From an uncultured Poribacteria bacterium (GTDB lineage Bacteria; Poribacteria; WGA-4E; WGA-3G), in contig OX639973.1 in NCBI GenBank assembly GCA_951828385.1, positions 1,240,001 to 1,304,000 of the forward strand: a stretch of 64,000 bases of DNA, in the 5' to 3' direction. This document shows positions 1 to 64,000 of this stretch, piece by piece (positions within the stretch are counted from its first letter, which is position 1; every line of letters starts with the position of its first letter). The notes under the pieces were generated by a model. The model worked only from the letters and a program-made list of their open reading frames with translations. It had not been told where the DNA came from and searched no databases. The translations under genes were made by a program, and so were the position numbers.

Positions 1-1575
1 ACACTTAACCTTGATGGCACATCAGAGGTATTAGTGAAAGGTTTCATCGCACCGATTGAATATACGGGCAGCAACTTTCATGTGGAATGGGACGAATTAG
101 CAAACTTACGAGTTGCCGAACCCGAAAAACGGTATCAGACTTCGGTTTTTCGTGCTTTTCTACCCGATAAGGCAGTATCTATAGGCGATCTCTGGCGGAT
201 TGAGGAAGAGAGCACGTTAGAATTACTGAGGCAACTGCATCCCAATCCAAGTCTAAAGATGCACATCAATATGGGCGATTCAAGCGGTTTGTGGGCGTGC
301 CTGCGTGCTTACAACGATCAATACGCTGACATTGTATTTCGCATCCATGCGGAATTCGTTTTAGAGAACGGCTGGTTTACGCCTTCTCAGTTTACTGGAC
401 ATCTTGTTATTGACCGAAGTAAAGAAAAAATTGTATTTTTCCAGATGTACGTTCCTAAAGCGGTCTTGAACTTTGATGTCAACTGGAAAAGATTTGGAGG
501 GCGCATTACTGACATCGGTTTTTGTCCGCAAATAGAACTCCGGGCTGGGACGCAGGATGTTCTCAAGGATACTGAATTCACAGAATCCATTACCAAAGAA
601 GCAGCTGAACGCATACTCATATTGCGTTTCTACAAGTTCCAGAAAATTAACTGGGTATCGTTAGCAGAAGCGTTGGAAATAGCACTGGCACAACAAAAAC
701 CGGTTCACGTCCTCTCAATAGATGGCCCCCTTGCCGACGAGTCGTGCTGAGGGAGCGGTAAAACCCTGAGGGCAGTTGTCCTCTCCGACGACCAAATTAT
801 AAAGTTCTTGAACGAAAATTTCATTAATACATGGGTGCCGAATTCTGAATTAGGGCGTACCCCGAGTTTGCGAGAACCGATTGTCAAGAGACGTGAACGC
901 GAAGGAACAACGTTTGACACAAATCACGCTTTGGCACAAGCAATCATGCGCAGTTGGAAGAAAGGGTCCCCCGTAGATTGTTTGGTTATCTCGCCGAAGT
1001 TTAAATTGATGGGTAGACAACCTGTCAATGAACTTCTCGGCTCAAGCAGCATACCAAGTTACCTGACATTTCTTGAGGATTCCTTGGCAGGAAAACAGCC
1101 GGGTTTGGACGAAGACACGGATACGACTACTGATTGGAAAACACTCCTTGAGTCAGGTGCTGTCGCTGTGGAGGGTTTGAATGTCGTGCTCACCCCTAAA
1201 AATCCCAAACAAGATGTCCTCAGCGTTTTGCGGAAGCCCGATACCGACACTCAAGATTACACTGTTATTGAGATTGATACAACAGCGTTTAAAGATAGTG
1301 GAATACTCACTATTGATATCTGGGTCGGAGATGCCGAGGTTGCCGGTTCATTTGACTTATTTACTGGTAACACGATAGAATTCGTGTCTGGCAATGCGCT
1401 TGTCTCTGTAAAGGATATTCCAACGAATCAAAGAGAAGTCATCAAATACTCTTTCGATCAAGGTCAAGTCTTTAAGTTAGGGGCTATCGCCAGCGCGAAA
1501 GGGAACGGGAAAATCAACGGATTTCTCGCAAAAATCTCTGTCGAACCCATATCCGGAAAAAACGAGGGAAATTAA
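1..1575 (+). CDS. SELENON-like selenoprotein, copy A (5' end outside window)
   Basis: The frame is open from base 1 and is interrupted only by TGA at 748-750, which I read as selenocysteine. Before it lies a domain with FTPSQFTGHLVIDR, MYVPKAVLNFDVNW and CPQIELRAG blocks. From memory these match the vertebrate SELENON segments FSPAQFTGHIIL, FVPNHRSLNVDMEW and IPQMELEA. Then comes a thioredoxin-like strand (KPVHVLSIDGPL), the redox centre ESCU-GSGK, and LSDDQIIKFLNENFINTW, again as in SELENON. The last ~130 residues form an extra domain (DYTVIEIDTTAFKDSG... to GKINGFLAKISVEP) shared with copies B and C and with the sigma factor at 7285. By analogy with copies B and C the missing start encodes a signal peptide, so the protein is probably exported. 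Its role is inferred to be redox. The substrate is unknown. Confidence 0.88.
748..783 (+). promoter_or_regulatory. UGA-Sec codon and candidate bacterial SECIS hairpin, copy A
   Basis: TGA is at 748-750. After 17 nt, GAGGG (768-772) pairs with TCCTC (779-783) around the hexaloop CAGTTG. The spacing and the G-U-containing loop fit bacterial SECIS elements, which lie inside the coding region just downstream of UGA and bind SelB. The pairing was done by eye. Confidence 0.65.
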
Positions 1576-2655
1576 ATGGATATAAAAATGACGAAATTAA
1601 TAAGTGTTATTCTCAGTTTGACCCTTGCTATATTTCTCGTAAACGGGTTTACTGAGAACTTACCTACAGGTGCCATCGCCCGAATTGATACTGGACAGAA
1701 ATCTGTTAACGCTATAGCATATTCTCGAGTCGCAAATCAACTTGCAGTGGCAGCGGCAAAAAACATCCATATCTATGATACGAACAGTTATAAAGAACTG
1801 ATGGTGTTTGTTGGACATACCGATTCAGTGTTAGCCGTCGCCTTTTCTCCAAATGGTAAACGTCTCGTGAGCGGCAGTTCCGATGAGACGGTGCGCTTAT
1901 GGAATTCAGACACCGGAAAACCCATTCAAACCCTTGAGGATCATACAGGACCTGTCAGTGCTGTTGCATTTTCCGCTGATGGCAAAGCATTTTGGGCTGC
2001 TGGTAACCAAGAGGCAAGATTTCGGTCTTGGTACTCAGTTGACGGTGGACTCAGAAGCGAAGGAGGCTACATGCCTACGGAATCATTCACCGCGACTGCA
2101 TTCTCACCCAATGGCTCTGTTGGAGCCAGGGCACTTGACAGCGAATCTGTTTTGGAAAAAGGCATGATAGAATTTCTGTTAGAAGGCGGTTGGCAGCTTG
2201 AAAGTAGCATTGTGTTCCTTTTTGGATATGACGGTGTAGGTATCTTATCTGCACATACGGATTCAGTGAATGTATTAACCCTTTATGCCGAACGGGAAGT
2301 CCTCGCCACTGGCAGCGCGGATAAGACGATCCAGCTATGGAATATAGAAGACACCAAGAAACCGCTTCATGTCCTCGCAGGGCATACGGAAGGTATTACT
2401 GCTATGGACTTCTCAGTGAATGGTAAACTGCTTGCCAGCGGAAGTTCTGATAAGACGGTCCGATTATGGGATGTTACAACTGGACGGCACCTTCGGACGC
2501 TTACTGGACATACAGGTGAAATCGGTGCGGTGACGTTCTTAGGAGACAAGGCACTCGCACGGATAACATTCGCTGAAGCCAAAGCACTTGCCAGTGGGAG
2601 TTCAGATGGCACCGTTTTCATTTGGGACCTGAATAAAATCGTCTCAACGGATTAG
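1576..2655 (+). CDS. exported WD40-repeat protein, copy A
   Basis: 359 residues. The N-terminus (LISVILSLTLAIFLVNG) is a signal peptide, so the propeller should be outside the cytoplasmic membrane. About six WD40 units follow, with clear VAFSPNGK, LVSGSSDETVRLWN and LASGSSDKTVRLWDV blocks, and a final unit ending in GTVFIWDLNK. This is enough for one beta-propeller, normally a protein-binding platform. The start directly abuts the stop of the SELENON-like gene (ATG at 1576; a second ATG at 1588 aligns with copy B's start). The two genes are therefore probably cotranscribed and translationally coupled. An interaction with the selenoprotein is inferred from this arrangement only. Confidence 0.85.
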   Translation: MDIKMTKLISVILSLTLAIFLVNGFTENLPTGAIARIDTGQKSVNAIAYSRVANQLAVAAAKNIHIYDTNSYKELMVFVGHTDSVLAVAFSPNGKRLVSGSSDETVRLWNSDTGKPIQTLEDHTGPVSAVAFSADGKAFWAAGNQEARFRSWYSVDGGLRSEGGYMPTESFTATAFSPNGSVGARALDSESVLEKGMIEFLLEGGWQLESSIVFLFGYDGVGILSAHTDSVNVLTLYAEREVLATGSADKTIQLWNIEDTKKPLHVLAGHTEGITAMDFSVNGKLLASGSSDKTVRLWDVTTGRHLRTLTGHTGEIGAVTFLGDKALARITFAEAKALASGSSDGTVFIWDLNKIVSTD

Positions 2656-2734
2656 CGTTTATGTTATAATCTACATACGCAGACGGGCAAGATAACAGAT
2701 TTTTCAACGTGTGCTAACTGTAAGGAGATAGAAA

Positions 2735-4411
2735 ATGAAAACCTTAAGCGTTGCGCTACTCGTTCTAATAGTGATGAGTGGACAACTCAATGCCGACAAA
2801 CCCTCGGCAGCGAACAACAAAATTACACTTAACCTTGACGATACATCAGAAGTCTTAGTGACAGGCTTTATCGCACCGGTTGGAGAGAGTTTGTCCGATA
2901 ACTTTAAGCAGTGGGACGAGTTGGTAAATCTACGGGTTGCTGAACCTGAAAAACGGCATCCCGCATCGGTTTTCCAAGCGTTCCTTCCGAACAAACCGGT
3001 TTCAGTGGGTGATCTCTGGGTACCAGATATGCTAAGAGTCGTTACCTTGCTCAAGCAACTGCATCCGAATCCCAATTTCTTTCTCCATATCAATGCAGGG
3101 GATTCGTTCGGTTTGTGGGCATGTTTACGTGGTTACAACGACCAATACGCCGACATCGTATTTCGCATCCATGCAGAGTTCAGACTCAAAGATGGGTGGT
3201 TTACGCCATCGCAATTTACCGGACACCTTGTCATCGACCGGAACCAAGAGAAAGTCGCTTTCTTCGAGATGTATGTCCCTAAAAGCGTAATAAACTTTGA
3301 TGTTAACTGGAAAAGAGATAAAGGCTATGTTATCACAAGCACCGGTTTTTGCTCGCAAATGGAACTCCGTGCTGGAACGCAAGACCTTCTGGAAAACGTT
3401 GAATTCACGGAATCCATCACGCAAGCGGCCGCGGAACGCGCACTGATATTGCGTTTCTACAAGTCCCAACAAATTAACTGGGTGCCACTGGCTCAGGTGT
3501 TGGAGATAGCACAAGCACAGCAGAAACCGATTCATGTCATCTCTATAGATGGACCTTTGGTCGATGAGTCGTGCTGAGGGAGCGGCAAAAGCCTGAGGGC
3601 AGGTGTCCTCTCCGACGACAAAAATATCGAATTCATGAATGAAAACTTTATTAACGCTTGGATATTAAATACGGAATTAGATCGCACGTCTAAAAAGCAA
3701 GAACTCATAGCATATAGACAACAGCAAGGGTTCAAAGGTATTGACAAGACGCTTCCATTAGCACAAGCAATCATGAAAGGTTGGAAAAAACATTCACCCG
3801 CAGATTCTTTGGTGATCTCACCAAAATTGGAACTGATGGGTAGACTCCCCGTCAATGAACGGACACCACCCTACCAGGCGGCAAAGGGGTATCTTTTATT
3901 TCTCCAAGAATCCATGGATGGGAAACTCCCAGGGTTACGTGAGGAGACCTCACCACATTGGGATACGCTCTTTGAAACTGTTGTTGAATCCGGTGCTATT
4001 GTAGATGACGGTCTGAGCGTTGTACTTACCCGCGAGCACTCCGAGAAAGAAATTCTCAGTGTTTTTCGGACATCTGAGACCGACGCTCAGAATTACACTG
4101 TCGTTGAGATTGATGCAACAACGTTTAAAGATGGCGGCGTGCTTACGATTGATGTCTGGGTTGGGGAAGCCGAAATTTCGGGTTCATTTGATCTATTTGC
4201 TGGGGATACTACAGCCCTTGTCCGTGACAACGCACTCGCTTCTGCAACGGATATTCCAACGAATCAAAGAGAAATCATCAAGTATCCTTTCTCTCAAGGC
4301 AGAGTCTTTAAGTTAGGGGCTATTGGTAATTCCAGTGAGCAAGGCAAAATCAACGGTTTTCTCGCGAAAATCTCTGTGGAACCCGCGTCCGAAAAAAATG
4401 AGGGAAACTAA
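2735..4411 (+). CDS. SELENON-like selenoprotein, copy B
   Basis: 558 residues if TGA 3575-3577 is read as Sec281, next to Cys280 in DESCUGSGK. ATG 2735 has a good ribosome site (AAGGAG) and starts a signal peptide (SVALLVLIVMSGQLNA). Order: signal peptide; SELENON-type domain (~25-235) with FTPSQFTGHLV and SVINFDVNW; helical linker; thioredoxin-like segment with the SCU centre (~265-310); variable helical region; C-terminal beta-rich domain (~430-555). No stop occurs for 278 codons after the TGA, and identity with copies A and C continues straight through it, so a nonsense pseudogene is very unlikely. The gene lies 79 bp after WD40 copy A and 5 bp before WD40 copy B. No Cys version is present here for comparison. 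Confidence 0.9.
3575..3610 (+). promoter_or_regulatory. UGA-Sec codon and candidate bacterial SECIS hairpin, copy B
   Basis: TGA is at 3575-3577. The stem is GAGGG (3595-3599) with TCCTC (3606-3610), loop CAGGTG, which contains the GGU seen in the SelB-binding loop of the E. coli fdhF element. A small GGC-AAAA-GCC hairpin (3584-3593) precedes it. Confidence 0.68.
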
Positions 4412-4416
4412 AAAAC

Positions 4417-5445
4417 ATGAAAATGACCAAATTAGTAAGTTTTATTCCCATTTTGACCGTCGCTGTATTTCTCGCAAACGGGTTAGCAGGAGATTTACCG
4501 GTGGGTGCAATTGCTCGGATCGATGTCGGTGAGGGACCTATAAACGCCATCGCATACTCTCGATCCACAAATCGGATCGCTGTAGCCGCTGCGAACAGCA
4601 TCTATATCTACGATGCGAGCACCTACGAAAAACAAATGGTATTTACCGAACATACCGATTCGGTGTTAGCTGTCGCCTTTTCTCCGAACGGTAAACGTCT
4701 CGTGAGTGGCGGTTTGGATAAGACGGTCCGGTTGTGGAATGCCAACACCGGGAAACTCAGAAATATCCGCGAAGAACACGCAGCACCTGTGAATACGGTT
4801 GTGTTCTCTGTTGATGGTAAAAGGTTTTGGAGTGCAAGTAGCGAAAACAACACAATTCGGTCTTGGTATGCGCGTGATGGTGGGCGCTGGAGTTCTCAAA
4901 TTTCCCCACAGAAATATGTTACGTTCATAGCAATCGCATGTTCATACAAGGGAGCACCCGTGGCAAGGGCAAGAGCGTTAGATAGTATGAGTGATTGCAT
5001 TATTGAGTTCAGAGGCGGCGATCATTGGCATGTTGTAAGTGGACATACAGAACCAGTTAGCGTCCTAACCCTTTATGCGGATGGAAAAACCGTCGCGACT
5101 GGAAGCGCAGACAAGACAATCGAGGTGTGGAATAAGACAGACACCGACAAACCGCTTCATACGCTCATAGGGCACATAGGTGGTATTAGCGCTATGGATT
5201 TCTCAGTGGATGCTAAGCTTCTTGCCAGTGGGAGTTCAGATAAAACGGTTCGGTTGTGGGATCTCACGACGGGGCAATCCATCCAGAGATTCACAGGACA
5301 CACAAGTGAAGTCGGGGCAGTGACATTCTTGGAAGACAAAGCACTTGCGGGAATAGCACTCGCTAAAGGCAAGGCACTCGCCAGCGGAAGCTCAGATGGC
5401 ACCGTTTTCATTTGGGACCTGAATAAAATCGTCTCAGCGGATTAG
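4417..5445 (+). CDS. exported WD40-repeat protein, copy B
   Basis: 342 residues, a paralog of the gene at 1576. The signal peptide is LVSFIPILTVAVFLANG. WD40 blocks include VAFSPNGKRLVSGGLDKT, KTVATGSADKTIEVWN, LASGSSDKTVRLWDL and the closing GTVFIWDLNK. The third and fourth units are degenerate in both copies (SWYARDGG region). The gene starts 5 bp after the stop of SELENON-like copy B, repeating the arrangement of unit A, so the pair has been duplicated as a cassette. The spacers after the two WD40 genes are also alike: each has a TATAAT box soon after the stop, and the two share the run GTGCTAACTGTAAGGAG before the next start. Function unknown beyond a probable scaffold role in the periplasm. 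Confidence 0.85.
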   Translation: MKMTKLVSFIPILTVAVFLANGLAGDLPVGAIARIDVGEGPINAIAYSRSTNRIAVAAANSIYIYDASTYEKQMVFTEHTDSVLAVAFSPNGKRLVSGGLDKTVRLWNANTGKLRNIREEHAAPVNTVVFSVDGKRFWSASSENNTIRSWYARDGGRWSSQISPQKYVTFIAIACSYKGAPVARARALDSMSDCIIEFRGGDHWHVVSGHTEPVSVLTLYADGKTVATGSADKTIEVWNKTDTDKPLHTLIGHIGGISAMDFSVDAKLLASGSSDKTVRLWDLTTGQSIQRFTGHTSEVGAVTFLEDKALAGIALAKGKALASGSSDGTVFIWDLNKIVSAD

Positions 5446-5581
5446 CGTCTATATAATTTACACGCACAGACATCCGAAATAACAGACCTACGGAGTTTCT
5501 CATAAACACGACTTTTGTTAGTTAATCTCGCGTGAATACCTACATTTTTTTCAACTTGTGCTAACTGTAAGGAGATTAAAA

Positions 5582-7288
5582 ATGAAAACCTTAACTATTA
5601 CCCTTCTCATTCTAATAATCCTGAGTGGACAACTGAATGCTGACAATCACTCGGCAGCTGACAACAAAATTACACTTAAACTTACGGATACTTCCGAAAT
5701 CTCAGTGACAGGCTACATCGCACCGATTGAGAACACCGGTTCCAATTTCCATGTGGAGTGGGACGCGTTGGCAAATCTGCGGGTCGCTGAACCCGAAAAA
5801 CAGCACCCGACATCGGTTTTCCAATCTTTCCTGCCAAACAAACCGGTTGCGGTCGGTGAACTCTGGGCATTAGATGTCCGCGGCGTACTTGCACTGCTCA
5901 AGCAGCTGCATCCAAAGCCTAATCTATTTCTTCACATCAATTCAGGGGATTCGTATGGTTTGTGGGCATGCCTGCTTGCTTACAACGAGCAATACGCAGA
6001 CATCGTGTTTCGGATCCACGCAGAGTTCAGACTTGAGGATGGATGGTTTACACCGTCACAGTTTACTGGACATCTTGTGGTTGACCGGAACAAAGAGAAG
6101 GTCGCTTTCTTTGAGATGTACGTCCCTGAAGGCGTAATAAACTTTGATGTTAACTGGCAGCAAGATAAAAACGAGTCCCATTTTCATACGAGTACCGGTT
6201 TTTGCTCGAAAATTGAACTCCGCGCTGGGATGCAAAATCTTCTGAAGAGCATCAAATTCACAGAAACCATTGCCCAAGAAACCGCGGAACGCGCCTTGAT
6301 ACACAAGTTCTACAGATCGGAGCGAATTAATTGGGTGCCGCCGGAGCAGGTACTGGCGCAGGCAGAAGCACAGCAAAAACCGATTCATGCGATTTCCATA
6401 GATGGACCGTTAGTCGATGAGTCGTGCTGAGGGAGCGGCAAAAGCCTGAGGGCAGGTGTCCTCTCCGATGACCGTATTATCAAATTCTTGAACGAAAATT
6501 TCATCAACACTTGGGTATCAAATGTCGAATTAGGACGGACCCGCAATAAGCGCGCCTTCATTGCAGCAAGAATCCAGCAAGGCTACAAACCGTTTGATAA
6601 AACGCGTCCGTTAGCACAGGCAATCATGAAGGGATGGAAGTTACGTTCCCCCGCTGACTCTTTAGTGATCTCAACGGATCTTGATGTAATGGGCAGACTC
6701 CCTGTCAATGAACGGATTTCTCCCTACAACGGACCCAAAGGTTACCTTTTATTTCTCCAAGAATCCTTAGCTGAGAAACGTCCGGGATTGCCTGAACCTG
6801 CCCGCGAACCGCCATCATCGGATTGGAATACGTTCCTTGAAACGGCTGTCGAATCCGGTGCTATTGCTAATGACAGTTTGAGCGTTGTGCTCACCCGTGA
6901 GCATCCTGAGCAAGAAGTTCTCAGCATTTTCCGAGCAGCCGGACAGGGCTATCAAGACTATACCGTCGTTGAAATTGATACGACTGTGTTTAAAAACGGA
7001 GGTGTGCTGACGATTACTATTTCAGTCGGCAATACTGAATCCCCTGGTTCATTTGATCTTTATGATGGTAATACTGCGCTTCCCAGAGAAGGCCCCCCTG
7101 ATGGTGCGCTTACCTCGGCGTGGGATGTTCCGCCCGGTACAAAAGGCACAATCGAGTATCCTTTTCAGCAGGGCAAAGTTTTTCGGTTAGGGGCTACGGG
7201 CAGTTGGCTCAGTGAGAAAGGCAAAATCAACGGTTTCCTCGCGGAATTTTCCGTGGAACCCACACCAGAAAAAGGCGACAAAAAATGA
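5582..7288 (+). CDS. SELENON-like selenoprotein, copy C
   Basis: 568 residues with TGA 6428-6430 read as Sec283 after Cys282. ATG 5582 is preferred over an upstream TTG because AAGGAG lies 7 nt before it and because the signal peptide (TITLLILIILSGQLNA) then starts as in copy B. Domain order is as in copies A and B: FTPSQFTGHLVVDR and EGVINFDVNW, then ESCU-GSGK, then KFLNENFINTWV, then the C-terminal domain. It differs from its sisters by an insertion in the C-terminal domain (REGPPDGALTSAW region). Downstream it is not paired with a WD40 gene but overlaps the sigma-factor gene by ATGA (7285-7288). This suggests coupled synthesis of an exported redox protein and a regulator. Confidence 0.9.
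6428..6463 (+). promoter_or_regulatory. UGA-Sec codon and candidate bacterial SECIS hairpin, copy C
   Basis: TGA is at 6428-6430. Stem GAGGG (6448-6452) pairs with TCCTC (6459-6463), loop CAGGTG, 17 nt between UGA and stem, identical to copy B. Confidence 0.68.
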
Positions 7289-8634
7289 AAAACAATGATG
7301 TGGAATTGATCCAACAAAGCCTTGCAGGCGACCAAAACGCTTTCGCTCAACTGGTAAAAAAGCACCAGCGGTTTGTCCACGCGCTCGCGTGGCGAAAAAT
7401 AGGGGATTTCCACATCGCCGAAGAGGTTACGCAGGACACCTTCCTGCTGGTCTATAAGAAACTGGGGACCCTGAAGGATCCACATCGGTTTGAGGGTTGG
7501 TTGTATAGAATCGCCTCGCGCCAATGCCACGCGTGGCTTAGAAAGAAACACATGCAGACGCAATCGTTGGAAGAAACCGACACAGAACTAATAGACAAGG
7601 CGACCTATTCCCAATACATCGCCGAAGAGCAGGCAAAAGCTGCGACAGAAGCACAGCGCAGTATCGTCCACAAATTGCTTGGACGGCTCCGAGAAAGTGA
7701 ACGTACCGTTGTTACACTCCACTACTTCGGAGAGATGACATGCGAAGAGATTAGCCGATTTTTAGGCGTATCTGCCAGCACGGTTAAGAGCCGCCTCCGT
7801 CGCGCCCGGCTCCGTCTCAAAAAAGCAGAACCGATGATCCGAGAAGCACTTGACGGGTTCCAAATCAGGGCGAATCTCACCGAGAATATCATGCAAGAAA
7901 TCTCACGCATTGAACCCGTGGTCCCCTCCGGTGGTAAACCTTTCATTCCGTGGGCAATCGCCGCTTCAACCCTTGCCCTCGTGGTGTTGACACTCGGCAT
8001 CAGTCATCAGTACCTGAAACGCTTTCAGCAGCCTTACAACTTCAACGCCACATCGGAGATGACAGTAGAACTCATTGATACGCCGATTGTCCTGAATCTT
8101 GCATCGAAACCGGATGTACGCACCCAAATCGGTAAGTCTACTATACCCAATAGAGGCAGTGGGTTCACCCCAAGCAGGAATCAATCCGAATATACGCCAA
8201 GATTTCTCACCGCACAGACACAGATCATTACACTCAACGATGCGGAGCCTACGCGAGATGTTTTGAGTATCTTCCGGACACCAGACGCTGAATATCAAGA
8301 TTACACCGTTGTTGAGATTGATGGGACAGCGTTTAAAGATGGCGGTGTCCTCACCGTTGAACTCTGGATGGGAAGCGCAGAGGCTGCGGGGGCTTTCATC
8401 CTGTTTGAAAGCGACAGCGAACTCGCCGCGGACGGAATGCCCAAAGTTATACTAACCGCAGCATCAGGGATCGTCCCCGGTAAATCGGGGCGGCTCACGC
8501 ACCGTTTTGATAAAGGCAGGCGTTTTAAGCTGGGCGCTACCGGTAATGCGTTCAGTGGGAAGGGAAAGGTCAATTCTTTTCTCGCAAAAATCTCTATCAA
8601 TCCCCAAACTATAGTGAATCCTAAAAATAAATAG
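7285..8634 (+). CDS. ECF sigma factor fused to a membrane segment and an outer domain
   Basis: 449 residues. Residues 1-185 are a complete ECF sigma factor: region 2 (FAQLVKKHQRFVHALAWR, AEEVTQDTFLLVYKKL, RFEGWLYRIASRQC) and region 4 (ERTVVTLHYFGEMTCEEIS, STVKSRLRRARLRLK). A single hydrophobic helix follows (about 217-240, WAIAASTLALVVLTLGIS), then a linker and a C-terminal domain. That domain starts at TRDVLSIFRTPDAEYQDYTVVE and ends at GKVNSFLAKISINP, and is the same module that ends the three SELENON-like proteins. The layout suggests a sigma factor tethered at the membrane with a sensor-like outer domain. Whether it is released by proteolysis is not visible. It overlaps copy C by 4 nt. 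Confidence 0.87.
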   Translation: MKNNDVELIQQSLAGDQNAFAQLVKKHQRFVHALAWRKIGDFHIAEEVTQDTFLLVYKKLGTLKDPHRFEGWLYRIASRQCHAWLRKKHMQTQSLEETDTELIDKATYSQYIAEEQAKAATEAQRSIVHKLLGRLRESERTVVTLHYFGEMTCEEISRFLGVSASTVKSRLRRARLRLKKAEPMIREALDGFQIRANLTENIMQEISRIEPVVPSGGKPFIPWAIAASTLALVVLTLGISHQYLKRFQQPYNFNATSEMTVELIDTPIVLNLASKPDVRTQIGKSTIPNRGSGFTPSRNQSEYTPRFLTAQTQIITLNDAEPTRDVLSIFRTPDAEYQDYTVVEIDGTAFKDGGVLTVELWMGSAEAAGAFILFESDSELAADGMPKVILTAASGIVPGKSGRLTHRFDKGRRFKLGATGNAFSGKGKVNSFLAKISINPQTIVNPKNK

Positions 8635-8646
8635 ACACATTCGTAC

Positions 8647-8699
8647 CACAAACTTCCAGTTTGTGCCAGTCTGAATCCCTGTTATAGGTATTCAGACTG
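8647..8699 (+). repeat. two adjacent perfect hairpins after the sigma-factor gene
   Basis: CACAAACT (8647-8654) pairs with AGTTTGTG (8658-8665) around TCC. CAGTCTGAAT (8667-8676) pairs with ATTCAGACTG (8690-8699). Neither is followed by a T run, so they may act as repeat elements or mRNA 3'-end structures rather than classical terminators. The first recurs, with a compensated base pair, at 45706-45724. Confidence 0.7.
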
Positions 8700-8763
8700 T
8701 TTGAGAGTGCCCAATCAATTCTAAACTTTACTATAAATAGCCCCCATTCCAAATGCTAAATAT

Positions 8764-8792
8764 TTGACATCCACCGTAGTTTCCTATATAAT
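8764..8792 (+). promoter_or_regulatory. consensus sigma-70-type promoter of the peroxiredoxin-like gene
   Basis: TTGACA (8764-8769), 17-bp spacer, TATAAT (8787-8792). Both boxes are exact consensus. The ATG at 8799 lies 6 bp beyond the -10 box, so transcription should start at or next to the start codon. Confidence 0.8.
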
Positions 8793-8798
8793 ATCTCC

Positions 8799-9290
8799 AT
8801 GCCACGTAAAAATAAAATTCTCAACATCGGTGATACAGCACCCTTATTCGCGCTGCCATCACATCAAAGAGAGAACATCTCTCTTGAAGCATACCGCGAC
8901 GCACAACATGTCGTCCTCACCTTCTTCCGAGGCACATGGTGACCGAACAGTCGTCGTCAGTTGTCGGCAGTGCAGGAGAATATCAAGGCTTACGAAGCAT
9001 ATAACGCCACACCGCTCGCTATCGCTGGACAGTGGCCCCGTGAATTCCGAGGTTATACCGAAAAAAACGGGATCACATTCCCATTACTGGTCGACAAAAC
9101 GCGGGATGTCATCAAACGCTACGGGGTCTATCACTGGTTGAGTCTCGATGCCTATAACATCGCACGTCCGGCGACGTTTATCATAGACAAAGCAGGAATC
9201 ATCAGATATATGTACATCGGCTCACACCAATTCGATCTCGTCCAACAGACAGAAGTTCTCGAATCTTTGAAAACCGTGGCGGAACGATAA
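8799..9290 (+). CDS. peroxiredoxin-like selenoprotein
   Basis: 163 residues with TGA 8940-8942 as Sec48. ATG 8799 opens MPRKNKILNIGDTAPLFALP, the usual AhpC/TSA/Prx beginning, followed by LTFFRGTW-U-PNSRRQL. In Cys relatives the block is RG-W-C-P-x-C, so the TGA falls exactly on the peroxidatic Cys, and the usual second Cys is Ser51. The frame stays open to 9290 with further Prx features (FPLLVDKTRDVIKRYGVY, RPATFIIDKAGIIRYMY). Predicted reaction: thiol-dependent reduction of peroxide in the cytoplasm, as there is no signal peptide. No ribosome site is possible if the mRNA is leaderless. The alternative, a nonsense mutation or sequencing error, is less likely given the position and the three other Sec-type TGAs next door. 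Confidence 0.85.
8940..8968 (+). promoter_or_regulatory. UGA-Sec codon and candidate SECIS hairpin of the peroxiredoxin-like gene
   Basis: TGA is at 8940-8942. GTCG (8953-8956) pairs with CGGC (8965-8968, one G-T pair). After a T-T mismatch the loop is CAGTTG (8958-8963), the same hexaloop as in SELENON-like copy A. The stem is short and nearer to the UGA (10 nt) than in the other three, so it is less certain. Confidence 0.45.
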
Positions 9291-9300
9291 AGAAATGTTT

Positions 9301-9328
9301 TTGATTTCTAACGTAAATATGATATACT
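9301..9328 (+). promoter_or_regulatory. probable promoter of ribD
   Basis: TTGATT (9301-9306), 16 bp, TATACT (9323-9328), 38 bp before the ribD ATG. The 76-bp gap is too short for an FMN riboswitch and none is visible. Confidence 0.5.
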
Positions 9329-9366
9329 ATGTAGAAACAGACATCCGGTGTGAGTAACATATCGCT

Positions 9367-10470
9367 ATGGACGCAGCACATATAGCCTTCATGCAACGCG
9401 CACTGAAGTTGGCAGGGCAAGTAAAAGGGCGTACCAGTCCCAATCCGCTCGTTGGGGCGGTTATTGTAAAAGGCGGTAAGGTGATCGGTGAAGGTTACCA
9501 TCAGAAAGCAGGAACCCCACACGCCGAAGTCCATGCGCTGAACGCCGTAGGCGAGAACGCCAAAGGCGCGACACTTTACACGAACCTTGAGCCGTGTTGC
9601 CACTGGGGACGCACCCCGCCTTGCACAGAAGCACTGATTCGCGCAGGCATCGCTGAGGTCTACATCGCAGGAGTTGATCCGAATCCGAGTGTTGCGGGCA
9701 ACGGCGTGCGTCAACTTGAAAAGGCGGGCATCTGTGTCCATGTAGGTGTGTGTCAGCAGGAAGCAGAAAAATTAAACGAGGTTCACACGAAATATATTCA
9801 GACCGGTCTGCCGTTTGTTATCCTCAAGATCGCCATGAGCCTTGATGGGAAAATAGCGACCGCTTCTGGTGAATCACAGTGGATTACGTCCGAGGCATCA
9901 CGCCAACGCGGGCATGAGATTCGGGATGCCGTAGATGCGATCCTCGTCGGCAGGGGCACAGTCGAGCGCGATAACCCCGCGCTGACGACGCGGCTTCAAG
10001 ACAAACAGGGGCTGGATGCGATCCGTATTGTGATGGATTCACACGGGAGAACGCCCACGGACGCGCGTATTTTTAACGCCGAAAGCAGTGCCGGTATTAT
10101 TGTTGCGGTAACATCAGCAGCACCTATAGAAAACATCAAAGCACTCGAAGCGTCAGGCGCGGAAGTCATAACTGTGCCAGATGCACACGGAAACCGAGTC
10201 TGTTTTAAGGGGCTGATGGAGATATTAGGCAAACGTGAGATAACGAGCATATTGATAGAAGGCGGCGGCGAAATCAACGCATCTGCTGTCGCAGCCGGAA
10301 TCGTTGATAAGGTTATGTGTTTCGTTGCACCCATAATCATTGGTGGACGGAATGCACCTGGACCTATTGGCGGTGAAGGGGTTTCCAGTTTGATGGATGT
10401 GCCTCACTTGCGGCAAATCCGTATCACACAGATTCCCGGTTCCGACTTTCTCATCGAGGGGTATCTATAG
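9367..10470 (+). CDS. ribD: bifunctional riboflavin biosynthesis deaminase/reductase RibD
   Basis: 367 residues, normal length. The N-terminal deaminase carries the zinc site H52-A-E54 (TPHAEVHAL) and PCC...C (Cys77, Cys86 in LEPCCHWGRTPPC). The C-terminal reductase begins near residue 150 (LKIAMSLDGKIATASGESQW) and has ILIEGGGEINAS near its end. It deaminates 2,5-diamino-6-ribosylamino-pyrimidinone phosphate and reduces the ribose with NADPH, in the cytoplasm. It is the first gene of a rib cluster; ribE follows after 1 bp. The order ribD-ribE-ribBA-ribH is the classical one. Confidence 0.97.
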   Translation: MDAAHIAFMQRALKLAGQVKGRTSPNPLVGAVIVKGGKVIGEGYHQKAGTPHAEVHALNAVGENAKGATLYTNLEPCCHWGRTPPCTEALIRAGIAEVYIAGVDPNPSVAGNGVRQLEKAGICVHVGVCQQEAEKLNEVHTKYIQTGLPFVILKIAMSLDGKIATASGESQWITSEASRQRGHEIRDAVDAILVGRGTVERDNPALTTRLQDKQGLDAIRIVMDSHGRTPTDARIFNAESSAGIIVAVTSAAPIENIKALEASGAEVITVPDAHGNRVCFKGLMEILGKREITSILIEGGGEINASAVAAGIVDKVMCFVAPIIIGGRNAPGPIGGEGVSSLMDVPHLRQIRITQIPGSDFLIEGYL

Positions 10471-10471
10471 C

Positions 10472-11143
10472 ATGTTTACCGGGATTGTTGAAGAGCTCGG
10501 AACCATCAGAAATATCCAGCGTAAATCCGAAGGTGCTATCCTCGAGATTCAGGCGACTGATGTTCTCTCCGATGCGGAAATCGGTGACAGTATCGCCGTT
10601 GACGGTGTTTGTCTCACAATCCGTTCCCTTGTACCGGAGGCGTTCACCGCGGATATATCTGCTGAAACCCTACGCCGCACGACATTAGGCGAACGGAGAG
10701 TCGGTGAACAGGTTAACCTTGAACGCTCACTCCGGTTAAGCGACAGATTAGGCGGACACCTTGTACTCGGACACGTAGATGAGGTTGCAACGATCTGCGG
10801 GTGGAAGGACGAAGGCGATGCCTCCTTGATGCAGGTAACAATGAGCGACAATATCAGACGCTACATCGCCTACAAAGGTTCTATCACTGTTGACGGTATC
10901 AGCTTAACTGTATCAGGCATTCACACAGATGCCTTTGAAGTTGCCTTGATTCCGCATACAAAGCAGGTCACAACTTTACGAACAAAACGGAACGGGGCAA
11001 AGGTCAACCTCGAAGTTGACATCGTTGCGCGTTATATTGAAACACTTCTCAAAAATCCTGAAGCGGAGAAGGGGTGGACCGAGCAACCCCCTTCCGATAC
11101 ACTCAATTTGAGTTTTTTAGCGAAACACGGCTATATTAGTTAA
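10472..11143 (+). CDS. ribE: riboflavin synthase alpha chain RibE
   Basis: 223 residues from ATG 10472 (MFTGIVEELGTI, the universal start of this family). Two lumazine-binding repeats are visible: GDSIAVDGVCLTI/VNLERSLRLSDRLGGHLVLGHVD and ITVDGISLTVSGI/VNLEVDIVARYIE. It dismutates two 6,7-dimethyl-8-ribityllumazine molecules to riboflavin. A ~20-residue tail (KGWTEQPPSDTLNLSFLAKHGYIS) extends past the usual end. An upstream in-frame start inside ribD is not needed. Coupled to ribD by a 1-bp gap. Confidence 0.97.
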   Translation: MFTGIVEELGTIRNIQRKSEGAILEIQATDVLSDAEIGDSIAVDGVCLTIRSLVPEAFTADISAETLRRTTLGERRVGEQVNLERSLRLSDRLGGHLVLGHVDEVATICGWKDEGDASLMQVTMSDNIRRYIAYKGSITVDGISLTVSGIHTDAFEVALIPHTKQVTTLRTKRNGAKVNLEVDIVARYIETLLKNPEAEKGWTEQPPSDTLNLSFLAKHGYIS

Positions 11144-11280
11144 CAGTTAACAGTTAACAGTTTTCGGTTAAGAAGTTTCTTGTGGCAGTAACATATTGTG
11201 TAACCGCCACAAGCGTTTACCGACCACTGACAACTGACAACCATTCCTCTGATGACCGATGACTGATAACCACAAAACGG
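11139..11280 (+). repeat. intergenic short-repeat array (TTAACAGTTAACAG / ACTGATAAC type)
   Basis: Begins with three tandem TTAACAG units at the ribE stop and ends with ACTGACAACTGACAACC and ATGACTGATAACC. It belongs to the repeat family seen in most gaps of this window and splits the rib cluster into ribDE and ribBA-H. Confidence 0.7.
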
Positions 11281-11289
11281 TAGGCAAGA

Positions 11290-12522
11290 ATGCCAAACAA
11301 TTTTAATACTATTCCTGAAGCACTCTCCGCAATCGAAAACGGGGAAATGATTATCGTCGTTGATGAACCCGACCGTGAGAACGAAGGCGATCTCATCATG
11401 GCGGCTGAAAAGGTGACAGCAGAGACTATTAATTTCATGGCGAAATACGGCAGGGGGTTGATATGTCTACCTACCTGTTCAAAACGTCTCGCCGAACTTG
11501 AACTCCACCCCATGGTCGCCGCGAATACAGCGCAGATGCAGACGGCGTTTACAGTCACTATCGACGCGAAAGAGGTGACAACCGGTATCTCCGCGCAAGA
11601 ACGCGCATACACGATCCGGAAATTCGTTGATGCTGATGCAATACCCTCAGACTTCGTTCGCCCCGGGCACATCTTCCCGTTAGAGGCAAAACCCGGTGGT
11701 GTCCTACGACGTGCTGGACATACTGAAGCCACCGTTGATTTAGCACAGATGGCGGGGTTATATCCGGCAGGGGTCCTCTGTGAGATACTCAACGAGGACG
11801 GCACCATGGCACGCGTCCCGGAATTGATGAAGTTCGCCGCGCAACATCAACTTAAAATTATCACAATCTCTGACCTGATCGCATACCGCCGCCAGACAGA
11901 AACACTGATTAGACGCGTCGCAACGGCTGATATACCCACCGCACACGGCGAATTCAAACTCCACGCCTACGAAAGCACAGATACATCAGGTGAAAGTGTC
12001 GAAACGGATAAAACGCACATCGCACTCACACAAGGCGATATTGCCGATACAACCCCGCTTTTGGTCCGCGTGCATTCGCAATGCCTAACGGGTGATGTCT
12101 TCGGTTCACTCAGATGCGATTGTGGTGAACAACTCGAAATCGCACTCCAAACCATTGAAAAAGAAGGCAGAGGCGTGCTCCTCTATATGCGGCAAGAAGG
12201 CAGAGGGATGGGACTCAAGGAGAAACTCCGTGCCTATCAGCTACAAGACAATGACGGATTAGATACCGTCGAAGCAAACGAACATCTCGGCTATCCCGCG
12301 GATTTGCGAGATTATGGCATCGGTGCACAAATATTAGCCGATTTAGGCGTTCAAAAAATGCGCCTGATGACAAACAATCCGCAAAAGGTCAAAGGGTTAG
12401 ACGGATACGGACTTGAAATCGTTGAGCGCGTTCCGCTCCAAACCAAACCCAATTCCTTTAACCGCGGATATTTGGAAACGAAACGTTCCAAACTTGGACA
12501 CCTCCTCCTCGATGAGGAATAA
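11290..12522 (+). CDS. ribBA: bifunctional DHBP synthase / GTP cyclohydrolase II RibBA
   Basis: 410 residues. The N-terminal half is 3,4-dihydroxy-2-butanone-4-phosphate synthase ([40 protein letters not shown]). The C-terminal half is GTP cyclohydrolase II, with the zinc cluster [20 protein letters not shown] and [11 protein letters not shown]. Both starting reactions of riboflavin synthesis are thus on one chain. The start ATG 11290 follows the repeat array with only a weak ribosome site (GGTAGG). ribH is 27 bp downstream. Confidence 0.97.
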
Positions 12523-12549
12523 AGAATAGGAGAGTTAACCGATAAACCT

Positions 12550-13029
12550 ATGCCAAACGTCTACGAAGGCAACCTTCTCGGCGAAGGACTCACATTCGGC
12601 ATTGTTGTCAGCCGATTCAATAGTTTTGTTACCGAAAAACTCCTCGCTGGCGCGTTAGATGCCCTAAAACGGCACGGCGTTGACTTGGATCAGGTCGATG
12701 TTTTTTGGACTCCCGGTGCCTTTGAGATTCCCGGAATCGCCAAACGCCTCGCCGAAAGCAAAAAATATGATGCTGTCCTCTGTATCGGTGCAGTCATCCG
12801 CGGCGCGACCCCCCACTTCGATTACGTCGCCGCTGAAAGTGCGAAGGGCATTGCGCAGTTATCCGCCAGTACGGGTGTCCCGGTTATCTATGGTGTCATC
12901 ACGACAGATACAATAGAGCAGGCACTTGAACGCGCCGGTATCAAGGCAGGCAACAAGGGTTCTGAAGCCGCCATCGCCGGGATTGAAACAGCCAACCTCT
13001 ATAAAACAGTTGAAAAAATTACTACATGA
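12550..13029 (+). CDS. ribH: 6,7-dimethyl-8-ribityllumazine synthase RibH
   Basis: 159 residues, normal length. Hallmarks: [36 protein letters not shown] (substrate loop), [20 protein letters not shown] (phosphate and catalytic His region), [16 protein letters not shown]. It condenses DHBP with the ribitylamino-uracil made by RibD. It usually forms a 60-mer or pentamer. Its ATG follows AGGAG by 14 nt, which is rather long. Last gene of the rib cluster. Confidence 0.97.
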
Positions 13030-13200
13030 GTTATCAGTTATCGGTTTGCCTCGCAGTGAGAGTGGTCAGTAGTTGTCAGTAAGAAAGTTGTGAAGTGTGC
13101 TAAAGTTTCAAAGTTGAAAACTTTACAGACTTCCCTAACTTGAGAACACGTTACAGACTTTTTTAACTGATGACTGGAAACTGAAAACTGAAAACTAAAA
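13030..13200 (+). repeat. intergenic short-repeat array
   Basis: Holds GTTATCAGTTATCGG, the module TTTGCCTCGCAGTGAGAG (also near 24044 and 47247), and a run of AACTGAAAACTGAAAACT directly before the hisH start codon. No gene or hairpin terminator seen. Confidence 0.65.
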
Positions 13201-13204
13201 AACA

Positions 13205-13825
13205 ATGATTGCAATTATAGACTATGACGCAGGCAACCTTACGAGCGTTGCGCGTGCGTTGACACACCTCGGTTATAAAAATGAGATTACCGCCGCTGCT
13301 GAAACGATTCTCGCAGCGGATCGCGTCATTTTCCCGGGTGTCGGTGCCGCAAAAGCCACGATGCAAACCTTACAGAAACGCGGACTCAACCAGGTCTTGA
13401 CAGACTTTTATCGCACCGGTAGACCTATGCTCGGCATCTGTATCGGTATCCAGATCCTTTTTGAACACAGCGCGGAAGAAGATGCCAAATGCTTAGGGCT
13501 TTTACCCGGATCCGTCCAGAAATATCCAATGATAGATACAGAAAAGAAAACCGACACATTAAAAGTGCCACAAATCGGGTGGAATGAAGTACATCAGACA
13601 CAATCGCATCCAATCTTTGAAGACGTTCCAAACCCTGCGCACTTCTATTTCGTCAATTCTTACTATCCTGTCCCAGAGGCAGCGGACATTGTGATTGGAA
13701 AAACGGAGTACGGACTCGAATTCTGCAGCGCGATTGCACACGATAACCTCATCGCAACACAGTTCCACCTCGAAAAGAGCGGACGCGTCGGGTTAAAAAT
13801 GCTCAACAATTTTCTGAGCCTTTAA
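13205..13825 (+). CDS. hisH: imidazole glycerol phosphate synthase glutaminase subunit HisH
   Basis: 206 residues, class I glutamine amidotransferase. It has IIDYDAGNLTSV at the start, oxyanion strand FPGVG, nucleophile Cys79 in GICIGIQ, and the catalytic His in ATQFHLEKSG (the common form is FHPEKSG). It supplies ammonia to HisF in histidine synthesis. hisF and the other his genes are not in the window. The gene stands alone between repeat arrays and has no recognisable ribosome site before ATG 13205. Confidence 0.93.
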   Translation: MIAIIDYDAGNLTSVARALTHLGYKNEITAAAETILAADRVIFPGVGAAKATMQTLQKRGLNQVLTDFYRTGRPMLGICIGIQILFEHSAEEDAKCLGLLPGSVQKYPMIDTEKKTDTLKVPQIGWNEVHQTQSHPIFEDVPNPAHFYFVNSYYPVPEAADIVIGKTEYGLEFCSAIAHDNLIATQFHLEKSGRVGLKMLNNFLSL

Positions 13826-13859
13826 TTAATCAATGGAAGTTTATTAGTCCTAAGAATCC

Positions 13860-14098
13860 TGATTCAGACGGATGAGTTGTCAGAGGAACGGTTATAAGTT
13901 ATAAGTTATAGGTTACAAGTTAAGAGGGTTCCTTGAACAGTCCCGTTCTCTGTGAAGGTTTCCGCAGAAAACCTCTTTAACTGTTAACTAAAAGGTTTTT
14001 CGCAGAAAAACCGAACTTATAACTGATAACCACTGAAAACTGAAAGATTTTTCGCAGAAAAATCGTATTCTCACTGCGAAGCAAACTGACAACTAAAA
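13860..14098 (+). repeat. intergenic repeat array with three toothed hairpins
   Basis: Contains TTATAAGTTATAAGTTATAGG repeats and the hairpins GGTTTTTCGCAGAAAAACC (about 13994) and GATTTTTCGCAGAAAAATC (about 14047), plus a shorter GGTTTCCGCAGAAAACC (about 13958). These are base-paired variants of one motif. It ends with TCTCACTGCGAAGCAAACTGACAACTA, the reverse of the module at 24044, immediately before the kinase gene. Confidence 0.7.
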
Positions 14099-14101
14099 AA
14101 T

Positions 14102-15676
14102 ATGCTAACCTTTTTTTTGGCATTGCTTGTACTACTTATCAATATTAGTACACATCTATTTCAGATGGAGGCATATTACCCCGCTGCGAGTCACTGCTAC
14201 TACGGGGTGATGATCCTCGCGGTTATATATGCTCGCCCCCGCGAACAAAATATTCTGTTCGGTATCACAGCCGTTGCGAATTGGGTCTACGTCTTCCGCT
14301 ACCCGACTCAGACAGGGAGCATCATTATTGCACTGCTCTATCCGTTTCTTGTGTTTGGTGTTATCCGTGTCATCCGTCAATTCCAAACCCAGCGACGTAG
14401 CCGTGTCGAAGAGATGGAGGAGATACATAGCGTCAACGCGAATTTAGAAAAACAGATAAGGGACATCTCCACGCTTTTTGAGGTGAGTCAAGCGGCGAAC
14501 GCGAACCTTGAACTGAAGGGACTCTTTCAGCGTATCATCGAGATTTTGTCTAAACGCCTCGGTATATACCGCGGTGCTTTGCACCTCTATGAAAACGGGA
14601 AGGTTGTGACTTCGGTGGAGACCGTCTTAGGACTCACCCCAGCGGAAATGAAACGCGGCACCGACGATCAAATGGAAGACATCCAGAAACAGGTGCTGAC
14701 ATCAGGTAAAGCGATCGGTGTGCCACAAACCCGAAATCCGCGGAGTTATATTAAATTCTTTGAGCCGGAACGTGTCGAATCCAAAGATGCAATCGCTTTC
14801 TGGTGTATCCCGATTATTGTGGAAGAGCACGTTATCGGTACATTGACTATTGACAAGGCTTCAGATGAATTTTCAGCAGAGGATGACCGACGGCTCTTAA
14901 CAATTATCGCCTCAACTATCGCTCAGCGTGTTAAAATCCAGCAGACAATCGACGCGCTCGTCGAATCAGAACGCATGGCAACACTCGGAAGGTTAGTCCG
15001 AACGATCGCACACGAAGTACGAAACCCGTTGGGCAGTATCCGACTCGGCACCCAACTCCTCCAACACACTGAGACGGAAGCAGATTCACACGTCGGCACC
15101 TATTCCGATAAAGTCCAACTCTCTCAAGATGAGATTCAGGAATACACTGCCATCATTATCAAAGAGGTGGATAGATTGAATCGGTTTATTGAACAGTTGC
15201 TCGCTTTCAGTAAACCGGCGATGCAACTCGCAAAACGTACCGACATCCACCAACTGCTTGAGAGTAGCCTCGCTATCTGCCGTCCTGAATTGGAGCATCA
15301 CGCGATCACAGTCGCCACGCAATACGACAATACGTGTCCACAAGTCAATATAAACGAAGACGGCATAACGCAAGTGCTCCTCAATCTATTCTACAACGCC
15401 ATTGAAGCGATGGATACAGGCGGGACATTGACCATTCAGACAGAATATCCGCCGGAAATGGAAATTATCCATGTCCGGGTGCAGGATGACGGTCCCGGAA
15501 TTCCAGCGGAAGATATTCCGATGCTCTTTGATCCATTTTATACCACGAAACAGAAGGGTACCGGACTTGGGCTTTACATTAGCCAAAAGATTCTTGCCGA
15601 ACACCAAGGGCGCATTGAAGTCGACCCGAACCTTGAAGTCGGCACAGCGTTTGTCATGTCCCTTCCAGCACATTAA
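14102..15676 (+). CDS. sensor histidine kinase, NtrB/AtoS-like, with GAF domain
   Basis: 524 residues. Three to four hydrophobic helices (1-105) anchor it in the membrane. A short coiled coil (~108-130) leads to a GAF domain (~135-290, IEILSKRLGIYRGALHLY to IIASTIAQRVK). HisKA has the phospho-acceptor His304 in RTIAHEVRNPLGSIRLG. The ATPase domain shows N box NEDGITQVLLNLFYNAIEAM, G1 VQDDGPGIP, F box LFDPFYTTK and G2 GTGLGLYISQKIL. The partner is the regulator at 15758. The signal is unknown. No ribosome site precedes ATG 14102, which follows a repeat array. Confidence 0.93.
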   Translation: MLTFFLALLVLLINISTHLFQMEAYYPAASHCYYGVMILAVIYARPREQNILFGITAVANWVYVFRYPTQTGSIIIALLYPFLVFGVIRVIRQFQTQRRSRVEEMEEIHSVNANLEKQIRDISTLFEVSQAANANLELKGLFQRIIEILSKRLGIYRGALHLYENGKVVTSVETVLGLTPAEMKRGTDDQMEDIQKQVLTSGKAIGVPQTRNPRSYIKFFEPERVESKDAIAFWCIPIIVEEHVIGTLTIDKASDEFSAEDDRRLLTIIASTIAQRVKIQQTIDALVESERMATLGRLVRTIAHEVRNPLGSIRLGTQLLQHTETEADSHVGTYSDKVQLSQDEIQEYTAIIIKEVDRLNRFIEQLLAFSKPAMQLAKRTDIHQLLESSLAICRPELEHHAITVATQYDNTCPQVNINEDGITQVLLNLFYNAIEAMDTGGTLTIQTEYPPEMEIIHVRVQDDGPGIPAEDIPMLFDPFYTTKQKGTGLGLYISQKILAEHQGRIEVDPNLEVGTAFVMSLPAH

Positions 15677-15757
15677 CGGCGCATAGATGTGTTTACGCAT
15701 GCATAGGAAATAGTTATCAGTTTTCAGTTGACAACCCTAAAGGGAAAATTAAAAAAC

Positions 15758-17176
15758 ATGTCAAATTTAGTGCTTATTGCTGACGATGATGATAGTCTTC
15801 GACACATACTCGCCGCCACCCTCGAAAAGGCAGGCTATGAGACCCTGAAAACGAGAGACGGCGCGGAGACGCTCGCGTGTGTCAAAGAGACAAATGTTGA
15901 TGTCATCCTGCTTGATATCTGGTTAGGCGACGCGAACGGGCTTGAACTCATTGAGAACATCCAGCAGTACAATAGCACCGCCTCAATCATTATAATCACA
16001 GCACACGGCACAACGCAAACGGCAATTGATGCAGCAAAACAACGGGCTTATGGATACCTCACCAAACCGATTGACCAGAAGCAATTACTTGACCTCGTTT
16101 CACGCGCAGCCGCTGCAACGAATCAGACGAAGACTGTTAAAACATCAACATCACCTGATTTCGACAGACATGGGAAAATGGTGGGACAGAGTTCAGCAAT
16201 GCAGGAGGTCTATCTTAAAATTGGACGTGCCGCTGTCAGCGATGAAACCGTTCTCGTTTTAGGAGAAAGCGGTACAGGTAAGGAACTCGTCGCCCAATTG
16301 ATTCATCAAAACAGCCGCCGTGTTCACAATCCTTTCGTCGTCGTTGATTGTGGTGCGATGCCTTCCAGTCTTATTGAGAGTGCGCTCTTCGGACACGTCA
16401 AAGGCGCGTACACCGATGCCCACAGCGCGAGAAAAGGGAAATTTCAACAGGCGGATAGCGGCACAATCTTCCTTGACGAAATCGCCGAGTTGCCCATTGA
16501 AGTCCAGATGAAACTGCTGCGCGTTTTACAGGAACGCGAGGTGGAACCGATGGGCGGCACCGAAACACACGCTGTCGATGTCCGAATCATCGCCGCTACG
16601 AACCGCCGCCTTGAAGCCGCCATCGCACAGAAATCATTTCGGGAAGACCTCTACTATCGTCTCAATGTCATCCCAATTTCGCTTCCGCCGCTACGGGAAC
16701 GAAAAGAGGATATACCGGAACTCGTAGATCTGTTTACACGCCAGTTTGTTGAAGAATACCAATTGCCTGAGATCGGTATATCCACAGAGGTTGTCAAACA
16801 ACTGACAACTTATGATTGGCCCGGCAACGTGCGGGAGTTAGAAAACGCCATCAAGCGTGCGCTCGTTATGTGTTCCGGGCAAATGCTATTACCTGAACAC
16901 TTTGATCCAATCTTAGAGAAACCGACACCCCTAAGCGAGCCTGGCGATCTCAATACTCAGGTTCATGCGATGCTCCAAGCACACATTGAACAGTATATGG
17001 AATCCGATGCACCGCTGGGCGAACTTTACGCTGAAATCCGAGAGGTTTTTGAGAAACCGCTCTTTAAAATTGTGCTTGAGCACACCAACGGAAACCGGAG
17101 TAAAGCGTCAGACATTCTCGGTATTAACCGAAACACACTTCACACGAAACTCGTTGAATATCAACTGGTTTCATAG
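15758..17176 (+). CDS. sigma-54-dependent response regulator, NtrC family
   Basis: 472 residues from ATG 15758 (an upstream TTG at 15728 lies in repeat sequence). Receiver domain: acidic DDDD pocket near 9-12 and phospho-acceptor Asp53 (VILLDIWLGDANG). AAA+ domain: GESGTGKELVA (Walker A), GTIFLDEIAELP (Walker B), and the sigma-54 contact loop, which reads GAYTDA instead of GAFTGA. A Fis-type helix-turn-helix (NRSKASDILGINRNTLHTKL) ends the protein. It pairs with the kinase at 14102. The next genes downstream, the two microcompartment vertex proteins, are candidate targets, but no -24/-12 promoter was found by eye. Confidence 0.94.
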   Translation: MSNLVLIADDDDSLRHILAATLEKAGYETLKTRDGAETLACVKETNVDVILLDIWLGDANGLELIENIQQYNSTASIIIITAHGTTQTAIDAAKQRAYGYLTKPIDQKQLLDLVSRAAAATNQTKTVKTSTSPDFDRHGKMVGQSSAMQEVYLKIGRAAVSDETVLVLGESGTGKELVAQLIHQNSRRVHNPFVVVDCGAMPSSLIESALFGHVKGAYTDAHSARKGKFQQADSGTIFLDEIAELPIEVQMKLLRVLQEREVEPMGGTETHAVDVRIIAATNRRLEAAIAQKSFREDLYYRLNVIPISLPPLRERKEDIPELVDLFTRQFVEEYQLPEIGISTEVVKQLTTYDWPGNVRELENAIKRALVMCSGQMLLPEHFDPILEKPTPLSEPGDLNTQVHAMLQAHIEQYMESDAPLGELYAEIREVFEKPLFKIVLEHTNGNRSKASDILGINRNTLHTKLVEYQLVS

Positions 17177-17280
17177 GAGTTACCAGTCCTCAGTTAACAG
17201 TGATCAGTTAAGAGATGGTTTAGTTAAAGCATATCCCTCCTTAACTGATAACCGACAACTGAAAACTGAAAACTATTAAA
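17177..17280 (+). repeat. intergenic short-repeat array
   Basis: GTTACCAGTCCTCAGTTAACAGTGATCAG then AACTGATAACCGACAACTGAAAACTGAAAACT, ending 5 bp before the next start codon. Confidence 0.65.
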
Positions 17281-17283
17281 AAA

Positions 17284-17598
17284 ATGGATTTAGCAAAAGT
17301 CATTGGCACTGTTGTCGCTACCCGAAAAGACCCCAGTTTAGAAGGCACCCGCCTCCTCGTCGTCCAACCTTTAGACGAGAAACAGGAACCGATTTCTGAC
17401 CCACTCGTCGCAGTTGATACACTCAACGATGCCGGGGTCGGTGAAATCGTCTACATCGTCACAGGCGGTGATGCCGTCAGCGTTATACCCGGAAAACGGA
17501 TGCCGGTGGACGTAGCTGTTGTCGGAATTGTAGATGCTCTCTCCGTGACCCATGCAGCGCGTACGTCAGAAACAACACCCTCAGAAACGGAGACCTAA
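17284..17598 (+). CDS. EutN/CcmL-family microcompartment vertex protein 1
   Basis: 104 residues. It matches the pentameric shell-vertex family along its whole length: AKVIGTVVATRKDPSLEGTR, LLVVQPLD, PLVAVDTLNDAGVGEIVYIVTGGDA, VDVAVVGIVD. These proteins cap the corners of bacterial microcompartments such as the carboxysome and the Eut or Pvm types. A short Ser/Thr/Glu-rich tail follows. The start comes directly after a repeat array without a ribosome site. The second vertex gene follows after 2 bp. No hexameric shell protein or encapsulated enzyme is encoded nearby. Confidence 0.88.
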   Translation: MDLAKVIGTVVATRKDPSLEGTRLLVVQPLDEKQEPISDPLVAVDTLNDAGVGEIVYIVTGGDAVSVIPGKRMPVDVAVVGIVDALSVTHAARTSETTPSETET

Positions 17599-17600
17599 AA

Positions 17601-17888
17601 ATGTACATCGCCAAAGTAATCGGAAAAGCCGTTTCTATCGTTAAACATTCTGCATACGAAAACCGCACCCTGTTGCTCGTCCAACCGTTGAGTGTGAAAT
17701 CTCAACTTGTTCGCACGCCGACAATCGCTGTTGACTACGTCGGTGCGGGTGAAGGGGACACCGTGATTGTCGGTGCTGGGCCCGGCGTTGCCCAAGAAGT
17801 GTTCGGTATTGAAGACGCGCCCATCCGAGAACTCGTCATGGGTATTGTTGATCGGGTCGATATAACTTTCGAGGAGGACGAAGCATGA
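17601..17888 (+). CDS. EutN/CcmL-family microcompartment vertex protein 2
   Basis: 95 residues, a divergent paralog of its neighbour: YIAKVIGKAVSIVKHSAYENRT, LLLVQPL, TIAVDYVGAGEGDTVIVGAGPG, ELVMGIVDRVDI. The AGEGD block replaces the more usual AGVGE. A ribosome site (GGAG) lies within the end of the previous gene. It overlaps the lipoprotein gene downstream by ATGA (17885-17888). Two different vertex proteins side by side are known in some microcompartment loci. Here they stand without shell hexamers, so a structural role is likely but the compartment is not identified. Confidence 0.86.
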   Translation: MYIAKVIGKAVSIVKHSAYENRTLLLVQPLSVKSQLVRTPTIAVDYVGAGEGDTVIVGAGPGVAQEVFGIEDAPIRELVMGIVDRVDITFEEDEA

Positions 17889-18475
17889 AACGCATCATTG
17901 TATCTATTGGCTGCCTTGTAGCCATCTGCTTATATCTCAATGCTTGCAGAGTTGCGCAAGTATTATCCACACAATACAGCCAGAATATAGCAAGTGCCAC
18001 TTACGGGACCGAGGCGAACCACCCCGGTGTCAACGACGGTAATCTTAAAACCCTCGCGACACTTCCCGCACAAAACGAACGGAATTTCATCATCCGATTC
18101 GCTGATGTCCACCCCGTCCGAAAAATTGTCATCCACAACGGTAATCTTTTCCGGTTCGCGATGGACTACCTGAACGAAGAGACCGGCGAATGGGAAACTT
18201 TCGATACAGTCATTCAGCGGCGCAATCTCGGCGACGAAAGGGCACAAGCGGAGTTTGTCTTTGATCGGTTGGACTTTCGGACAAAGATGATTCGCGTCGC
18301 TGTCACCCGGACGGTCGATGATACAGTAATAAACAAAATAATGGCTGAACCGGGCGACAAGATCATTGACCGGCGAACAACGATTGCGGGTAGGTATTAT
18401 CCACACTATCGCATCATGGAGCCCTCAGTGGCGCAAATCCGAGAAATTGAAATTTACCACCTCGCGGAAAAGTAG
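17885..18475 (+). CDS. lipoprotein with a discoidin-like (galactose-binding fold) domain
   Basis: 196 residues. Signal peptide with lipobox LNAC (Cys21), so the protein is lipid-anchored. The rest (ASATYGTEANHPGVNDGN, FIIRFADVHPVRKIVIHNGNL, FVFDRLDFRTKMIRVAVTRT, IREIEIYHL) has the strand pattern of F5/8-type or discoidin domains. That fold often binds sugars or surfaces. The ligand is unknown. It overlaps the second vertex-protein gene by 4 nt, so the three genes form an operon. This is odd because one product is outside the membrane and two should be cytoplasmic. Confidence 0.72.
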   Translation: MKRIIVSIGCLVAICLYLNACRVAQVLSTQYSQNIASATYGTEANHPGVNDGNLKTLATLPAQNERNFIIRFADVHPVRKIVIHNGNLFRFAMDYLNEETGEWETFDTVIQRRNLGDERAQAEFVFDRLDFRTKMIRVAVTRTVDDTVINKIMAEPGDKIIDRRTTIAGRYYPHYRIMEPSVAQIREIEIYHLAEK

Positions 18476-18908
18476 ACAATCAAAAAAAAATGGTTAATAG
18501 TTAATAGTGGTTGGTAAAGAGGTTTTGGATAAAGCGGTTTTTAGTTAATAGTTAATGGTTTATAGGGGTTGGTAAAGAGGTTTTAGATGCATCAGAACCC
18601 TCTTTCCAACAACTAACAACCGCAGTGGTTCATGGTTAATAGTTTATGGTTTATGGTAAGAGGTCTTTTTCTTACCAATAACCAACAACCAACAACTAAC
18701 AACCATTCCTCCAACAACCAACAACTATCTTCAGCGATCCCTAAAAAGCGCGACCGAGGGCCGCGCCTACAGCACGGCATCGGCGCGCTTTAAACCCACA
18801 TTTTTCTAAAGTAAAACGAGACGACTTACAACAAACACCATAAAAGTGTCACCTGCTCACAGGTGTCTTAAAATTTTAGCAATAGACCCCTTTGGAGTTA
18901 ATCCTTTA
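18476..18908 (+). repeat. long repeat-rich gap before the C25 peptidase gene
   Basis: No gene seen. It holds several GGTTAATAGTTAATAG / GGTTGGTAAAGAGGTTTT units, then AACCAACAACCAACAACTAACAACC. A GC-rich hairpin follows at 18744-18791 (AAGCGCG-CCGA pairing with TCGG-CGCGCTT). The last 60 bases hold the probable ribosome site (GGAG at 18894-18897) of the next gene. Confidence 0.65.
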
Positions 18909-21900
18909 ATGCAAATGTCTCCCTTAAAGATACGCATAAGCGCGTACCTATGGGTACCAACGCTATTCATAACACTCTTTCTCTGTTTAGATTTTGGTTC
19001 CTTGCCTGTCCGAAATGGAATCGCAGCACCCTCAGCAGTCACCGCAAGAGATCAACGTTCAGGCACTGCCACGAGGGATAGCACGGTTCTACAAAAAGAC
19101 GTTGAATTAGTGAATGCCACCGCGCAAGGTGTGACAATTCAACTGCTCATCCCTAAATCCGATTTTCACTTTCGTAGCAGTGACACCGAAAACGGGATAG
19201 ACAAAGTTGAAAGTCAGGTGATCTCTTTCCCCGGGTGCCGGTTCACTACCGAACCGGGGATACCGCGTCTCCCCGTGCAGACCACACTCATCGCTGTCCC
19301 CGCCGATGTGGATTTTCAGCTGCGGATTGTCGAAAAGCGTTTCAGCACGCGCAGTGTCGAAAGGGTTGCATATACGCCAGCACCACAAGGAGCGATGCAC
19401 TTAGAAAAAGACCACTTCACACCAGAGAATCTCGTTGAAATCAGGGAAGCCGCATGGATTCGAGAAAACCGTGTCCTCCCCATCCAACTCAATCCTGTTC
19501 AGTATAACCCTGTCCGTCGTGAAGTGAGGCTCTACCACCGAATCGTGGTTGAAGTGCGTTTTATCAAAACAGTGACGCGGGGTGTGAGCGGCGCGCTCTC
19601 TGTAATGCAGAGTAGTTTGCACGCCGAATCTGCTGCTTATAATGCCATCTTCAACGATCTACTCGTTAATCCGCAAAATGCGGAGCAGTGGCGTTTACCG
19701 ATTGCACGAGCACCATCAGCACCGAGCGCGCCTTCCATGCATCCACAGTATAAGATCCACGTTACGGAATCCGGAATGTATAGCATTACGGCATCAGAAC
19801 TCGCCGCAGCGGGTGCTGATGTCACGGCTATCATGCCAAGGACACTGAAGTTAATAAACAGAGGAAAGCAGATTCCAATCTTTGTTCGCGGCGAAAGCGA
19901 TGATAAGTTTGATCCAACCGATGAAATCATTTTCTACGGCGAACGCCAGCAGGGAGAAACCAGTTACATTGACCCATCCACCGATGAGAATGTCTATTGG
20001 CTTTCATGGAACTCGGGCCCAGCGAGCCGGATGGGAACAAAATCAGCCTTTGCAGAGACAAGCGACCTACAAGATCATAAGTTTTTTTTGACCCGCGCCC
20101 ATATTGAACAGGATACAAAAAACGGTTTTAGAAGGTTCCGGGATGTAAATCTCGGCGCAGGACAAACATACGAAGAATTCGGTGGCGGTCTACAAACACG
20201 GTCGTTTGCTTTAACTGAACTGCCGCCACTTCCGAATGATAGTTGGTTCTGGGCACAACTGACCGCGCCAATTACAAAATCATTCAACTTCGCCCTCCCG
20301 GGTCTCACAGATACCGCACGACCCGCGACAGTCCGCGTGAGTCTCCACGGTAGATCCAACACAGGACATGATTGTGATATATGGCTCAATGATCAAATCA
20401 TACTTGATGAAGCACGATGGACCGGTGAAACCGAATATCAACTTCAGAACCCAGAACTCTCTCAATCCTTCCTTGAGAATGGACGCAATGTTCTTCAGAT
20501 TGCGAACTCCGGAAGCCCCGAAGCACTCATTGATATCATCCTGTTGAATTGGATCCAAGTTGACTATTGGCGGAATTTCGAGGCAAAATCGGATGTACTG
20601 CCGTTCGCAATTACGCCACTTCCGGACGAAACCGGTGCCGTAAATCCGAATTTTGAGGTTATTTTAAAGAACTTCTCTACGCCCGATGTCGAAATTTATG
20701 GGGTTGACGGTACCCGCCATGTCGGGTTGTCGGCACTCGTTGATGAGGATACTCCAGGCACTTATAGGATAATTTTCCGCTCTACGCAAATCCGCCCTAA
20801 GGACCCTATTGACCCTGCTATCCAATATATCGCGCTCACTCGGAACCAATTCCGAAAACCGAAAATTTCGGTAGACACTCCATCCGATCTGCGCAGCACG
20901 CGTAACGGAGCGGATTACATTATCATCACACACGCAAATTTTATCAACGAGGTTCAACCACTTGCTGACTTTCGTACCCAACAAGGCATACGGAGCAAAG
21001 TTGTTGATGTCCAAGATATCTATGACGAATTTAATCACGGCATCCTCAACCCGAATGCTATCCGTGAGTTCCTTAAATATGCCTACTCCAATTGGCAGCC
21101 GCCTGCCCCAACGTATGTCCTTCTCGTAGGCGATACGCACATTGATATGAAAAACGGAAGCAATTTTGTGCCAACGATACGCGTGCAAATCCCCGGCTAC
21201 GGATCGAGTGCAAGCGATCATCAGTTCGTCACATTCCGGGGTGAAGATAATTTTCCAGACATGCTCATCGGGAGGATGCCAGCGAATACTCGCGTTGATG
21301 CACGCATATTCGTGGAACGCACCATTCAACATGAAACGAGTTCACCGGTGGGCCCCTGGCACAAACGGCTTCTGATGCTTGCAGGTTCGGATCTCATATT
21401 TCATTCTCAGATTAATAAACTCGTTTCCCACAATCAACTCAGGAACAAATACGAGACCGAACGCATCTACGCGCCCGACAAAGATGAATTGGATTTGAGC
21501 ATCAACGAAAGTGTTACGACACCCATCGCCAGACAGGTGATCGACGGCTTCAACAACGGCGCGAGTCTGATCAACTATATTGGGCACGGCGGTGGTGGTA
21601 TCTGGTCAGACAGCCGCATGCTTGACTTTGAGGATCCCGAACAAAACTTAACCAATATTTCACAACTGCCATTAGTCATCAGCATGACCTGCTACACGGG
21701 CGCTTTTGACGGTACTAAAAACAGCCTCGCCGAAGAACTCCTTCGCTCGGAGAATGGTGGGGCTATCGCTGTCATCGGAGCCACCAGTATCGGACTCTTA
21801 TATGGTGACTATATTCTCAACAGCGAAATTCTGGATGTTATTTTCAAAGGACATACCCAAGATATCGGTGCAATCTTTGCCCAAGCCAAAATCCAGTTTC

Positions 21901-24023
21901 TCGTAAACTCCCCCGGATATCTCGATTTGACGGAAGTCTTCACCCTCTTCGGTGACCCAGCGGCACAGTTGAAAATACCCAGCAATCAGATAGAAGTGAC
22001 AATAGATTTCGCTAATTCATCTGCCGAAGACACTTTTGAAGAAGAGAATATGGTTACTGTCTCTGGAACACTCCTTGACCGGAGTTTTAGCGGGGATGTC
22101 GAAATTAGTGTTGTGCCAACAGCTGAAACCGACAACGATATACCGCCGGAAAAAGAAATAGTCTCTGTCGTTAACGGACGGTTCACGACACAAGTCCAAT
22201 TCCCAACAGACCCCCAATTTGATACGGGCAGCGTGCAAGCCTACGCATGGAATTCAGACAATGATGCAATTGGACATACCACCTATAACATCTTATCGCG
22301 ATACGTTGATAATGTGCGCCTTACGCCATTTCCCGTCGAACCAAACCAGCCCGCGTATCTTTACACAAAAGTCGTTAACGAAAGTGCCATTGACGAAATG
22401 ACCCTTTTTTGGAGTTGGGATGGTCATGAATTTTTTACGATCCCCGTCGTACCTCATACTGGCACGACCTATAGAAGCGAGCGACCTATCCCCGGATATC
22501 CTGAGGGCGATATTATCGATTATTACTTGGAAGTGAAACTAAAAAATGGACGCACATTACAAACAGAGACTGTTACTTATGATGTTGGATACGTTGAACC
22601 TGAAGTCGATCTTGTCCTTTTGGAGCAGACGATTACATGGGGCACCACACCGCCTTTTATGCTTTCAGCGCAAATCCGCAACCGCGGAAGCAAAACTGCC
22701 CGAAATGTTCCTGTACACTTTTTTCAGAAAACTGTGGACACCGAAACTGAGAACGCTGATACAAACAACACATCCCTGCCAACGCTCTCGGAACTACAGA
22801 ACACTGCACCTATTGAAGATGTTCAGATAATTTCTGAAATCCCACCTGACGGTCAAGTCACGGTAAGTGTACCGTGGCAGCCATTGCCCGGAGACTATCT
22901 TATCACTGTCTATGTGGATATGCCATCTGCCGAACAGCGAAATGGAGGCATCATTGAAATACAGGAAAGAAATAACAGAGGGGATCGGCAGTTTATTGGC
23001 AATCGTATCGTTCTGACCCCTGAAACGCCTAACCCGTCCGTTCAGAGCGAAGATGGCAGCTTCCAAGTCGCTATTCCGCCGGAAAGTCTCCAAACGACTA
23101 CGGTGCTGACCTATATCGAAGAGGCACTCACCATCATTAATCAACCCGATATTGTAAAAGCAACCCCCGCATCGGATATCGCCTATCAACTTGACTTGAG
23201 CGAACAGACGGAATTAACAGCAACTGTCACTTTCCTAAAGGCGGGAAGTGAAGACCCACATATCTACCGGCGTGACGACAACGGCAATTGGATTTTGACC
23301 AGAAACCAGGAAACAACGGATGAAGAGACGATCTCAGCAGAAGTGAAACTGCCCGGGACATTCGCACTCTTATCTCATAGTGATACAAGTCCACCCGTGC
23401 TTGCGTTAACCTTTGAACATCAAGGTTTCGTGGAGGGTGATTATATCTCTGACACCCCAACCATTTCAGCACAGATTGAAGATGCCAACGGTATTGACTC
23501 ACGACCAGCACACATAATCCTCACCCAAAACGGGCAGCGCGTGCCAGAGGACGAATATGTGATTACCGCATCGCCTACCAACAACCATCTGATACTTATA
23601 ACCTATACCCCTGTCTTGGAGCCGGGCGAGTACCGTATTCGGTTGCAGGCACAAGACGCAAACGGCAACGCATCAGACGCGACGCAGACCGCGACCGTCG
23701 CAGGCGAATTTGAGATCAAAAATATCGCCAATTTCCCGAATCCTTTCGTTCCTGGAGACGGCACACATTTTGCCTACTACCTCACGAAGGGGGCTGACGA
23801 GGTAACCCTGAAAATCTACACGATAACGGGGCGTCTCATCCTCGCCGTTGACACGCTTGACGCGTCTGTCTCTTTCAACGAATTCCACTTCGACGGCTAT
23901 GATGCTGACGGTGAACCGCTTGCAAACGGTGTCTATCTCTACAAGTTCACCGCCAAATTCACCAACGCCCAAGGCAACACTGTCCGCAAACAGAAGGTCG
24001 GAAAAATAGCGGTGCGAAAATAG
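18909..24023 (+). CDS. secreted gingipain-like (C25) peptidase with FlgD-like sorting tail
   Basis: 1704 residues from ATG 18909, chosen over GTG 18846 because GGAG lies 11 nt before it and a signal peptide (LWVPTLFITLFLCLDF) follows. Residues ~60-260 are a propeptide-like region. A jelly-roll-like region and the C25 domain come next: ADYIIITHANFINEVQPLA, YVLLVGDTHIDM, catalytic His893 in NYIGHGGGG and Cys928 in SMTCYTGAF. This layout resembles PorU and other C25 proteins. Ig-like domains follow (CARDB-like DLVLLEQTITWG; PPVLALTFEHQGF). The end has a FlgD-type or T9SS-type domain (FPNPFVPGDGTHFAYYL, LKIYTITGRLI, NGVYLYKFTAKF). Secreted or surface location is inferred. Whether a type IX system is present cannot be seen here. 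Confidence 0.87.
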   Translation: MQMSPLKIRISAYLWVPTLFITLFLCLDFGSLPVRNGIAAPSAVTARDQRSGTATRDSTVLQKDVELVNATAQGVTIQLLIPKSDFHFRSSDTENGIDKVESQVISFPGCRFTTEPGIPRLPVQTTLIAVPADVDFQLRIVEKRFSTRSVERVAYTPAPQGAMHLEKDHFTPENLVEIREAAWIRENRVLPIQLNPVQYNPVRREVRLYHRIVVEVRFIKTVTRGVSGALSVMQSSLHAESAAYNAIFNDLLVNPQNAEQWRLPIARAPSAPSAPSMHPQYKIHVTESGMYSITASELAAAGADVTAIMPRTLKLINRGKQIPIFVRGESDDKFDPTDEIIFYGERQQGETSYIDPSTDENVYWLSWNSGPASRMGTKSAFAETSDLQDHKFFLTRAHIEQDTKNGFRRFRDVNLGAGQTYEEFGGGLQTRSFALTELPPLPNDSWFWAQLTAPITKSFNFALPGLTDTARPATVRVSLHGRSNTGHDCDIWLNDQIILDEARWTGETEYQLQNPELSQSFLENGRNVLQIANSGSPEALIDIILLNWIQVDYWRNFEAKSDVLPFAITPLPDETGAVNPNFEVILKNFSTPDVEIYGVDGTRHVGLSALVDEDTPGTYRIIFRSTQIRPKDPIDPAIQYIALTRNQFRKPKISVDTPSDLRSTRNGADYIIITHANFINEVQPLADFRTQQGIRSKVVDVQDIYDEFNHGILNPNAIREFLKYAYSNWQPPAPTYVLLVGDTHIDMKNGSNFVPTIRVQIPGYGSSASDHQFVTFRGEDNFPDMLIGRMPANTRVDARIFVERTIQHETSSPVGPWHKRLLMLAGSDLIFHSQINKLVSHNQLRNKYETERIYAPDKDELDLSINESVTTPIARQVIDGFNNGASLINYIGHGGGGIWSDSRMLDFEDPEQNLTNISQLPLVISMTCYTGAFDGTKNSLAEELLRSENGGAIAVIGATSIGLLYGDYILNSEILDVIFKGHTQDIGAIFAQAKIQFLVNSPGYLDLTEVFTLFGDPAAQLKIPSNQIEVTIDFANSSAEDTFEEENMVTVSGTLLDRSFSGDVEISVVPTAETDNDIPPEKEIVSVVNGRFTTQVQFPTDPQFDTGSVQAYAWNSDNDAIGHTTYNILSRYVDNVRLTPFPVEPNQPAYLYTKVVNESAIDEMTLFWSWDGHEFFTIPVVPHTGTTYRSERPIPGYPEGDIIDYYLEVKLKNGRTLQTETVTYDVGYVEPEVDLVLLEQTITWGTTPPFMLSAQIRNRGSKTARNVPVHFFQKTVDTETENADTNNTSLPTLSELQNTAPIEDVQIISEIPPDGQVTVSVPWQPLPGDYLITVYVDMPSAEQRNGGIIEIQERNNRGDRQFIGNRIVLTPETPNPSVQSEDGSFQVAIPPESLQTTTVLTYIEEALTIINQPDIVKATPASDIAYQLDLSEQTELTATVTFLKAGSEDPHIYRRDDNGNWILTRNQETTDEETISAEVKLPGTFALLSHSDTSPPVLALTFEHQGFVEGDYISDTPTISAQIEDANGIDSRPAHIILTQNGQRVPEDEYVITASPTNNHLILITYTPVLEPGEYRIRLQAQDANGNASDATQTATVAGEFEIKNIANFPNPFVPGDGTHFAYYLTKGADEVTLKIYTITGRLILAVDTLDASVSFNEFHFDGYDADGEPLANGVYLYKFTAKFTNAQGNTVRKQKVGKIAVRK

Positions 24024-24163
24024 TTGTCAGTTAACAGTTGTCAGTTTGCCTCACAGTGAGAGTTAAGAGGTTTTGGGAGTATCTCAACTCTCTTCTGACA
24101 ACTGAAAGATTTTTCGCAGAAAAATCGTACTGACAACTGATAACTATTTCCTCTGATAACTAA
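24024..24163 (+). repeat. intergenic repeat array with GATTTTTC hairpin
   Basis: GTTGTCAGTTAACAGTTGTCAG, then TTTGCCTCACAGTGAGAGTT, then the hairpin GATTTTTCGCAGAAAAATC (about 24109), then CTGACAACTGATAACT. It separates two convergent genes and could end transcription from either side. Confidence 0.7.
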
Positions 24164-25201
24164 TTACCGCTTACGTTGGAGAACTTCAATAATCTTATCA
24201 AAAGGCTTATCTGGAAACAGAGACGCAAGTTTCTGTGTATACGTCAGCGGTGTGAGTTCCAAAATCTCACCATCAATATCTACCTTATAGTTCCGCTGCA
24301 AATCGGGTTCCGCTTCAAGGAGTGCCTCAACGACCCCTAAGCACTCGTCAAGTGCCGGTGCCTCCTCCCGGATACCATACCACGTCCCTATCGCTACAAG
24401 GAGCGGAGACATCTCATAATCGTGAGATGCATCGTCACGCAGTTTCAAGTTCTGAATAACATCGTAGCGAAACTTCGCTCTAACAGATGCACTCGGATCG
24501 GCACCGTATTTGAGCAGGAGTCGCACCTTTTCAGGTTGATAGACCTCACACGCAAATACAAGCGCGTTTGTGATAACTGAAGCGGCGGGTTGAGTGGTTT
24601 TAAGCAGTTTCTCCGTTACGTCCAAAGCAAAGGTCTGTGTCAACGCAGATGCTAAATCCTTCTCAATATCTATCTCATTGGCTGCTGCGACAGTAAATAA
24701 AAGCCCAAGGATAAATTCTCGCCCATAAGCTGCCGCGATTTCGATGGGTCGAAATTTAATCTGATTGCCACAAACGAATTGCTGTTCAAGCAATTGTGGA
24801 TTGGAAGTGACATACGCGCCAGCCCTTGTCCAATCGTCCATCATAAGTGCTGCAGCTAAATCAGGGATTGCACCGTTTTCAACCAAGAGATCATAGAGAG
24901 GCTTTCGCGGTTCAGCTTCAAACGCCGAGTGATGCCACGGTTTCACCAACAAATCCATCGGTGCTTTACCCTCAGCCTGTCCTTCCGTCACCAAAGATGG
25001 ATCCGCTGCAATCAGGACTTTAGCGATTTCTATTCGAGCGCACCCCGCAGCAATCGCGAGGAGGCTTACACCTCTCCAATTCCCCGGAATGTCAAACCGT
25101 TGTCTAAGCACATCTGGCTTGCTGTTGATTTCTGCCTGAACCTGTTCAAGGTCGTCCATGCGAATCGCAGCGACGATATTTGTTACTGCACCATGTTCCG
25201 T
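24164..25201 (-). pseudogene. ankyrin-family gene, C-terminal part, cut off by the TnpB element
   Basis: 345 residues of ankyrin-like helical repeats: LLAIAAGCARIEIAKVLIAADPSLV, LYDLLVENGAIPDLAAALMMDDW, IEIAAAYGREFILGLLF, VRLLLKYGADPSASV. The frame begins inside the inserted element with no proper start. Removing 25202-26705 joins it in phase to the fragment at 26706-27209, giving a 513-residue protein. The intact family (starts with a LEHLKSQAKQLLKAH-type helix, then ankyrins) is of unknown function. It might still be translated from a TTG at 25204. Confidence 0.85.
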
Positions 25202-25204
25202 CAA

Positions 25205-25230
25205 CTACCCAAGCCTAAAGACTTGGGCTT
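25205..25230 (-). repeat. right-end hairpin of the TnpB element
   Basis: CCCAAG (25208-25213) pairs with CTTGGG (25222-25227). The tnpB stop codon (25215-25217) sits in the loop, and the end reads GGGTAGTTG on the minus strand, as is typical for IS200/IS605 right ends. Any guide (omega) RNA of this element would cover this end and the 3' part of tnpB. Its 5' limit cannot be set by eye. Confidence 0.75.
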
Positions 25231-26504
25231 GTGATAGGAAACAACGTTAGCTGTGTTGCTTCCTGCAAACCCGTGTCTCGTGCTTCGTTCTTGTTTCTCG
25301 TTTCATAGAGGGTGGTAACCCACCGCTCTCCACGAAAGGCAGCAGCTGCCTTAAAAAGTATGTTTATCGCAGCATTGTGGTCTCTGTCTAAAACCGTGCC
25401 ACAAAACTGACAGTTAAAAGTTCGTATCGCCAGAGAAAGTTTCTTTGGCGACTTCTGACCGCAACTTGAGCAGATTTGCGAGGTGTTCTTGGGATCAACT
25501 TGGTGGAAGTGGAAACCGTCTCTTTCGGCTATGTTTCCGCACCACTCAAAGAAGGTTGCCCAAGACGCATCGCTGATACTCTTGCTGAGGTATTTATTTT
25601 TTATCATATTAGATACGCGTAAGTCCTCTGCCACTAATACGTTATTTTTCTCGTGGTGATAGAGTTTATAGACGAGTTTACCGATAAAATCTTTACGTCT
25701 GTTTGTTGTTCGCTCATGGTGTAAAGCGAGTTTGTGTTGTTGTTTCTTTCTACGGTGGCTACCTTTTTTCTTACGCGAAAGGGCTCTCGCGTGTTTTCGC
25801 AGCAAACCTTCTGCTTGACGATACCAACGCGGGTTGTCCTCTTTTTCGCCTTCAGAAGTTGTGAGATAGTGTGTCGTCCCCATATCAACAGCGATTGCAC
25901 ACGTCGATTCTACCTTCAGTGTATCCGGAAGTTCGCAAGAGATATGGGCATACCAGCCACTCGCTTTTTTGATGAGTGTGACTTCTTTCGGGTCGCCTTG
26001 AAGGGGGCGGTGCATGTATATCTTGACTTCACCTAAACCCGGCACTTTGAGTCGGTCATGTTTCCAGGCTGTTTCACGGATAGGCATCTGGCGAACTTTT
26101 ATGATCTTTCTATCTGTGTCTTTTGTCTTTCGCTGAACAACTTTCGGATATTTGCGAAGTTTCCACGTCATAGACCTAATCCGTTTACGGTGTCTTGGAT
26201 AGCCTTTTTTCAAAGCACCTTGTTCGCACCGGCTATAGAAACCGTCGTAAGCTTTGTCCGTGCGTTCCAAGGCACACACTTGCATATCTTGTGGCACTTC
26301 ACGGAAGTCGGCATATTTTTTACGGGCGACTGTCAATTTATTCTTCTGTTCGGAGCAAGACACTTTTTCACCTTCCGTCTCCCACGCAACCTTGCGGTCA
26401 TGGCGTGCAGAGTTCTGAAGTTCACAAAGGTGTGCCAGCCACTTTAATAAGGTTTGCTCCTGTGTGTGCGTAGGATACACAGGGTATCTAAATGTTAAAA
26501 TCAT
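25215..26504 (-). CDS. tnpB: TnpB RNA-guided nuclease of the IS200/IS605 type
   Basis: 429 residues, complete. An N-terminal helix-turn-helix-like domain is followed by a split RuvC nuclease: Asp207 in IAVDMGTTHYLT, Glu293 in VLVAEDLRV, and Asp373/375 in DRDHNAAINI. The zinc finger has Cys345/Cys348 (CSSCG) and Cys365/Cys368 (CQFCG). All catalytic residues are present, so it is probably active. Known TnpB proteins cut DNA next to the element's target motif under the guidance of a right-end RNA, which favours keeping the element. Here the expected flanking motif is the T-rich sequence before the left end (TTTTAC). A Lys/Arg-rich stretch (243-275) separates the first two RuvC parts. Confidence 0.95.
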   Translation of the reverse strand: MILTFRYPVYPTHTQEQTLLKWLAHLCELQNSARHDRKVAWETEGEKVSCSEQKNKLTVARKKYADFREVPQDMQVCALERTDKAYDGFYSRCEQGALKKGYPRHRKRIRSMTWKLRKYPKVVQRKTKDTDRKIIKVRQMPIRETAWKHDRLKVPGLGEVKIYMHRPLQGDPKEVTLIKKASGWYAHISCELPDTLKVESTCAIAVDMGTTHYLTTSEGEKEDNPRWYRQAEGLLRKHARALSRKKKGSHRRKKQQHKLALHHERTTNRRKDFIGKLVYKLYHHEKNNVLVAEDLRVSNMIKNKYLSKSISDASWATFFEWCGNIAERDGFHFHQVDPKNTSQICSSCGQKSPKKLSLAIRTFNCQFCGTVLDRDHNAAINILFKAAAAFRGERWVTTLYETRNKNEARDTGLQEATQLTLFPITSPSL

Positions 26505-26674
26505 GGTATTTCACGTATCACGCCTTTAACCCCTATTCAGTGGGTAGGCAGACACGTCACCAAGTGGTAACGCTGAATATGTCTGCCAACGTGATATTAT
26601 CATTATATCACAATTTGAGACCAAAAGCAATGTTTTTTCAACACTCTGGCCTCATTAACGAGGGCGGTTTTTCC

Positions 26675-26705
26675 TCCCAAAGCTAAAGCATTGGGTTTCC
26701 AAACC
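26675..26705 (-). repeat. left-end hairpin of the TnpB element
   Basis: On the plus strand CCCAA...GC-TAAA-GC...TTGGG (26676-26695) forms a stem with an A-A mismatch. The minus-strand sequence, AACCCAATGCTTTAGCTTTGGG, closely matches the left end of the second element at 63527 (AACCCC-TTGCTTTAGCT-GGGG). Confidence 0.75.
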
Positions 26706-27209
26706 GTAAAACTTGATGAAAAGATCATAGAGCTGGCGTATGGGTCTGTACCATCGTTCTTTACCGAAATTTATCAGGTCTCTTGAAGCGAGTGCTTCGA
26801 TAGGCGTTTGTCCATTTTCATCCGTAGCGGAGATGAGCGACGGAGCATCGGTAATTAGTTCCTCCACCCGTTGAATATCTCTTTGTGTGAGATCAGGCGT
26901 ACGGAGTATCTGGAACAAAAGATCTTTGGGTGAGATTTTTTCCGCATCCCGTTCTTGATGTCGTACCGCTTCCTTTAACCGCGTCCAACTTGCGAACCCG
27001 TATTCACGGGCGATAACGAGTTGCGCGTCTTGCAGACCGAAAGCAGTATTTTGAATCTCTACATCGGTAGCATCAGAGAGTTTTGGGAAAAACGAGCGAA
27101 TACGCTGAAGCGTATCGGGAGAGCCGTCCTTATGTGCCTTAAGCAGCTGCTTTGCTTGGGACTTAAGGTGTTCAAGGCTCGGGTTGCGGGGTAACTGTTT
27201 ATGTTGCAT
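26706..27209 (-). pseudogene. ankyrin-family gene, N-terminal part, truncated by the TnpB element
   Basis: 168 native codons: start MQHKQLPRNPSLEHLKSQAKQ, helical region (EIQNTAFGLQDAQLVIAREYGF, SWTRLKEAVRHQ), first ankyrin-like unit (LITDAPSLISATDENGQTPIEALASR) and LYDLFIKFY at the break. The frame then runs about 17 codons into the element and stops at 26655. The ribosome site for this gene (GAGGAG, just upstream of 27209 on the minus strand) is intact, so a truncated product may be made. Confidence 0.85.
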
Positions 27210-27710
27210 GAGAATCTCCTCTCGTTATACCTGTCGTCCGCATTTACAGGCAAAGAAAGAAGATTACAGTGATTCGGAAGAAACAAGGCAGGTTAAACCC
27301 TTCCCGCGGACTGGAGGCTTCCTTGCGAAGCTAACAGTATATATGATACCATCAGCATTAAGGGTTTGTCAAATTAAAATGTGTGAGTGCAGAGTCACTC
27401 AGTTTCCCACTTTTCGGTCAGATTTTCAACCCCAGGTCCGGTAGGTGCGGTTTTTGCGGCGTACACGCCCAGATGCGAAGTGCATCGCGGTGTACTCACC
27501 CAAATTTGGTTTCCCACACGCGGAGACCAAATTTTGCTTCGCAGTGAGAATGCTTTACATTTGCGATCTGCATTCCTAACCGCACCGGGAAACCTGAAAA
27601 AGGAGATTCAAAAGTTGAGACAATCCGACAATTTATTTAAAACTAAATGACCCTGGGACATAAGGATAAAAAAGTTGAATATTTACGGATTTTAGGGTAT
27701 ATTACCTAAA
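27210..27710. repeat. 501-bp gap with a structured ~150-bp repeat element
   Basis: No gene seen. Between 27438 and 27588 an element begins CCGGTAGGTGCGGTT and ends AACCGCACCGG (inverted arms). Inside are two more inverted pairs: GTACAC...GTGTAC enclosing GATGC-GAAGT-GCATC, and AAATTTGGT...ACCAAATTT. The same arms, almost without an insert, form the palindrome at 40554-40583. The segment before 27711 is AT-rich and may hold the promoter of the restriction gene. Confidence 0.6.
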
Positions 27711-30700
27711 ATGAACACTCAAGAGGAAGCAACGCGCATGAACAAAGCACACATCCAATCCGCGCTGGCAGCACTACCCACCGGCGATTTCTCTGAAGCC
27801 TCGAAAAACCTATTGGCAACTCTGGGTTACCACAGTGAACGCACATTAGAACTTTCTGGCACAGTGGAGGACTTCATTCAAGAATTCCCCGCACCGAACC
27901 CGAACACCCAAACAGAACAAGCATTTCGCAATAGCGTAGAATCTGTGCATCTACTATTCCAGTTTACAAGTGACGAAGTCGCTGACGATACGGAATCGGG
28001 GGAGGGTTTCCTTCAAGAGAGCTGGACAGAAAGTTTTCTTTTTTTCGCCGTCGCGTTGAAAGTGGATACCTACTCCCGCAGCCGATACGCCGAATTGACA
28101 CGAGAAATTAACAAACGATTGTTTACGCCAACTGTAGTGCTTTTTTGTGTTGGAGAACAACTGACTATCGCTTTTGCCGGTCGCCGTCAACATCAGTATG
28201 ACGAAAGCCGCGACGTGCTGGAACAGGTGACACTCATCAAGGATATTCGCTTCCATGCACCCTACCGCGCGCATCTGGACATCCTATCCGAACTCTCGCT
28301 TGAAGAATGTATCAAGTGGATGGATGCCAACGACACACCGAAAAACTTCGACGGACTGCTCGCAGCATGGCTCGCTAAACTGGATACGGAAGAACTGAAT
28401 AAACAGTTCTATAGAAAGTTATTCGACTGGTTCGAGTGGGCAATCCAAGAGGCGAAATTCCCGACAAACGAAACAAAGATCCTGAGTCCGCAAGAACACG
28501 TCATCCGTCTCATCACACGCCTGTTGTTTATCTGGTTTCTCAAGGAAAAGGGCCTCGTTGCTGAGGAGTTGTTTAGCAAAACACATGTCCAAAATCTATT
28601 GGAAGCGGCTGACTTTGAGACAGGTGACTCCTATTACCGTGCCGTGCTCCAAAACCTCTTTTTTGCCACGTTGAATACTGAGATACCTCAACGCGGGTTT
28701 AGCAAAAGAACCCAATCCGGCCATCGCAATTTCTCACGGTATCGCTACAAAGCGGAAATCCGCGACACTGATAAACTCCTCTCTCTGTTCGCAAAAACCC
28801 CGTTTATCAACGGCGGTCTGTTTGATTGCTTAGATAGCGAAGATGCAACAAGAGACGGTGGCTATCGGATCGACTGTTTCTCGGATGTTCACTACGACAA
28901 GCTGCACATTCCCAACCGTCTCTTTTTTGATGAAAAGCGCGGATTGTTCCCCCTCCTGCAACACTACAAGTTCACCGTCGAGGAGAATACACCGATAGAA
29001 CAAGAGGTCGCACTGGACCCGGAGCTGCTCGGCAAGGTGTTTGAAAACTTGCTCGCGGCGTATAATCCCGAAACGGGTGCCACGGCACGCAAGCAGACTG
29101 GCTCTTATTATACACCCCGTGCTATTGTAGATTATATGGTAGAGGAAGCGGTAGTCGCCACACTGGTGCAAAGGTGTGAACCTACCGATGGCGACGCAAA
29201 ACTCTGGAACGAGCGGCTCCGCTACCTCCTGGATTATGCACAGGCGTTTGATGACGCAAACGAATTCTTTGATGGTCCCGAAACAGCGCGCATTGTTCGG
29301 GCGATATCTGAACTCAAAATCCTCGATCCCGCTGTCGGGTCGGGTGCATTTCCGATGGGGACACTGCATAAACTTACGCTCGCCCTGCGGCGGCTTGACC
29401 CAGACAATACCCGTTGGGAACGGTTACAGAAGGAACACGCACTCCAGCGTGCTGAAGTCGCTTTTGATACACGCGACGACGAAACTCGGCGCGAAGAACT
29501 TATTGACATCGACGAAACCTTCAAACGCTACCGAGATTCAGACTTCGGACGGAAGTTGTATCTGATTCAAAATAGCCTCTTCGGTGTAGACATCCAGCCG
29601 ATCGCGTGCCAAATCGCCAAACTCCGTTTCTTCATTTCACTCACGATTGAACAGGAACCTGTCAAAAACGCGGATAACTTCGGGATCAAACCGTTGCCAA
29701 ACCTTGAAACACGTTTTATCGCTGCGAACACGTTGATAGGGCTTAAAGCGGAACAGACACTCACAAGCGAAAATACACAGAATTTAGAGCATCAGCTGCG
29801 TGACAACCGCGAGCGACATTTCCATGCGACTACCCGCTCACGAAAATTGGCATGCAAAAGAGCAGATGCAGAATTACGCGCGGCATTGGCAACGGAACTA
29901 AAGCGCGTCGGCATGCCCGCCGATGATGCCGAAAAACTTGCACAATGGGACCCTTATGATCAGAACGCCACCGCTAATTGGTTCGATCCGGAATGGATGT
30001 TCGGTGTCACTGATGGATACGATGTCGTGATTGGCAACCCGCCATATATTAAGGAATATACCTTTAAGCAAGCATTTGATGGGCTTCGCGAATCTCCTTA
30101 CTATCAAGGGAAAATGGATATCTGGTATCTGTTTACCTGTGAAGGCTTGGATATTGTAAAAAATGGCGGTTTAGTCACATTCATCGCTCAGAACAATTGG
30201 GTTACCAGTTACGGTGCTTCAAAGATGAGAAACAAAGTCATTCAAGATGCTCAGATTTTGAGCCTTATAGATTTTGGCAGCTTTAAGATATTCGAATCCG
30301 GCATACAAACGATGATAATGATTTTCAGAAAAGACGCAGCATCTGAAAATTATTCGTTTGATTATAGAAGGCTGCACGGGTCTGATCTTAACATCAATGA
30401 TGTTCTGTCGTTACTGAATAAGGAAAAAAACAACAAAGCAGAATACTTAACGCCGACCATTAAGCGAAGCGAACACAAAGCAGGGCCTTTAACATTTAGC
30501 GATCCCCAAGTTGAATTGGTTCTTGAGAAGATTGTGTTGAAAGGCAATATGTACCTAAACTCCAACACGGAAGTGGCGCAAGGAATTGTTTATCCGCAGG
30601 ATAGAATAAATAGAGCGAGTAGAAAGGTTTTAGGTGCCAATTTTGAAGTCGGAAATGGAATTTTCGTCTTAAGCCAAAAAGAGAAAGACCAAATATCATT

Positions 30701-31349
30701 TACACAAGAGGAATTAGACCTCATAAAACCGGTCTATACAACGCAAGAATTGGAACGTTTTTACGGGAATCCTGCCAACCGAGAATGGGCTATCTATACC
30801 GATTCCGGGTTTAAAAATCAAAAAAGAATTAAGGATTACCCAAACATAAAAAAACACCTCGATCAATTCCGCAGAGTCATCACTTCCGACAACAAACCCT
30901 ACGGTCTACACAGAGCAAGAAACCCGTATTTCTTTCAGGGAGAGAAGATCATATCGGTCAGGAAATGTGCGAGACCCACATTTACCTATGTCAATTTTGA
31001 CAGTTATGTTTCCGCAACGTTTTATGTCATTAAAACGGAAAGGGCGAATCAAAAATACTTAACCGGGCTTCTCAATTCAAGACTTATCGCTTTTTGGTTG
31101 AAGCATAAAGGAAAAATGCAGGGGGCAAATTACCAAATAGACAAACAACCTTTATTGGCACTTCCGCTAATTTCGCCTTCATCCGACGTACAGACTGCCA
31201 TCGAAATTTTAGTGGATCAGATTCTCGACGCAAAAGCCGCTGATCCTCATGCCGACACCGCTTCTTTGGAAAAAGAGATTGATAAACGGGTGTATGCATT
31301 GTATAATTTAACGGAAGATGAGATTGCGATTGTGGAGGGGAGTGTCTGA
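27711..31349 (+). CDS. Eco57I-like restriction-modification enzyme (type IIG-like)
   Basis: 1212 residues. The central N6-adenine methylase has the SAM site ILDPAVGSGAF (Asp539) and the catalytic motif GNPPY (Asn776 in VVIGNPPYIKEY). C-terminal residues ~950-1190 resemble a TaqI-type target recognition domain (YVSATFYVIKTERANQKYLTGLLNSRLIAFWLKHKG). The long N-terminal part should hold the nuclease, but I could not identify a clear PD-(D/E)XK motif. Single-chain enzymes of this class methylate one strand and cut at a distance. A second possible start is ATG 27738, which has GAGGAA upstream. No separate specificity or nuclease gene is adjacent. It stands next to three FRG/TPR genes in what looks like an accessory or defence region. 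Confidence 0.85.
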   Translation: MNTQEEATRMNKAHIQSALAALPTGDFSEASKNLLATLGYHSERTLELSGTVEDFIQEFPAPNPNTQTEQAFRNSVESVHLLFQFTSDEVADDTESGEGFLQESWTESFLFFAVALKVDTYSRSRYAELTREINKRLFTPTVVLFCVGEQLTIAFAGRRQHQYDESRDVLEQVTLIKDIRFHAPYRAHLDILSELSLEECIKWMDANDTPKNFDGLLAAWLAKLDTEELNKQFYRKLFDWFEWAIQEAKFPTNETKILSPQEHVIRLITRLLFIWFLKEKGLVAEELFSKTHVQNLLEAADFETGDSYYRAVLQNLFFATLNTEIPQRGFSKRTQSGHRNFSRYRYKAEIRDTDKLLSLFAKTPFINGGLFDCLDSEDATRDGGYRIDCFSDVHYDKLHIPNRLFFDEKRGLFPLLQHYKFTVEENTPIEQEVALDPELLGKVFENLLAAYNPETGATARKQTGSYYTPRAIVDYMVEEAVVATLVQRCEPTDGDAKLWNERLRYLLDYAQAFDDANEFFDGPETARIVRAISELKILDPAVGSGAFPMGTLHKLTLALRRLDPDNTRWERLQKEHALQRAEVAFDTRDDETRREELIDIDETFKRYRDSDFGRKLYLIQNSLFGVDIQPIACQIAKLRFFISLTIEQEPVKNADNFGIKPLPNLETRFIAANTLIGLKAEQTLTSENTQNLEHQLRDNRERHFHATTRSRKLACKRADAELRAALATELKRVGMPADDAEKLAQWDPYDQNATANWFDPEWMFGVTDGYDVVIGNPPYIKEYTFKQAFDGLRESPYYQGKMDIWYLFTCEGLDIVKNGGLVTFIAQNNWVTSYGASKMRNKVIQDAQILSLIDFGSFKIFESGIQTMIMIFRKDAASENYSFDYRRLHGSDLNINDVLSLLNKEKNNKAEYLTPTIKRSEHKAGPLTFSDPQVELVLEKIVLKGNMYLNSNTEVAQGIVYPQDRINRASRKVLGANFEVGNGIFVLSQKEKDQISFTQEELDLIKPVYTTQELERFYGNPANREWAIYTDSGFKNQKRIKDYPNIKKHLDQFRRVITSDNKPYGLHRARNPYFFQGEKIISVRKCARPTFTYVNFDSYVSATFYVIKTERANQKYLTGLLNSRLIAFWLKHKGKMQGANYQIDKQPLLALPLISPSSDVQTAIEILVDQILDAKAADPHADTASLEKEIDKRVYALYNLTEDEIAIVEGSV

Positions 31350-31478
31350 ATTGTGGGCTGGGCAGATTGCGCGGATTTCTGAGTTTGTGTCATCTAAAGC
31401 ATTGATTCGGTAAAGAGGCTGAAATCCGCGTCATCCGTGTAATCTGTGAAAAACCGAGATTCGGACGAAGGAAAACAA

Positions 31479-33320
31479 ATGAGTACACAAAACCAAAATA
31501 ACCAATCAAATGAAAACCTACACATGGTCGAAGATATCATCCGTTTGATAGAGACGAAATCGACGGGTGTCGGTTACATCTACCGCGGTGAACAGAAATG
31601 TTATTGTAAAGTTTCCTCAAGCCTCTACCGCCAATATGGTATTCAGACAGAGCGTTTTGACATAGAGGTTGTTCAGAAAGAGACGCTAGCTGCTGCGAAA
31701 AAGCATACCAAATATCTCCGTCAGGATTTCGCAGCATTTCTAAACCTAAGCGGACGAAATACCGATGAAGCCGTTGATTTTGAAATTCTTGTGGAACTCC
31801 AACACTGCGGCAGTAATACGAACCTTATCGCCTTCACGACCGATTACCGCATCGCCCTTTTTTGGGCTTGCGATGGTGCTCCGAGTGAGGATGGTAGGCT
31901 TATCCTGCAAAGAACCGAGACGATAAAAGACTGGGTTCATTACTCTCGGAATCCTCACCATCGCGTTGTTACCCAGAAGAGTAGGTTCGTTAGACCGCCT
32001 AAAGGCTTTATTGAACCAGACGAAGACGATATCGTCACCATCTCGGCAGCCCTCAAAAAGCCAATGTTAGAATATCTGCAAAATTACCACGATATATCTA
32101 CAGAAACCATTTACAGCGACCTCCATGGATTTATTAGAAGCCAAGGGACTCACGAGAGTGCCTATGCCGAGTTTTATAGAGGACTTGCTTGTGGAGATAA
32201 AGCAATTAAAGCAACAACCGATGAAGAAGAACAGCGGGAATATGAAAAATCTATTGTCCATTATACCAAAGCGATAGAATTGAAATCAGGTTTTTCGGAA
32301 GCCTATTATAATCGCGGTAATACTTACCAAGACAAAGGCAATTATGATCATGCTATAGAAGACTATAACACGGCGATAAAACTCAAAAATGACTATGCCG
32401 AAGCCTATTACAAGCGCGGCAATGCTTATATCAGAAAAGGCGATTTCGATAATGCCATTGAAGACTATAATACAGCTATACAACTAAAACCCGATTATGC
32501 GGATGCCTATAGCAATCGAGGTTTTGCTTACGACAAGAAGGACAAACCTGACCATGCCATCCAAGACTACAATACAGCTATACAACTGAAACCCGACTAT
32601 GCCCAAGCCTATAACAGTCGTGGCACTACCTATGGCAGAAACGGCTATCTTGATCATGCTATTGAAGACCTCAACACGGCAGTAAGACTCAACCCTGATT
32701 ATGCCGATGCCTATTGCAATCGAGGTTTTGCTTACCAGTCCAAGGGCGAACTTGACAAAGCCATCATAAACTATGATAAAGCTATACAACTGAAATCTGA
32801 TTTTGCTGAGTTCTATTATAACCGCGGCACTGCTTACATCAAGAAAGGCGAGTTTGATCAAGCTACCAAAGACTTTAGCAAAGCAATGCAACTGAAACCT
32901 GATTATACCGAGGCCTATCATAATCGAGGTGATGTTTACATCAAGAAAGGTAAGTTTGATCGAGCCATTGAAGACTATACCAAAGCAATAGAGCTGCAGC
33001 CCAATTTGGCACAAACCTACCATAATCGAGGTCATGCTTACCGAGAAAGCGGCGATTTTGAAAACGCCATAAGAGACTATACTAAAGCGATACAATACAA
33101 GTCTGATTATGCTAGTGCCTATTATTGTCGCGCCGTGGCGCAGTTACACCAGCAAGCATGGGAGGGGGCCAAATCAGATCTGATTGCTGTCGAAAATCTG
33201 GGGGCAGATATCGCCGCAGTTTTTCATAACGCCTTTGGAAGTGTTGAAAACTTTGAGCAAAGAACAGGCATACAATTACCGGAAGACATCGCTACACTAT
33301 TGACACCCCCGCAGGCATAA
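31479..33320 (+). CDS. FRG-domain protein with TPR array, copy 1
   Basis: 613 residues from ATG 31479 (GAAGGAAAAC before it). Residues ~15-220 form an FRG domain: YIYRGEQKCYCKVSSSLYRQYG and LQHCGSNTNLIAFTTDYRIALFWACDG. The usual Asp of the L-L/I-D-x-T block is Ala here. About nine TPR units follow (pattern AYYNRGNAYIRKGDFDNAIEDY), then a conserved tail EQRTGIQLPEDIATLLTPPQA. FRG domains are widespread in phage- and defence-linked proteins, but their activity is not established. TPRs bind proteins. No signal peptide, so it is cytoplasmic. First of three tandem paralogs downstream of a restriction enzyme. Confidence 0.85.
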   Translation: MSTQNQNNQSNENLHMVEDIIRLIETKSTGVGYIYRGEQKCYCKVSSSLYRQYGIQTERFDIEVVQKETLAAAKKHTKYLRQDFAAFLNLSGRNTDEAVDFEILVELQHCGSNTNLIAFTTDYRIALFWACDGAPSEDGRLILQRTETIKDWVHYSRNPHHRVVTQKSRFVRPPKGFIEPDEDDIVTISAALKKPMLEYLQNYHDISTETIYSDLHGFIRSQGTHESAYAEFYRGLACGDKAIKATTDEEEQREYEKSIVHYTKAIELKSGFSEAYYNRGNTYQDKGNYDHAIEDYNTAIKLKNDYAEAYYKRGNAYIRKGDFDNAIEDYNTAIQLKPDYADAYSNRGFAYDKKDKPDHAIQDYNTAIQLKPDYAQAYNSRGTTYGRNGYLDHAIEDLNTAVRLNPDYADAYCNRGFAYQSKGELDKAIINYDKAIQLKSDFAEFYYNRGTAYIKKGEFDQATKDFSKAMQLKPDYTEAYHNRGDVYIKKGKFDRAIEDYTKAIELQPNLAQTYHNRGHAYRESGDFENAIRDYTKAIQYKSDYASAYYCRAVAQLHQQAWEGAKSDLIAVENLGADIAAVFHNAFGSVENFEQRTGIQLPEDIATLLTPPQA

Positions 33321-33433
33321 ATGGGACTGACCATTGCTTGATGCAAATGTTGCCATAGTAAATAAGACGGATAATGAGACTTTTAAAAATCCGCGTTATC
33401 TGTGTAATCCGAGATTCAGACAGAAGGAGGCAC

Positions 33434-35014
33434 ATGAATACACAAGAACAAAACAATTCGTCATGTGAAAATCTACAGAAAGTTAAAGATATTATTCGCT
33501 TGGTAGAGACAAAGTCGGCAGGTGGCGGCTACATCTACCGCGGTGAACGGAGATGTTATTGCAAAGTCTCCTCAAGCCTCTACCGCCAATATGGCATTGA
33601 ACGAGAGCATTCTGATATAGAGGTTGTCCAGAAAGAGCTGCTAGTTGCCGCGAAAAAGCATACCAGACACCTCCATCAGGATTTCGCAGTATTTCTAAAC
33701 CTAAGTGGACAGAATACCGATGAAACCATCGATTTCGAGATTCTCGCGGAACTCCAACACTATGGCGGTAGTACAAACCTTATCGCTTTCACACTCAACT
33801 ACTATATCGCCCTTTTTTTCGCTTGTGATGGCACTCCAGATGAAGATGGGAGACTTATCCTTCAAAGCACCGAGGTGTTAAAAGATTGGATTCACCATCC
33901 TCGGAATCCTCGTCATCGCGTTGTTGCCCAGAAGAGCGTATTCGTTAGACCGCCTAAGGGCTTTATTGAACCAGACGAAGAAGATATCGTTACCATCCCT
34001 GCAGCCCTCAAAAAGCCAATGTTAGAGCACCTACGGAATTACCACGGCATCTCTACGGAAACTATTTACAACGACCTCCATGGATTTATCAGGGACCAGG
34101 GAATTCATGAGAGTGCTTACATGGAATTTCATAGAGGCTTTGCCTGTCAAGATAGAGCCGCTAAAGCAACAACTGATGAAGAAAAACAGCGGGTGCATGA
34201 AAAATCCATTGACCATTATACCAAAGCGATAGAATTGAAATCGAGTTTTTCGGAGGCCTATTACAATCGCGGGAACGCTTACCGCGAAAGAGGCGATTTT
34301 GATAATGCCATAAAAGACTATAATATGGCTATAAACATCAAGAATGATTATGCCGAAGCCTATCGCAATCGCGGTAATCTTTATACCAGAAAAGACGATT
34401 TCGACAATGCTATCAAGGACTTCAACATGGCTATAAAATTGAAGCTTGATGATGCCGAAGTCTATTGCGGTCGAGGTACTACTTATGGTATAAAAGGCGA
34501 GATTGGAAAGGCTATCACAGACTTTAACAAAGCCATACAACTTGAACCTAATTATGCCGCAGCCTATTGCAATCGGGGAAATGTTTACCAACACATGGGC
34601 GAACTCGACAACGCCATCATAGACTTTGATAGAGCCATACAACTAAAACCTAATTTTGCTGAGTTCTATTTTAACCGCGGCTTTTCTTACCAAAAAAAAG
34701 ATGAGTTTGATCGTGCCATCGGAGACTATACCAAAGCAATAGAACTACATTCCGATTATGCCGAAGCCTATCATAATCAGAGTGATGTTTACCGTTTTGA
34801 TTATGCTAATGCTTATTATTATCGCGGAGAAGCGCGGTTACATCTGCAAGTATGGGAGGAAGCTAAATCAGACCTAACCGCTGCCAGAAATCTGGGAATA
34901 GATATTGCCACAGTTTTTCGTAACACCTTTGACAGGATTGAAAACTTTGAGCAAAGAACAGGCATACAATTGCCCGAGGACATCACCACACTGTTGACAC
35001 CCCCGCAGGTATAA
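33434..35014 (+). CDS. FRG-domain protein with TPR array, copy 2
   Basis: 526 residues from ATG 33434, which follows AGAAGGAGG. The FRG domain (YIYRGERRCYCKVSSSLYRQYG; LQHYGGSTNLIAFTLNYYIALFFACDG) again has Ala in place of Asp. Seven TPR units follow, the sixth shortened (YHNQSDVYRFDYANAYYYRG), which indicates a deletion between repeats. The tail EQRTGIQLPEDITTLLTPPQV is the same as in copy 1. The upstream spacer shares AATCCGCG-TATC-GTGTAATC-type sequence with those of copies 1 and 3, so whole gene units were duplicated. Confidence 0.85.
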   Translation: MNTQEQNNSSCENLQKVKDIIRLVETKSAGGGYIYRGERRCYCKVSSSLYRQYGIEREHSDIEVVQKELLVAAKKHTRHLHQDFAVFLNLSGQNTDETIDFEILAELQHYGGSTNLIAFTLNYYIALFFACDGTPDEDGRLILQSTEVLKDWIHHPRNPRHRVVAQKSVFVRPPKGFIEPDEEDIVTIPAALKKPMLEHLRNYHGISTETIYNDLHGFIRDQGIHESAYMEFHRGFACQDRAAKATTDEEKQRVHEKSIDHYTKAIELKSSFSEAYYNRGNAYRERGDFDNAIKDYNMAINIKNDYAEAYRNRGNLYTRKDDFDNAIKDFNMAIKLKLDDAEVYCGRGTTYGIKGEIGKAITDFNKAIQLEPNYAAAYCNRGNVYQHMGELDNAIIDFDRAIQLKPNFAEFYFNRGFSYQKKDEFDRAIGDYTKAIELHSDYAEAYHNQSDVYRFDYANAYYYRGEARLHLQVWEEAKSDLTAARNLGIDIATVFRNTFDRIENFEQRTGIQLPEDITTLLTPPQV

Positions 35015-35136
35015 AGGGAACTAACCCTTCCGGGATGCAGAGTTTCGACAGTAGATGTCCTTGTTAAAACAGTCCCAAAAATCCGAGAAATCCGTATCAT
35101 CCGCGCAAATCCGAAAGTTAGACAGAAGGAAAACAA

Positions 35137-37215
35137 ATGAATACACAAAAACAAAACAACTCTTCAAATGAAAATTTAAATACAGTGGAAGATATCATCT
35201 GCTTGATAGAAGCGAAATCTGCAGACGGCGGTTACATCTACCGCGGCGAACGGAAATGTTATCCAAAAGTATCTTCAGGCCTCTACCGCGAATTGAGCCT
35301 TGAAGCAGAGCATTTTGATATAGAGGTCGTCCAGATTCACAGTGGTGGACAGAAATACTATTCTAAAGTCTCCTCAAGCCTCTATCGCGAATTGAGTCTT
35401 GAAACAAAGTATCCTTTTGATATAGAGGTTGTCGAAAAAGAGATGCTGTCTGCCGCGAAAAAGCACACCGGGCACCGCCCTCAAGATTTTCCTATAGACT
35501 TCACGGAATTTCTGAACGCGGATGAAAAAGATACCGAGGAAATCATTGATTTTGAAATCCTCACAGAACTCCAACACTATGGCGGTAATACAAACCTTAT
35601 CGACTTCACGACTGATTACTGCATCGCTCTTTTCTTTGCTTGTGACGGGGCCCCGGGTGAAGATGGTAGGTTTATCCTGCAAAAGATTGAGGCGATAAGA
35701 GACTGGATTTATCGTCCTCGGAATCCTCGCCACCGCGTTGTCGCCCAGAAGAGCGTATTCGTTAGACCGCCCAAGGGTTTTATTGAACCCCACGAAGACG
35801 ATATCGTCACCATCCCCGCAGCACTCAAAAAGCGGATGTTAGAATATCTACGAAATTACCACGGTATCTCTACAGAAACCATCTACAACGACCTCCATGG
35901 ATTTATTATAAATCAGGGAATTCATAGGAGTGCCTACACCGAATTTTATAGAGGTACGGTTTGTCAAGATAGAGCGGCTAAAGCAACGACCAATGAAGAA
36001 AAACAGCAGGAATATGCAAGGGCCATTGTACATTATAACAAAGTGATAGAATTAAAGCCTGATTTTCCGGAGGTCTATAATATTCGTGGTCTTACTTACG
36101 AGAGCGCAGGTGAAATTGACCGAGCTATTAGAGACTATACCAAAGCGATACAATTGAATCCAAATAATGCCTTAGCTTATTACAATCTCGGTAGTATCTA
36201 TACGGCAGAAAGCAATTTTAGCAATGCCATCCCAAATTACACTAAAGCGATAGAACTACAACCTGATTTTACCGAAGCCTATTGCGATCGAGGTAATGCT
36301 TACAAGGCAAAAGGCGATTTTGAGAACGCCATCACGGACTATACCGAGGCGATAAAATTGAAACCCGATTTTGTCGCAGCCTATAAGAATCGTGGCTTTG
36401 CTTATCAGGAAACAGACGATTTTGATAGTGCTATCAATGACTACAATGCTGTTATAAAACTTCAACCTGATGATGCCGAAACCTATAACGATCTCGGTAA
36501 CGCTTACCAGGAAAAAAGGGACTTTGACCAAGCTATCCAAGATTACAGCCAAGCAATACAACTCAAACCAGACTACGCCGAGGCACATAACAATCGCGGT
36601 GTAGTTTACGGCAAAAAAGGTGAACATGACAGAGCAATAGAAGATTATAATGCAGCAATTAAAATAGATCCAGACTTGGCTTATGCGTATAACAATCGTG
36701 GTCTTGCTTACGTTGAAAAAGACGAGATTGACCTAGCTATGAGAGACTATACCAAAACGATCCAACTGGATCCAAATAATGCCTCAGCTTATTACAATCT
36801 CGGTAATATCTATAGAGAAGGAGGCGATTTTAGTAACGCGATCTCAAGTTATACCAAAGCGATAGAACTACAACCTGATTTTGCCAAAGCCTATTGCAAT
36901 CGCGGTCTTGCTTATGCGGATAAAGGTGATGTTAATAAAGCGATTGAAAACTATGACATGGCAATAGAGCTAGACCCAAGTGATATCTTTGCCTATAGCA
37001 ATCGTGGTGGTGCTTATCTAAGCAAAGGCGAGTTTACCTCGGCTGTTGAAGACTGTACCAAGGCAATACAGCTGGATCCAAATAATGCCTCAGGTTATTA
37101 CAATCTTGGTACTGTTTACCGCGAGAGGGGTGAAACTAACCTTGCTCTCCAAAACTTTAGAAAGGCGGCAGAACTGAATCCGCAAATGTTTAGTATACTC
37201 CGAACTGATCGGTAG
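35137..37215 (+). CDS. FRG-domain protein with TPR array, copy 3
   Basis: 692 residues. The start of the FRG domain is present twice: YIYRGERKCYPKVSSGLYREL, then GGQKYYSKVSSSLYRELSLE about 45 residues later. This is an internal duplication in which the second unit has lost the YRG residues. The second hallmark is intact (LQHYGGNTNLIDFTTDYCIALFFACDG), with Asp kept, unlike copies 1 and 2. About eleven TPR units follow. The shared C-terminal tail is replaced by NFRKAAELNPQMFSILRTDR. It may therefore be the only copy with a functional FRG centre. Confidence 0.85.
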   Translation: MNTQKQNNSSNENLNTVEDIICLIEAKSADGGYIYRGERKCYPKVSSGLYRELSLEAEHFDIEVVQIHSGGQKYYSKVSSSLYRELSLETKYPFDIEVVEKEMLSAAKKHTGHRPQDFPIDFTEFLNADEKDTEEIIDFEILTELQHYGGNTNLIDFTTDYCIALFFACDGAPGEDGRFILQKIEAIRDWIYRPRNPRHRVVAQKSVFVRPPKGFIEPHEDDIVTIPAALKKRMLEYLRNYHGISTETIYNDLHGFIINQGIHRSAYTEFYRGTVCQDRAAKATTNEEKQQEYARAIVHYNKVIELKPDFPEVYNIRGLTYESAGEIDRAIRDYTKAIQLNPNNALAYYNLGSIYTAESNFSNAIPNYTKAIELQPDFTEAYCDRGNAYKAKGDFENAITDYTEAIKLKPDFVAAYKNRGFAYQETDDFDSAINDYNAVIKLQPDDAETYNDLGNAYQEKRDFDQAIQDYSQAIQLKPDYAEAHNNRGVVYGKKGEHDRAIEDYNAAIKIDPDLAYAYNNRGLAYVEKDEIDLAMRDYTKTIQLDPNNASAYYNLGNIYREGGDFSNAISSYTKAIELQPDFAKAYCNRGLAYADKGDVNKAIENYDMAIELDPSDIFAYSNRGGAYLSKGEFTSAVEDCTKAIQLDPNNASGYYNLGTVYRERGETNLALQNFRKAAELNPQMFSILRTDR

Positions 37216-37455
37216 CTCTTCCAATCTCAATTTTTACAGCGGATATAAAATTTACCCTGATTCTCTATGAACTTCAATGGATCTCTATATACCGAATGTG
37301 TTATCATTGCTTGCAAACATCCGGAATTGTGGAGGAAGCCGAATTGTGAGTAACCGTTAAAGGTTTCATTACCTATTTACATACCGATACAGCTGTGAAT
37401 ACGAACGGCCTCATTGCAATGCTGACACAATAGTACAACTAAAACCTAAATCTAC

Positions 37456-37908
37456 ATGAAGAAATGGCCCGCATTCGATAATAATGGCGATCTACCTATA
37501 GGGATTCATCAAGCAACTTTGACCGAAACGCTACAGCATTTTGGTACAGGGACTCCACAAAGAGAACTTGTTGGACGGCGATTAGAACGTATTTTCCTGT
37601 TGGCAAGCAGCACCGGACAAGTGGTACGATTCATTGTGTTTGGTTCATTTGTAACAGCTAAACCCTCTCCCGGTGACGTAGATATTTTTCTACTCATGGA
37701 GGATTCTTTTGATGTTACTCAAGTGCATGGTGAAGCTGCTCTCGTTTTTGATACACAGAAGACACAAGATGTTCTGGGAGCGAGTGTTTTTTGGATTCGT
37801 AAACAGATAATGTTTAGCAATGAACAAGAATTCATAGAAGGTTGGGAAATTAAACGTGACGAATCGCGACGCGGCATAGTTGAGGTAATTCATAATGATT
37901 CAAAATGA
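37456..37908 (+). CDS. nucleotidyltransferase-fold protein
   Basis: 150 residues. The block VVRFIVFGSFVTAKPSPGDVDIFLLM holds the GS...DxD signature of minimal nucleotidyltransferases, with two of the metal-binding Asp residues. The third catalytic Asp is not obvious, so the enzyme may be inactive or of a variant type. It overlaps the next small gene by 14 nt, an arrangement common in toxin-antitoxin-like pairs with nucleotidyltransferase domains. Its place beside restriction and FRG genes fits an accessory or defence module. Target unknown. Confidence 0.7.
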   Translation: MKKWPAFDNNGDLPIGIHQATLTETLQHFGTGTPQRELVGRRLERIFLLASSTGQVVRFIVFGSFVTAKPSPGDVDIFLLMEDSFDVTQVHGEAALVFDTQKTQDVLGASVFWIRKQIMFSNEQEFIEGWEIKRDESRRGIVEVIHNDSK

Positions 37909-38257
37909 TCGGGAACTTAAAACAACACTAAATCGGATTGAGCACTTTCAAAAAATAGTTGAAAAACTCAAAATTTTTGAAACCAATCCACGGAATTATG
38001 AGTTATCTGCAGGCGGTTTTCTTTCCGAAATCGATCGGATGAATCTTGAAGTGGCGGAATATTTATCCGTTCATTCAAGCGAACTGATAAAACCGATCGC
38101 TGATACTATTCTCATAAAAACAGACGATTTGATTTTTCATCCAAGCGAACTGATAAAACCGATCGCTGATACTATTCTCATAAAAACAGACGATTTGATT
38201 TTTGATTCCTCAACATGGCACGGGTGGGGGACCTCTTTGCAGGCAGCGTCCTTGTAA
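37895..38257 (+). CDS. small coiled-coil partner of the nucleotidyltransferase, with duplicated tail
   Basis: 120 residues. The first ~65 (LKTTLNRIEHFQKIVEKLKIF, EIDRMNLEVAEYLSVHSSEL) form a helical protein of the sort that accompanies nucleotidyltransferase-fold genes. After that a 66-bp tandem duplication gives two copies of SELIKPIADTILIKTDDLIF, then an unrelated end (STWHGWGTSLQAASL). The tail is probably not native. The gene was likely joined to other sequence by a local rearrangement. Function not known; an antitoxin-like role is a guess from layout. Confidence 0.6.
   Translation: MIQNDRELKTTLNRIEHFQKIVEKLKIFETNPRNYELSAGGFLSEIDRMNLEVAEYLSVHSSELIKPIADTILIKTDDLIFHPSELIKPIADTILIKTDDLIFDSSTWHGWGTSLQAASL
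38073..38204 (+). repeat. 66-bp tandem direct duplication inside a coding region
   Basis: Two units of 66 bp. At least 62 bp are identical (38076-38137 and 38142-38203) and the reading frame is kept. High identity means a recent event. Confidence 0.9.
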
Positions 38258-38452
38258 CGGAATAGCGGTTTGGAGAGCGTTCTTACATCCGATTTTCAGT
38301 CTGTTCACCTTCAAAAAATTGGCATTGTTGAAGCATCAATCGCATAAACTGTCTGAATCGCGGATTGCCCAGATTAACAAGGATTATTGGCTCTGGTATC
38401 GTCAAGTTGTATTGTTTAAGGTTACTAAGGTGGCATGTATACCGCGCGTTGA

Positions 38453-39165
38453 TTGTCCCGATGCGATGTGCTTAAAATCCGCGTCAACAGTTACGTCCCG
38501 AAATGGCACTGCGGATGGCAGGCTACATTATCCGAACTGTTGAAACCTATAAGTTGCCGGTATATTCCAGTGTTATCTACCTCCGGCCCGATGCAGGGAG
38601 GAGGGATCCAGGACACTATTTGCAAGACAGGGCGAAACATCGAATCTTTATTGAATATCAGGTGTTGCGTCTGATTGAAATAGATGGATCGCCAATTCTT
38701 GATCGGAAACCGACAGGGTTAATCCCTTTCACACCACTAATGAAACGTCCGGCAGGGGTAGATGCAGAGGAATGGTTACGACGCTGTGTTCAAACAGCAG
38801 ATAGCATCAACGTGCCAAACAAGCCAGCGTATCTTGGAAGTCTTGCAGTCTTGGGAAATTTAATTTACGACTCAGAAACAATTTCAAATATCATTTTGGA
38901 GGAAACCATGCAGCAGCCTTCTATTATTGAATACTGGACCGAGAAAGCTACAATTGAAGCACGCCAACAAAGTGCTCTGGAAAGTACTCGCAAGCACATC
39001 TTTGAGGCATTGGCACTTCGATTACAACCTGAAACTGCCCACACTTTCAAGCCAGCATTGGACGCGATTGATGACTTACAACACCTTGAGCAGTTACATC
39101 GCGCTGCAATCTTGGCAGAAAACGTGGAGGATTTCCGACGGGCTTTAGAAACAAACGAAAATTGA
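38453..39165 (+). pseudogene. Rpn/DUF4351-like nuclease gene, truncated and frameshifted
   Basis: The frame from 38503 (MALRMAGYIIRTVETYKLPVYSSVIYL..., ~220 residues) resembles the middle and end of Rpn-type PD-(D/E)XK transposase-related proteins: LPVYSSVIYLRPDAG, IFIEYQVLRLIEI, GLIPFTPLMK, FEALALRLQPE. The preceding VLKIRVNSYVP piece of the same protein is in another frame and meets it at about 38501, which implies a 1-nt shift. The nuclease core before it is missing. Downstream, a second copy of the tail lies at 39186. Confidence 0.65.
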
Positions 39166-39185
39166 ATGCTCGGTTTTATGTCTGA

Positions 39186-39527
39186 TTGCATTGGACTGTC
39201 ATTTTGGAGGAAACCGTGAAGAAATATTCCATTGCCATTATTGAATCTTGGTTAAGATCACAACAAAGTCCGAGCGAACCTATTCTTGAAGTCTTAGAAA
39301 TCCGATTCCGGGCTGATGCCGCGCAGACCTTCAAACCCGCACTGGGTGCGATTGATGACTTACAACACCTTGAGCAGTTACATCGCGCTGCAGTCTCGGT
39401 AAACAACGTAGCGGATTTCCGACGGGCTTTAGAGTCAAACGATGTTGAAGGCTTCTTAGAGCGTCGCAAACGCGCGATGCCGCAATACTTGGAAGCTTAT
39501 CCCCGCGCAAAGACCAAAACGTCGTAA
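39186..39527 (+). pseudogene. partial duplicate of the Rpn-like C-terminus
   Basis: The frame gives VILEETVKKYSIAIIESWLRSQQ, then an almost exact copy of the preceding gene's end (TFKPALGAIDDLQHLEQLHRAA, NVADFRRALESND), then a new tail. The segment GGAGGAAACC before GTG 39214 could act as a ribosome site, as its twin does at 38900. It may be a remnant of an ancestral tandem pair. It overlaps the convergent acetyltransferase gene by 31 nt. Confidence 0.6.
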
Positions 39528-40474
39528 TGCTGTCCGCCGTATGTGAACTGTTCTTTGAACCGTCCCTCACAGGTGAATCCTGATGCCTCTAAAACCGATG
39601 CCTTCTTCTTCGCACCACTATCAACATAACACTGCACCTTCAATTCGGGGAATTGGACTGCTGAAAGCAAGGTAGGCACATCATCTGCGAAATTTGGATG
39701 GAAGAAGAGGTCCAACACTGCAGTCGCGGGTCGCCAGCGTTCATCACGGCTGACAGTCGCCCATCCGACGATCGCACCGTCCGATGAAATGAGCAGTTTG
39801 GTATCTTCGTAGACATCCTCTGTCTCTAAGTCGTGTTTGAAACCCAAGAAACCGCCTTCCATATTCGTCGGCCCATAAACATCCCATTTAAGGCTCCGCA
39901 ACGCGTCCCAACCGACGATTCCTGACAACGCGGTGACTTTCGGCCAGTCATGCCATTCGACAGGTTTCGGTTGCGTAGGCGCAGGCACGAAGTAGCGTTC
40001 TTCAAAGTCTTCGTCCACGTAATACTTCATGAAACCGGATTCTGAAAATACGCTCTCAAATCCGAAACTGTGATAGATATAATACGGATGACTGTTGTAG
40101 CCAGTGCCGAGGTAGAGTGCGCGACCCGTGCGTTGTCGAAAATCCTCCATCTGATACGCCATCACGCCTTTACATGCACCTTTCCTGCGTTGGTTGGGGA
40201 GCGTGAAAACATGTCCTAAAATGCCGATACCCTCATGCTCTACCGTCATGATGTTGGTAATCACGTGCCCGTCAAGTTTACCGACATAGAAACGGGTCTC
40301 CAAGGCATCAAGCGATTCCGTGACGCACCGCTCAATATGCCACTCCCAGTTTCCGCCCTTGTGCCCAAGGAACTGTTTCACTTCTTCGGCATGGTCTTCA
40401 TCGGGTGCGGTAATTACACCGACTTCCATCCGTTCTTCTGTTTTGAGTACTACCTCGCCAAGTTTATCGTACAT
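39497..40474 (-). CDS. GNAT-family acetyltransferase
   Basis: 325 residues from ATG 40474, preferred because GGAG lies 6 nt upstream; the open frame extends further to 40510. The N-terminal half shows a GNAT core: YVGKLDGHVITNIMTVEHEGIGILGHVFTLPNQRRKGACKGVMAY (acetyl-CoA loop QRRKGACKG) and FGFESVF. The second half (KLLISSDGAIVGWATV, SAVQFPELKVQCYVDSGAKKKASVLEASGF) looks like a degenerate second GNAT-like unit. It transfers an acyl group from CoA to an unknown amine. Stands alone between divergent and decayed genes. Confidence 0.8.
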   Translation of the reverse strand: MYDKLGEVVLKTEERMEVGVITAPDEDHAEEVKQFLGHKGGNWEWHIERCVTESLDALETRFYVGKLDGHVITNIMTVEHEGIGILGHVFTLPNQRRKGACKGVMAYQMEDFRQRTGRALYLGTGYNSHPYYIYHSFGFESVFSESGFMKYYVDEDFEERYFVPAPTQPKPVEWHDWPKVTALSGIVGWDALRSLKWDVYGPTNMEGGFLGFKHDLETEDVYEDTKLLISSDGAIVGWATVSRDERWRPATAVLDLFFHPNFADDVPTLLSAVQFPELKVQCYVDSGAKKKASVLEASGFTCEGRFKEQFTYGGQHYDVLVFARG

Positions 40475-40553
40475 AAATATCTCCATTAGATCGGTTTTAG
40501 GATAGGGCATTTAGTTTTAAGAAATCCTCGGATCTCATGTCTTTTTTACGGAT

Positions 40554-40583
40554 CCGGTGCGGTTAGGAAACCGCACCTACCGG
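40554..40583. repeat. short palindrome with CCGGTGCGGTT arms
   Basis: CCGGTGCGGTT (40554-40564) pairs with AACCGCACC-TA-CCGG, the TA being unpaired. These arms are the ends of the larger element at 27438-27588. Confidence 0.75.
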
Positions 40584-40646
40584 GTTTGGCTATCCAAAAA
40601 CGCAATAAAAATGGAAAACTAAATAGTCCTATTTTAGAAAAAACAA

Positions 40647-40676
40647 TTGGAAAATTCGCTGGAAATATGGTATACT
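40647..40676 (+). promoter_or_regulatory. probable ndk promoter
   Basis: TTGGAA (40647-40652), 18 bp, TATACT (40671-40676), 83 bp upstream of the ndk start. Confidence 0.5.
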
Positions 40677-40759
40677 TAAAAAAACTTGATGTCAAGCCTT
40701 GAATGCTTGTATCGTTGAGCGTGCTATGGAGGCGCGCACAAAGGTTATATGGAGGGACC

Positions 40760-41224
40760 ATGGAAACAGAGCAGACACTGGTTTTAATTAAACCGGATGG
40801 CGTTCAACGTGGGCTTATTGGTGAAGTTATTACTCGCTATGAACACAAAGGACTCAAAATTGTTGCGATGAAACTGTTGCAGCTCCCGCGCGTCACAGCA
40901 GAGGCACTCTACGCCGTCCATCACGGAAAATCTTTTTACGACGTACTCATCGAATTCATGACATCGGCACCTATTGTTGCCTTAGCTATTGAAGGACGGA
41001 ACGCTATAGAACTGGTCCGCATCCTTAACGGGGAAACGGATCCACAGAAATCCCAACCCGGAAGCATCCGAGGCGATCTCTCAATTAACATAACGCACAA
41101 CATTGTGCACGCGTCGGACTGCCAAGAGAACGCTCAGCGTGAATTAGATATCGTATTTGCAACTGAGGAACGCTATAAATATCACCGAGTGGATGAGGTT
41201 ATTCTCCATCCCACGGCGGTGTAA
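40760..41224 (+). CDS. ndk: nucleoside diphosphate kinase
   Basis: 154 residues from ATG 40760, with GGAGGG 3 nt before it. Family blocks: TLVLIKPDGVQRGLIGEVI, GKSFYDVLIEFMTSAPIVALAIEG, GDLSINITHNIVHASDCQENAQRELDIVF. The phospho-His lies in the NIVHASD block (usually N-x-VHGSDS; here Ala and Asp-Cys replace Gly and Asp-Ser). It equalises nucleoside triphosphate pools using ATP, in the cytoplasm. Monocistronic: own promoter and terminator. Confidence 0.96.
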   Translation: METEQTLVLIKPDGVQRGLIGEVITRYEHKGLKIVAMKLLQLPRVTAEALYAVHHGKSFYDVLIEFMTSAPIVALAIEGRNAIELVRILNGETDPQKSQPGSIRGDLSINITHNIVHASDCQENAQRELDIVFATEERYKYHRVDEVILHPTAV

Positions 41225-41279
41225 GTCAAAATCGGTAGATTGCCTTTTTTATTTTTAAGCTCCGAATACTGTCTTTAAG

Positions 41280-41329
41280 CCTGATTTAGGCAAGCTGCAT
41301 CGTCCACATGGTCTAAATCAGGTTTTTTT
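41280..41329 (+). terminator. Rho-independent terminator after ndk
   Basis: CCTGATTTAG (41280-41289) pairs perfectly with CTAAATCAGG (41313-41322), followed by seven T. Confidence 0.85.
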
Positions 41330-41436
41330 GTTGCAATTTTATGCCATTTATTTTATTATGGATTTCAATCAAAATGAATCCTAATACCGTAGTGTCTACT
41401 AAACACGCTTACGGTAAACATTAGAAGGAAAACATT

Positions 41437-42207
41437 ATGAAAAAATTTTTATTTGTCCTCGGCGTAGTGTGTTTCAGTCTTATTGTTGTTCACATCAGCA
41501 CTGCCGAGATTGATCTTGAGACCGCGGTCGGTATCTGGTTATTCGATGAAGGTAAAGGAAATGTCGCTGGTGACGCTTCCGTTGGAGGGAACGATGCGGA
41601 ACTCGTCAAATCCCCCGAATGGGTAAAAGGCAAGTTCGGTCAAGCCCTCAAATTCGATGGAAAAGCCAGCTGCGTCTCAACCGGTCAGAAACTTCTTGAT
41701 AACCTTGAAGAGTTTACGATTCTCACTTGGGTTCAGACCGGCGACGTTAACGCGAACCGTACTGGACTCGTCGGACAGAACGATTCACCGGAATTCGGTT
41801 TTATTAACCCGCAATCTGTCAACCTCTGGACACCCACTGCAGGTGGAACAGCGCGTCCTTGGGAACACAAACACGATGACGGCGAATGGCATCACGTCGG
41901 ATGTGTTGCTACGACAGAGTATGTTCATACCTATATTGATGGTGAATACACAGAGAAAAAAGGTGGCTGGGCAAATCACGGTACATCTGCCTTTAACGTC
42001 AACATCGGTGGATGTGGGGTCTGGGATCCCGCTGGTAACTTCTTCCCCGGCGCAATGGATGAAGTCGCTATTTTCCATTCTGCCTTGGAACAAGAAGACA
42101 TTCAGGAACTGATGGAAAAAGGGTTTAAAGGATATTTGGCAGTTGATCCCAGAGAGAAACTCGGTGTAACTTGGGGCCATATTAAGACGACCAACCATTT
42201 CAAATAA
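41437..42207 (+). CDS. secreted LamG/concanavalin-A-like domain protein
   Basis: 256 residues. Signal peptide KKFLFVLGVVCFSLIVVHIST, cleaved near AEI. The rest is one LamG-type jelly roll: VGIWLFDEGKGNVAGDASVGGNDAEL, ALKFDGKASCVSTG, EFTILTWVQTGD, GEWHHVGCVATTEYVHTYIDGEY, GAMDEVAIFHSALEQEDIQELMEKG. Such domains bind sugars or proteins. The substrate is unknown. The ribosome site GAAGGAAAAC precedes ATG 41437. Proteins of this form occur in large numbers in Poribacteria-like genomes, one reason for the taxonomic guess. Confidence 0.85.
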   Translation: MKKFLFVLGVVCFSLIVVHISTAEIDLETAVGIWLFDEGKGNVAGDASVGGNDAELVKSPEWVKGKFGQALKFDGKASCVSTGQKLLDNLEEFTILTWVQTGDVNANRTGLVGQNDSPEFGFINPQSVNLWTPTAGGTARPWEHKHDDGEWHHVGCVATTEYVHTYIDGEYTEKKGGWANHGTSAFNVNIGGCGVWDPAGNFFPGAMDEVAIFHSALEQEDIQELMEKGFKGYLAVDPREKLGVTWGHIKTTNHFK

Positions 42208-42235
42208 CCCAGAATCGTCTATTTTTTTATATTTG

Positions 42236-42268
42236 TAGGCGCGCTTGGCAAATAGTTAAGCGCGCCTA
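42236..42268. terminator. GC-rich hairpin between convergent genes
   Basis: TAGGCGCGCTT (42236-42246) pairs with AAGCGCGCCTA (42258-42268), an 11-bp perfect stem. A T run lies just before it on the plus strand (A run reading the other way), so it may serve the minus-strand TPR gene or both neighbours. Confidence 0.6.
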
Positions 42269-42306
42269 TGTAATCAAATCCCCTCCGCCGCTGCGGGGAT
42301 GTAAAT

Positions 42307-43893
42307 CTATTTGGCTTCATGAAGCTGCTGGAGCATCTCCAATGCCTTCTTGTTATCCGGTTCCAACTGGCGCACTTTTTCAAACGCGCTGATCGCTCCG
42401 AGTATATTTCCACGTTTCCGATGCGCAATACCCAACGCTTCATACGCGTTGACATATTCTGTGTCAAGATTTATTACCGCCTCAAACCGTCCAATCGCTT
42501 CCACGTATTGTCCCTTCGTCAAAAATATTAAGCCAAGTCTGTAAATCGCTTGTAGGTTTTTCGCATCATCGGCGACAACTATTTTGTAATGCGGTTCCGC
42601 TTCAGCGTAACGCCGTTTTTTCCAGTAGACACCGGCAAGGTCTCGGTGCAGCGAAGGTTCTGTTGGCAGCAGGTCAAGTGCTTTCTGATATTGTATTATT
42701 GCCTGTTCCAACTGCCCCGCATCTTCATACACCAGTGCAAGGTTTGCATGGACGTTCGCCAGAAACGTGGAATGCCCTGAGTCCCTGATTCCTTCAGGTG
42801 ATTGTGATTTTTTAACGAGATTATGCAAAAGCCGAATCGCCTTTTGAGCTGTGTGGATGGCTGCATCGGTCCGTTGCGTCTCATAATAGATTTGTGCTAT
42901 ATAGTGGTAGACCCGTGCCTTCAAATACGCAATCTCATGAGACTTTTTCTGCTTCCTGACCTCTCTGTCACTACGGAGGAGTGATTGCACACTCTCCAAT
43001 ACGGCAAACGCTTCACTATATCTCTTTGTATGAAGAAGTGCAATGCCATAGTCAAGCCACACTTCCACATCCTTTTGCACTTGCGAGGTAAGCGGTTCAA
43101 ATTCTGCAACAGCCCTTGCATAATCTCCTGCTGACATATAACGTCTCCCGCGTTCCGCATACAGTGATGCCGTGACACCTGCTTTCAGCACGTCCCACCA
43201 CAGCGGGTCCGATAACTCGCTGTATTGACTGGCGTATCGAGCGGCTTGTGCGTGTTGTTTTGCCGCCTGTTTATCTCCGAGTGCGATCGTAACTTGTGCC
43301 ATCAGCGCGTGGGCTTCGCTTTGTTGCGGATTCAGGCGCAGTGCACTTTCTAAATGCGTTCGGGCAAGTTTCAACTGTTGCCGCGCAAGAGCAATTTCGC
43401 CGAGCCAGAGTTCAGAAAACGGATTGTTCGGTTGGAGGCGTTTGGCGTGTTCCAAATGCTGTCGTGCTTCATCAAGCCTCCCTAAAATTCGGAGTGCGGC
43501 GGCAAGATAGAGATGCGCGGGCGCGTATTCAGCGTTCAAGGTCAACGCGCGGGTGAGATGTTTGACGGCTTCCTCCGGTTGACGCTCCTTCATCAAACGT
43601 CCCAAAAAATAGAGCCACTTGAATTCGTCAGGCGCGAGTAGACTCGCTCGGCGATAACACGGGACCGCTGGTGCCTCCCAACCGTGGATGAGATAGACGT
43701 GCCCCAAGTGTCCCCAGACATCTGCATCCTCAGGAGAATTCCGAACAGCTTCTTGGGCAGCCTCAATTGCATCCAATAACAGTTTTTCCTCAACTAAGTC
43801 GAGGTCTGCAGGCTGTGGAATATCAATATCATCACCAGCGAACCCGTGAACATGGATCAGAATAAAGAGAAAAAAGAGAATAAACTTCTTCAA
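42307..43893 (-). CDS. exported TPR-repeat protein
   Basis: 528 residues. Signal peptide MKKFILFFLFILIHVHGFAG. About twelve TPR-type helix pairs follow (DADVWGHLGHVYLIHGWEAPAV, APAHLYLAAALRILGRLDEARQHL, EAHALMAQVTIALGDKQAAKQH, YVNAYEALGIAHRKRGNILGAI). The start overlaps the stop of the FG-GAP gene by ATGA (43890-43893), so it is the second gene of that operon. TPR and FG-GAP/UnbV proteins are often paired in environmental bacteria. The pair probably forms an outer or periplasmic complex, role unknown. Confidence 0.85.
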   Translation of the reverse strand: MKKFILFFLFILIHVHGFAGDDIDIPQPADLDLVEEKLLLDAIEAAQEAVRNSPEDADVWGHLGHVYLIHGWEAPAVPCYRRASLLAPDEFKWLYFLGRLMKERQPEEAVKHLTRALTLNAEYAPAHLYLAAALRILGRLDEARQHLEHAKRLQPNNPFSELWLGEIALARQQLKLARTHLESALRLNPQQSEAHALMAQVTIALGDKQAAKQHAQAARYASQYSELSDPLWWDVLKAGVTASLYAERGRRYMSAGDYARAVAEFEPLTSQVQKDVEVWLDYGIALLHTKRYSEAFAVLESVQSLLRSDREVRKQKKSHEIAYLKARVYHYIAQIYYETQRTDAAIHTAQKAIRLLHNLVKKSQSPEGIRDSGHSTFLANVHANLALVYEDAGQLEQAIIQYQKALDLLPTEPSLHRDLAGVYWKKRRYAEAEPHYKIVVADDAKNLQAIYRLGLIFLTKGQYVEAIGRFEAVINLDTEYVNAYEALGIAHRKRGNILGAISAFEKVRQLEPDNKKALEMLQQLHEAK

Positions 43894-45767
43894 AAAGACA
43901 CCCCCTTCCCCTGATAAACCGTCACACGCTGGTTTGCAGATGCTATAGGGAATTTCTCACGACTTCCATCGGGCCAACGCACCTCAATCGTCTGAACTGC
44001 ATCGATTGTTCCCAACCCGAAATGTACACTCGGTTCACTACTACTGAGATAACTCGATCCCGGCAGTACATAGCCCGTCAATGTACGTGATTCAGTTTGG
44101 AGCGTCACTTGCGCACCGAGTGCGTCCCGATTTTGCGTGATCGCTTGCACAAATAACCAATGATGCTGAGGCGGCGGTGCGTCGTTTCGGAAAAAGCGGA
44201 GCCGATTATCAAGACTGCTCACCACCATATCAATATCGCCATCCCTGTCAATATCACCGAACGCCATTCCGCGGCTCACCTCAACCCGTTCTGTAAAGTC
44301 GGGCGCACGTGAACTCACATCGCTGAAATGGGCAGTCGGAAACCGTCGGTTTTCAGCAGTCGTAGGGGTTGGGTTGCCCACCCCGTGCGGACGAGGCACC
44401 CTCGCCCCTACAACGGAAACCGATGGCTGATTGCTATTTTGGAAGAGGAGATTGGGTTCGGCATAAAAATTCCAAAATTCGCCAACGTCTGCGCCATCCA
44501 AAATTTCCCCGCGCTTCACCCTTCCATTAACGAGCGCGATGTCGAGATCAGCATCGTTGTCGAAATCCAAGAAACCACATCCAAAGCCTGTCCAACGCAG
44601 GTCGCGTCCGGCGAAACCTGCCACTTCAGTCATGTCCGTAAATACAGATGGGATAGAGGCGATATAAAGGGTATTTGTCTCGCCGGACAAATGTGTCGCG
44701 AACAGGTCAGGAAGCGTATCGCCGTTAACATCGCCGACAGCGATGCCCATGCTGCCTTCGGGTTGTCCGTAAGCGTTAAACGCAAGCCCGTGCAATATGG
44801 CTTCCTCAGCAAAAGTCCCGTCGGTTTGGTTTACCCAGAGCTGATTTGCTTCGCCATCGTTGGCAACAAAAAAATCTGCCCACCCATCACCTGTTAGATC
44901 CAGACACACAACACCGAGCCCCCTGCCGGACATTGCGGCGACACCTGCCTGCTCGGTTACATCTGTGAAAGAACCATCGCCGTTGTTTTGGAACAACCGA
45001 TCCGTTGCTGGCTCGAAAACTTGGGGATTGCAGTAATCTGGCGCGCTGTGTTTCCCGCGACACACCATTTCTGGATCAAACTGAACGTAGTTTGCTACAT
45101 AGAGGTCGAGGTCTCCATCCCTGTCATAATCACCAAAAGTCGCGGATGTCCCCCAAGCCTCATTTGAGAGACCTACCTCTTCTAAAGCGAATGTACCGTC
45201 ACCGTTGTTTCGATAGAAGACATCGGCACCGTAGTTCGTTACATAGACATCCGCATCGCCGTCGTTGTCCACATCACCGATTGCCACGCCTTGTCCGTAG
45301 CCTTCGTGTCCGATGCCAGCGACATCCGTAACGTCAACATAAGTTCCATCGGGTTGTTGTTGAAAAAGCTGATTGGGTGCAGGTGCGTCCGCTTTACCGG
45401 GTGGCGGAAATCGGATGTGCAGGACATCCAACGCGCCATCATTATTGTAATCAAAGAGGGCGACACCGCTCCCAATCACCTCAGGTAGAGCATGCGTACC
45501 GGGTGGCCAAGATGCCTCCATCTGTGGAAAACCGAGCGCAGCCGTCACTTCCGTAAATAGCGGTTTATCTGTCTCTGCTTGTACTGCCGACAGCACCCCG
45601 ATTCCAACAGTGAATATAATAACGCAAGTTGCCACCTTGTAGCATGATGCACGTCGCATCTGGACGAGTACGCCACAAATCTGTTTAGATTGTGCCCGTA
45701 AATGCCGCAAACTAAAAGTTTGCGCTACAAAATGCTGAGTTATAATAGCATATAGTCTCGTGAACAT
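43890..45767 (-). CDS. exported FG-GAP/VCBS-repeat protein with ASPIC/UnbV domain
   Basis: 625 residues. Several calcium-loop repeats: GVALFDYNNDGALDVLHI, GVAIGDVDNDGDADVYVTNY, ATFGDYDRDGDLDLYVANY, GIAVGDVNGDTLPDLFATH, AFGDIDRDGDIDMVVSSL. An ASPIC/UnbV C-terminus follows (ALGAQVTLQTESRTLTGYVLPGSSYLSSS, VRWPDGSREKFP). These are probably beta-propeller proteins of the CRTAC type. The hydrophobic export signal starts only at residue ~37 (MRRASCYKVATCVIIF). The first 36 codons from ATG 45767 partly consist of a palindromic repeat, but GAGG lies 8 nt before that ATG, so the start is unresolved between 45767 and 45659. Residues ~452-469 derive from another inserted repeat. Confidence 0.85.
   Translation of the reverse strand: MFTRLYAIITQHFVAQTFSLRHLRAQSKQICGVLVQMRRASCYKVATCVIIFTVGIGVLSAVQAETDKPLFTEVTAALGFPQMEASWPPGTHALPEVIGSGVALFDYNNDGALDVLHIRFPPPGKADAPAPNQLFQQQPDGTYVDVTDVAGIGHEGYGQGVAIGDVDNDGDADVYVTNYGADVFYRNNGDGTFALEEVGLSNEAWGTSATFGDYDRDGDLDLYVANYVQFDPEMVCRGKHSAPDYCNPQVFEPATDRLFQNNGDGSFTDVTEQAGVAAMSGRGLGVVCLDLTGDGWADFFVANDGEANQLWVNQTDGTFAEEAILHGLAFNAYGQPEGSMGIAVGDVNGDTLPDLFATHLSGETNTLYIASIPSVFTDMTEVAGFAGRDLRWTGFGCGFLDFDNDADLDIALVNGRVKRGEILDGADVGEFWNFYAEPNLLFQNSNQPSVSVVGARVPRPHGVGNPTPTTAENRRFPTAHFSDVSSRAPDFTERVEVSRGMAFGDIDRDGDIDMVVSSLDNRLRFFRNDAPPPQHHWLFVQAITQNRDALGAQVTLQTESRTLTGYVLPGSSYLSSSEPSVHFGLGTIDAVQTIEVRWPDGSREKFPIASANQRVTVYQGKGVSF
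44361..44414. repeat. 52-bp palindromic repeat inserted in phase in the FG-GAP gene
   Basis: CGTAGGGGTTGGGTT...CACCCTCGCCCCTACAACG; the same element in the opposite orientation is intergenic at 51145-51196 and 57572-57622. It encodes VVGARVPRPHGVGNPTPT in the protein. Confidence 0.85.
45706..45724. repeat. CGCAAACT palindrome near the FG-GAP start
   Basis: CGCAAACT-AAA-AGTTTGCG, the same motif as CACAAACT-TCC-AGTTTGTG at 8647-8665 with one compensated pair. It lies within codons ~15-21 if ATG 45767 is used. Confidence 0.7.
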
Positions 45768-45783
45768 GATGCCATCCTCAAAG

Positions 45784-45856
45784 GCATCGGGGTTACAAAC
45801 CCCGCCTACAACGGTTTAGGGTTGAGGCATCCGGGTTACAAACCCCTCCTACACGG
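45784..45856. repeat. two copies of the GGGGTTACAAACCCC repeat
   Basis: GCATCGGGGTTACAAACCCC-GCCTACAACGG (45784-45814) and GCATCCGGGTTACAAACCCC-TCCTACACGG (45827-45856). The second encodes the last residues and stop of the ATP-grasp gene. A third, diverged copy is in priA (50075-50103). Confidence 0.8.
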
Positions 45857-47149
45857 TAAAATTACAAACTCCAATTGTTGATGTGCTTCACGTAACGCCG
45901 TTTCTACTGCTGCGGGTGTTTCGGCACGCGCAAAGATAAAACCGAGATACCGCGCACCCTCGGGTAACGGCACGACCTCTCCACCGATCGGGATTGTGAT
46001 GTTGACCTCTACAATTCCATCTACGTGATGTGCAGCAGTTTTGCCGCGGACTTCACCGAGAATACCAGCCTTCGGCACCGGAATCATCATCACACCCGCA
46101 GCCTGCTGCTCGCGTTGTAAGCCTTCCACAGGTTGCCCAATCGCATGTCGGATAACGAGTTCCTCCAACGACATTCCGGTTCCGAACCGTAAGGTCCTTG
46201 CACAGAGTCCACCAATCGTTCGCGCAGCAATTTCGATGAGATGCGCCCCGTTGTCGTTATAACGCAATTCAGCGTGGACGGGTCCATGTCGTAATCCTAA
46301 AGCATCGGCAGCTTCTGCTGTCGCGTTATGTAAGGCATCTTGGATATCCACCGACAAACGGGAAGGCGTAATATAGAGCGTCTCCTCAAAAAAAGGCCCC
46401 TCAAGTGGATCCGGTTTATCAAAGAGCGCGAGTGTCTTAAGTTCGCCCCCTATGAGGATTCCCTCCAGTGCCACCTCTATCCCCGGAATATAGTCCTCAA
46501 CGAGTAGATATTGTGAAACGTGTTCCTGTGAATCGGCCTCGGTGGCTGCCTGCAAAGTCCGTAGAAGTTTCGTTGTCCGCTGAAAGGCTTCAATAAATTC
46601 AGCAGGCGTATCTGCCCGGATAACTCCACGGCTTGCGGAGAGGGAGAGGGGTTTGATAACACACGGAAAACTGGCGTGTGTATCCGTGCCGTCCGGGTTG
46701 GGTGACCCAACCCCTACGATTTCAGTCGGGTCATCATAGATAGAAAAACGTTGATAAGCAGGCACCGGGACCCCATTTGCTGCCAATGTGTCGCGTAGGA
46801 GATATTTATTGCGCGTGGCTTTCGCTGAAGCGACAGGATTGTGTGGAAGCCCTAAAACCTCTGATGCAGTCGTGGCAAGCAGGGTTGTATCGTCATCAAC
46901 ACCGACGATTGCCGCAAGCGGGTATGTGTCGGCAAACTTAAGGATCGCTTGTGTTGCAATCGTTGGCGCGCTGAAATCAAGCACGAGGGTGTGGCGCGGC
47001 GAGAGGTCTGCTGTCGTTGCCGCTTCTTCTGAGGCGACAACGACCTCTACATCAAGTTTTGAGGCAGCTTCCAAGAAGTCGGTGGCTCGATATGTGCGTG
47101 TTGGTAGGAGCAGGAGGATCCGGGGTTTTTCTAACGGTTGCTGCTGCAT
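45836..47149 (-). CDS. ATP-grasp ligase-like protein
   Basis: 437 residues. An N-terminal Rossmann-like part (ILLLLPTRTYRATDFLEAASKLDVEVVVASEE, IVGVDDDTTLLATTASEVLGLPHNP) leads to an ATP-grasp domain: KATRNKYLLRDTLAANGVPVPAYQRF, FPCVIKPLSLSASRGVIRADT, LLVEDYIPGIEVALEGILI, HAELRYNDNGAHLIEIAARTIGG. The end resembles PurK/PurT or carnosine-synthase-type ligases. It joins a carboxylate and an amine with ATP. The substrates are not predictable. Residues ~145-154 (VGVGSPNPDG) and the last six (PCRRGL) come from repeat insertions. An intergenic repeat array separates it from the upstream aldolase-like gene. Confidence 0.85.
   Translation of the reverse strand: MQQQPLEKPRILLLLPTRTYRATDFLEAASKLDVEVVVASEEAATTADLSPRHTLVLDFSAPTIATQAILKFADTYPLAAIVGVDDDTTLLATTASEVLGLPHNPVASAKATRNKYLLRDTLAANGVPVPAYQRFSIYDDPTEIVGVGSPNPDGTDTHASFPCVIKPLSLSASRGVIRADTPAEFIEAFQRTTKLLRTLQAATEADSQEHVSQYLLVEDYIPGIEVALEGILIGGELKTLALFDKPDPLEGPFFEETLYITPSRLSVDIQDALHNATAEAADALGLRHGPVHAELRYNDNGAHLIEIAARTIGGLCARTLRFGTGMSLEELVIRHAIGQPVEGLQREQQAAGVMMIPVPKAGILGEVRGKTAAHHVDGIVEVNITIPIGGEVVPLPEGARYLGFIFARAETPAAVETALREAHQQLEFVILPCRRGL
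46689..46718. repeat. palindromic repeat inserted in phase in the ATP-grasp gene
   Basis: GGGTTGGGT-G-ACCCAACCC with CCCTACG after it: a shortened form of the CGTAGGGG element at 51145. It encodes the extra loop VGVGSPNPDG between the ATP-grasp subdomains. Confidence 0.75.
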
Positions 47150-47154
47150 TTAGA

Positions 47155-47336
47155 AACCTCCTGGGAACAGTTGTCAGTACGATTTTTCTGCGAAAAATCT
47201 TTCAGTCGTCAGTTGTCAGTACGGTTTTTTGAAAAAACCTTTCAGTTTGCCTCACAGTGAGAGTTAAGAGGTTTTCGTTTAACGAGCCCCTCTTGTAACT
47301 GATAACCGATAACTGAAAACCATTTCCTCTGACACC
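47155..47336. repeat. intergenic repeat array with two hairpins
   Basis: GATTTTTCTGCGAAAAATC (about 47183) and GGTTTTTTGAAAAAACC (about 47223), the module TTTGCCTCACAGTGAGAG and ACTGATAACCGATAACTGAAAACC. It lies between the aldolase-like and ATP-grasp genes (same strand). Confidence 0.7.
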
Positions 47337-47338
47337 TA

Positions 47339-48292
47339 TTAACGGGAACCTCGCAATAACTTCTGATACGATGCGTGTGCGTTCTGCGCGTCTTCCTCAC
47401 CATCAAGGACACGCCGCAGGCATTGCACAAAGCCGATCGGGTCATCTTCACCAAAGATGGTGCGTCCGAACAGGATCGCGCGTCCGCCGTTGCTGACAAC
47501 ATTGTGCGCCAAGGTAAATGTGCTGCGTGCATTTTGACGAGGACCGCCCAACGCACCGATTACGAGCGTCGTATCGAATTGGCACAACTCTGTCCAGACA
47601 TCAGCGGTCGTATAGGCGGTTTTAATAAAGCGCGGGCGTTGGTGTTTTCGGAGGTAACTCATCGTCCGAACGATAGAATCGGCGACATACATACCCCGTT
47701 TCTCCTCATCCATTCCGGGGAGTTTAACGTTCGGTAAAAAGACCTCTAAGAGGTGGTCAAACCCTTCGATTTCACCAACAACATGTGCGAACTGTACATA
47801 CGCCTGCAACATCCGCTCATCAGGGATCGGGTCGTTGTTGAGCGTAATGGAGTACAGCCCAAGGTTAACGCGACATTCCAGAGCAGGCCCGATGAGTGCT
47901 TCACAATAGCGTTGCATATCCTCTGGAAATACCGTCTGAAACGGCATTGACGGACTGGAAGTATAGACACCGAACCGCGGATTCCAGATAGCGGTTTCGG
48001 AGTTCATCCGGACGATTGGCGTAATCGGCGAGTTTTCAAAAAGGTTCTCTTCAAGGGCAAGCGTTTCTGCATCAGCGGGGGTCATCAGAAGTCCATCTAA
48101 TTGCCCATCAGCGACAAGGTCGCGTTGCAGTTGCAGAAACTCTGCATGTGTGCGGTAGTGAGGTTTTGGGTGCTGCACCTGTCCGAGCCCTTTAATCCCT
48201 GCGGATGCGAGTGGATCCGCAGCGAAAACCAGAATCGGGGTCTGTGCAAGCAATTCTGTATCAGCAAGTTTATCAAATATCCGGTTGCCCAT
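47339..48292 (-). CDS. class I aldolase-like protein (DhnA/LacD/DeoC type)
   Basis: 317 residues, TIM-barrel pattern. A Schiff-base type Lys lies in PRFIKTAYTTADVW. Phosphate-binding GALGGPRQ and GGRAILFGRTIFGEDDP follow, as in archaeal-type fructose-bisphosphate aldolases and LacD. The N-terminal part (ILVFAADPLASAGIKGLG, DGLLMTPADAETLALEE) has the DG-LL-TP block of this superfamily. Substrate unknown; it probably cleaves or forms a C-C bond in a phosphorylated sugar. Flanked on both sides by repeat arrays. Confidence 0.72.
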   Translation of the reverse strand: MGNRIFDKLADTELLAQTPILVFAADPLASAGIKGLGQVQHPKPHYRTHAEFLQLQRDLVADGQLDGLLMTPADAETLALEENLFENSPITPIVRMNSETAIWNPRFGVYTSSPSMPFQTVFPEDMQRYCEALIGPALECRVNLGLYSITLNNDPIPDERMLQAYVQFAHVVGEIEGFDHLLEVFLPNVKLPGMDEEKRGMYVADSIVRTMSYLRKHQRPRFIKTAYTTADVWTELCQFDTTLVIGALGGPRQNARSTFTLAHNVVSNGGRAILFGRTIFGEDDPIGFVQCLRRVLDGEEDAQNAHASYQKLLRGSR

Positions 48293-48304
48293 GTATGATT
48301 CATT

Positions 48305-48455
48305 CCTTGTAATTAGTTTTTAGTACGATTTTTCTGCGAAAAATCTTTCAGTACTCAGTTATCAGTTACAAGAGGTTTTTGATAATTCTAACATCTCCTG
48401 TGACTGATAACTGAAAGGATTTTTTGAAAAAAAAACCGTCCTGACGACTGATGAC
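48305..48455. repeat. intergenic repeat array with two hairpins
   Basis: GATTTTTCTGCGAAAAATC (about 48329) and a decayed GGATTTTTTGAAAAAAAAACC (about 48417) with CTCAGTTATCAG and ACTGATAACTGAAAG units. Confidence 0.7.
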
Positions 48456-48460
48456 TACTT

Positions 48461-51082
48461 TTAGAGTGTACTCGTTGGATCAATGTCTATCACAAATTCA
48501 ATAGCCTTCGATTTAATGATGGTTGGTGGTTCGTCAGCAAAACGCTTAAAGAGTTGCGCTATTTTTTCAGGATACGTACTCCGGAGCAAGAGATGCCACC
48601 GAAATTTCCCTTCAATTTTCGAGAGAGGTGCCGGTGCGGGCCCGAGGATCTCCACCGATGTTTCCTCCACTTCTGGAACCTGCGAAGCGGGTTCTCGGTC
48701 CGTCTGCCAAATTTCGAGTTGATCTCGCGCAGCATGGGCGGCATCAATGACCGCTTGTTCGTCTTTCCCTCGGAGCAAGAGGGTTGCGACATGCGCGAAG
48801 GGGGGATACCTTAACGCGCCCCGCGCGACGACCTCCTGCGCATAGAAGTCAAGATAATCATGCTTCTGTGCAGCCTCTATAGAGTAGTGCTCGGGCATAT
48901 AGGTTTGGATGACGACCATCCCTTCAAGGTCCGCGCGCCCGGAGCGTCCTGCGACCTGTGTGAGTAGACTAAACGTCTGTTCGCTCGCTCGGAAATCAGG
49001 AAGATTCAGGGCAGTATCCGCCGCGATAACCCCAACAAGTGTAACATTCGGGAAGTCCAATCCCTTTGATACCATCTGTGTACCTATCAGAATATCAATT
49101 TTCTGTTGCTCAAATTCCGCTAAAATTCGCTGATGTGCGTTTTTTCGCGCTGTTGAATCCGCATCAAACCGCTGTACACGCGCTTTCGGATACGATTTGT
49201 GTACCTCTTGCTCAACTGCCTCTGTGCCTGCGCCAAAAAAACGAATTGCCTCACTACTACACTGCGGACAGGCTTGTTGTGTCGGACGTTTGCTGCCACA
49301 ATGGTGGCAGACAAGCCGCTGCGTTTCACGGTGATACGTTAGCGAGATAGAGCAGTTGTCGCAGCGTTCGACATAGCCGCAGGTGCGGCAGAAGACATAA
49401 GTCGAATATCCACGCCGGTTAAGAAATAGAATAATTTGCTCTCGCCGCACCAGGCGTTCCTCAATAGAACTTCGGAGCAGCTCCGAGAAGATCGTACGGT
49501 TGCCCTTTTTGAATTCGTTTCGCATATCAACGATGTGAACATCGGGCATTTTTCTATCAAAAACACGGGCAGGCAGGTTTAGGAGCCGATAGCTCCCGTT
49601 TCGCGTCCGATGAAAACTTTCAAGGGAGGGGGTCGCGCTTCCCAGCAGAACCGGGCAGTTTGCGAGGGTCCCCCGTTTCTGTGCGACTTCCCGTGCATGG
49701 TAGCGGGGCGCAGTATCCGATTTATAGGAATCCGAATGCTCCTCATCTATAATCAGCATTCCAAGTTTTTGGACGGGCGCAAAGATAGCAGAACGCGGGC
49801 CGATGACAATATCGGCTTCCCCTTTTTGAATGCGATGCCACTGGTCATAGCGTTCGCCATCACTCAATCGACTATGGAGCAACGCGACGCGCGCGCCGAA
49901 TCGCCCCACAAATCGAGAGGCTGTCTGAGGCGTGAGCGAAATTTCTGGAACCAGTACAATAACCGATTTTCCACTCTCAAGAACGTCTGCCATCGCCTGC
50001 ATGTAGACCTCAGTTTTCCCGCTCCCGGTTACGCCGTGTAGTAAAAAAGTCAGCGGGTGTTTAGCCCCGTTGAAGGTATCGGGGTTAGAAATCCTGCCTA
50101 CGGTCTGCGATGCTGCGGAAGTCCCGCGATCACGATCATCGTGATCGCGGGCTTCCGTCAGTGCCTTTTGAATTTCAGCAAACGCTGTGGATTGCGCGGG
50201 ATTCAAGCGGAACGGTTGCGTCGGCGCGATAGATTCAGAGCTCAGTGGATTCCGCACCGTTTGTGCCCGTGTGATCTGTATAAACCCGCGTCTTTCAAGC
50301 GGACTTAACAGCGAAGCACTGGCATTTACCCGCCTCACTAAATCTGCTGTCGCTAATGGCGCACCTTCGTCGAGGAGGAGTTGCAGAATCTCCGCACGCT
50401 TGGTATCCGCGGCATGGCGGCGGTTCACTGGACGCTGCAGGGACGCTGCTTCGGAGCCGCCCGTGTCGTTCTTGAGTTGAACAATTTCCGCCTCAATATC
50501 AACATCCGGTAAAACTAATTGTGCGACGGTCGTTTCCTGCGTAGTGGCTTTCGGTTTATGGGTAACATTAGTCTCAACAACGCCTCTTTCGCGGAGTCTC
50601 CTAACTCTTGAACGGACATCTTGAGAGCTCAAACCCATTCGTCTGGCAAGCTGATTGAGAGAAAGTTCACCCTCTGCTTCCAAAAGTGCGACGATCTCTT
50701 TTTGGACTTTTCCGAGTGATCCTGAAAATTCGGGCAGGAGTCGGACCTGTTCCCTTTTCTGGGTCCGCACGGCGGCTGGCACTGCACAATAAAGGGCAAC
50801 ACCCCACGAACAGACGTAGTAATCCGCCATCCATTTCGTAAGGGCGAGCATATCCGGCGAGAACATCGGTGTTTCATCAAGGCATTCGGAAACATTCTTG
50901 ATGAGATTCGGAGCGAGGTCGGTTTCATTAACGCGTTCAACAACAACCCCTTCCTGTTTCGTTCTGCGAAACGGTGCTAAGACGCGGACTCCGGGTTGCA
51001 AAACCGTGTCCAGCTGCGGCGGCACGCCGTAGGTAAATACCTGATCTACTGATAACGGAAAAGCAACGTTTGCATAACGCAT
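48461..51082 (-). CDS. priA: primosomal protein N' (replication restart helicase PriA)
   Basis: 873 residues, longer than usual. The N-terminal 3'-end-binding domain is MRYANVAFPLSVDQVFTYGVP. The helicase core has HGVTGSGKTEVYM (Walker A), LIIDEEHSDSY (DEEH box), LLGSATPSLES and GTQMVSKGLDFPNV. The zinc domain has CRTCGYVERCDNCS and CHHCG...CPQCSS. It loads the replisome at stalled forks. A winged-helix-like insertion at ~130-180 (SLNQLARRMGLSSQDVRSRVRRL) and a repeat-derived insert at ~311-345 just before Walker A explain the extra length. The insert is in phase, so the gene is probably functional. Confidence 0.95.
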   Translation of the reverse strand: MRYANVAFPLSVDQVFTYGVPPQLDTVLQPGVRVLAPFRRTKQEGVVVERVNETDLAPNLIKNVSECLDETPMFSPDMLALTKWMADYYVCSWGVALYCAVPAAVRTQKREQVRLLPEFSGSLGKVQKEIVALLEAEGELSLNQLARRMGLSSQDVRSRVRRLRERGVVETNVTHKPKATTQETTVAQLVLPDVDIEAEIVQLKNDTGGSEAASLQRPVNRRHAADTKRAEILQLLLDEGAPLATADLVRRVNASASLLSPLERRGFIQITRAQTVRNPLSSESIAPTQPFRLNPAQSTAFAEIQKALTEARDHDDRDRGTSAASQTVGRISNPDTFNGAKHPLTFLLHGVTGSGKTEVYMQAMADVLESGKSVIVLVPEISLTPQTASRFVGRFGARVALLHSRLSDGERYDQWHRIQKGEADIVIGPRSAIFAPVQKLGMLIIDEEHSDSYKSDTAPRYHAREVAQKRGTLANCPVLLGSATPSLESFHRTRNGSYRLLNLPARVFDRKMPDVHIVDMRNEFKKGNRTIFSELLRSSIEERLVRREQIILFLNRRGYSTYVFCRTCGYVERCDNCSISLTYHRETQRLVCHHCGSKRPTQQACPQCSSEAIRFFGAGTEAVEQEVHKSYPKARVQRFDADSTARKNAHQRILAEFEQQKIDILIGTQMVSKGLDFPNVTLVGVIAADTALNLPDFRASEQTFSLLTQVAGRSGRADLEGMVVIQTYMPEHYSIEAAQKHDYLDFYAQEVVARGALRYPPFAHVATLLLRGKDEQAVIDAAHAARDQLEIWQTDREPASQVPEVEETSVEILGPAPAPLSKIEGKFRWHLLLRSTYPEKIAQLFKRFADEPPTIIKSKAIEFVIDIDPTSTL
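50075..50152. repeat. two repeat elements inserted in phase in priA
   Basis: 50075-50103 is a diverged GGGGTTA-AAATCC-GCCTACGG element. 50123-50151 is a perfect 29-nt palindrome, CCCGCGATCACGAT-C-ATCGTGATCGCGGG (14-bp arms). Together they encode DHDDRDRGTSAASQTVGRI of PriA. Confidence 0.85.
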
Positions 51083-51084
51083 AT

Positions 51085-51215
51085 TTTTTTATAGTTGTCA
51101 GTTTTCAGTACGATTTTTCTGCGAAAAATCTTTCAGTACTCAGTCGTAGGGGCGAGGGTGCCTCGTCCGCACGGGGTGGGCAACCCAACCCCTACGATAA
51201 CTAACAACTATTCCC
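51085..51215. repeat. intergenic repeats: hairpin plus CGTAGGGG element
   Basis: GATTTTTCTGCGAAAAATC (about 51112) next to the 52-bp palindromic element 51145-51196 (CGTAGGGGCGAGGGTGCC ... CAACCCAACCCCTACG). Confidence 0.8.
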
Positions 51216-51220
51216 TTATT

Positions 51221-51940
51221 TTACCCCTGCGCTAAAAATGCGAGCACCTTTTTTATGTCTTCCCACACATCGCGTTTGGCATTCGGGTTTCTGAGAAGGT
51301 ATGCGGGATGATAGGTCGGCATAATAACTGGCGGCTTTTTATGTGGAAGGACGCGCAGCCCGGCGACATTGCACTCATGGAATTCACCGCGAAGTTTTGT
51401 AATGCCTATCTTTGTATCAAGCAACATCCGTGCAGCAAAACTCCCAAGTGCCACAATCACCTTCGGTTGAATCAGTTCGATTTGGCGGATTAAATATGGA
51501 CTACAGGTTGCGACCTCGTCCACTTCCGGGTTTCTATTGCCGGGCGGACGGCATTTAAGTACATTGGCGATATAGACATCCGCACGCTTAAGTTCCATCC
51601 CCGACTCAATGATTTGCGTCAGCAATTGACCGGCTCGACCGACAAAAGGTTCCCCTTGCCGATCCTCGTCAGCCCCGGGGGCTTCACCGATGAACATAAG
51701 GTCAGCGTTCGTATTCCCGACCCCAAAAACGACGCTATTCCGTGTTTCGTGTAACGGACATTTGGTGCAATTCCCGGCATCTGTTGCCAATGCGGGTAGA
51801 TCGAAATCCGCATAGGGCGACTGCTGTTCAGGTTCGCGTAGTTCTGTTTCTATGAAGCCGAGTTTAAGTTGCTCTTCCATGTATTCCCTCACACTTGCAA
51901 CGAGTTCTATGTACTCTTTTCTGAAGTTGTCGGTACCCAT
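51221..51940 (-). CDS. family 4 type uracil-DNA glycosylase (iron-sulfur)
   Basis: 239 residues. Motif 1 is FIGEAPGADEDRQGEPFVGRAGQLL; motif 3 is MPTYHPAYLLRN. Iron-sulfur Cys ligands are in NCTKCPLHETR and NVLKCRPPGNRNP with a further Cys in EVATCSPYL, as in family 4 (UdgA-like) enzymes. It removes uracil from DNA in base-excision repair. The N-terminal ~50 residues are a helical extension. It lies upstream of priA on the same strand with repeats between. Confidence 0.92.
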   Translation of the reverse strand: MGTDNFRKEYIELVASVREYMEEQLKLGFIETELREPEQQSPYADFDLPALATDAGNCTKCPLHETRNSVVFGVGNTNADLMFIGEAPGADEDRQGEPFVGRAGQLLTQIIESGMELKRADVYIANVLKCRPPGNRNPEVDEVATCSPYLIRQIELIQPKVIVALGSFAARMLLDTKIGITKLRGEFHECNVAGLRVLPHKKPPVIMPTYHPAYLLRNPNAKRDVWEDIKKVLAFLAQG

Positions 51941-51944
51941 TTTA

Positions 51945-52148
51945 ACAGTCCCCAGTTGTCAGAGGAATGGTTATAAGTTAACAGTTATAAGAAAGAGGCG
52001 TTTGGATGTTCACACTCCTTCTTAACTTACCACTTATAACTTAGAACTAAAAGGTTTTTCAAAGAAAAACCGCACTGAAAACTTTAACCATCAACTGGTC
52101 TACAGATACTTTTGATAAAGCGCGAGTTGATGGTTAAAACGATTCCCC
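51945..52148. repeat. intergenic repeat array
   Basis: AGTTGTCAGAGGAATGGTTATAAGTTAACAG, then the hairpin GGTTTTTCAAAGAAAAACC (about 52051). A longer inverted pair, TTTAACCATCAACT (about 52084) with AGTTGATGGTTAAA (about 52125), could end the rseP transcript. Confidence 0.65.
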
Positions 52149-52151
52149 TGT

Positions 52152-53837
52152 TTAATTCCTGAGATCGGAAATCAGGGACGCGCCATCGAACCAAGTGATG
52201 TACAGGAAGAAGGCAATCAGAAGGAGAATGCTGACTTGTTGAACAATCTCTTGTGCCTTCCGAGGCATAGGCTTTCCACGAATTTTTTCAACGGCAAAGA
52301 AGAGCAGATGCCCGCCATCAGCAATCGGAATTGGTAACAGATTGACAATCGCGAGATTGATACTGATAAACCCTACAAAAAAGATGAGGCTGCTCAAACC
52401 GAGTCGGCTTAATTTGCCTGTCATGTAGGTAATACCGACGGGCCCGGCGAGGTGCTTCGGTGATACCTCTCCGCCTATCAACTGTTGTAGCGTTCTACCG
52501 ATAGCCGTAACGGTTAACCATGTGGCTTCAACCCCTTTCCCGAACCCAGTCAAAAGGTCATATTCCGGCACAGGTGCTGTTTTGGGATTCAATTGCATGC
52601 CGCTAAGGGAAGTCCGCCACATCAATCCGAACATGACTGCTTCTGGGGCCATCTCTGAACTGTGCGTTTCGCTTGAAAGGGTTACCTGTTTCAGGTCACC
52701 CTCGCGCATCAAGCCGATTTCAACAGGTTGGTCCGCCGCTGCCATGAGTTGCTCGTGAAGCGTCGTCTCGTGTATAGGTGCTCCGTTAAGTGTAAGCAGC
52801 ATATCTCCCTTCTGAATCCCTGCCTCTTCAGCGATGCTCTTTTCTTGAACATCTGCTAACACCTGCCAACTCACCGACAGTTGAAGCGTGAAGACCTCAT
52901 CACCTCGGCGAATGCCAAGCGTTAATGCCTCTCGATGCTCGTTAATGTTATTATAGAGTGCCTTATATTTCTCATAAATCCAGTCCGCTGAAGGGTGCCA
53001 CACGCCGTATCCGAAGTACGGGACACTATGTAGCCTCTCGCCGTTGATGCTTTCAATAATATCCCCGTCTTGGATGCCGGCTTGTGCTGCAAAGCTCCCT
53101 TTTTCAACATGGCTCACGATTGTTGTGTGTCCACTACCTACTCGAATTTCACCGGTATCACCTCTAACACTCGGTATTGCATCCGGTTTGACAGAGAGGG
53201 TTTGGTGGACACCATCTCGCTCTACAAGGAGCTCCAACGTTTTATTCGGACTCACGTAAACGCGTTTATGGAAGGTAGACCAATGAAGGATTGAGTCCCC
53301 GTTGATTGAAACAAGTCTGTCGCCGGGCATAATTCCGCCTGCAGCGCCAGGCCCATCGTCAGCGACCCACCCTACTTGAACCGCCTCCGCCTCACCGATC
53401 GGTCTGCCGGTAAAATTACTGATGACATTGGCAGTCCCTCTGTCAAGTCCAATTGCGAAGACAGCCCCATAGACCAAAACACCAAACAAAAGATTAATAG
53501 CGGGCCCCGCGGCAACAACAAACGCGCGGCTGCCGAGCGATGCACTCGCAAATTCGCCAGAGGCACCGGTCTGTTCGCTTGGATTCTCACCTTCCATCTG
53601 GACATAACCACCAAATGGGAATACGGAGATTTTATATTCCGTCTCACCTCGCTGAAACCCGACAATTTTTGGACCGAAACCGATGGAAAAAGTGTTCACC
53701 TTGATACCACACCGTTTCGCGGCATAAAAGTGGCCGAGTTCATGAATAAAAATAAGAAAACCGAGAGAAACAATTGCAAGAAACACCGTCCTGAAGTGCG
53801 GAAGGAAGGAGTTTATGAGATCAACCAAGAATTCCAT
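52152..53837 (-). CDS. rseP: site-2 protease RseP (regulated intramembrane proteolysis)
   Basis: 561 residues. First membrane helix with the zinc site His32-Glu33-x-x-His36 (FIHELGHFYAAKRCG). Two PDZ domains lie in the middle (PGAAGGIMPGDRLVSING... and EKGSFAAQAGIQDGDIIESING), with a third PDZ-like piece (IAEEAGIQKGDMLLTLNG). The second metal motif is NLLPIPIADGGHLLFF, and C-terminal helices follow. It cuts membrane-bound anti-sigma factors after a first cleavage. It overlaps the dxr stop region by 17 nt. The presence of a fused ECF sigma factor in this window (7285) makes a regulatory link worth testing, but this is only a guess. Confidence 0.94.
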   Translation of the reverse strand: MEFLVDLINSFLPHFRTVFLAIVSLGFLIFIHELGHFYAAKRCGIKVNTFSIGFGPKIVGFQRGETEYKISVFPFGGYVQMEGENPSEQTGASGEFASASLGSRAFVVAAGPAINLLFGVLVYGAVFAIGLDRGTANVISNFTGRPIGEAEAVQVGWVADDGPGAAGGIMPGDRLVSINGDSILHWSTFHKRVYVSPNKTLELLVERDGVHQTLSVKPDAIPSVRGDTGEIRVGSGHTTIVSHVEKGSFAAQAGIQDGDIIESINGERLHSVPYFGYGVWHPSADWIYEKYKALYNNINEHREALTLGIRRGDEVFTLQLSVSWQVLADVQEKSIAEEAGIQKGDMLLTLNGAPIHETTLHEQLMAAADQPVEIGLMREGDLKQVTLSSETHSSEMAPEAVMFGLMWRTSLSGMQLNPKTAPVPEYDLLTGFGKGVEATWLTVTAIGRTLQQLIGGEVSPKHLAGPVGITYMTGKLSRLGLSSLIFFVGFISINLAIVNLLPIPIADGGHLLFFAVEKIRGKPMPRKAQEIVQQVSILLLIAFFLYITWFDGASLISDLRN

Positions 53838-55017
53838 GTCTATTACCCTTTTTTGTGTGATTTTTTATGAGTGAACGTGCTGTTGATTTTGCCCACCGAT
53901 CTACCTCAAGGATATCGGTGAGTGTTGGCTCTGTAACGACTCTGTGCTTATCCATCACATGTCCGAGGATCGCGGGTATATCCATAAACCTAATGTCCGC
54001 GTTAAGAAACGCCTCTACAACCACTTCATCCGCGCTGCTCAGTACCACCGGGAGCGTGCCGCCAACGTCTGCGGCGGTGTACGCTAAGGAGAGACACGGA
54101 AACTTTTCAAAATCGACAGGTTCAAAGTGTAGTGTACGCGCCTCCTGTAGATCCAGACGTGGCACCGGTGCGGAGAGTCTACGCGGATAAGTTAAAGCGT
54201 ATTGAATCATAATACGCATATCTGTGGGACCTAACTGCGCGAGCGTAGAACCGTCTGCCCATTCTACCATAGAATGAACGATACTCTCCGGGTGGACAAC
54301 AATGTCAATTTTTGAGAGTTCTATATTAAACAACCATTTCGCTTCGATGACCTCCAGCCCTTTGTTCATCATCGTTGCGGAGTCAATCGTAATTTTCCGT
54401 CCCATCTTCCAATTCGGGTGCTGGAGCGCTTGTGCTGGCGTTACAGAATAGAGTTCTGCTTTCGGGACCTCTCGGAACGGTCCGCCAGAGGCGGTAATCA
54501 GGAGTCGATGGATGTCTGCCTGCCGGTCGCGTGTCCCCTCCAAACATTGGAAGATAGCGCTCATTTCGCCGTCTATCGGTATCAAGTTAACGCCATTTGC
54601 CTTAACCGCTGCGTTAACAAGTGCTCCGGCCATGACCATTACTTCTTTATTTACGAAAGCAATGTCTTTGCCAGCGTTGATCGCCGCCAAGGTCGGTAAC
54701 AAACCCGCACTCCCGCCCATGCCATCTAAGACTTGGGAGGCTTGCGGCAGTGTTGCTACAGCTTGAAGCCCTTCCGTCCCGGCAAGCACTTGTGTCCCAT
54801 TGATGTCCCGAATTCGTGCTCGGAGTATTCCCGCTGCAGTAGGTTCATTTACCGCCACTAACGCCGGACGATACCGCCGAACCTGTTGTTCAAGGGTATC
54901 AACGTCGCGGTTCGCTGCGAGACCGACGACTTTAAATTCATCGGCATGCGTTTCAACAACGCTGAGGGCGTTTTTCCCAATAGAACCTGTGCTACCGAGT
55001 ATGACGATATGCTTCAT
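53821..55017 (-). CDS. dxr: 1-deoxy-D-xylulose 5-phosphate reductoisomerase
   Basis: 398 residues. NADPH site ILGSTGSIGKNALSVV; LIPIDGEMSAIFQCL; ITASGGPFREVP; NWKMGRKITIDSATMMNKGLEVIEAKWLF; IVHPESIVHSMVEWADGS. First committed step of the MEP isoprenoid pathway. It belongs to the conserved block frr-cdsA-dxr-rseP. Its end overlaps the rseP start. Confidence 0.97.
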   Translation of the reverse strand: MKHIVILGSTGSIGKNALSVVETHADEFKVVGLAANRDVDTLEQQVRRYRPALVAVNEPTAAGILRARIRDINGTQVLAGTEGLQAVATLPQASQVLDGMGGSAGLLPTLAAINAGKDIAFVNKEVMVMAGALVNAAVKANGVNLIPIDGEMSAIFQCLEGTRDRQADIHRLLITASGGPFREVPKAELYSVTPAQALQHPNWKMGRKITIDSATMMNKGLEVIEAKWLFNIELSKIDIVVHPESIVHSMVEWADGSTLAQLGPTDMRIMIQYALTYPRRLSAPVPRLDLQEARTLHFEPVDFEKFPCLSLAYTAADVGGTLPVVLSSADEVVVEAFLNADIRFMDIPAILGHVMDKHRVVTEPTLTDILEVDRWAKSTARSLIKNHTKKGNRHGILG

Positions 55018-55027
55018 CTGTAATTTC

Positions 55028-55073
55028 TGAGGAACAGTTTTCAGTACGATTTTTCTGCGAAAAATCTTTCAAC
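55028..55073. repeat. GATTTTTC hairpin repeat between cdsA and dxr
   Basis: CAGTACGATTTTTCTGCGAAAAATCTTTCAACC (split by its 3-nt loop). The hairpin lies inside an operon, so it is not an efficient terminator or else dxr has its own promoter. Confidence 0.7.
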
Positions 55074-55075
55074 CA

Positions 55076-55909
55076 TTAACCTAAATGTCTTGTGAATTCC
55101 CAATAGTAATAGAGGGCCGGCGTGCTAAAAATTAGGCTGTCACATCTATCAATAAAGCCGCCGTGTCCCGGAATTACGTCCCCCGAATCCTTGACCCCAG
55201 CCGTCCGTTTCATAAGCGATGCACTGAGGTCGCCAAGTTGCCCGAGTAGGCTCAACACCAACCCAATAAAAGCAGCGTCCAGCCAAGAGAAAGTGTCTTT
55301 CAGGAGAACGATCCCAAGTCCAAAGCCGATTAGAGTGCCGACAACCAATCCACTGATGGTCCCCTCCACTGTTTTGCGAGGGCTGACGGGGGTGCCGAGT
55401 TTATGTTTACCGAAAGCTCTCCCGACGAGATACGCGCCGGTGTCGCTACCCCAAACCGTACCGCATAACAAGAAGATCAGGTGTCTACCGACCGGTTCCG
55501 CGTTCCGCAGCAAAATCAGATGGTATCCTAATACCCAACCGATTGTTAGAATACCGGTTAATTTCAGCGTGACGGCAATCAACTCACCGTCAACTTTCGC
55601 TCTAAAGATACTTTCAGCAAAAACATAGATGAATACGAAAGTAAAGAAACTAAACATTACTGCCGAAACAGGCAGAGACTTTGCCAAGATGGGCAAGAAA
55701 TATGCCAACAAGCAGAACGCGCCCGTCAGAAATACTGTCATCACCGGATTCAATTTTTCAGTGAAATGTTGCGCCAGACGACAGTACTCAACTTGCATCA
55801 TCAACATGGCACCCAATACAAGTGACAGGTAGAGCCAATCCCCCCGATAGATAATGAGAAGGACTAACGGCACCAGCACGACCACACTCAGGGCTCTCCG
55901 CCAAAACAT
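55076..55909 (-). CDS. cdsA: phosphatidate cytidylyltransferase
   Basis: 277 residues, about seven membrane helices. The C-terminal signature is complete: SPRKTVEGTISGLVVG, then SLMKRTAGVKDSGDVIPGHGGFIDRCDS. It makes CDP-diacylglycerol from phosphatidate and CTP, the branch point of phospholipid synthesis. It sits between frr and dxr, where many bacteria also have uppS. No undecaprenyl diphosphate synthase gene is present here. Confidence 0.96.
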   Translation of the reverse strand: MFWRRALSVVVLVPLVLLIIYRGDWLYLSLVLGAMLMMQVEYCRLAQHFTEKLNPVMTVFLTGAFCLLAYFLPILAKSLPVSAVMFSFFTFVFIYVFAESIFRAKVDGELIAVTLKLTGILTIGWVLGYHLILLRNAEPVGRHLIFLLCGTVWGSDTGAYLVGRAFGKHKLGTPVSPRKTVEGTISGLVVGTLIGFGLGIVLLKDTFSWLDAAFIGLVLSLLGQLGDLSASLMKRTAGVKDSGDVIPGHGGFIDRCDSLIFSTPALYYYWEFTRHLG

Positions 55910-55929
55910 AGGTTCTGTATCCCGCTTAA

Positions 55930-56088
55930 ATAGTTATCAGTTCGGTTTTTCTGCGAAAAACCTTTCAGTTATTGGTTATCAGTTAAGAGGCATGCTGTAG
56001 CAAGCACAACAAAAGCAGTATGCAGAAATACCTAAGCAAAAACACTACAAGTGGTTGACTAACGACTGATAACTGACAACCGAGAACC
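55930..56088. repeat. intergenic repeat array between frr and cdsA
   Basis: GTTATCAG, hairpin GGTTTTTCTGCGAAAAACC (about 55944), GTTATTGGTTATCAG, and at the end AACGACTGATAACTGACAACCGAGAACC. Confidence 0.65.
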
Positions 56089-56090
56089 AC

Positions 56091-56675
56091 TTAAGTTTCC
56101 AATAATTCCGTTTCTTTCGCCTCCGTTAATTCGTCAATTTGGCTGATATATGTATCTGTGAGCAGCTGCACCGGATCACCGCTGGCTTTTCCGCGTTTCT
56201 TATCGCCGCCGCGCCCTCTACTTTTACCGCCGCTGCCCCCTGTATCGCCATCAAGTTTTTTGACGGCATCATTGGCATCCCGGCGGATATTCCGAATGGC
56301 GACTTTACCCTCTTCAGCAAGTTTACGTACGATCTTCGTTAGTTCAGTCCGCCGCTCTGTTGTGAGTTCGGGGACCAGTATTCGGATAACGTTTCCGTCG
56401 TTGCTCGTCGAGAGCCCGAGATCCGAATGTGCAATCGCTTTCTCAATTTCTGTAATGAGTGTCTTATCCCAGGGTTGAATAACAAGCAGACGCGGTTCAG
56501 GGGTCGTAATCGTCCCGACCTGACTCAGCGGACTTTTGGTGCCGTAGTAGGTAACAGTCACCTGATCCAAAAGAGCTGGTGTCGCACGCCCGGTTTGCAC
56601 ATGCGACAATTTCGTCGCTGTTACTTCAATGGTTTTCTTCATCCGGGATTCAGTCTCTTGAAGTATCTGTTGCAT
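56091..56675 (-). CDS. frr: ribosome recycling factor
   Basis: 194 residues from ATG 56675 (AGGGA about 9 nt upstream). The open frame continues to 56915 but the extension is not RRF-like. Blocks: METESRMKKTIEVTATKLSHVQTGRATPALLDQVTVTYYGT (first helix and hinge), QVGTITTPEPRLLVIQPWDK, IAHSDLGLSTSNDGNVIRILVPELTTERRTELTKIVRKLAEEGKVAIRNIRRDAN. Near the turn between the last two helices a Gly/Lys/Arg-rich stretch (GDTGGSGGKSRGRGGDKKRGK) replaces the usual charged helix end. It releases ribosomes after termination together with EF-G. Confidence 0.94.
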   Translation of the reverse strand: MQQILQETESRMKKTIEVTATKLSHVQTGRATPALLDQVTVTYYGTKSPLSQVGTITTPEPRLLVIQPWDKTLITEIEKAIAHSDLGLSTSNDGNVIRILVPELTTERRTELTKIVRKLAEEGKVAIRNIRRDANDAVKKLDGDTGGSGGKSRGRGGDKKRGKASGDPVQLLTDTYISQIDELTEAKETELLET

Positions 56676-56911
56676 CTGATTTTCCCTTTTTTTATATTTC
56701 CTTGCGGTTAAATCAAGTGGATTGTTACTTTGCGGTTTCCCTTCTGTAGGTCCGTCCTCCATTACATTACGGACTACGGTTTCTGTGTTAAACAGGAGAA
56801 GTCCAAAAAACGTAGCTTGTAACGAAGTGGAAAGCGGATCTACGGAGACGTTGCTAAAACCTGAAACATGGCGAACCGAACTGCAAAGTAATATAAAAAT
56901 ACGGTTCCGTA

Positions 56912-57508
56912 TCATGACTGTCCAAGCACATAAAGGACAAAACGTTTGACGACGATATTCTCACCCAATTGGGCGATAGCGTCCTTGACCAAGGTCTCAA
57001 TTGTCTTATCTGTATCGCGAATATAGGGCTGCTGTAGGAGGCAGGTCTCCGAGTAAAATTTAGAGATCCGTCCCTCAACGATCCGTTCAGCGATATGTGC
57101 GGGTTTGCCTTCTTGTTCGGCTTGTGCTTTTAGGATCGATTTTTCAGCTTCAAGGTCTTCGGCAGGTACATCTTCAGGTTTAACATATTTCGGTTTAGCC
57201 GCTGCCACCTGCATCGCGATCTCTTTTGCCAATGCTTGGAACTGCTCCGTCCGCGCGACGAAATCGGTTTCACAATTCAGTTCGACTAATGTCCCGACAC
57301 GGCTCCCAGGGTGGATGTAAGAAACAATCAATCCTTCTTCTGCTGCCCTGCTGCCTTTGAGTTCGGAAGCCTTCAAACCTTGCTCCCGTAATTTCTGAAT
57401 TGCTACGTCAATATCTCCATTCGTTTCGGTTAGCGCTTTTTTACATTCCATAATCCCCGCGCCTGTACGCGAACGGAGCTCGCTAACCATCTTTGCTGTA
57501 ATTGCCAT
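56912..57508 (-). CDS. tsf: translation elongation factor Ts
   Basis: 198 residues from ATG 57508 (AAAGGAG just upstream), the short bacterial type. UBA-like start AITAKMVSELRSRTGAGIMECKKALTETNGDIDVAIQKLREQG; the TDFV nucleotide-exchange motif is NCETDFVART; the end is LLQQPYIRDTDKTIETLV with a following short domain. It reloads EF-Tu with GTP. Upstream is rpsB, as in most bacteria. Downstream, pyrH is missing and about 240 bp of apparently non-coding sequence leads to frr. Confidence 0.96.
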   Translation of the reverse strand: MAITAKMVSELRSRTGAGIMECKKALTETNGDIDVAIQKLREQGLKASELKGSRAAEEGLIVSYIHPGSRVGTLVELNCETDFVARTEQFQALAKEIAMQVAAAKPKYVKPEDVPAEDLEAEKSILKAQAEQEGKPAHIAERIVEGRISKFYSETCLLQQPYIRDTDKTIETLVKDAIAQLGENIVVKRFVLYVLGQS

Positions 57509-57523
57509 CCATTCTCCTTTCAT

Positions 57524-57660
57524 TTTTCGCTTCAGCGGGAATAGCCATCAGCCATGGGCTCCATCAGCCATCGTAGGGGCGAGGGTGCCTCGTCCGCACG
57601 GGTCGGGCAACCCACCCCCTACTGACTGCTGATAGCCATTCTTCTGGTAAATATTTATGG
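57524..57660. repeat. repeats between rpsB and tsf, including a CGTAGGGG element
   Basis: AGCCATCAGCCATGGGCTCC units flank the palindromic element 57572-57622 (CGTAGGGGCGAGGGTGCC ... CAACCCACCCCCTAC). Confidence 0.75.
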
Positions 57661-57703
57661 CGCGATTGCTAATGCAGCGGCAATCGCGCAGAAAAATCTC
57701 TGA

Positions 57704-58603
57704 TTAGGATTGCCGCCGTGGAGGTCTGCCTCTCCGTCGCTGACGAGGCGCACGCGCTTGACGTTGCTCACTGTCCCCAATAGCTTCAGGTTCCGCGGAC
57801 AGCTGCGCCTCTTCAAGAATCGTGGCACTCTCTTCCTCATGTCGTTCGGCTACAAGCACGGCATCAACGGGGGCAACGGCTTCGGGTTGTGCTGCTTCCT
57901 CTGAAACCTGTTCGCCTTCTGACGCACCCCCCCGTCCTTGAATGACTGACTCCGCCAACACAGAACAGATAAGCCGGATTGAACGGATCGCATCGTCATT
58001 TCCTGGGACCGGCAGATCAATCGGGTCGGGGTCGCAGTTCGTATCCACAATCGCGATAATAGGGATGCCCAATTTATTCGCTTCGGCAATAGCCGTATGC
58101 TCCTTACGTGTATCTGTCACAATGACGGCTTCAGGGAGCCTCTTCATTTCTCTAATCCCGCTGAGGTTATTGTCGAGTTTGCCTTTTTCGCGTCGCAGGC
58201 GTATCACCTCTTTTTTCGGCATCTGCTCAAAGACCCCATTCGTTTCATCGGCATCCAATTTGTCCAAACGGTTGACACTCCGACGGATGGTCTGGAAATT
58301 AGTGAGCATCCCGCCAAGCCAACGATTATTCACGTGGTACATTTCACATCGCGCAGCCTCGCCGCGTACGGCTTCTTGGGATTGCCGTTTTGTGCCGACA
58401 AATAGTACCCCGCCGCCCTTCGCGGCGATGTCTTGCACGAACTCTGCCGCGGTTTCAAGCATCCGTAACGTCTTTTGCAAATCAATAATATAAATCCCGT
58501 TCCGCTCAGCGAAGATGTACTCTGCCATCTTCGGATTCCAGCGACGGGTCTGATGTCCAAAGTGAACTCCACATTCAAGGAGCTCTTTCATTGTAACTGC
58601 CAA
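57704..58603 (-). CDS. rpsB: small ribosomal subunit protein S2
   Basis: 299 residues. TTG 58603 is taken as the start because GGAGG lies 5 nt before it and the product then begins [25 protein letters not shown], the standard S2 start. Further blocks: [95 protein letters not shown]. The last ~70 residues are a non-family tail, first Glu/Ala-rich, then Arg-rich ([19 protein letters not shown]). First gene of the rpsB-tsf unit. Confidence 0.96.
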
Positions 58604-58748
58604 AAAAACCTCCTATGTTCGCAGAAGCGACACTGCCTCTGCTGGGTTTCCGCGTCCACCTCCTTCATATTCGCATCAGACTCTCAACCTGAGAGAACCC
58701 GCTGTGCAAATCGAGAGGTGTGTTGTATTTACGATTGAAGTTTAAACG

Positions 58749-58772
58749 TCCGATGAACACCTATTCATCGGA
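58749..58772 (-). promoter_or_regulatory. leader hairpin of rpsB mRNA
   Basis: TCCGATGAA (58749-58757) pairs with TTCATCGGA (58764-58772) around six bases. It is located at the 5' end of the predicted transcript, about 145 nt before the start codon. Possibly part of an S2 autoregulatory leader. Confidence 0.5.
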
Positions 58773-58784
58773 ATTGATACAAAT

Positions 58785-58813
58785 ATTTTACCACAGAAAC
58801 AGTTGAATTTCAA
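58785..58813 (-). promoter_or_regulatory. rpsB promoter
   Basis: On the minus strand TTGAAA (58813-58808), 17 bp, TAAAAT (58790-58785). Confidence 0.7.
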
Positions 58814-58886
58814 GTTTAAGTTTTATAACACACGTTTTAGGTGGATGTCAAGGAAAATCAGGAGATCGTCGGTTATCAGGTATCGG

Positions 58887-58915
58887 TTGCCACTTATCGG
58901 TGTCTGTGGTATAAT
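58887..58915 (+). promoter_or_regulatory. promoter of the kinase-like gene
   Basis: TTGCCA (58887-58892), 17 bp, TATAAT (58910-58915). The start point would be near 58922, inside the GGGAGG ribosome site, so the leader is only about 12 nt. This excludes the upstream in-frame starts. Confidence 0.65.
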
Positions 58916-58934
58916 TCAAAGGGAGGCAAAAAAG

Positions 58935-60035
58935 GTGGAATATCTGATTAAACCCATCGCTGCGCACTTGAAAACGGATGCTGATGCTATCACACTTGAA
59001 CGTATCCAGCACGGGATGCGCCAAAGACACAACGTCTGCCGCCTGAGACTCGGTGCCGAAAGTTATCTCCTGAAACAGCACGATATTACTACGTCCGTCG
59101 TTGACGCGGGATATACACCCCTCCAAATTGAAGCCGCCGCGCTTTCACTGTTACACGAAAACGGTTGTCAAGTCCCGCGACTCATTTGGAAATCAGACGA
59201 CCAGCACGCCTTACTGATAGAGTGGTGTGGCGAACACACGCTCGACGCACTCGCGCAAAGCGAAGAGAAATCCATACAACACCTGACTCTACTTTTGAAC
59301 ACTATACTCCGAGAATTATGCAAGATTGAGACCTGTTTCACGACTCATGCGGCACAGCTCGCGCCATACATCTTCCGTTTTGATGCACACACACCCTTGC
59401 GAGATTTACTGGAACAGGGCAAAAAAGTCGTCGGTTATCTCTCTCATCTCAACAGCAGTCCGATGTCATCTGCTGAAACAGAGACACTCACGAACGCGTG
59501 GCATGTATTCGCCACCCGCCTACAGAACGCGCCGATGACACTCGGGAATCTGGACAACAATGCCCGAAATATCGTCATTCGAGATGAAGAATTTGCGTTT
59601 TTTATCGACTTCGCGAGTATCGGTTGGCATTGGCAAGAGATGCGCCTTGTGCAGTTGTTCAATAGTATCGGTGCCTTTCTTGTCTCGCCATCAGGAAATG
59701 CGAACTTTGTATCTCTCTTAGACAGAGAGCTTGTGAACACTTACGCCGAATGGGTAAGCACACACCGCGAAACCTGTCCCCTTGCAGAAATCGCAGCACG
59801 GGTTGACGGCCATCACCTATTGTTTTACCTCTCGGTGATCCATCAACTCTTGCGAGCGACTGCGCAGCCCGAATCAACCGAAAACAGGATGCTTCTCGAT
59901 GCATGGGGAAATGCACGGGCGAGGTACCAAAGCGCACTTACACATATTATTCATACGCGTTTAAGTGACGATGTTTCTACGAACCAGATTCGAGAGAGAA
60001 TCGCCAATTTTTCTACTAAGGTGGTAGAGGTCTGA
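58935..60035 (+). CDS. APH/choline-kinase-like phosphotransferase family protein
   Basis: 366 residues from GTG 58935, chosen from promoter and GGGAGG positions. The fold pattern is protein-kinase-like: NVCRLRLGAESYLLKQHD (Lys of the N lobe), PLQIEAAALSLLHENGCQVPRLIW, HALLIEWCGEHTLDAL. The catalytic loop reads LGNLDNNARNIVI where HGDLHPGNVL is usual, and the metal-binding segment is FFIDFASIG. The catalytic Asp is shifted or replaced, so activity is uncertain. The substrate, probably a small hydroxylated molecule, is unknown. Divergent from rpsB. Confidence 0.72.
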   Translation: MEYLIKPIAAHLKTDADAITLERIQHGMRQRHNVCRLRLGAESYLLKQHDITTSVVDAGYTPLQIEAAALSLLHENGCQVPRLIWKSDDQHALLIEWCGEHTLDALAQSEEKSIQHLTLLLNTILRELCKIETCFTTHAAQLAPYIFRFDAHTPLRDLLEQGKKVVGYLSHLNSSPMSSAETETLTNAWHVFATRLQNAPMTLGNLDNNARNIVIRDEEFAFFIDFASIGWHWQEMRLVQLFNSIGAFLVSPSGNANFVSLLDRELVNTYAEWVSTHRETCPLAEIAARVDGHHLLFYLSVIHQLLRATAQPESTENRMLLDAWGNARARYQSALTHIIHTRLSDDVSTNQIRERIANFSTKVVEV

Positions 60036-60063
60036 ATCAAGTATCCGCGTTTGAAAGTAGCAG

Positions 60064-60474
60064 CTACTGCTTACCTGAAGCACCTACCAGAGTTGTGCTG
60101 CCAAGCTTTTGGAGGAACTCCTGAATCTCTGGTGTTGACGGTTTTTTCTCATTAAACTCGGTCTGATACGATTTTAGCACCGCATGGAGTGATGTTAGAT
60201 TAACCCGCCGTCTCTGAGTCGCTTCACGGACGCGTTGAAAGCTTTCAACAATCTGTTCCTCTGGAATTCCATCAGGTCTTTGATCTTCGGATTTCAGGTG
60301 TTTTTCGACACTGTTCAGGGCTTGTTCTGCCATCCAATAGCGTGCGCCTTCAGGGCCGCCAACTTGACGGTAGACCACAGCTACAACAATCAGACTGACT
60401 GCTACAATCGCTAATAAAAAAGTCAGAACTCGTCGATAACACCCGCTTAGTTTTCTGCTTATTATGTTCGCCAT
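60064..60474 (-). CDS. small single-pass membrane protein, unknown function
   Basis: 136 residues. A basic N-terminus (ISRKLSGCYRR) precedes one hydrophobic helix (VLTFLLAIVAVSLIVVAVVY). The helical outer part (EQALNSVEKHLKSEDQRPDGIPEEQIVESFQRVREATQRRRVN) ends in SGKQ. No family recognised. It is convergent with the kinase-like gene and lies downstream of the coiled-coil gene on the same strand. Confidence 0.6.
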   Translation of the reverse strand: MANIISRKLSGCYRRVLTFLLAIVAVSLIVVAVVYRQVGGPEGARYWMAEQALNSVEKHLKSEDQRPDGIPEEQIVESFQRVREATQRRRVNLTSLHAVLKSYQTEFNEKKPSTPEIQEFLQKLGSTTLVGASGKQ

Positions 60475-60585
60475 ATTTATTTTTGCAACAAGTAGATTTG
60501 GAATGCTGCGATTCTACATGTAATCGCGTGTTTAATTGATTGGTCGTGAGTTAATCGCTACGGGGTTGGAATTATGTGATAGGTA

Positions 60586-60939
60586 TTATGCGGTTTTCTG
60601 TAGTTTGTCTTTTTTCTCTTTTGAAATGAGATTTACAGGTTTTTCTTCCCAGTCGGAGAGTATCCGTTCTGTGTTGTCAAAACCTTCTACGACGGCATCT
60701 GTAAGGTTATCAACCTTGTTTTCGAGATTGTCAACCTTGTTTTCGAGATTGTCAACCTTGTTTTCGAGATTTGACATGTCTTTTTTTAGACCAGAGACCC
60801 CTTTTTGCAGTGCGTCTACTTTGGTGTTAGTTTTTTCGAGTTCGTCGTCGATATAGTTTTCTACTTTTTGTCTTTCGGATGTTATATGGTCAAGTATTGT
60901 CTGAAGGTCGCTTTTAGTAATAGGATCGTTATTACTCAT
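60586..60939 (-). CDS. small coiled-coil protein with 7-residue repeats
   Basis: 117 residues from ATG 60939 (AAAGGA upstream; the frame is open to 60984). Almost entirely helical: DLQTILDHITSERQKVENYIDDELEKTNTKVDALQKGVSGLKKDM, then NLENKVD three times in register, then NLTDAVVEGFDNTERIL. Heptad Leu/Val spacing predicts a parallel coiled-coil oligomer. Reminiscent of the small coiled-coil proteins near mobile or CRISPR regions, but no function is assigned. Confidence 0.6.
   Translation of the reverse strand: MSNNDPITKSDLQTILDHITSERQKVENYIDDELEKTNTKVDALQKGVSGLKKDMSNLENKVDNLENKVDNLENKVDNLTDAVVEGFDNTERILSDWEEKPVNLISKEKKDKLQKTA
60710..60772 (-). repeat. three tandem 21-bp repeats coding for heptads
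   Basis: TCAACCTTGTTTTCGAGATT-G repeated three times with at most one or two changes. Each unit encodes one heptad of the coiled coil, so heptad number may vary between strains. Confidence 0.9.
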
Positions 60940-61109
60940 TGTTGCCCATCCTTTCTTGGATTTCCATAGAACCCTTTTACTCATGTAAAATATATCTCTG
61001 ACACAAACACTTCAATTATAACATATTGCAAAAAACTTTGTCAAAAAAAAATGTGCGAAAGTTTCGCGTTTACCGCCCAGTATCCGCACAATACCTGTTA
61101 ATGATCGGT

Positions 61110-62225
61110 TTAAATTTTCCCCTCGCGTATCGTTAGTGCCGCCTTCAACTTTTGATTCCCGATAAACTTTTTTCCGTGTGCGTCAAAGTATTCAAATTCA
61201 CCCTCAAGGATTTCAAAAACAGCGACATCTGCGACGGTGCCGACTTTCAGATTCCCCAGCTGCGCTTCACGTTGAATAGCCTTCGCAGCACTGAAGGTCG
61301 CCTTGTCAATCACGTCTTCAAGCGATAAACCTAAGTGCATCAATTTCGATAGCGTTGTCGGTAGATCATAGACGGGACCGTTGATGTTTCCAGTGTGTAG
61401 ATCGGTACTGATAACATCGGAGATGAAGCCTTGCGCCATAGCCCGTTGGGCAATTTCGTAATGGAAGCTGCCTGCACCGTGACCGACATCAAAGATAACA
61501 CCGTCTTCGCGCGCCTTCCATGCCTCCGGGATGACCCTACCTTTTTCGTCAATGATGTTATCACCGTTGCCTTGGAAGCAGTGCGTAATCACATCGCCGG
61601 GACGCAGTAATTTCAATATATCGGGGAGCGGCACGCCTGCACCGATATGGCACATGACGGACGTTCCGGCGCGCTCGGCGGCTTGGATAGCAAGTTTCAA
61701 GGGTTCAACACCGTTATCACCGACTTGCCCTTTCCCCTGACGCACCTTCACCCCGACGGTAATGTCGCGATGCTGTTGTAACGTTTCCGCAACGCGTCCG
61801 GGATCGGCGTAAGCCATATCGAACATTTCGCCCACAGGTCCGTAGACGAGTCCGATACCGGAGATATGGATGTAGGTGAGGATATTTGTCAGCGCGGGTT
61901 CGGCAATGAACTCTCGGAAACCGGGGAATGTTACCCAACTCGGGCTCCCCGCATCCACAACGGTGGTAGTCCCTGCCATCGGACAGATTGTGTCGGCTCT
62001 GATGCCCCAGGTCGTTACACCGTAATAGACGTGTGTGTGGATATCAACAAGTCCCGGTGTTACATATCTATCTTTAACAGAGACGGTCTGTGTCGCTGCG
62101 TTATCAGGAATGTCGGGTTCAATTGCTGCGATAACACCGCCAGCAATTGCGACATCTCGCACGGCGTTCAAACCCTGAGCGGCATCAATGACAGTGCCAC
62201 CTTTCAGCAGGATGTCATACTTCAC
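61110..62225 (-). CDS. amidohydrolase/deacetylase-family metallohydrolase
   Basis: 371 residues. Amidohydrolase barrel: VTPGLVDIHTHVYYGVTTWG (HxH metal site), VGVKVRQGKGQVG (bridging carboxylated Lys), MCHIGAGVPL, VITHCFQGNGDNIIDE, VISTDLHTGNIN (catalytic Asp). The small beta domain is formed by both ends (DILLKGGTVIDAAQGLNAVRDVAI; LGNLKVGTVADVAVFEI). This is the family of EF_0837-like deacetylases and dihydroorotase relatives. The substrate is probably an N-acyl or amide compound. A short gap separates it from queE. Confidence 0.85.
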   Translation of the reverse strand: MKYDILLKGGTVIDAAQGLNAVRDVAIAGGVIAAIEPDIPDNAATQTVSVKDRYVTPGLVDIHTHVYYGVTTWGIRADTICPMAGTTTVVDAGSPSWVTFPGFREFIAEPALTNILTYIHISGIGLVYGPVGEMFDMAYADPGRVAETLQQHRDITVGVKVRQGKGQVGDNGVEPLKLAIQAAERAGTSVMCHIGAGVPLPDILKLLRPGDVITHCFQGNGDNIIDEKGRVIPEAWKAREDGVIFDVGHGAGSFHYEIAQRAMAQGFISDVISTDLHTGNINGPVYDLPTTLSKLMHLGLSLEDVIDKATFSAAKAIQREAQLGNLKVGTVADVAVFEILEGEFEYFDAHGKKFIGNQKLKAALTIREGKI

Positions 62226-62257
62226 TTCTGTCTCCCGATTCGGTTTCCGGTTAACGA

Positions 62258-62938
62258 TCAGACCCCGCGTTTATCCCCCCAAATATCGACATGTACACGC
62301 GGGGAATAGCGATAGCCGTTCTCTTTGCAGAGGTTGACCAGCCACTCCTGTTTCTGTTGTAGCACAGCAGACGTTGTGCCTTGGGGCATCAGCAGAATCG
62401 TCTCAGCCGGGATACCGATTTCTGTCTGTAACGTCTGGATCTCAGTTAAATCTTCAGGTGTATCGACGACAAATTTCACTTGGCACGGATACGCATCTAA
62501 AAACTGACGAATAACATCCGGACAAATGCGTTCGCGTTCGTGGCGTTTGAAAAAGCGATGATCTTCCGGCGGATTGGAGTTGCGTAACTTCGGACTCATT
62601 GAGATGAGATGCGCCGCAACTTCCGCGAAAAGTGTGGCGTTCGTTTCAATCGTAATGTGGTGTCCGCGTTTATCGAGTTCATGACAGAGCGCCGTCAATT
62701 CCTTGGGTTGAATAAAAGGCTCACCGCCAGTGATAACGACATGTTTACACCTGTACCGCATGATTGCAGCAACGCTTTCAGCAACAGTGATGTCCCGATC
62801 TTCAGGTTCCCAAGATGTGTAAGGTGTATCACACCAAACACATCTCAGATTACAGTAACTCGTTCGGAAAAAAACAGAGGGAACACCAATGAGTTGCCCT
62901 TCACCCTGAATTGTATGGAAGAGTTCGCTGAATTTCAT
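62258..62938 (-). CDS. queE: 7-carboxy-7-deazaguanine synthase QueE (radical SAM)
   Basis: 226 residues. Start MKFSELFHTIQGEGQLIGVPSVFFR is typical. The 4Fe-4S triad is C29-x3-C33-x2-C36 (YCNLRCVWCDTPY). GGEP is in VITGGEPFIQPKEL. SPKLRNSN and LLMPQGTT complete the family pattern. It contracts the ring of carboxytetrahydropterin in the path to queuosine. No other que gene is in the window. Confidence 0.94.
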   Translation of the reverse strand: MKFSELFHTIQGEGQLIGVPSVFFRTSYCNLRCVWCDTPYTSWEPEDRDITVAESVAAIMRYRCKHVVITGGEPFIQPKELTALCHELDKRGHHITIETNATLFAEVAAHLISMSPKLRNSNPPEDHRFFKRHERERICPDVIRQFLDAYPCQVKFVVDTPEDLTEIQTLQTEIGIPAETILLMPQGTTSAVLQQKQEWLVNLCKENGYRYSPRVHVDIWGDKRGV

Positions 62939-62970
62939 GGTACCGCTTCCGCAGCTCTATCTCGCCGACG

Positions 62971-63342
62971 CTAAGCCTCAATGAGCTCGATTTGAACGTT
63001 ATCGGGTCCCTTAAAGAACGCCATCATTAATCCTTGGGGTTTCAGGTCTTCAAGTTCCGCGCCTTTCGCTTGGAGTTTCGCGACCTCCGCGTCAAGATCT
63101 TCTACAGTGAAAGCGAGTTGGTAGACACCCCAGCGCGGATTGCCGCTGGTGGCTTCGACTTCCATATCCCCTAACTTCGGTGAGAGGAAAATCCGTTCGC
63201 CGCCGATTTCCATTCGGACAATTTTTAAGCCGCGGACTTCAACGGTCTCATCAACTTTCCCATCAAACATCTCTTCGTAGTAGCGAACGGCTTCCTCTAA
63301 ATCTTCACAACGAAGATGAACGTGGTGAAATGTAACTGCCAT
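62971..63342 (-). CDS. VOC (glyoxalase/dioxygenase) superfamily protein
   Basis: 123 residues, two beta-alpha-beta-beta-beta units: FHHVHLRCEDLEEAVRYYEEMFDGK and WGVYQLAFTVEDLDAEVAKLQAKGAELED, ending FFKGPDNVQIELIEA. Possible metal ligands are the early His and the final Glu in QIELIE. Small-molecule lyase or isomerase activity is likely; the substrate is unknown. It lies 32 bp upstream of queE on the same strand. Confidence 0.85.
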   Translation of the reverse strand: MAVTFHHVHLRCEDLEEAVRYYEEMFDGKVDETVEVRGLKIVRMEIGGERIFLSPKLGDMEVEATSGNPRWGVYQLAFTVEDLDAEVAKLQAKGAELEDLKPQGLMMAFFKGPDNVQIELIEA

Positions 63343-63609
63343 TTGTCAAAACTTCCTTTCTTTGAAAAAGCGCGTCGGACAAACGCGCATGGCAAAAGAT
63401 GATATAAGATATGAAATTATCGCATAATCTTTTGATTCTGTCAAATTGTTTTTTCAGATTCAGTTGAATTAGGACCTGGCACGGAACTTGCCACTATTAG
63501 CGTGATTTAATTTTATCAAATTCTTCGGTGTCAAAACCCCGTTGCTTTAGCTGGGGGATGTAGACACCGCCCTATTGAATTAGACCAAGGGTCTATATTA
63601 AAAAAAGAT

Positions 63610-63638
63610 TTGACATTCTAACATTTTTGTGGTATAAT
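63610..63638 (+). promoter_or_regulatory. consensus promoter of tnpA
   Basis: TTGACA (63610-63615), 17 bp, TATAAT (63633-63638). Exact match in both boxes, 33 bp before the tnpA ATG. Confidence 0.8.
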
Positions 63639-63670
63639 ATATGTATAATCTAACACAAAAAGGTTTTAGA

Positions 63671-64000
63671 ATGAAATTAGAAACACCTATTTTAACATAT
63701 CAAACGACGCGGTCTGCTACATACGCCTGTGAGTACCATATCATCTGGTGTACAAAATACACAAGAAGTGTCTTGTCTTCTGACATTCAAGAACGCTTCA
63801 AAGAACTTGTCATAGAATCAGAAGAAAAACACGGATTTACGGTTCGTGCTTTAGAGACAATGACAGACCACATACATTTGTTGATTAGCATTCCTCCAAC
63901 TCAAGCCGTTGGTGTAATGATTGGCAAACTCAAAGCAATGACGGCTCAAGTTCTTCGTGAGGAGTTTCCGCACCTAAAATCAAGACTGCCGAACTTATGG
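63671..64000 (+). CDS. tnpA: IS200-type Y1 transposase TnpA (3' end outside window)
   Basis: 110 codons without a stop. YHIIWCTKYTR is the family start and H67-I-H69 in MTDHIHLLISIPP is the HUH metal site. The continuing MIGKLKAMTAQVLREEFPHLKS is the usual helix. The catalytic Tyr would lie beyond the window. It cuts and joins single-stranded element ends and could also mobilise the tnpB-only element at 25202. Confidence 0.92.
   Translation, partial: MKLETPILTYQTTRSATYACEYHIIWCTKYTRSVLSSDIQERFKELVIESEEKHGFTVRALETMTDHIHLLISIPPTQAVGVMIGKLKAMTAQVLREEFPHLKSRLPNLW

Follow-up and report, generated by a model that had tools for sequence, protein, structure and literature searches.

Gene content of the locus

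Within the analysed window, a 64,000-nucleotide stretch of a Poribacteria genome assembled as a single contig of 6.66 Mb, positions 8799–9290 of the forward strand hold a putative selenoprotein gene with a peroxiredoxin-like (AhpC/TSA) fold, encoding 163 residues before a TAA stop and carrying TGA as codon 48 (8940–8942, forward strand). With the TGA taken as a residue, the frame translates as MPRKNK...FFRGTW-U-PNSRRQL...AER and gives a Pfam AhpC-TSA (PF00578) match of 99.6 bits over residues 10–138; since a single match covers this range, both flanks of the TGA form one domain. The initial annotation had placed the TGA within FRGTW-U-PNS in a frame intact on either side, and both points are confirmed here, by the position of the TGA as codon 48 of this frame and by the single domain match together with purifying selection on both flanks (see below). 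Its warning that conventional calling would miss the selenoprotein also proved correct, with ORF calling returning only a 109-amino-acid ORF with a TTG start (8961–9290) and a 47-codon stub. At E ≤0.001, Pfam reported PF00578 and PF08534 (Redoxin) alone for the protein, with no match to GSHPx (PF00255); nor did the protein match PF13911, a Pfam family related to cd02970, and a PHROGs search returned one weak match of unknown function and nothing else.

A near-perfect sigma-70 promoter (TTGACA-17-TATAAT; 8764–8798, forward strand) ends 6 nt before the ATG at 8799, so that the predicted transcription start falls at or beside the A of the ATG, and the sequence predicts a leaderless selenoprotein mRNA. 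The genome holds 25 matches to the strict promoter pattern, against two in a reversed control, and TTGACA lies at the same distance from the gene in 45 of 53 orthologs. Downstream on the forward strand is the ribD ORF (9367–10470), the first in a ribD-ribE-ribAB-ribH run (9367–13029). ribD is the co-oriented downstream neighbour in 44 of 53 ortholog loci, as a rule at a distance of 34–370 nt, and also follows the gene in two genomes from another family of the order (L145 and L149); that this neighbourhood reflects a functional link between the selenoprotein gene and flavins is only a guess. Further upstream, positions 1–7288 of the window are occupied by repeated blocks of similar ORFs (34–2655, 2735–5445 and 5558–7288), which include WD-repeat-like proteins and look like tandem duplications.

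Conservation and decoding of the TGA codon

Codon 48 was TGA in 53 of 54 orthologs and TGT (Cys) in the remaining one (L084), within an invariant RGTW[U/C]PNSRRQL context, and close orthologs were found in Poribacteria only. In a whole-genome search of 98 relatives, almost all orthologs carried one internal TGA; genome G038, the species with the Cys copy, had none. In a maximum-likelihood tree the Cys copy nests inside the TGA-bearing clade together with L091 and L094 (the exact branching order of these three has low support), indicating that the change from selenocysteine (Sec) to Cys is derived there; G038 also retains a sister gene with a TGA (L144), which means that the Cys was not imposed by an inability to decode Sec. 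Against ten orthologs, in pairs with unsaturated synonymous sites, dN/dS was 0.05–0.16 on each side of the TGA, showing purifying selection on both flanks of the reading frame. A single genome could not have ruled out a pseudogene or a sequencing error as the source of the stop; the same TGA nevertheless recurs in independent assemblies from >50 species, and these comparative data, along with the selection on both flanks, contradict that explanation and leave it a negligible probability.

The host genome encodes a complete Sec machinery: a tRNA-Sec scoring 76.4 bits (cut-off 47) adjoins selB, selA and selD are present, and tRNA-Sec, SelA, SelB and SelD all exceed their curated cut-offs. The selD gene (L152; G000:C1:1330118-1331041) itself contains one in-frame TGA, so the selenophosphate synthetase looks like a selenoprotein in its own right. 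TGA is also the stop codon of 7 of the 33 mechanically called window ORFs of at least 250 amino acids and the final stop in 20 orthologs of the selenoprotein gene, showing that UGA is not globally reassigned. Reading of the TGA as another residue such as Trp, or plain readthrough or suppression without selenium, would be in keeping with the energetic weakness of the window's candidate Sec insertion element (SECIS) and its lack of significant covariation. In opposition to such a reading, the sole substitution among orthologs is Cys and not Trp, Cys also occurs at this column in sister proteins, the adjacent invariant Trp47 is encoded by TGG, the Sec machinery is complete, and TGA terminates other genes as well as those 20 orthologs; we therefore regard decoding without selenium as very unlikely. 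The check proposed in the initial annotation, that column 48 should be Cys or Sec, gave U or C only, both among orthologs and across sister families. Column 51 in the sister families is Cys, and the CPxC-type relatives to which the annotation had referred were found as UPFC, UPNC, UPDC, UPYC, CPVC and CPYC. From these comparisons we conclude that the gene at 8799–9290 very probably encodes a UxxS selenoprotein of the AhpC/TSA lineage with Sec at codon 48. SelB and tRNA-Sec would then decode the UGA at 8940–8942, presumably aided by a hairpin just downstream.

Candidate signals downstream of the UGA

At the position expected for a bacterial SECIS, codons 51–55 (AGY CGY CGY CAG TTR; 8949–8963, forward strand) are synonymously constrained, ranking sixth, seventh, eighth, first and fourth lowest in codon diversity among the near-invariant residues of the gene. 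Gln54 is CAG in 54 of 54 orthologs, where CAG and CAA are used about equally elsewhere in these genes, and Leu55 is TTR in all 54, where TTR makes up around a quarter of Leu codons elsewhere; such constraint after the UGA is expected from a nucleotide-level signal such as a SECIS. A candidate hairpin lies at 8953–8968 (forward strand), with six pairs and one U-U mismatch in the window copy and an apical loop AGUU at 8959–8962, 16 nt after the UGA. Across 49 distinct orthologs, 82% of its cells were paired, compared with ≤74% when the stem was slid along the alignment. Neither of two hand-drawn stems, this hairpin included, displayed covariation beyond shuffles, and RNAalifold on the gapless region recovered only a short, weak stem. 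In the window copy, a 66-nt fold around the UGA was no more stable than shuffled sequences and a 33-nt fold no better than synonymous recodings, and no SECIS family matched when the window was scanned against Rfam with gathering thresholds. The putative SECIS is thus well localised through codon constraint, with the hairpin shape at 8953–8968 as a candidate. In sister UPxC genes from other genomes of the class (L138, L139, L140, L141 and L142), we observed a strong hairpin, CARCUC-NNN-GAGYUG, of six to seven pairs at approximately +15 to +31 after the UGA, a spacing that differs from that of the window family.

Fold and position of the active site

An AlphaFold2 model, built from a 35-row alignment with Cys modelled instead of Sec, reached a pLDDT of 92.5 and a pTM of 0.90, and places the start of a helix (residues 49–60) directly after Sec48. 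Among the best 50 PDB entries from Foldseek and VIA-align, the top folds were Sulfolobus Bcp4 and Mycobacterium tuberculosis AhpE (Z 25–26, rmsd ~1.4–1.5 Å over ~152–156 residues). VIA-align paired model residues 6..162 with AhpE 0..153, consistent with an alignment offset of 6 at the start. No glutathione peroxidase (GPx) appeared among these 50 entries, which is uninformative on GPx likeness. By profile and modelled fold, the protein belongs to the AhpC/TSA (peroxiredoxin-like) superfamily.

One element of the initial annotation has to be revised. It had described Sec as standing in for the peroxidatic Cys and Ser for the second Cys; when aligned by phmmer with AhpE and 2ywn, and likewise in an alignment of 35 sequences, the protein instead has Sec48 on the Thr of the peroxiredoxin PxxxTxxC motif, Ser51 (AGY; 8949–8951, forward strand) on the peroxidatic Cys, which is also the second Cys of a CxxC motif, and Pro124 on the conserved Arg. 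A true peroxiredoxin paralog in the same genome (L003) aligns in the same manner, and across these peroxiredoxins column 48 is Thr/Ser and column 51 the peroxidatic Cys. On these alignments Sec48 corresponds to the first Cys of a thioredoxin-like CxxC, not to the peroxidatic residue. The CDD description of cd02970, in which CxxC peroxiredoxin-like members align likewise and are not known to keep the other peroxiredoxin catalytic residues, agrees with this placement. The window protein accordingly has neither the PxxxTxxC signature of catalytic peroxiredoxins, with its peroxidatic Cys (or Sec), nor their conserved Arg, and its motif holds no second Cys or Sec, Ser51 being Ser in 54 of 54 orthologs; what it does carry, within a peroxiredoxin-like domain, is a UxxS motif (U48-P-N-S51). 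Two further stretches, GQWPRE and YNIARP, are invariant in orthologs and specific to the family, with GQWPRE missing from the UPxC sister proteins, and both are candidate substrate-pocket stretches.

Elsewhere in the host genome, two tandem peroxiredoxin domains (L006 and L008; G000:C1:3556994-3560887) share one frame with a TGA each, in the motifs FTGG-U-TAELC and FGRG-U-TAQVC. Sec there aligns at column 51, the true peroxidatic position, and by its sequence this gene is a double Sec-peroxiredoxin. Three additional AhpC/TSA- or thioredoxin-like genes (L002, L004 and L005) have a TGA in a redox motif (RGGW-U-PFC, RMGT-U-GFC and QTY-U-PVC, respectively), suggesting a sizeable selenoproteome.

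Proposed chemistry

The chain encoded in the window has no Cys residues at all, and outside codon 48 residues 1–160 are Cys-free in 30 of 53 full-length orthologs. The other 23 have Cys156, to which L090 adds Cys68, so that an external resolving thiol is certain for the Cys-free copies only; a resolving residue within the motif is absent from every ortholog. We propose that the selenolate of Sec48, at the N-terminus of helix 49–60, would attack an oxidised substrate such as a peroxide or a disulfide. In this Cys-free chain the product would be a selenenic acid or else a selenosulfide shared with an external thiol, and glutathione, thioredoxin or a comparable partner would then reduce it, a chemistry unlike the Cys-Thr-Arg chemistry of peroxiredoxins. 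Selenocysteine GPx enzymes (UxxT) and monothiol CxxS redoxins similarly use one reactive residue that is reduced by an external thiol, and it is this likeness that makes a one-Sec scheme the simplest to propose. On balance, a GPx- or monothiol-redoxin-like mechanism based on one Sec, with an external thiol as reductant, appears the probable one. The genome does contain a match to the Pfam glutathione-synthetase ATP-grasp domain (60.4 bits), but this model also matches control genomes not known for glutathione.

Alternatively, the protein could be a true one-Sec peroxiredoxin, in which Sec48 acts with the invariant Thr46, Arg44 and Arg123 to reduce H2O2 or alkyl hydroperoxides. Its best structural neighbours are 1-Cys AhpE and Bcp4, and the invariant Arg123 is only one residue off the catalytic Arg column, both of which speak for this reading; yet the peroxidatic-Cys column is Ser, the Thr column Sec and the Arg column Pro, and the genome already has two peroxiredoxin domains with Sec at the true peroxidatic position. 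On this evidence a true peroxiredoxin seems rather unlikely. We give similarly little credence to a more elaborate scenario, in which a Cys-free one-Sec peroxidase has converged on the Sec-GPx enzymes, with Gln78-Trp79 as a GPx-like activating pair, a tie to flavin supply through the ribD-ribE-ribAB run and translation from a leaderless mRNA; the likening of the invariant Gln78 and Trp79 to the Gln and Trp of GPx is speculation. If true, a peroxiredoxin-fold enzyme would have its reactive residue on the thioredoxin/GPx site, displaced by three positions relative to the peroxidatic one.

Relation to known selenoproteins

The favoured reading, a UxxS protein with one Sec and an external reductant, adds a well-supported, order-wide selenoprotein that standard gene calling overlooks to the Poribacteria, sponge-associated bacteria that have kept this small redox protein across the group. 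The natural Cys ortholog, in a family often otherwise free of Cys, offers a test of a lone Sec in a peroxiredoxin fold. In a sponge metagenome, SelA and SelB co-occur in most symbiont bins from various phyla (PMC5649159), and none of the open-access papers that we searched combines 'Poribacteria' and 'selenoprotein'.

Reviews list among selenoproteins both peroxiredoxins (TxxU) and peroxiredoxin-like thiol:disulfide oxidoreductases (UxxC, UxxU) (PMC13188914, PMC1088965, PMC2398784), with the peroxiredoxin-like family described as carrying UXXC where Sec-peroxiredoxins have TXXU (PMC1088965). The window protein shares with the UxxC/UxxU group (PF00578; 'Prx-like 1' of the GOS survey) the AhpC/TSA fold and a Sec at the thioredoxin-like first-Cys position. 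It differs from that group in having Ser at the second-Cys position in every ortholog, in its invariant GQWPRE and YNIARP, and in the restriction of its close orthologs to Poribacteria. A UxxS selenoprotein of the peroxiredoxin-like family cd02970 (MDX2448127.1), which PMC13188914 lists and credits to the Olavius algarvensis symbiont study, has in common with ours a peroxiredoxin-like domain with UxxS, a comparison made by motif description only. Since UxxC/UxxU and UxxS selenoproteins of the peroxiredoxin-like type are already listed, the kind is known and the Poribacterial protein is an added member.

Sec-peroxiredoxins (TxxU), such as the tandem domains of the same genome, share superfamily and fold with the window protein, but those domains carry their Sec three residues later, at the peroxidatic position, and keep the Arg column. 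M. tuberculosis AhpE and Sulfolobus Bcp4 likewise share the fold, whereas their catalytic Thr, Cys and Arg columns are Sec, Ser and Pro in the window protein. The window protein lies outside the family of GPx selenoenzymes (UxxT) by sequence, with Pfam giving AhpC-TSA and Redoxin alone, but like them it has one Sec at the first-Cys position of a thioredoxin fold, and the motif offers no further redox residue.
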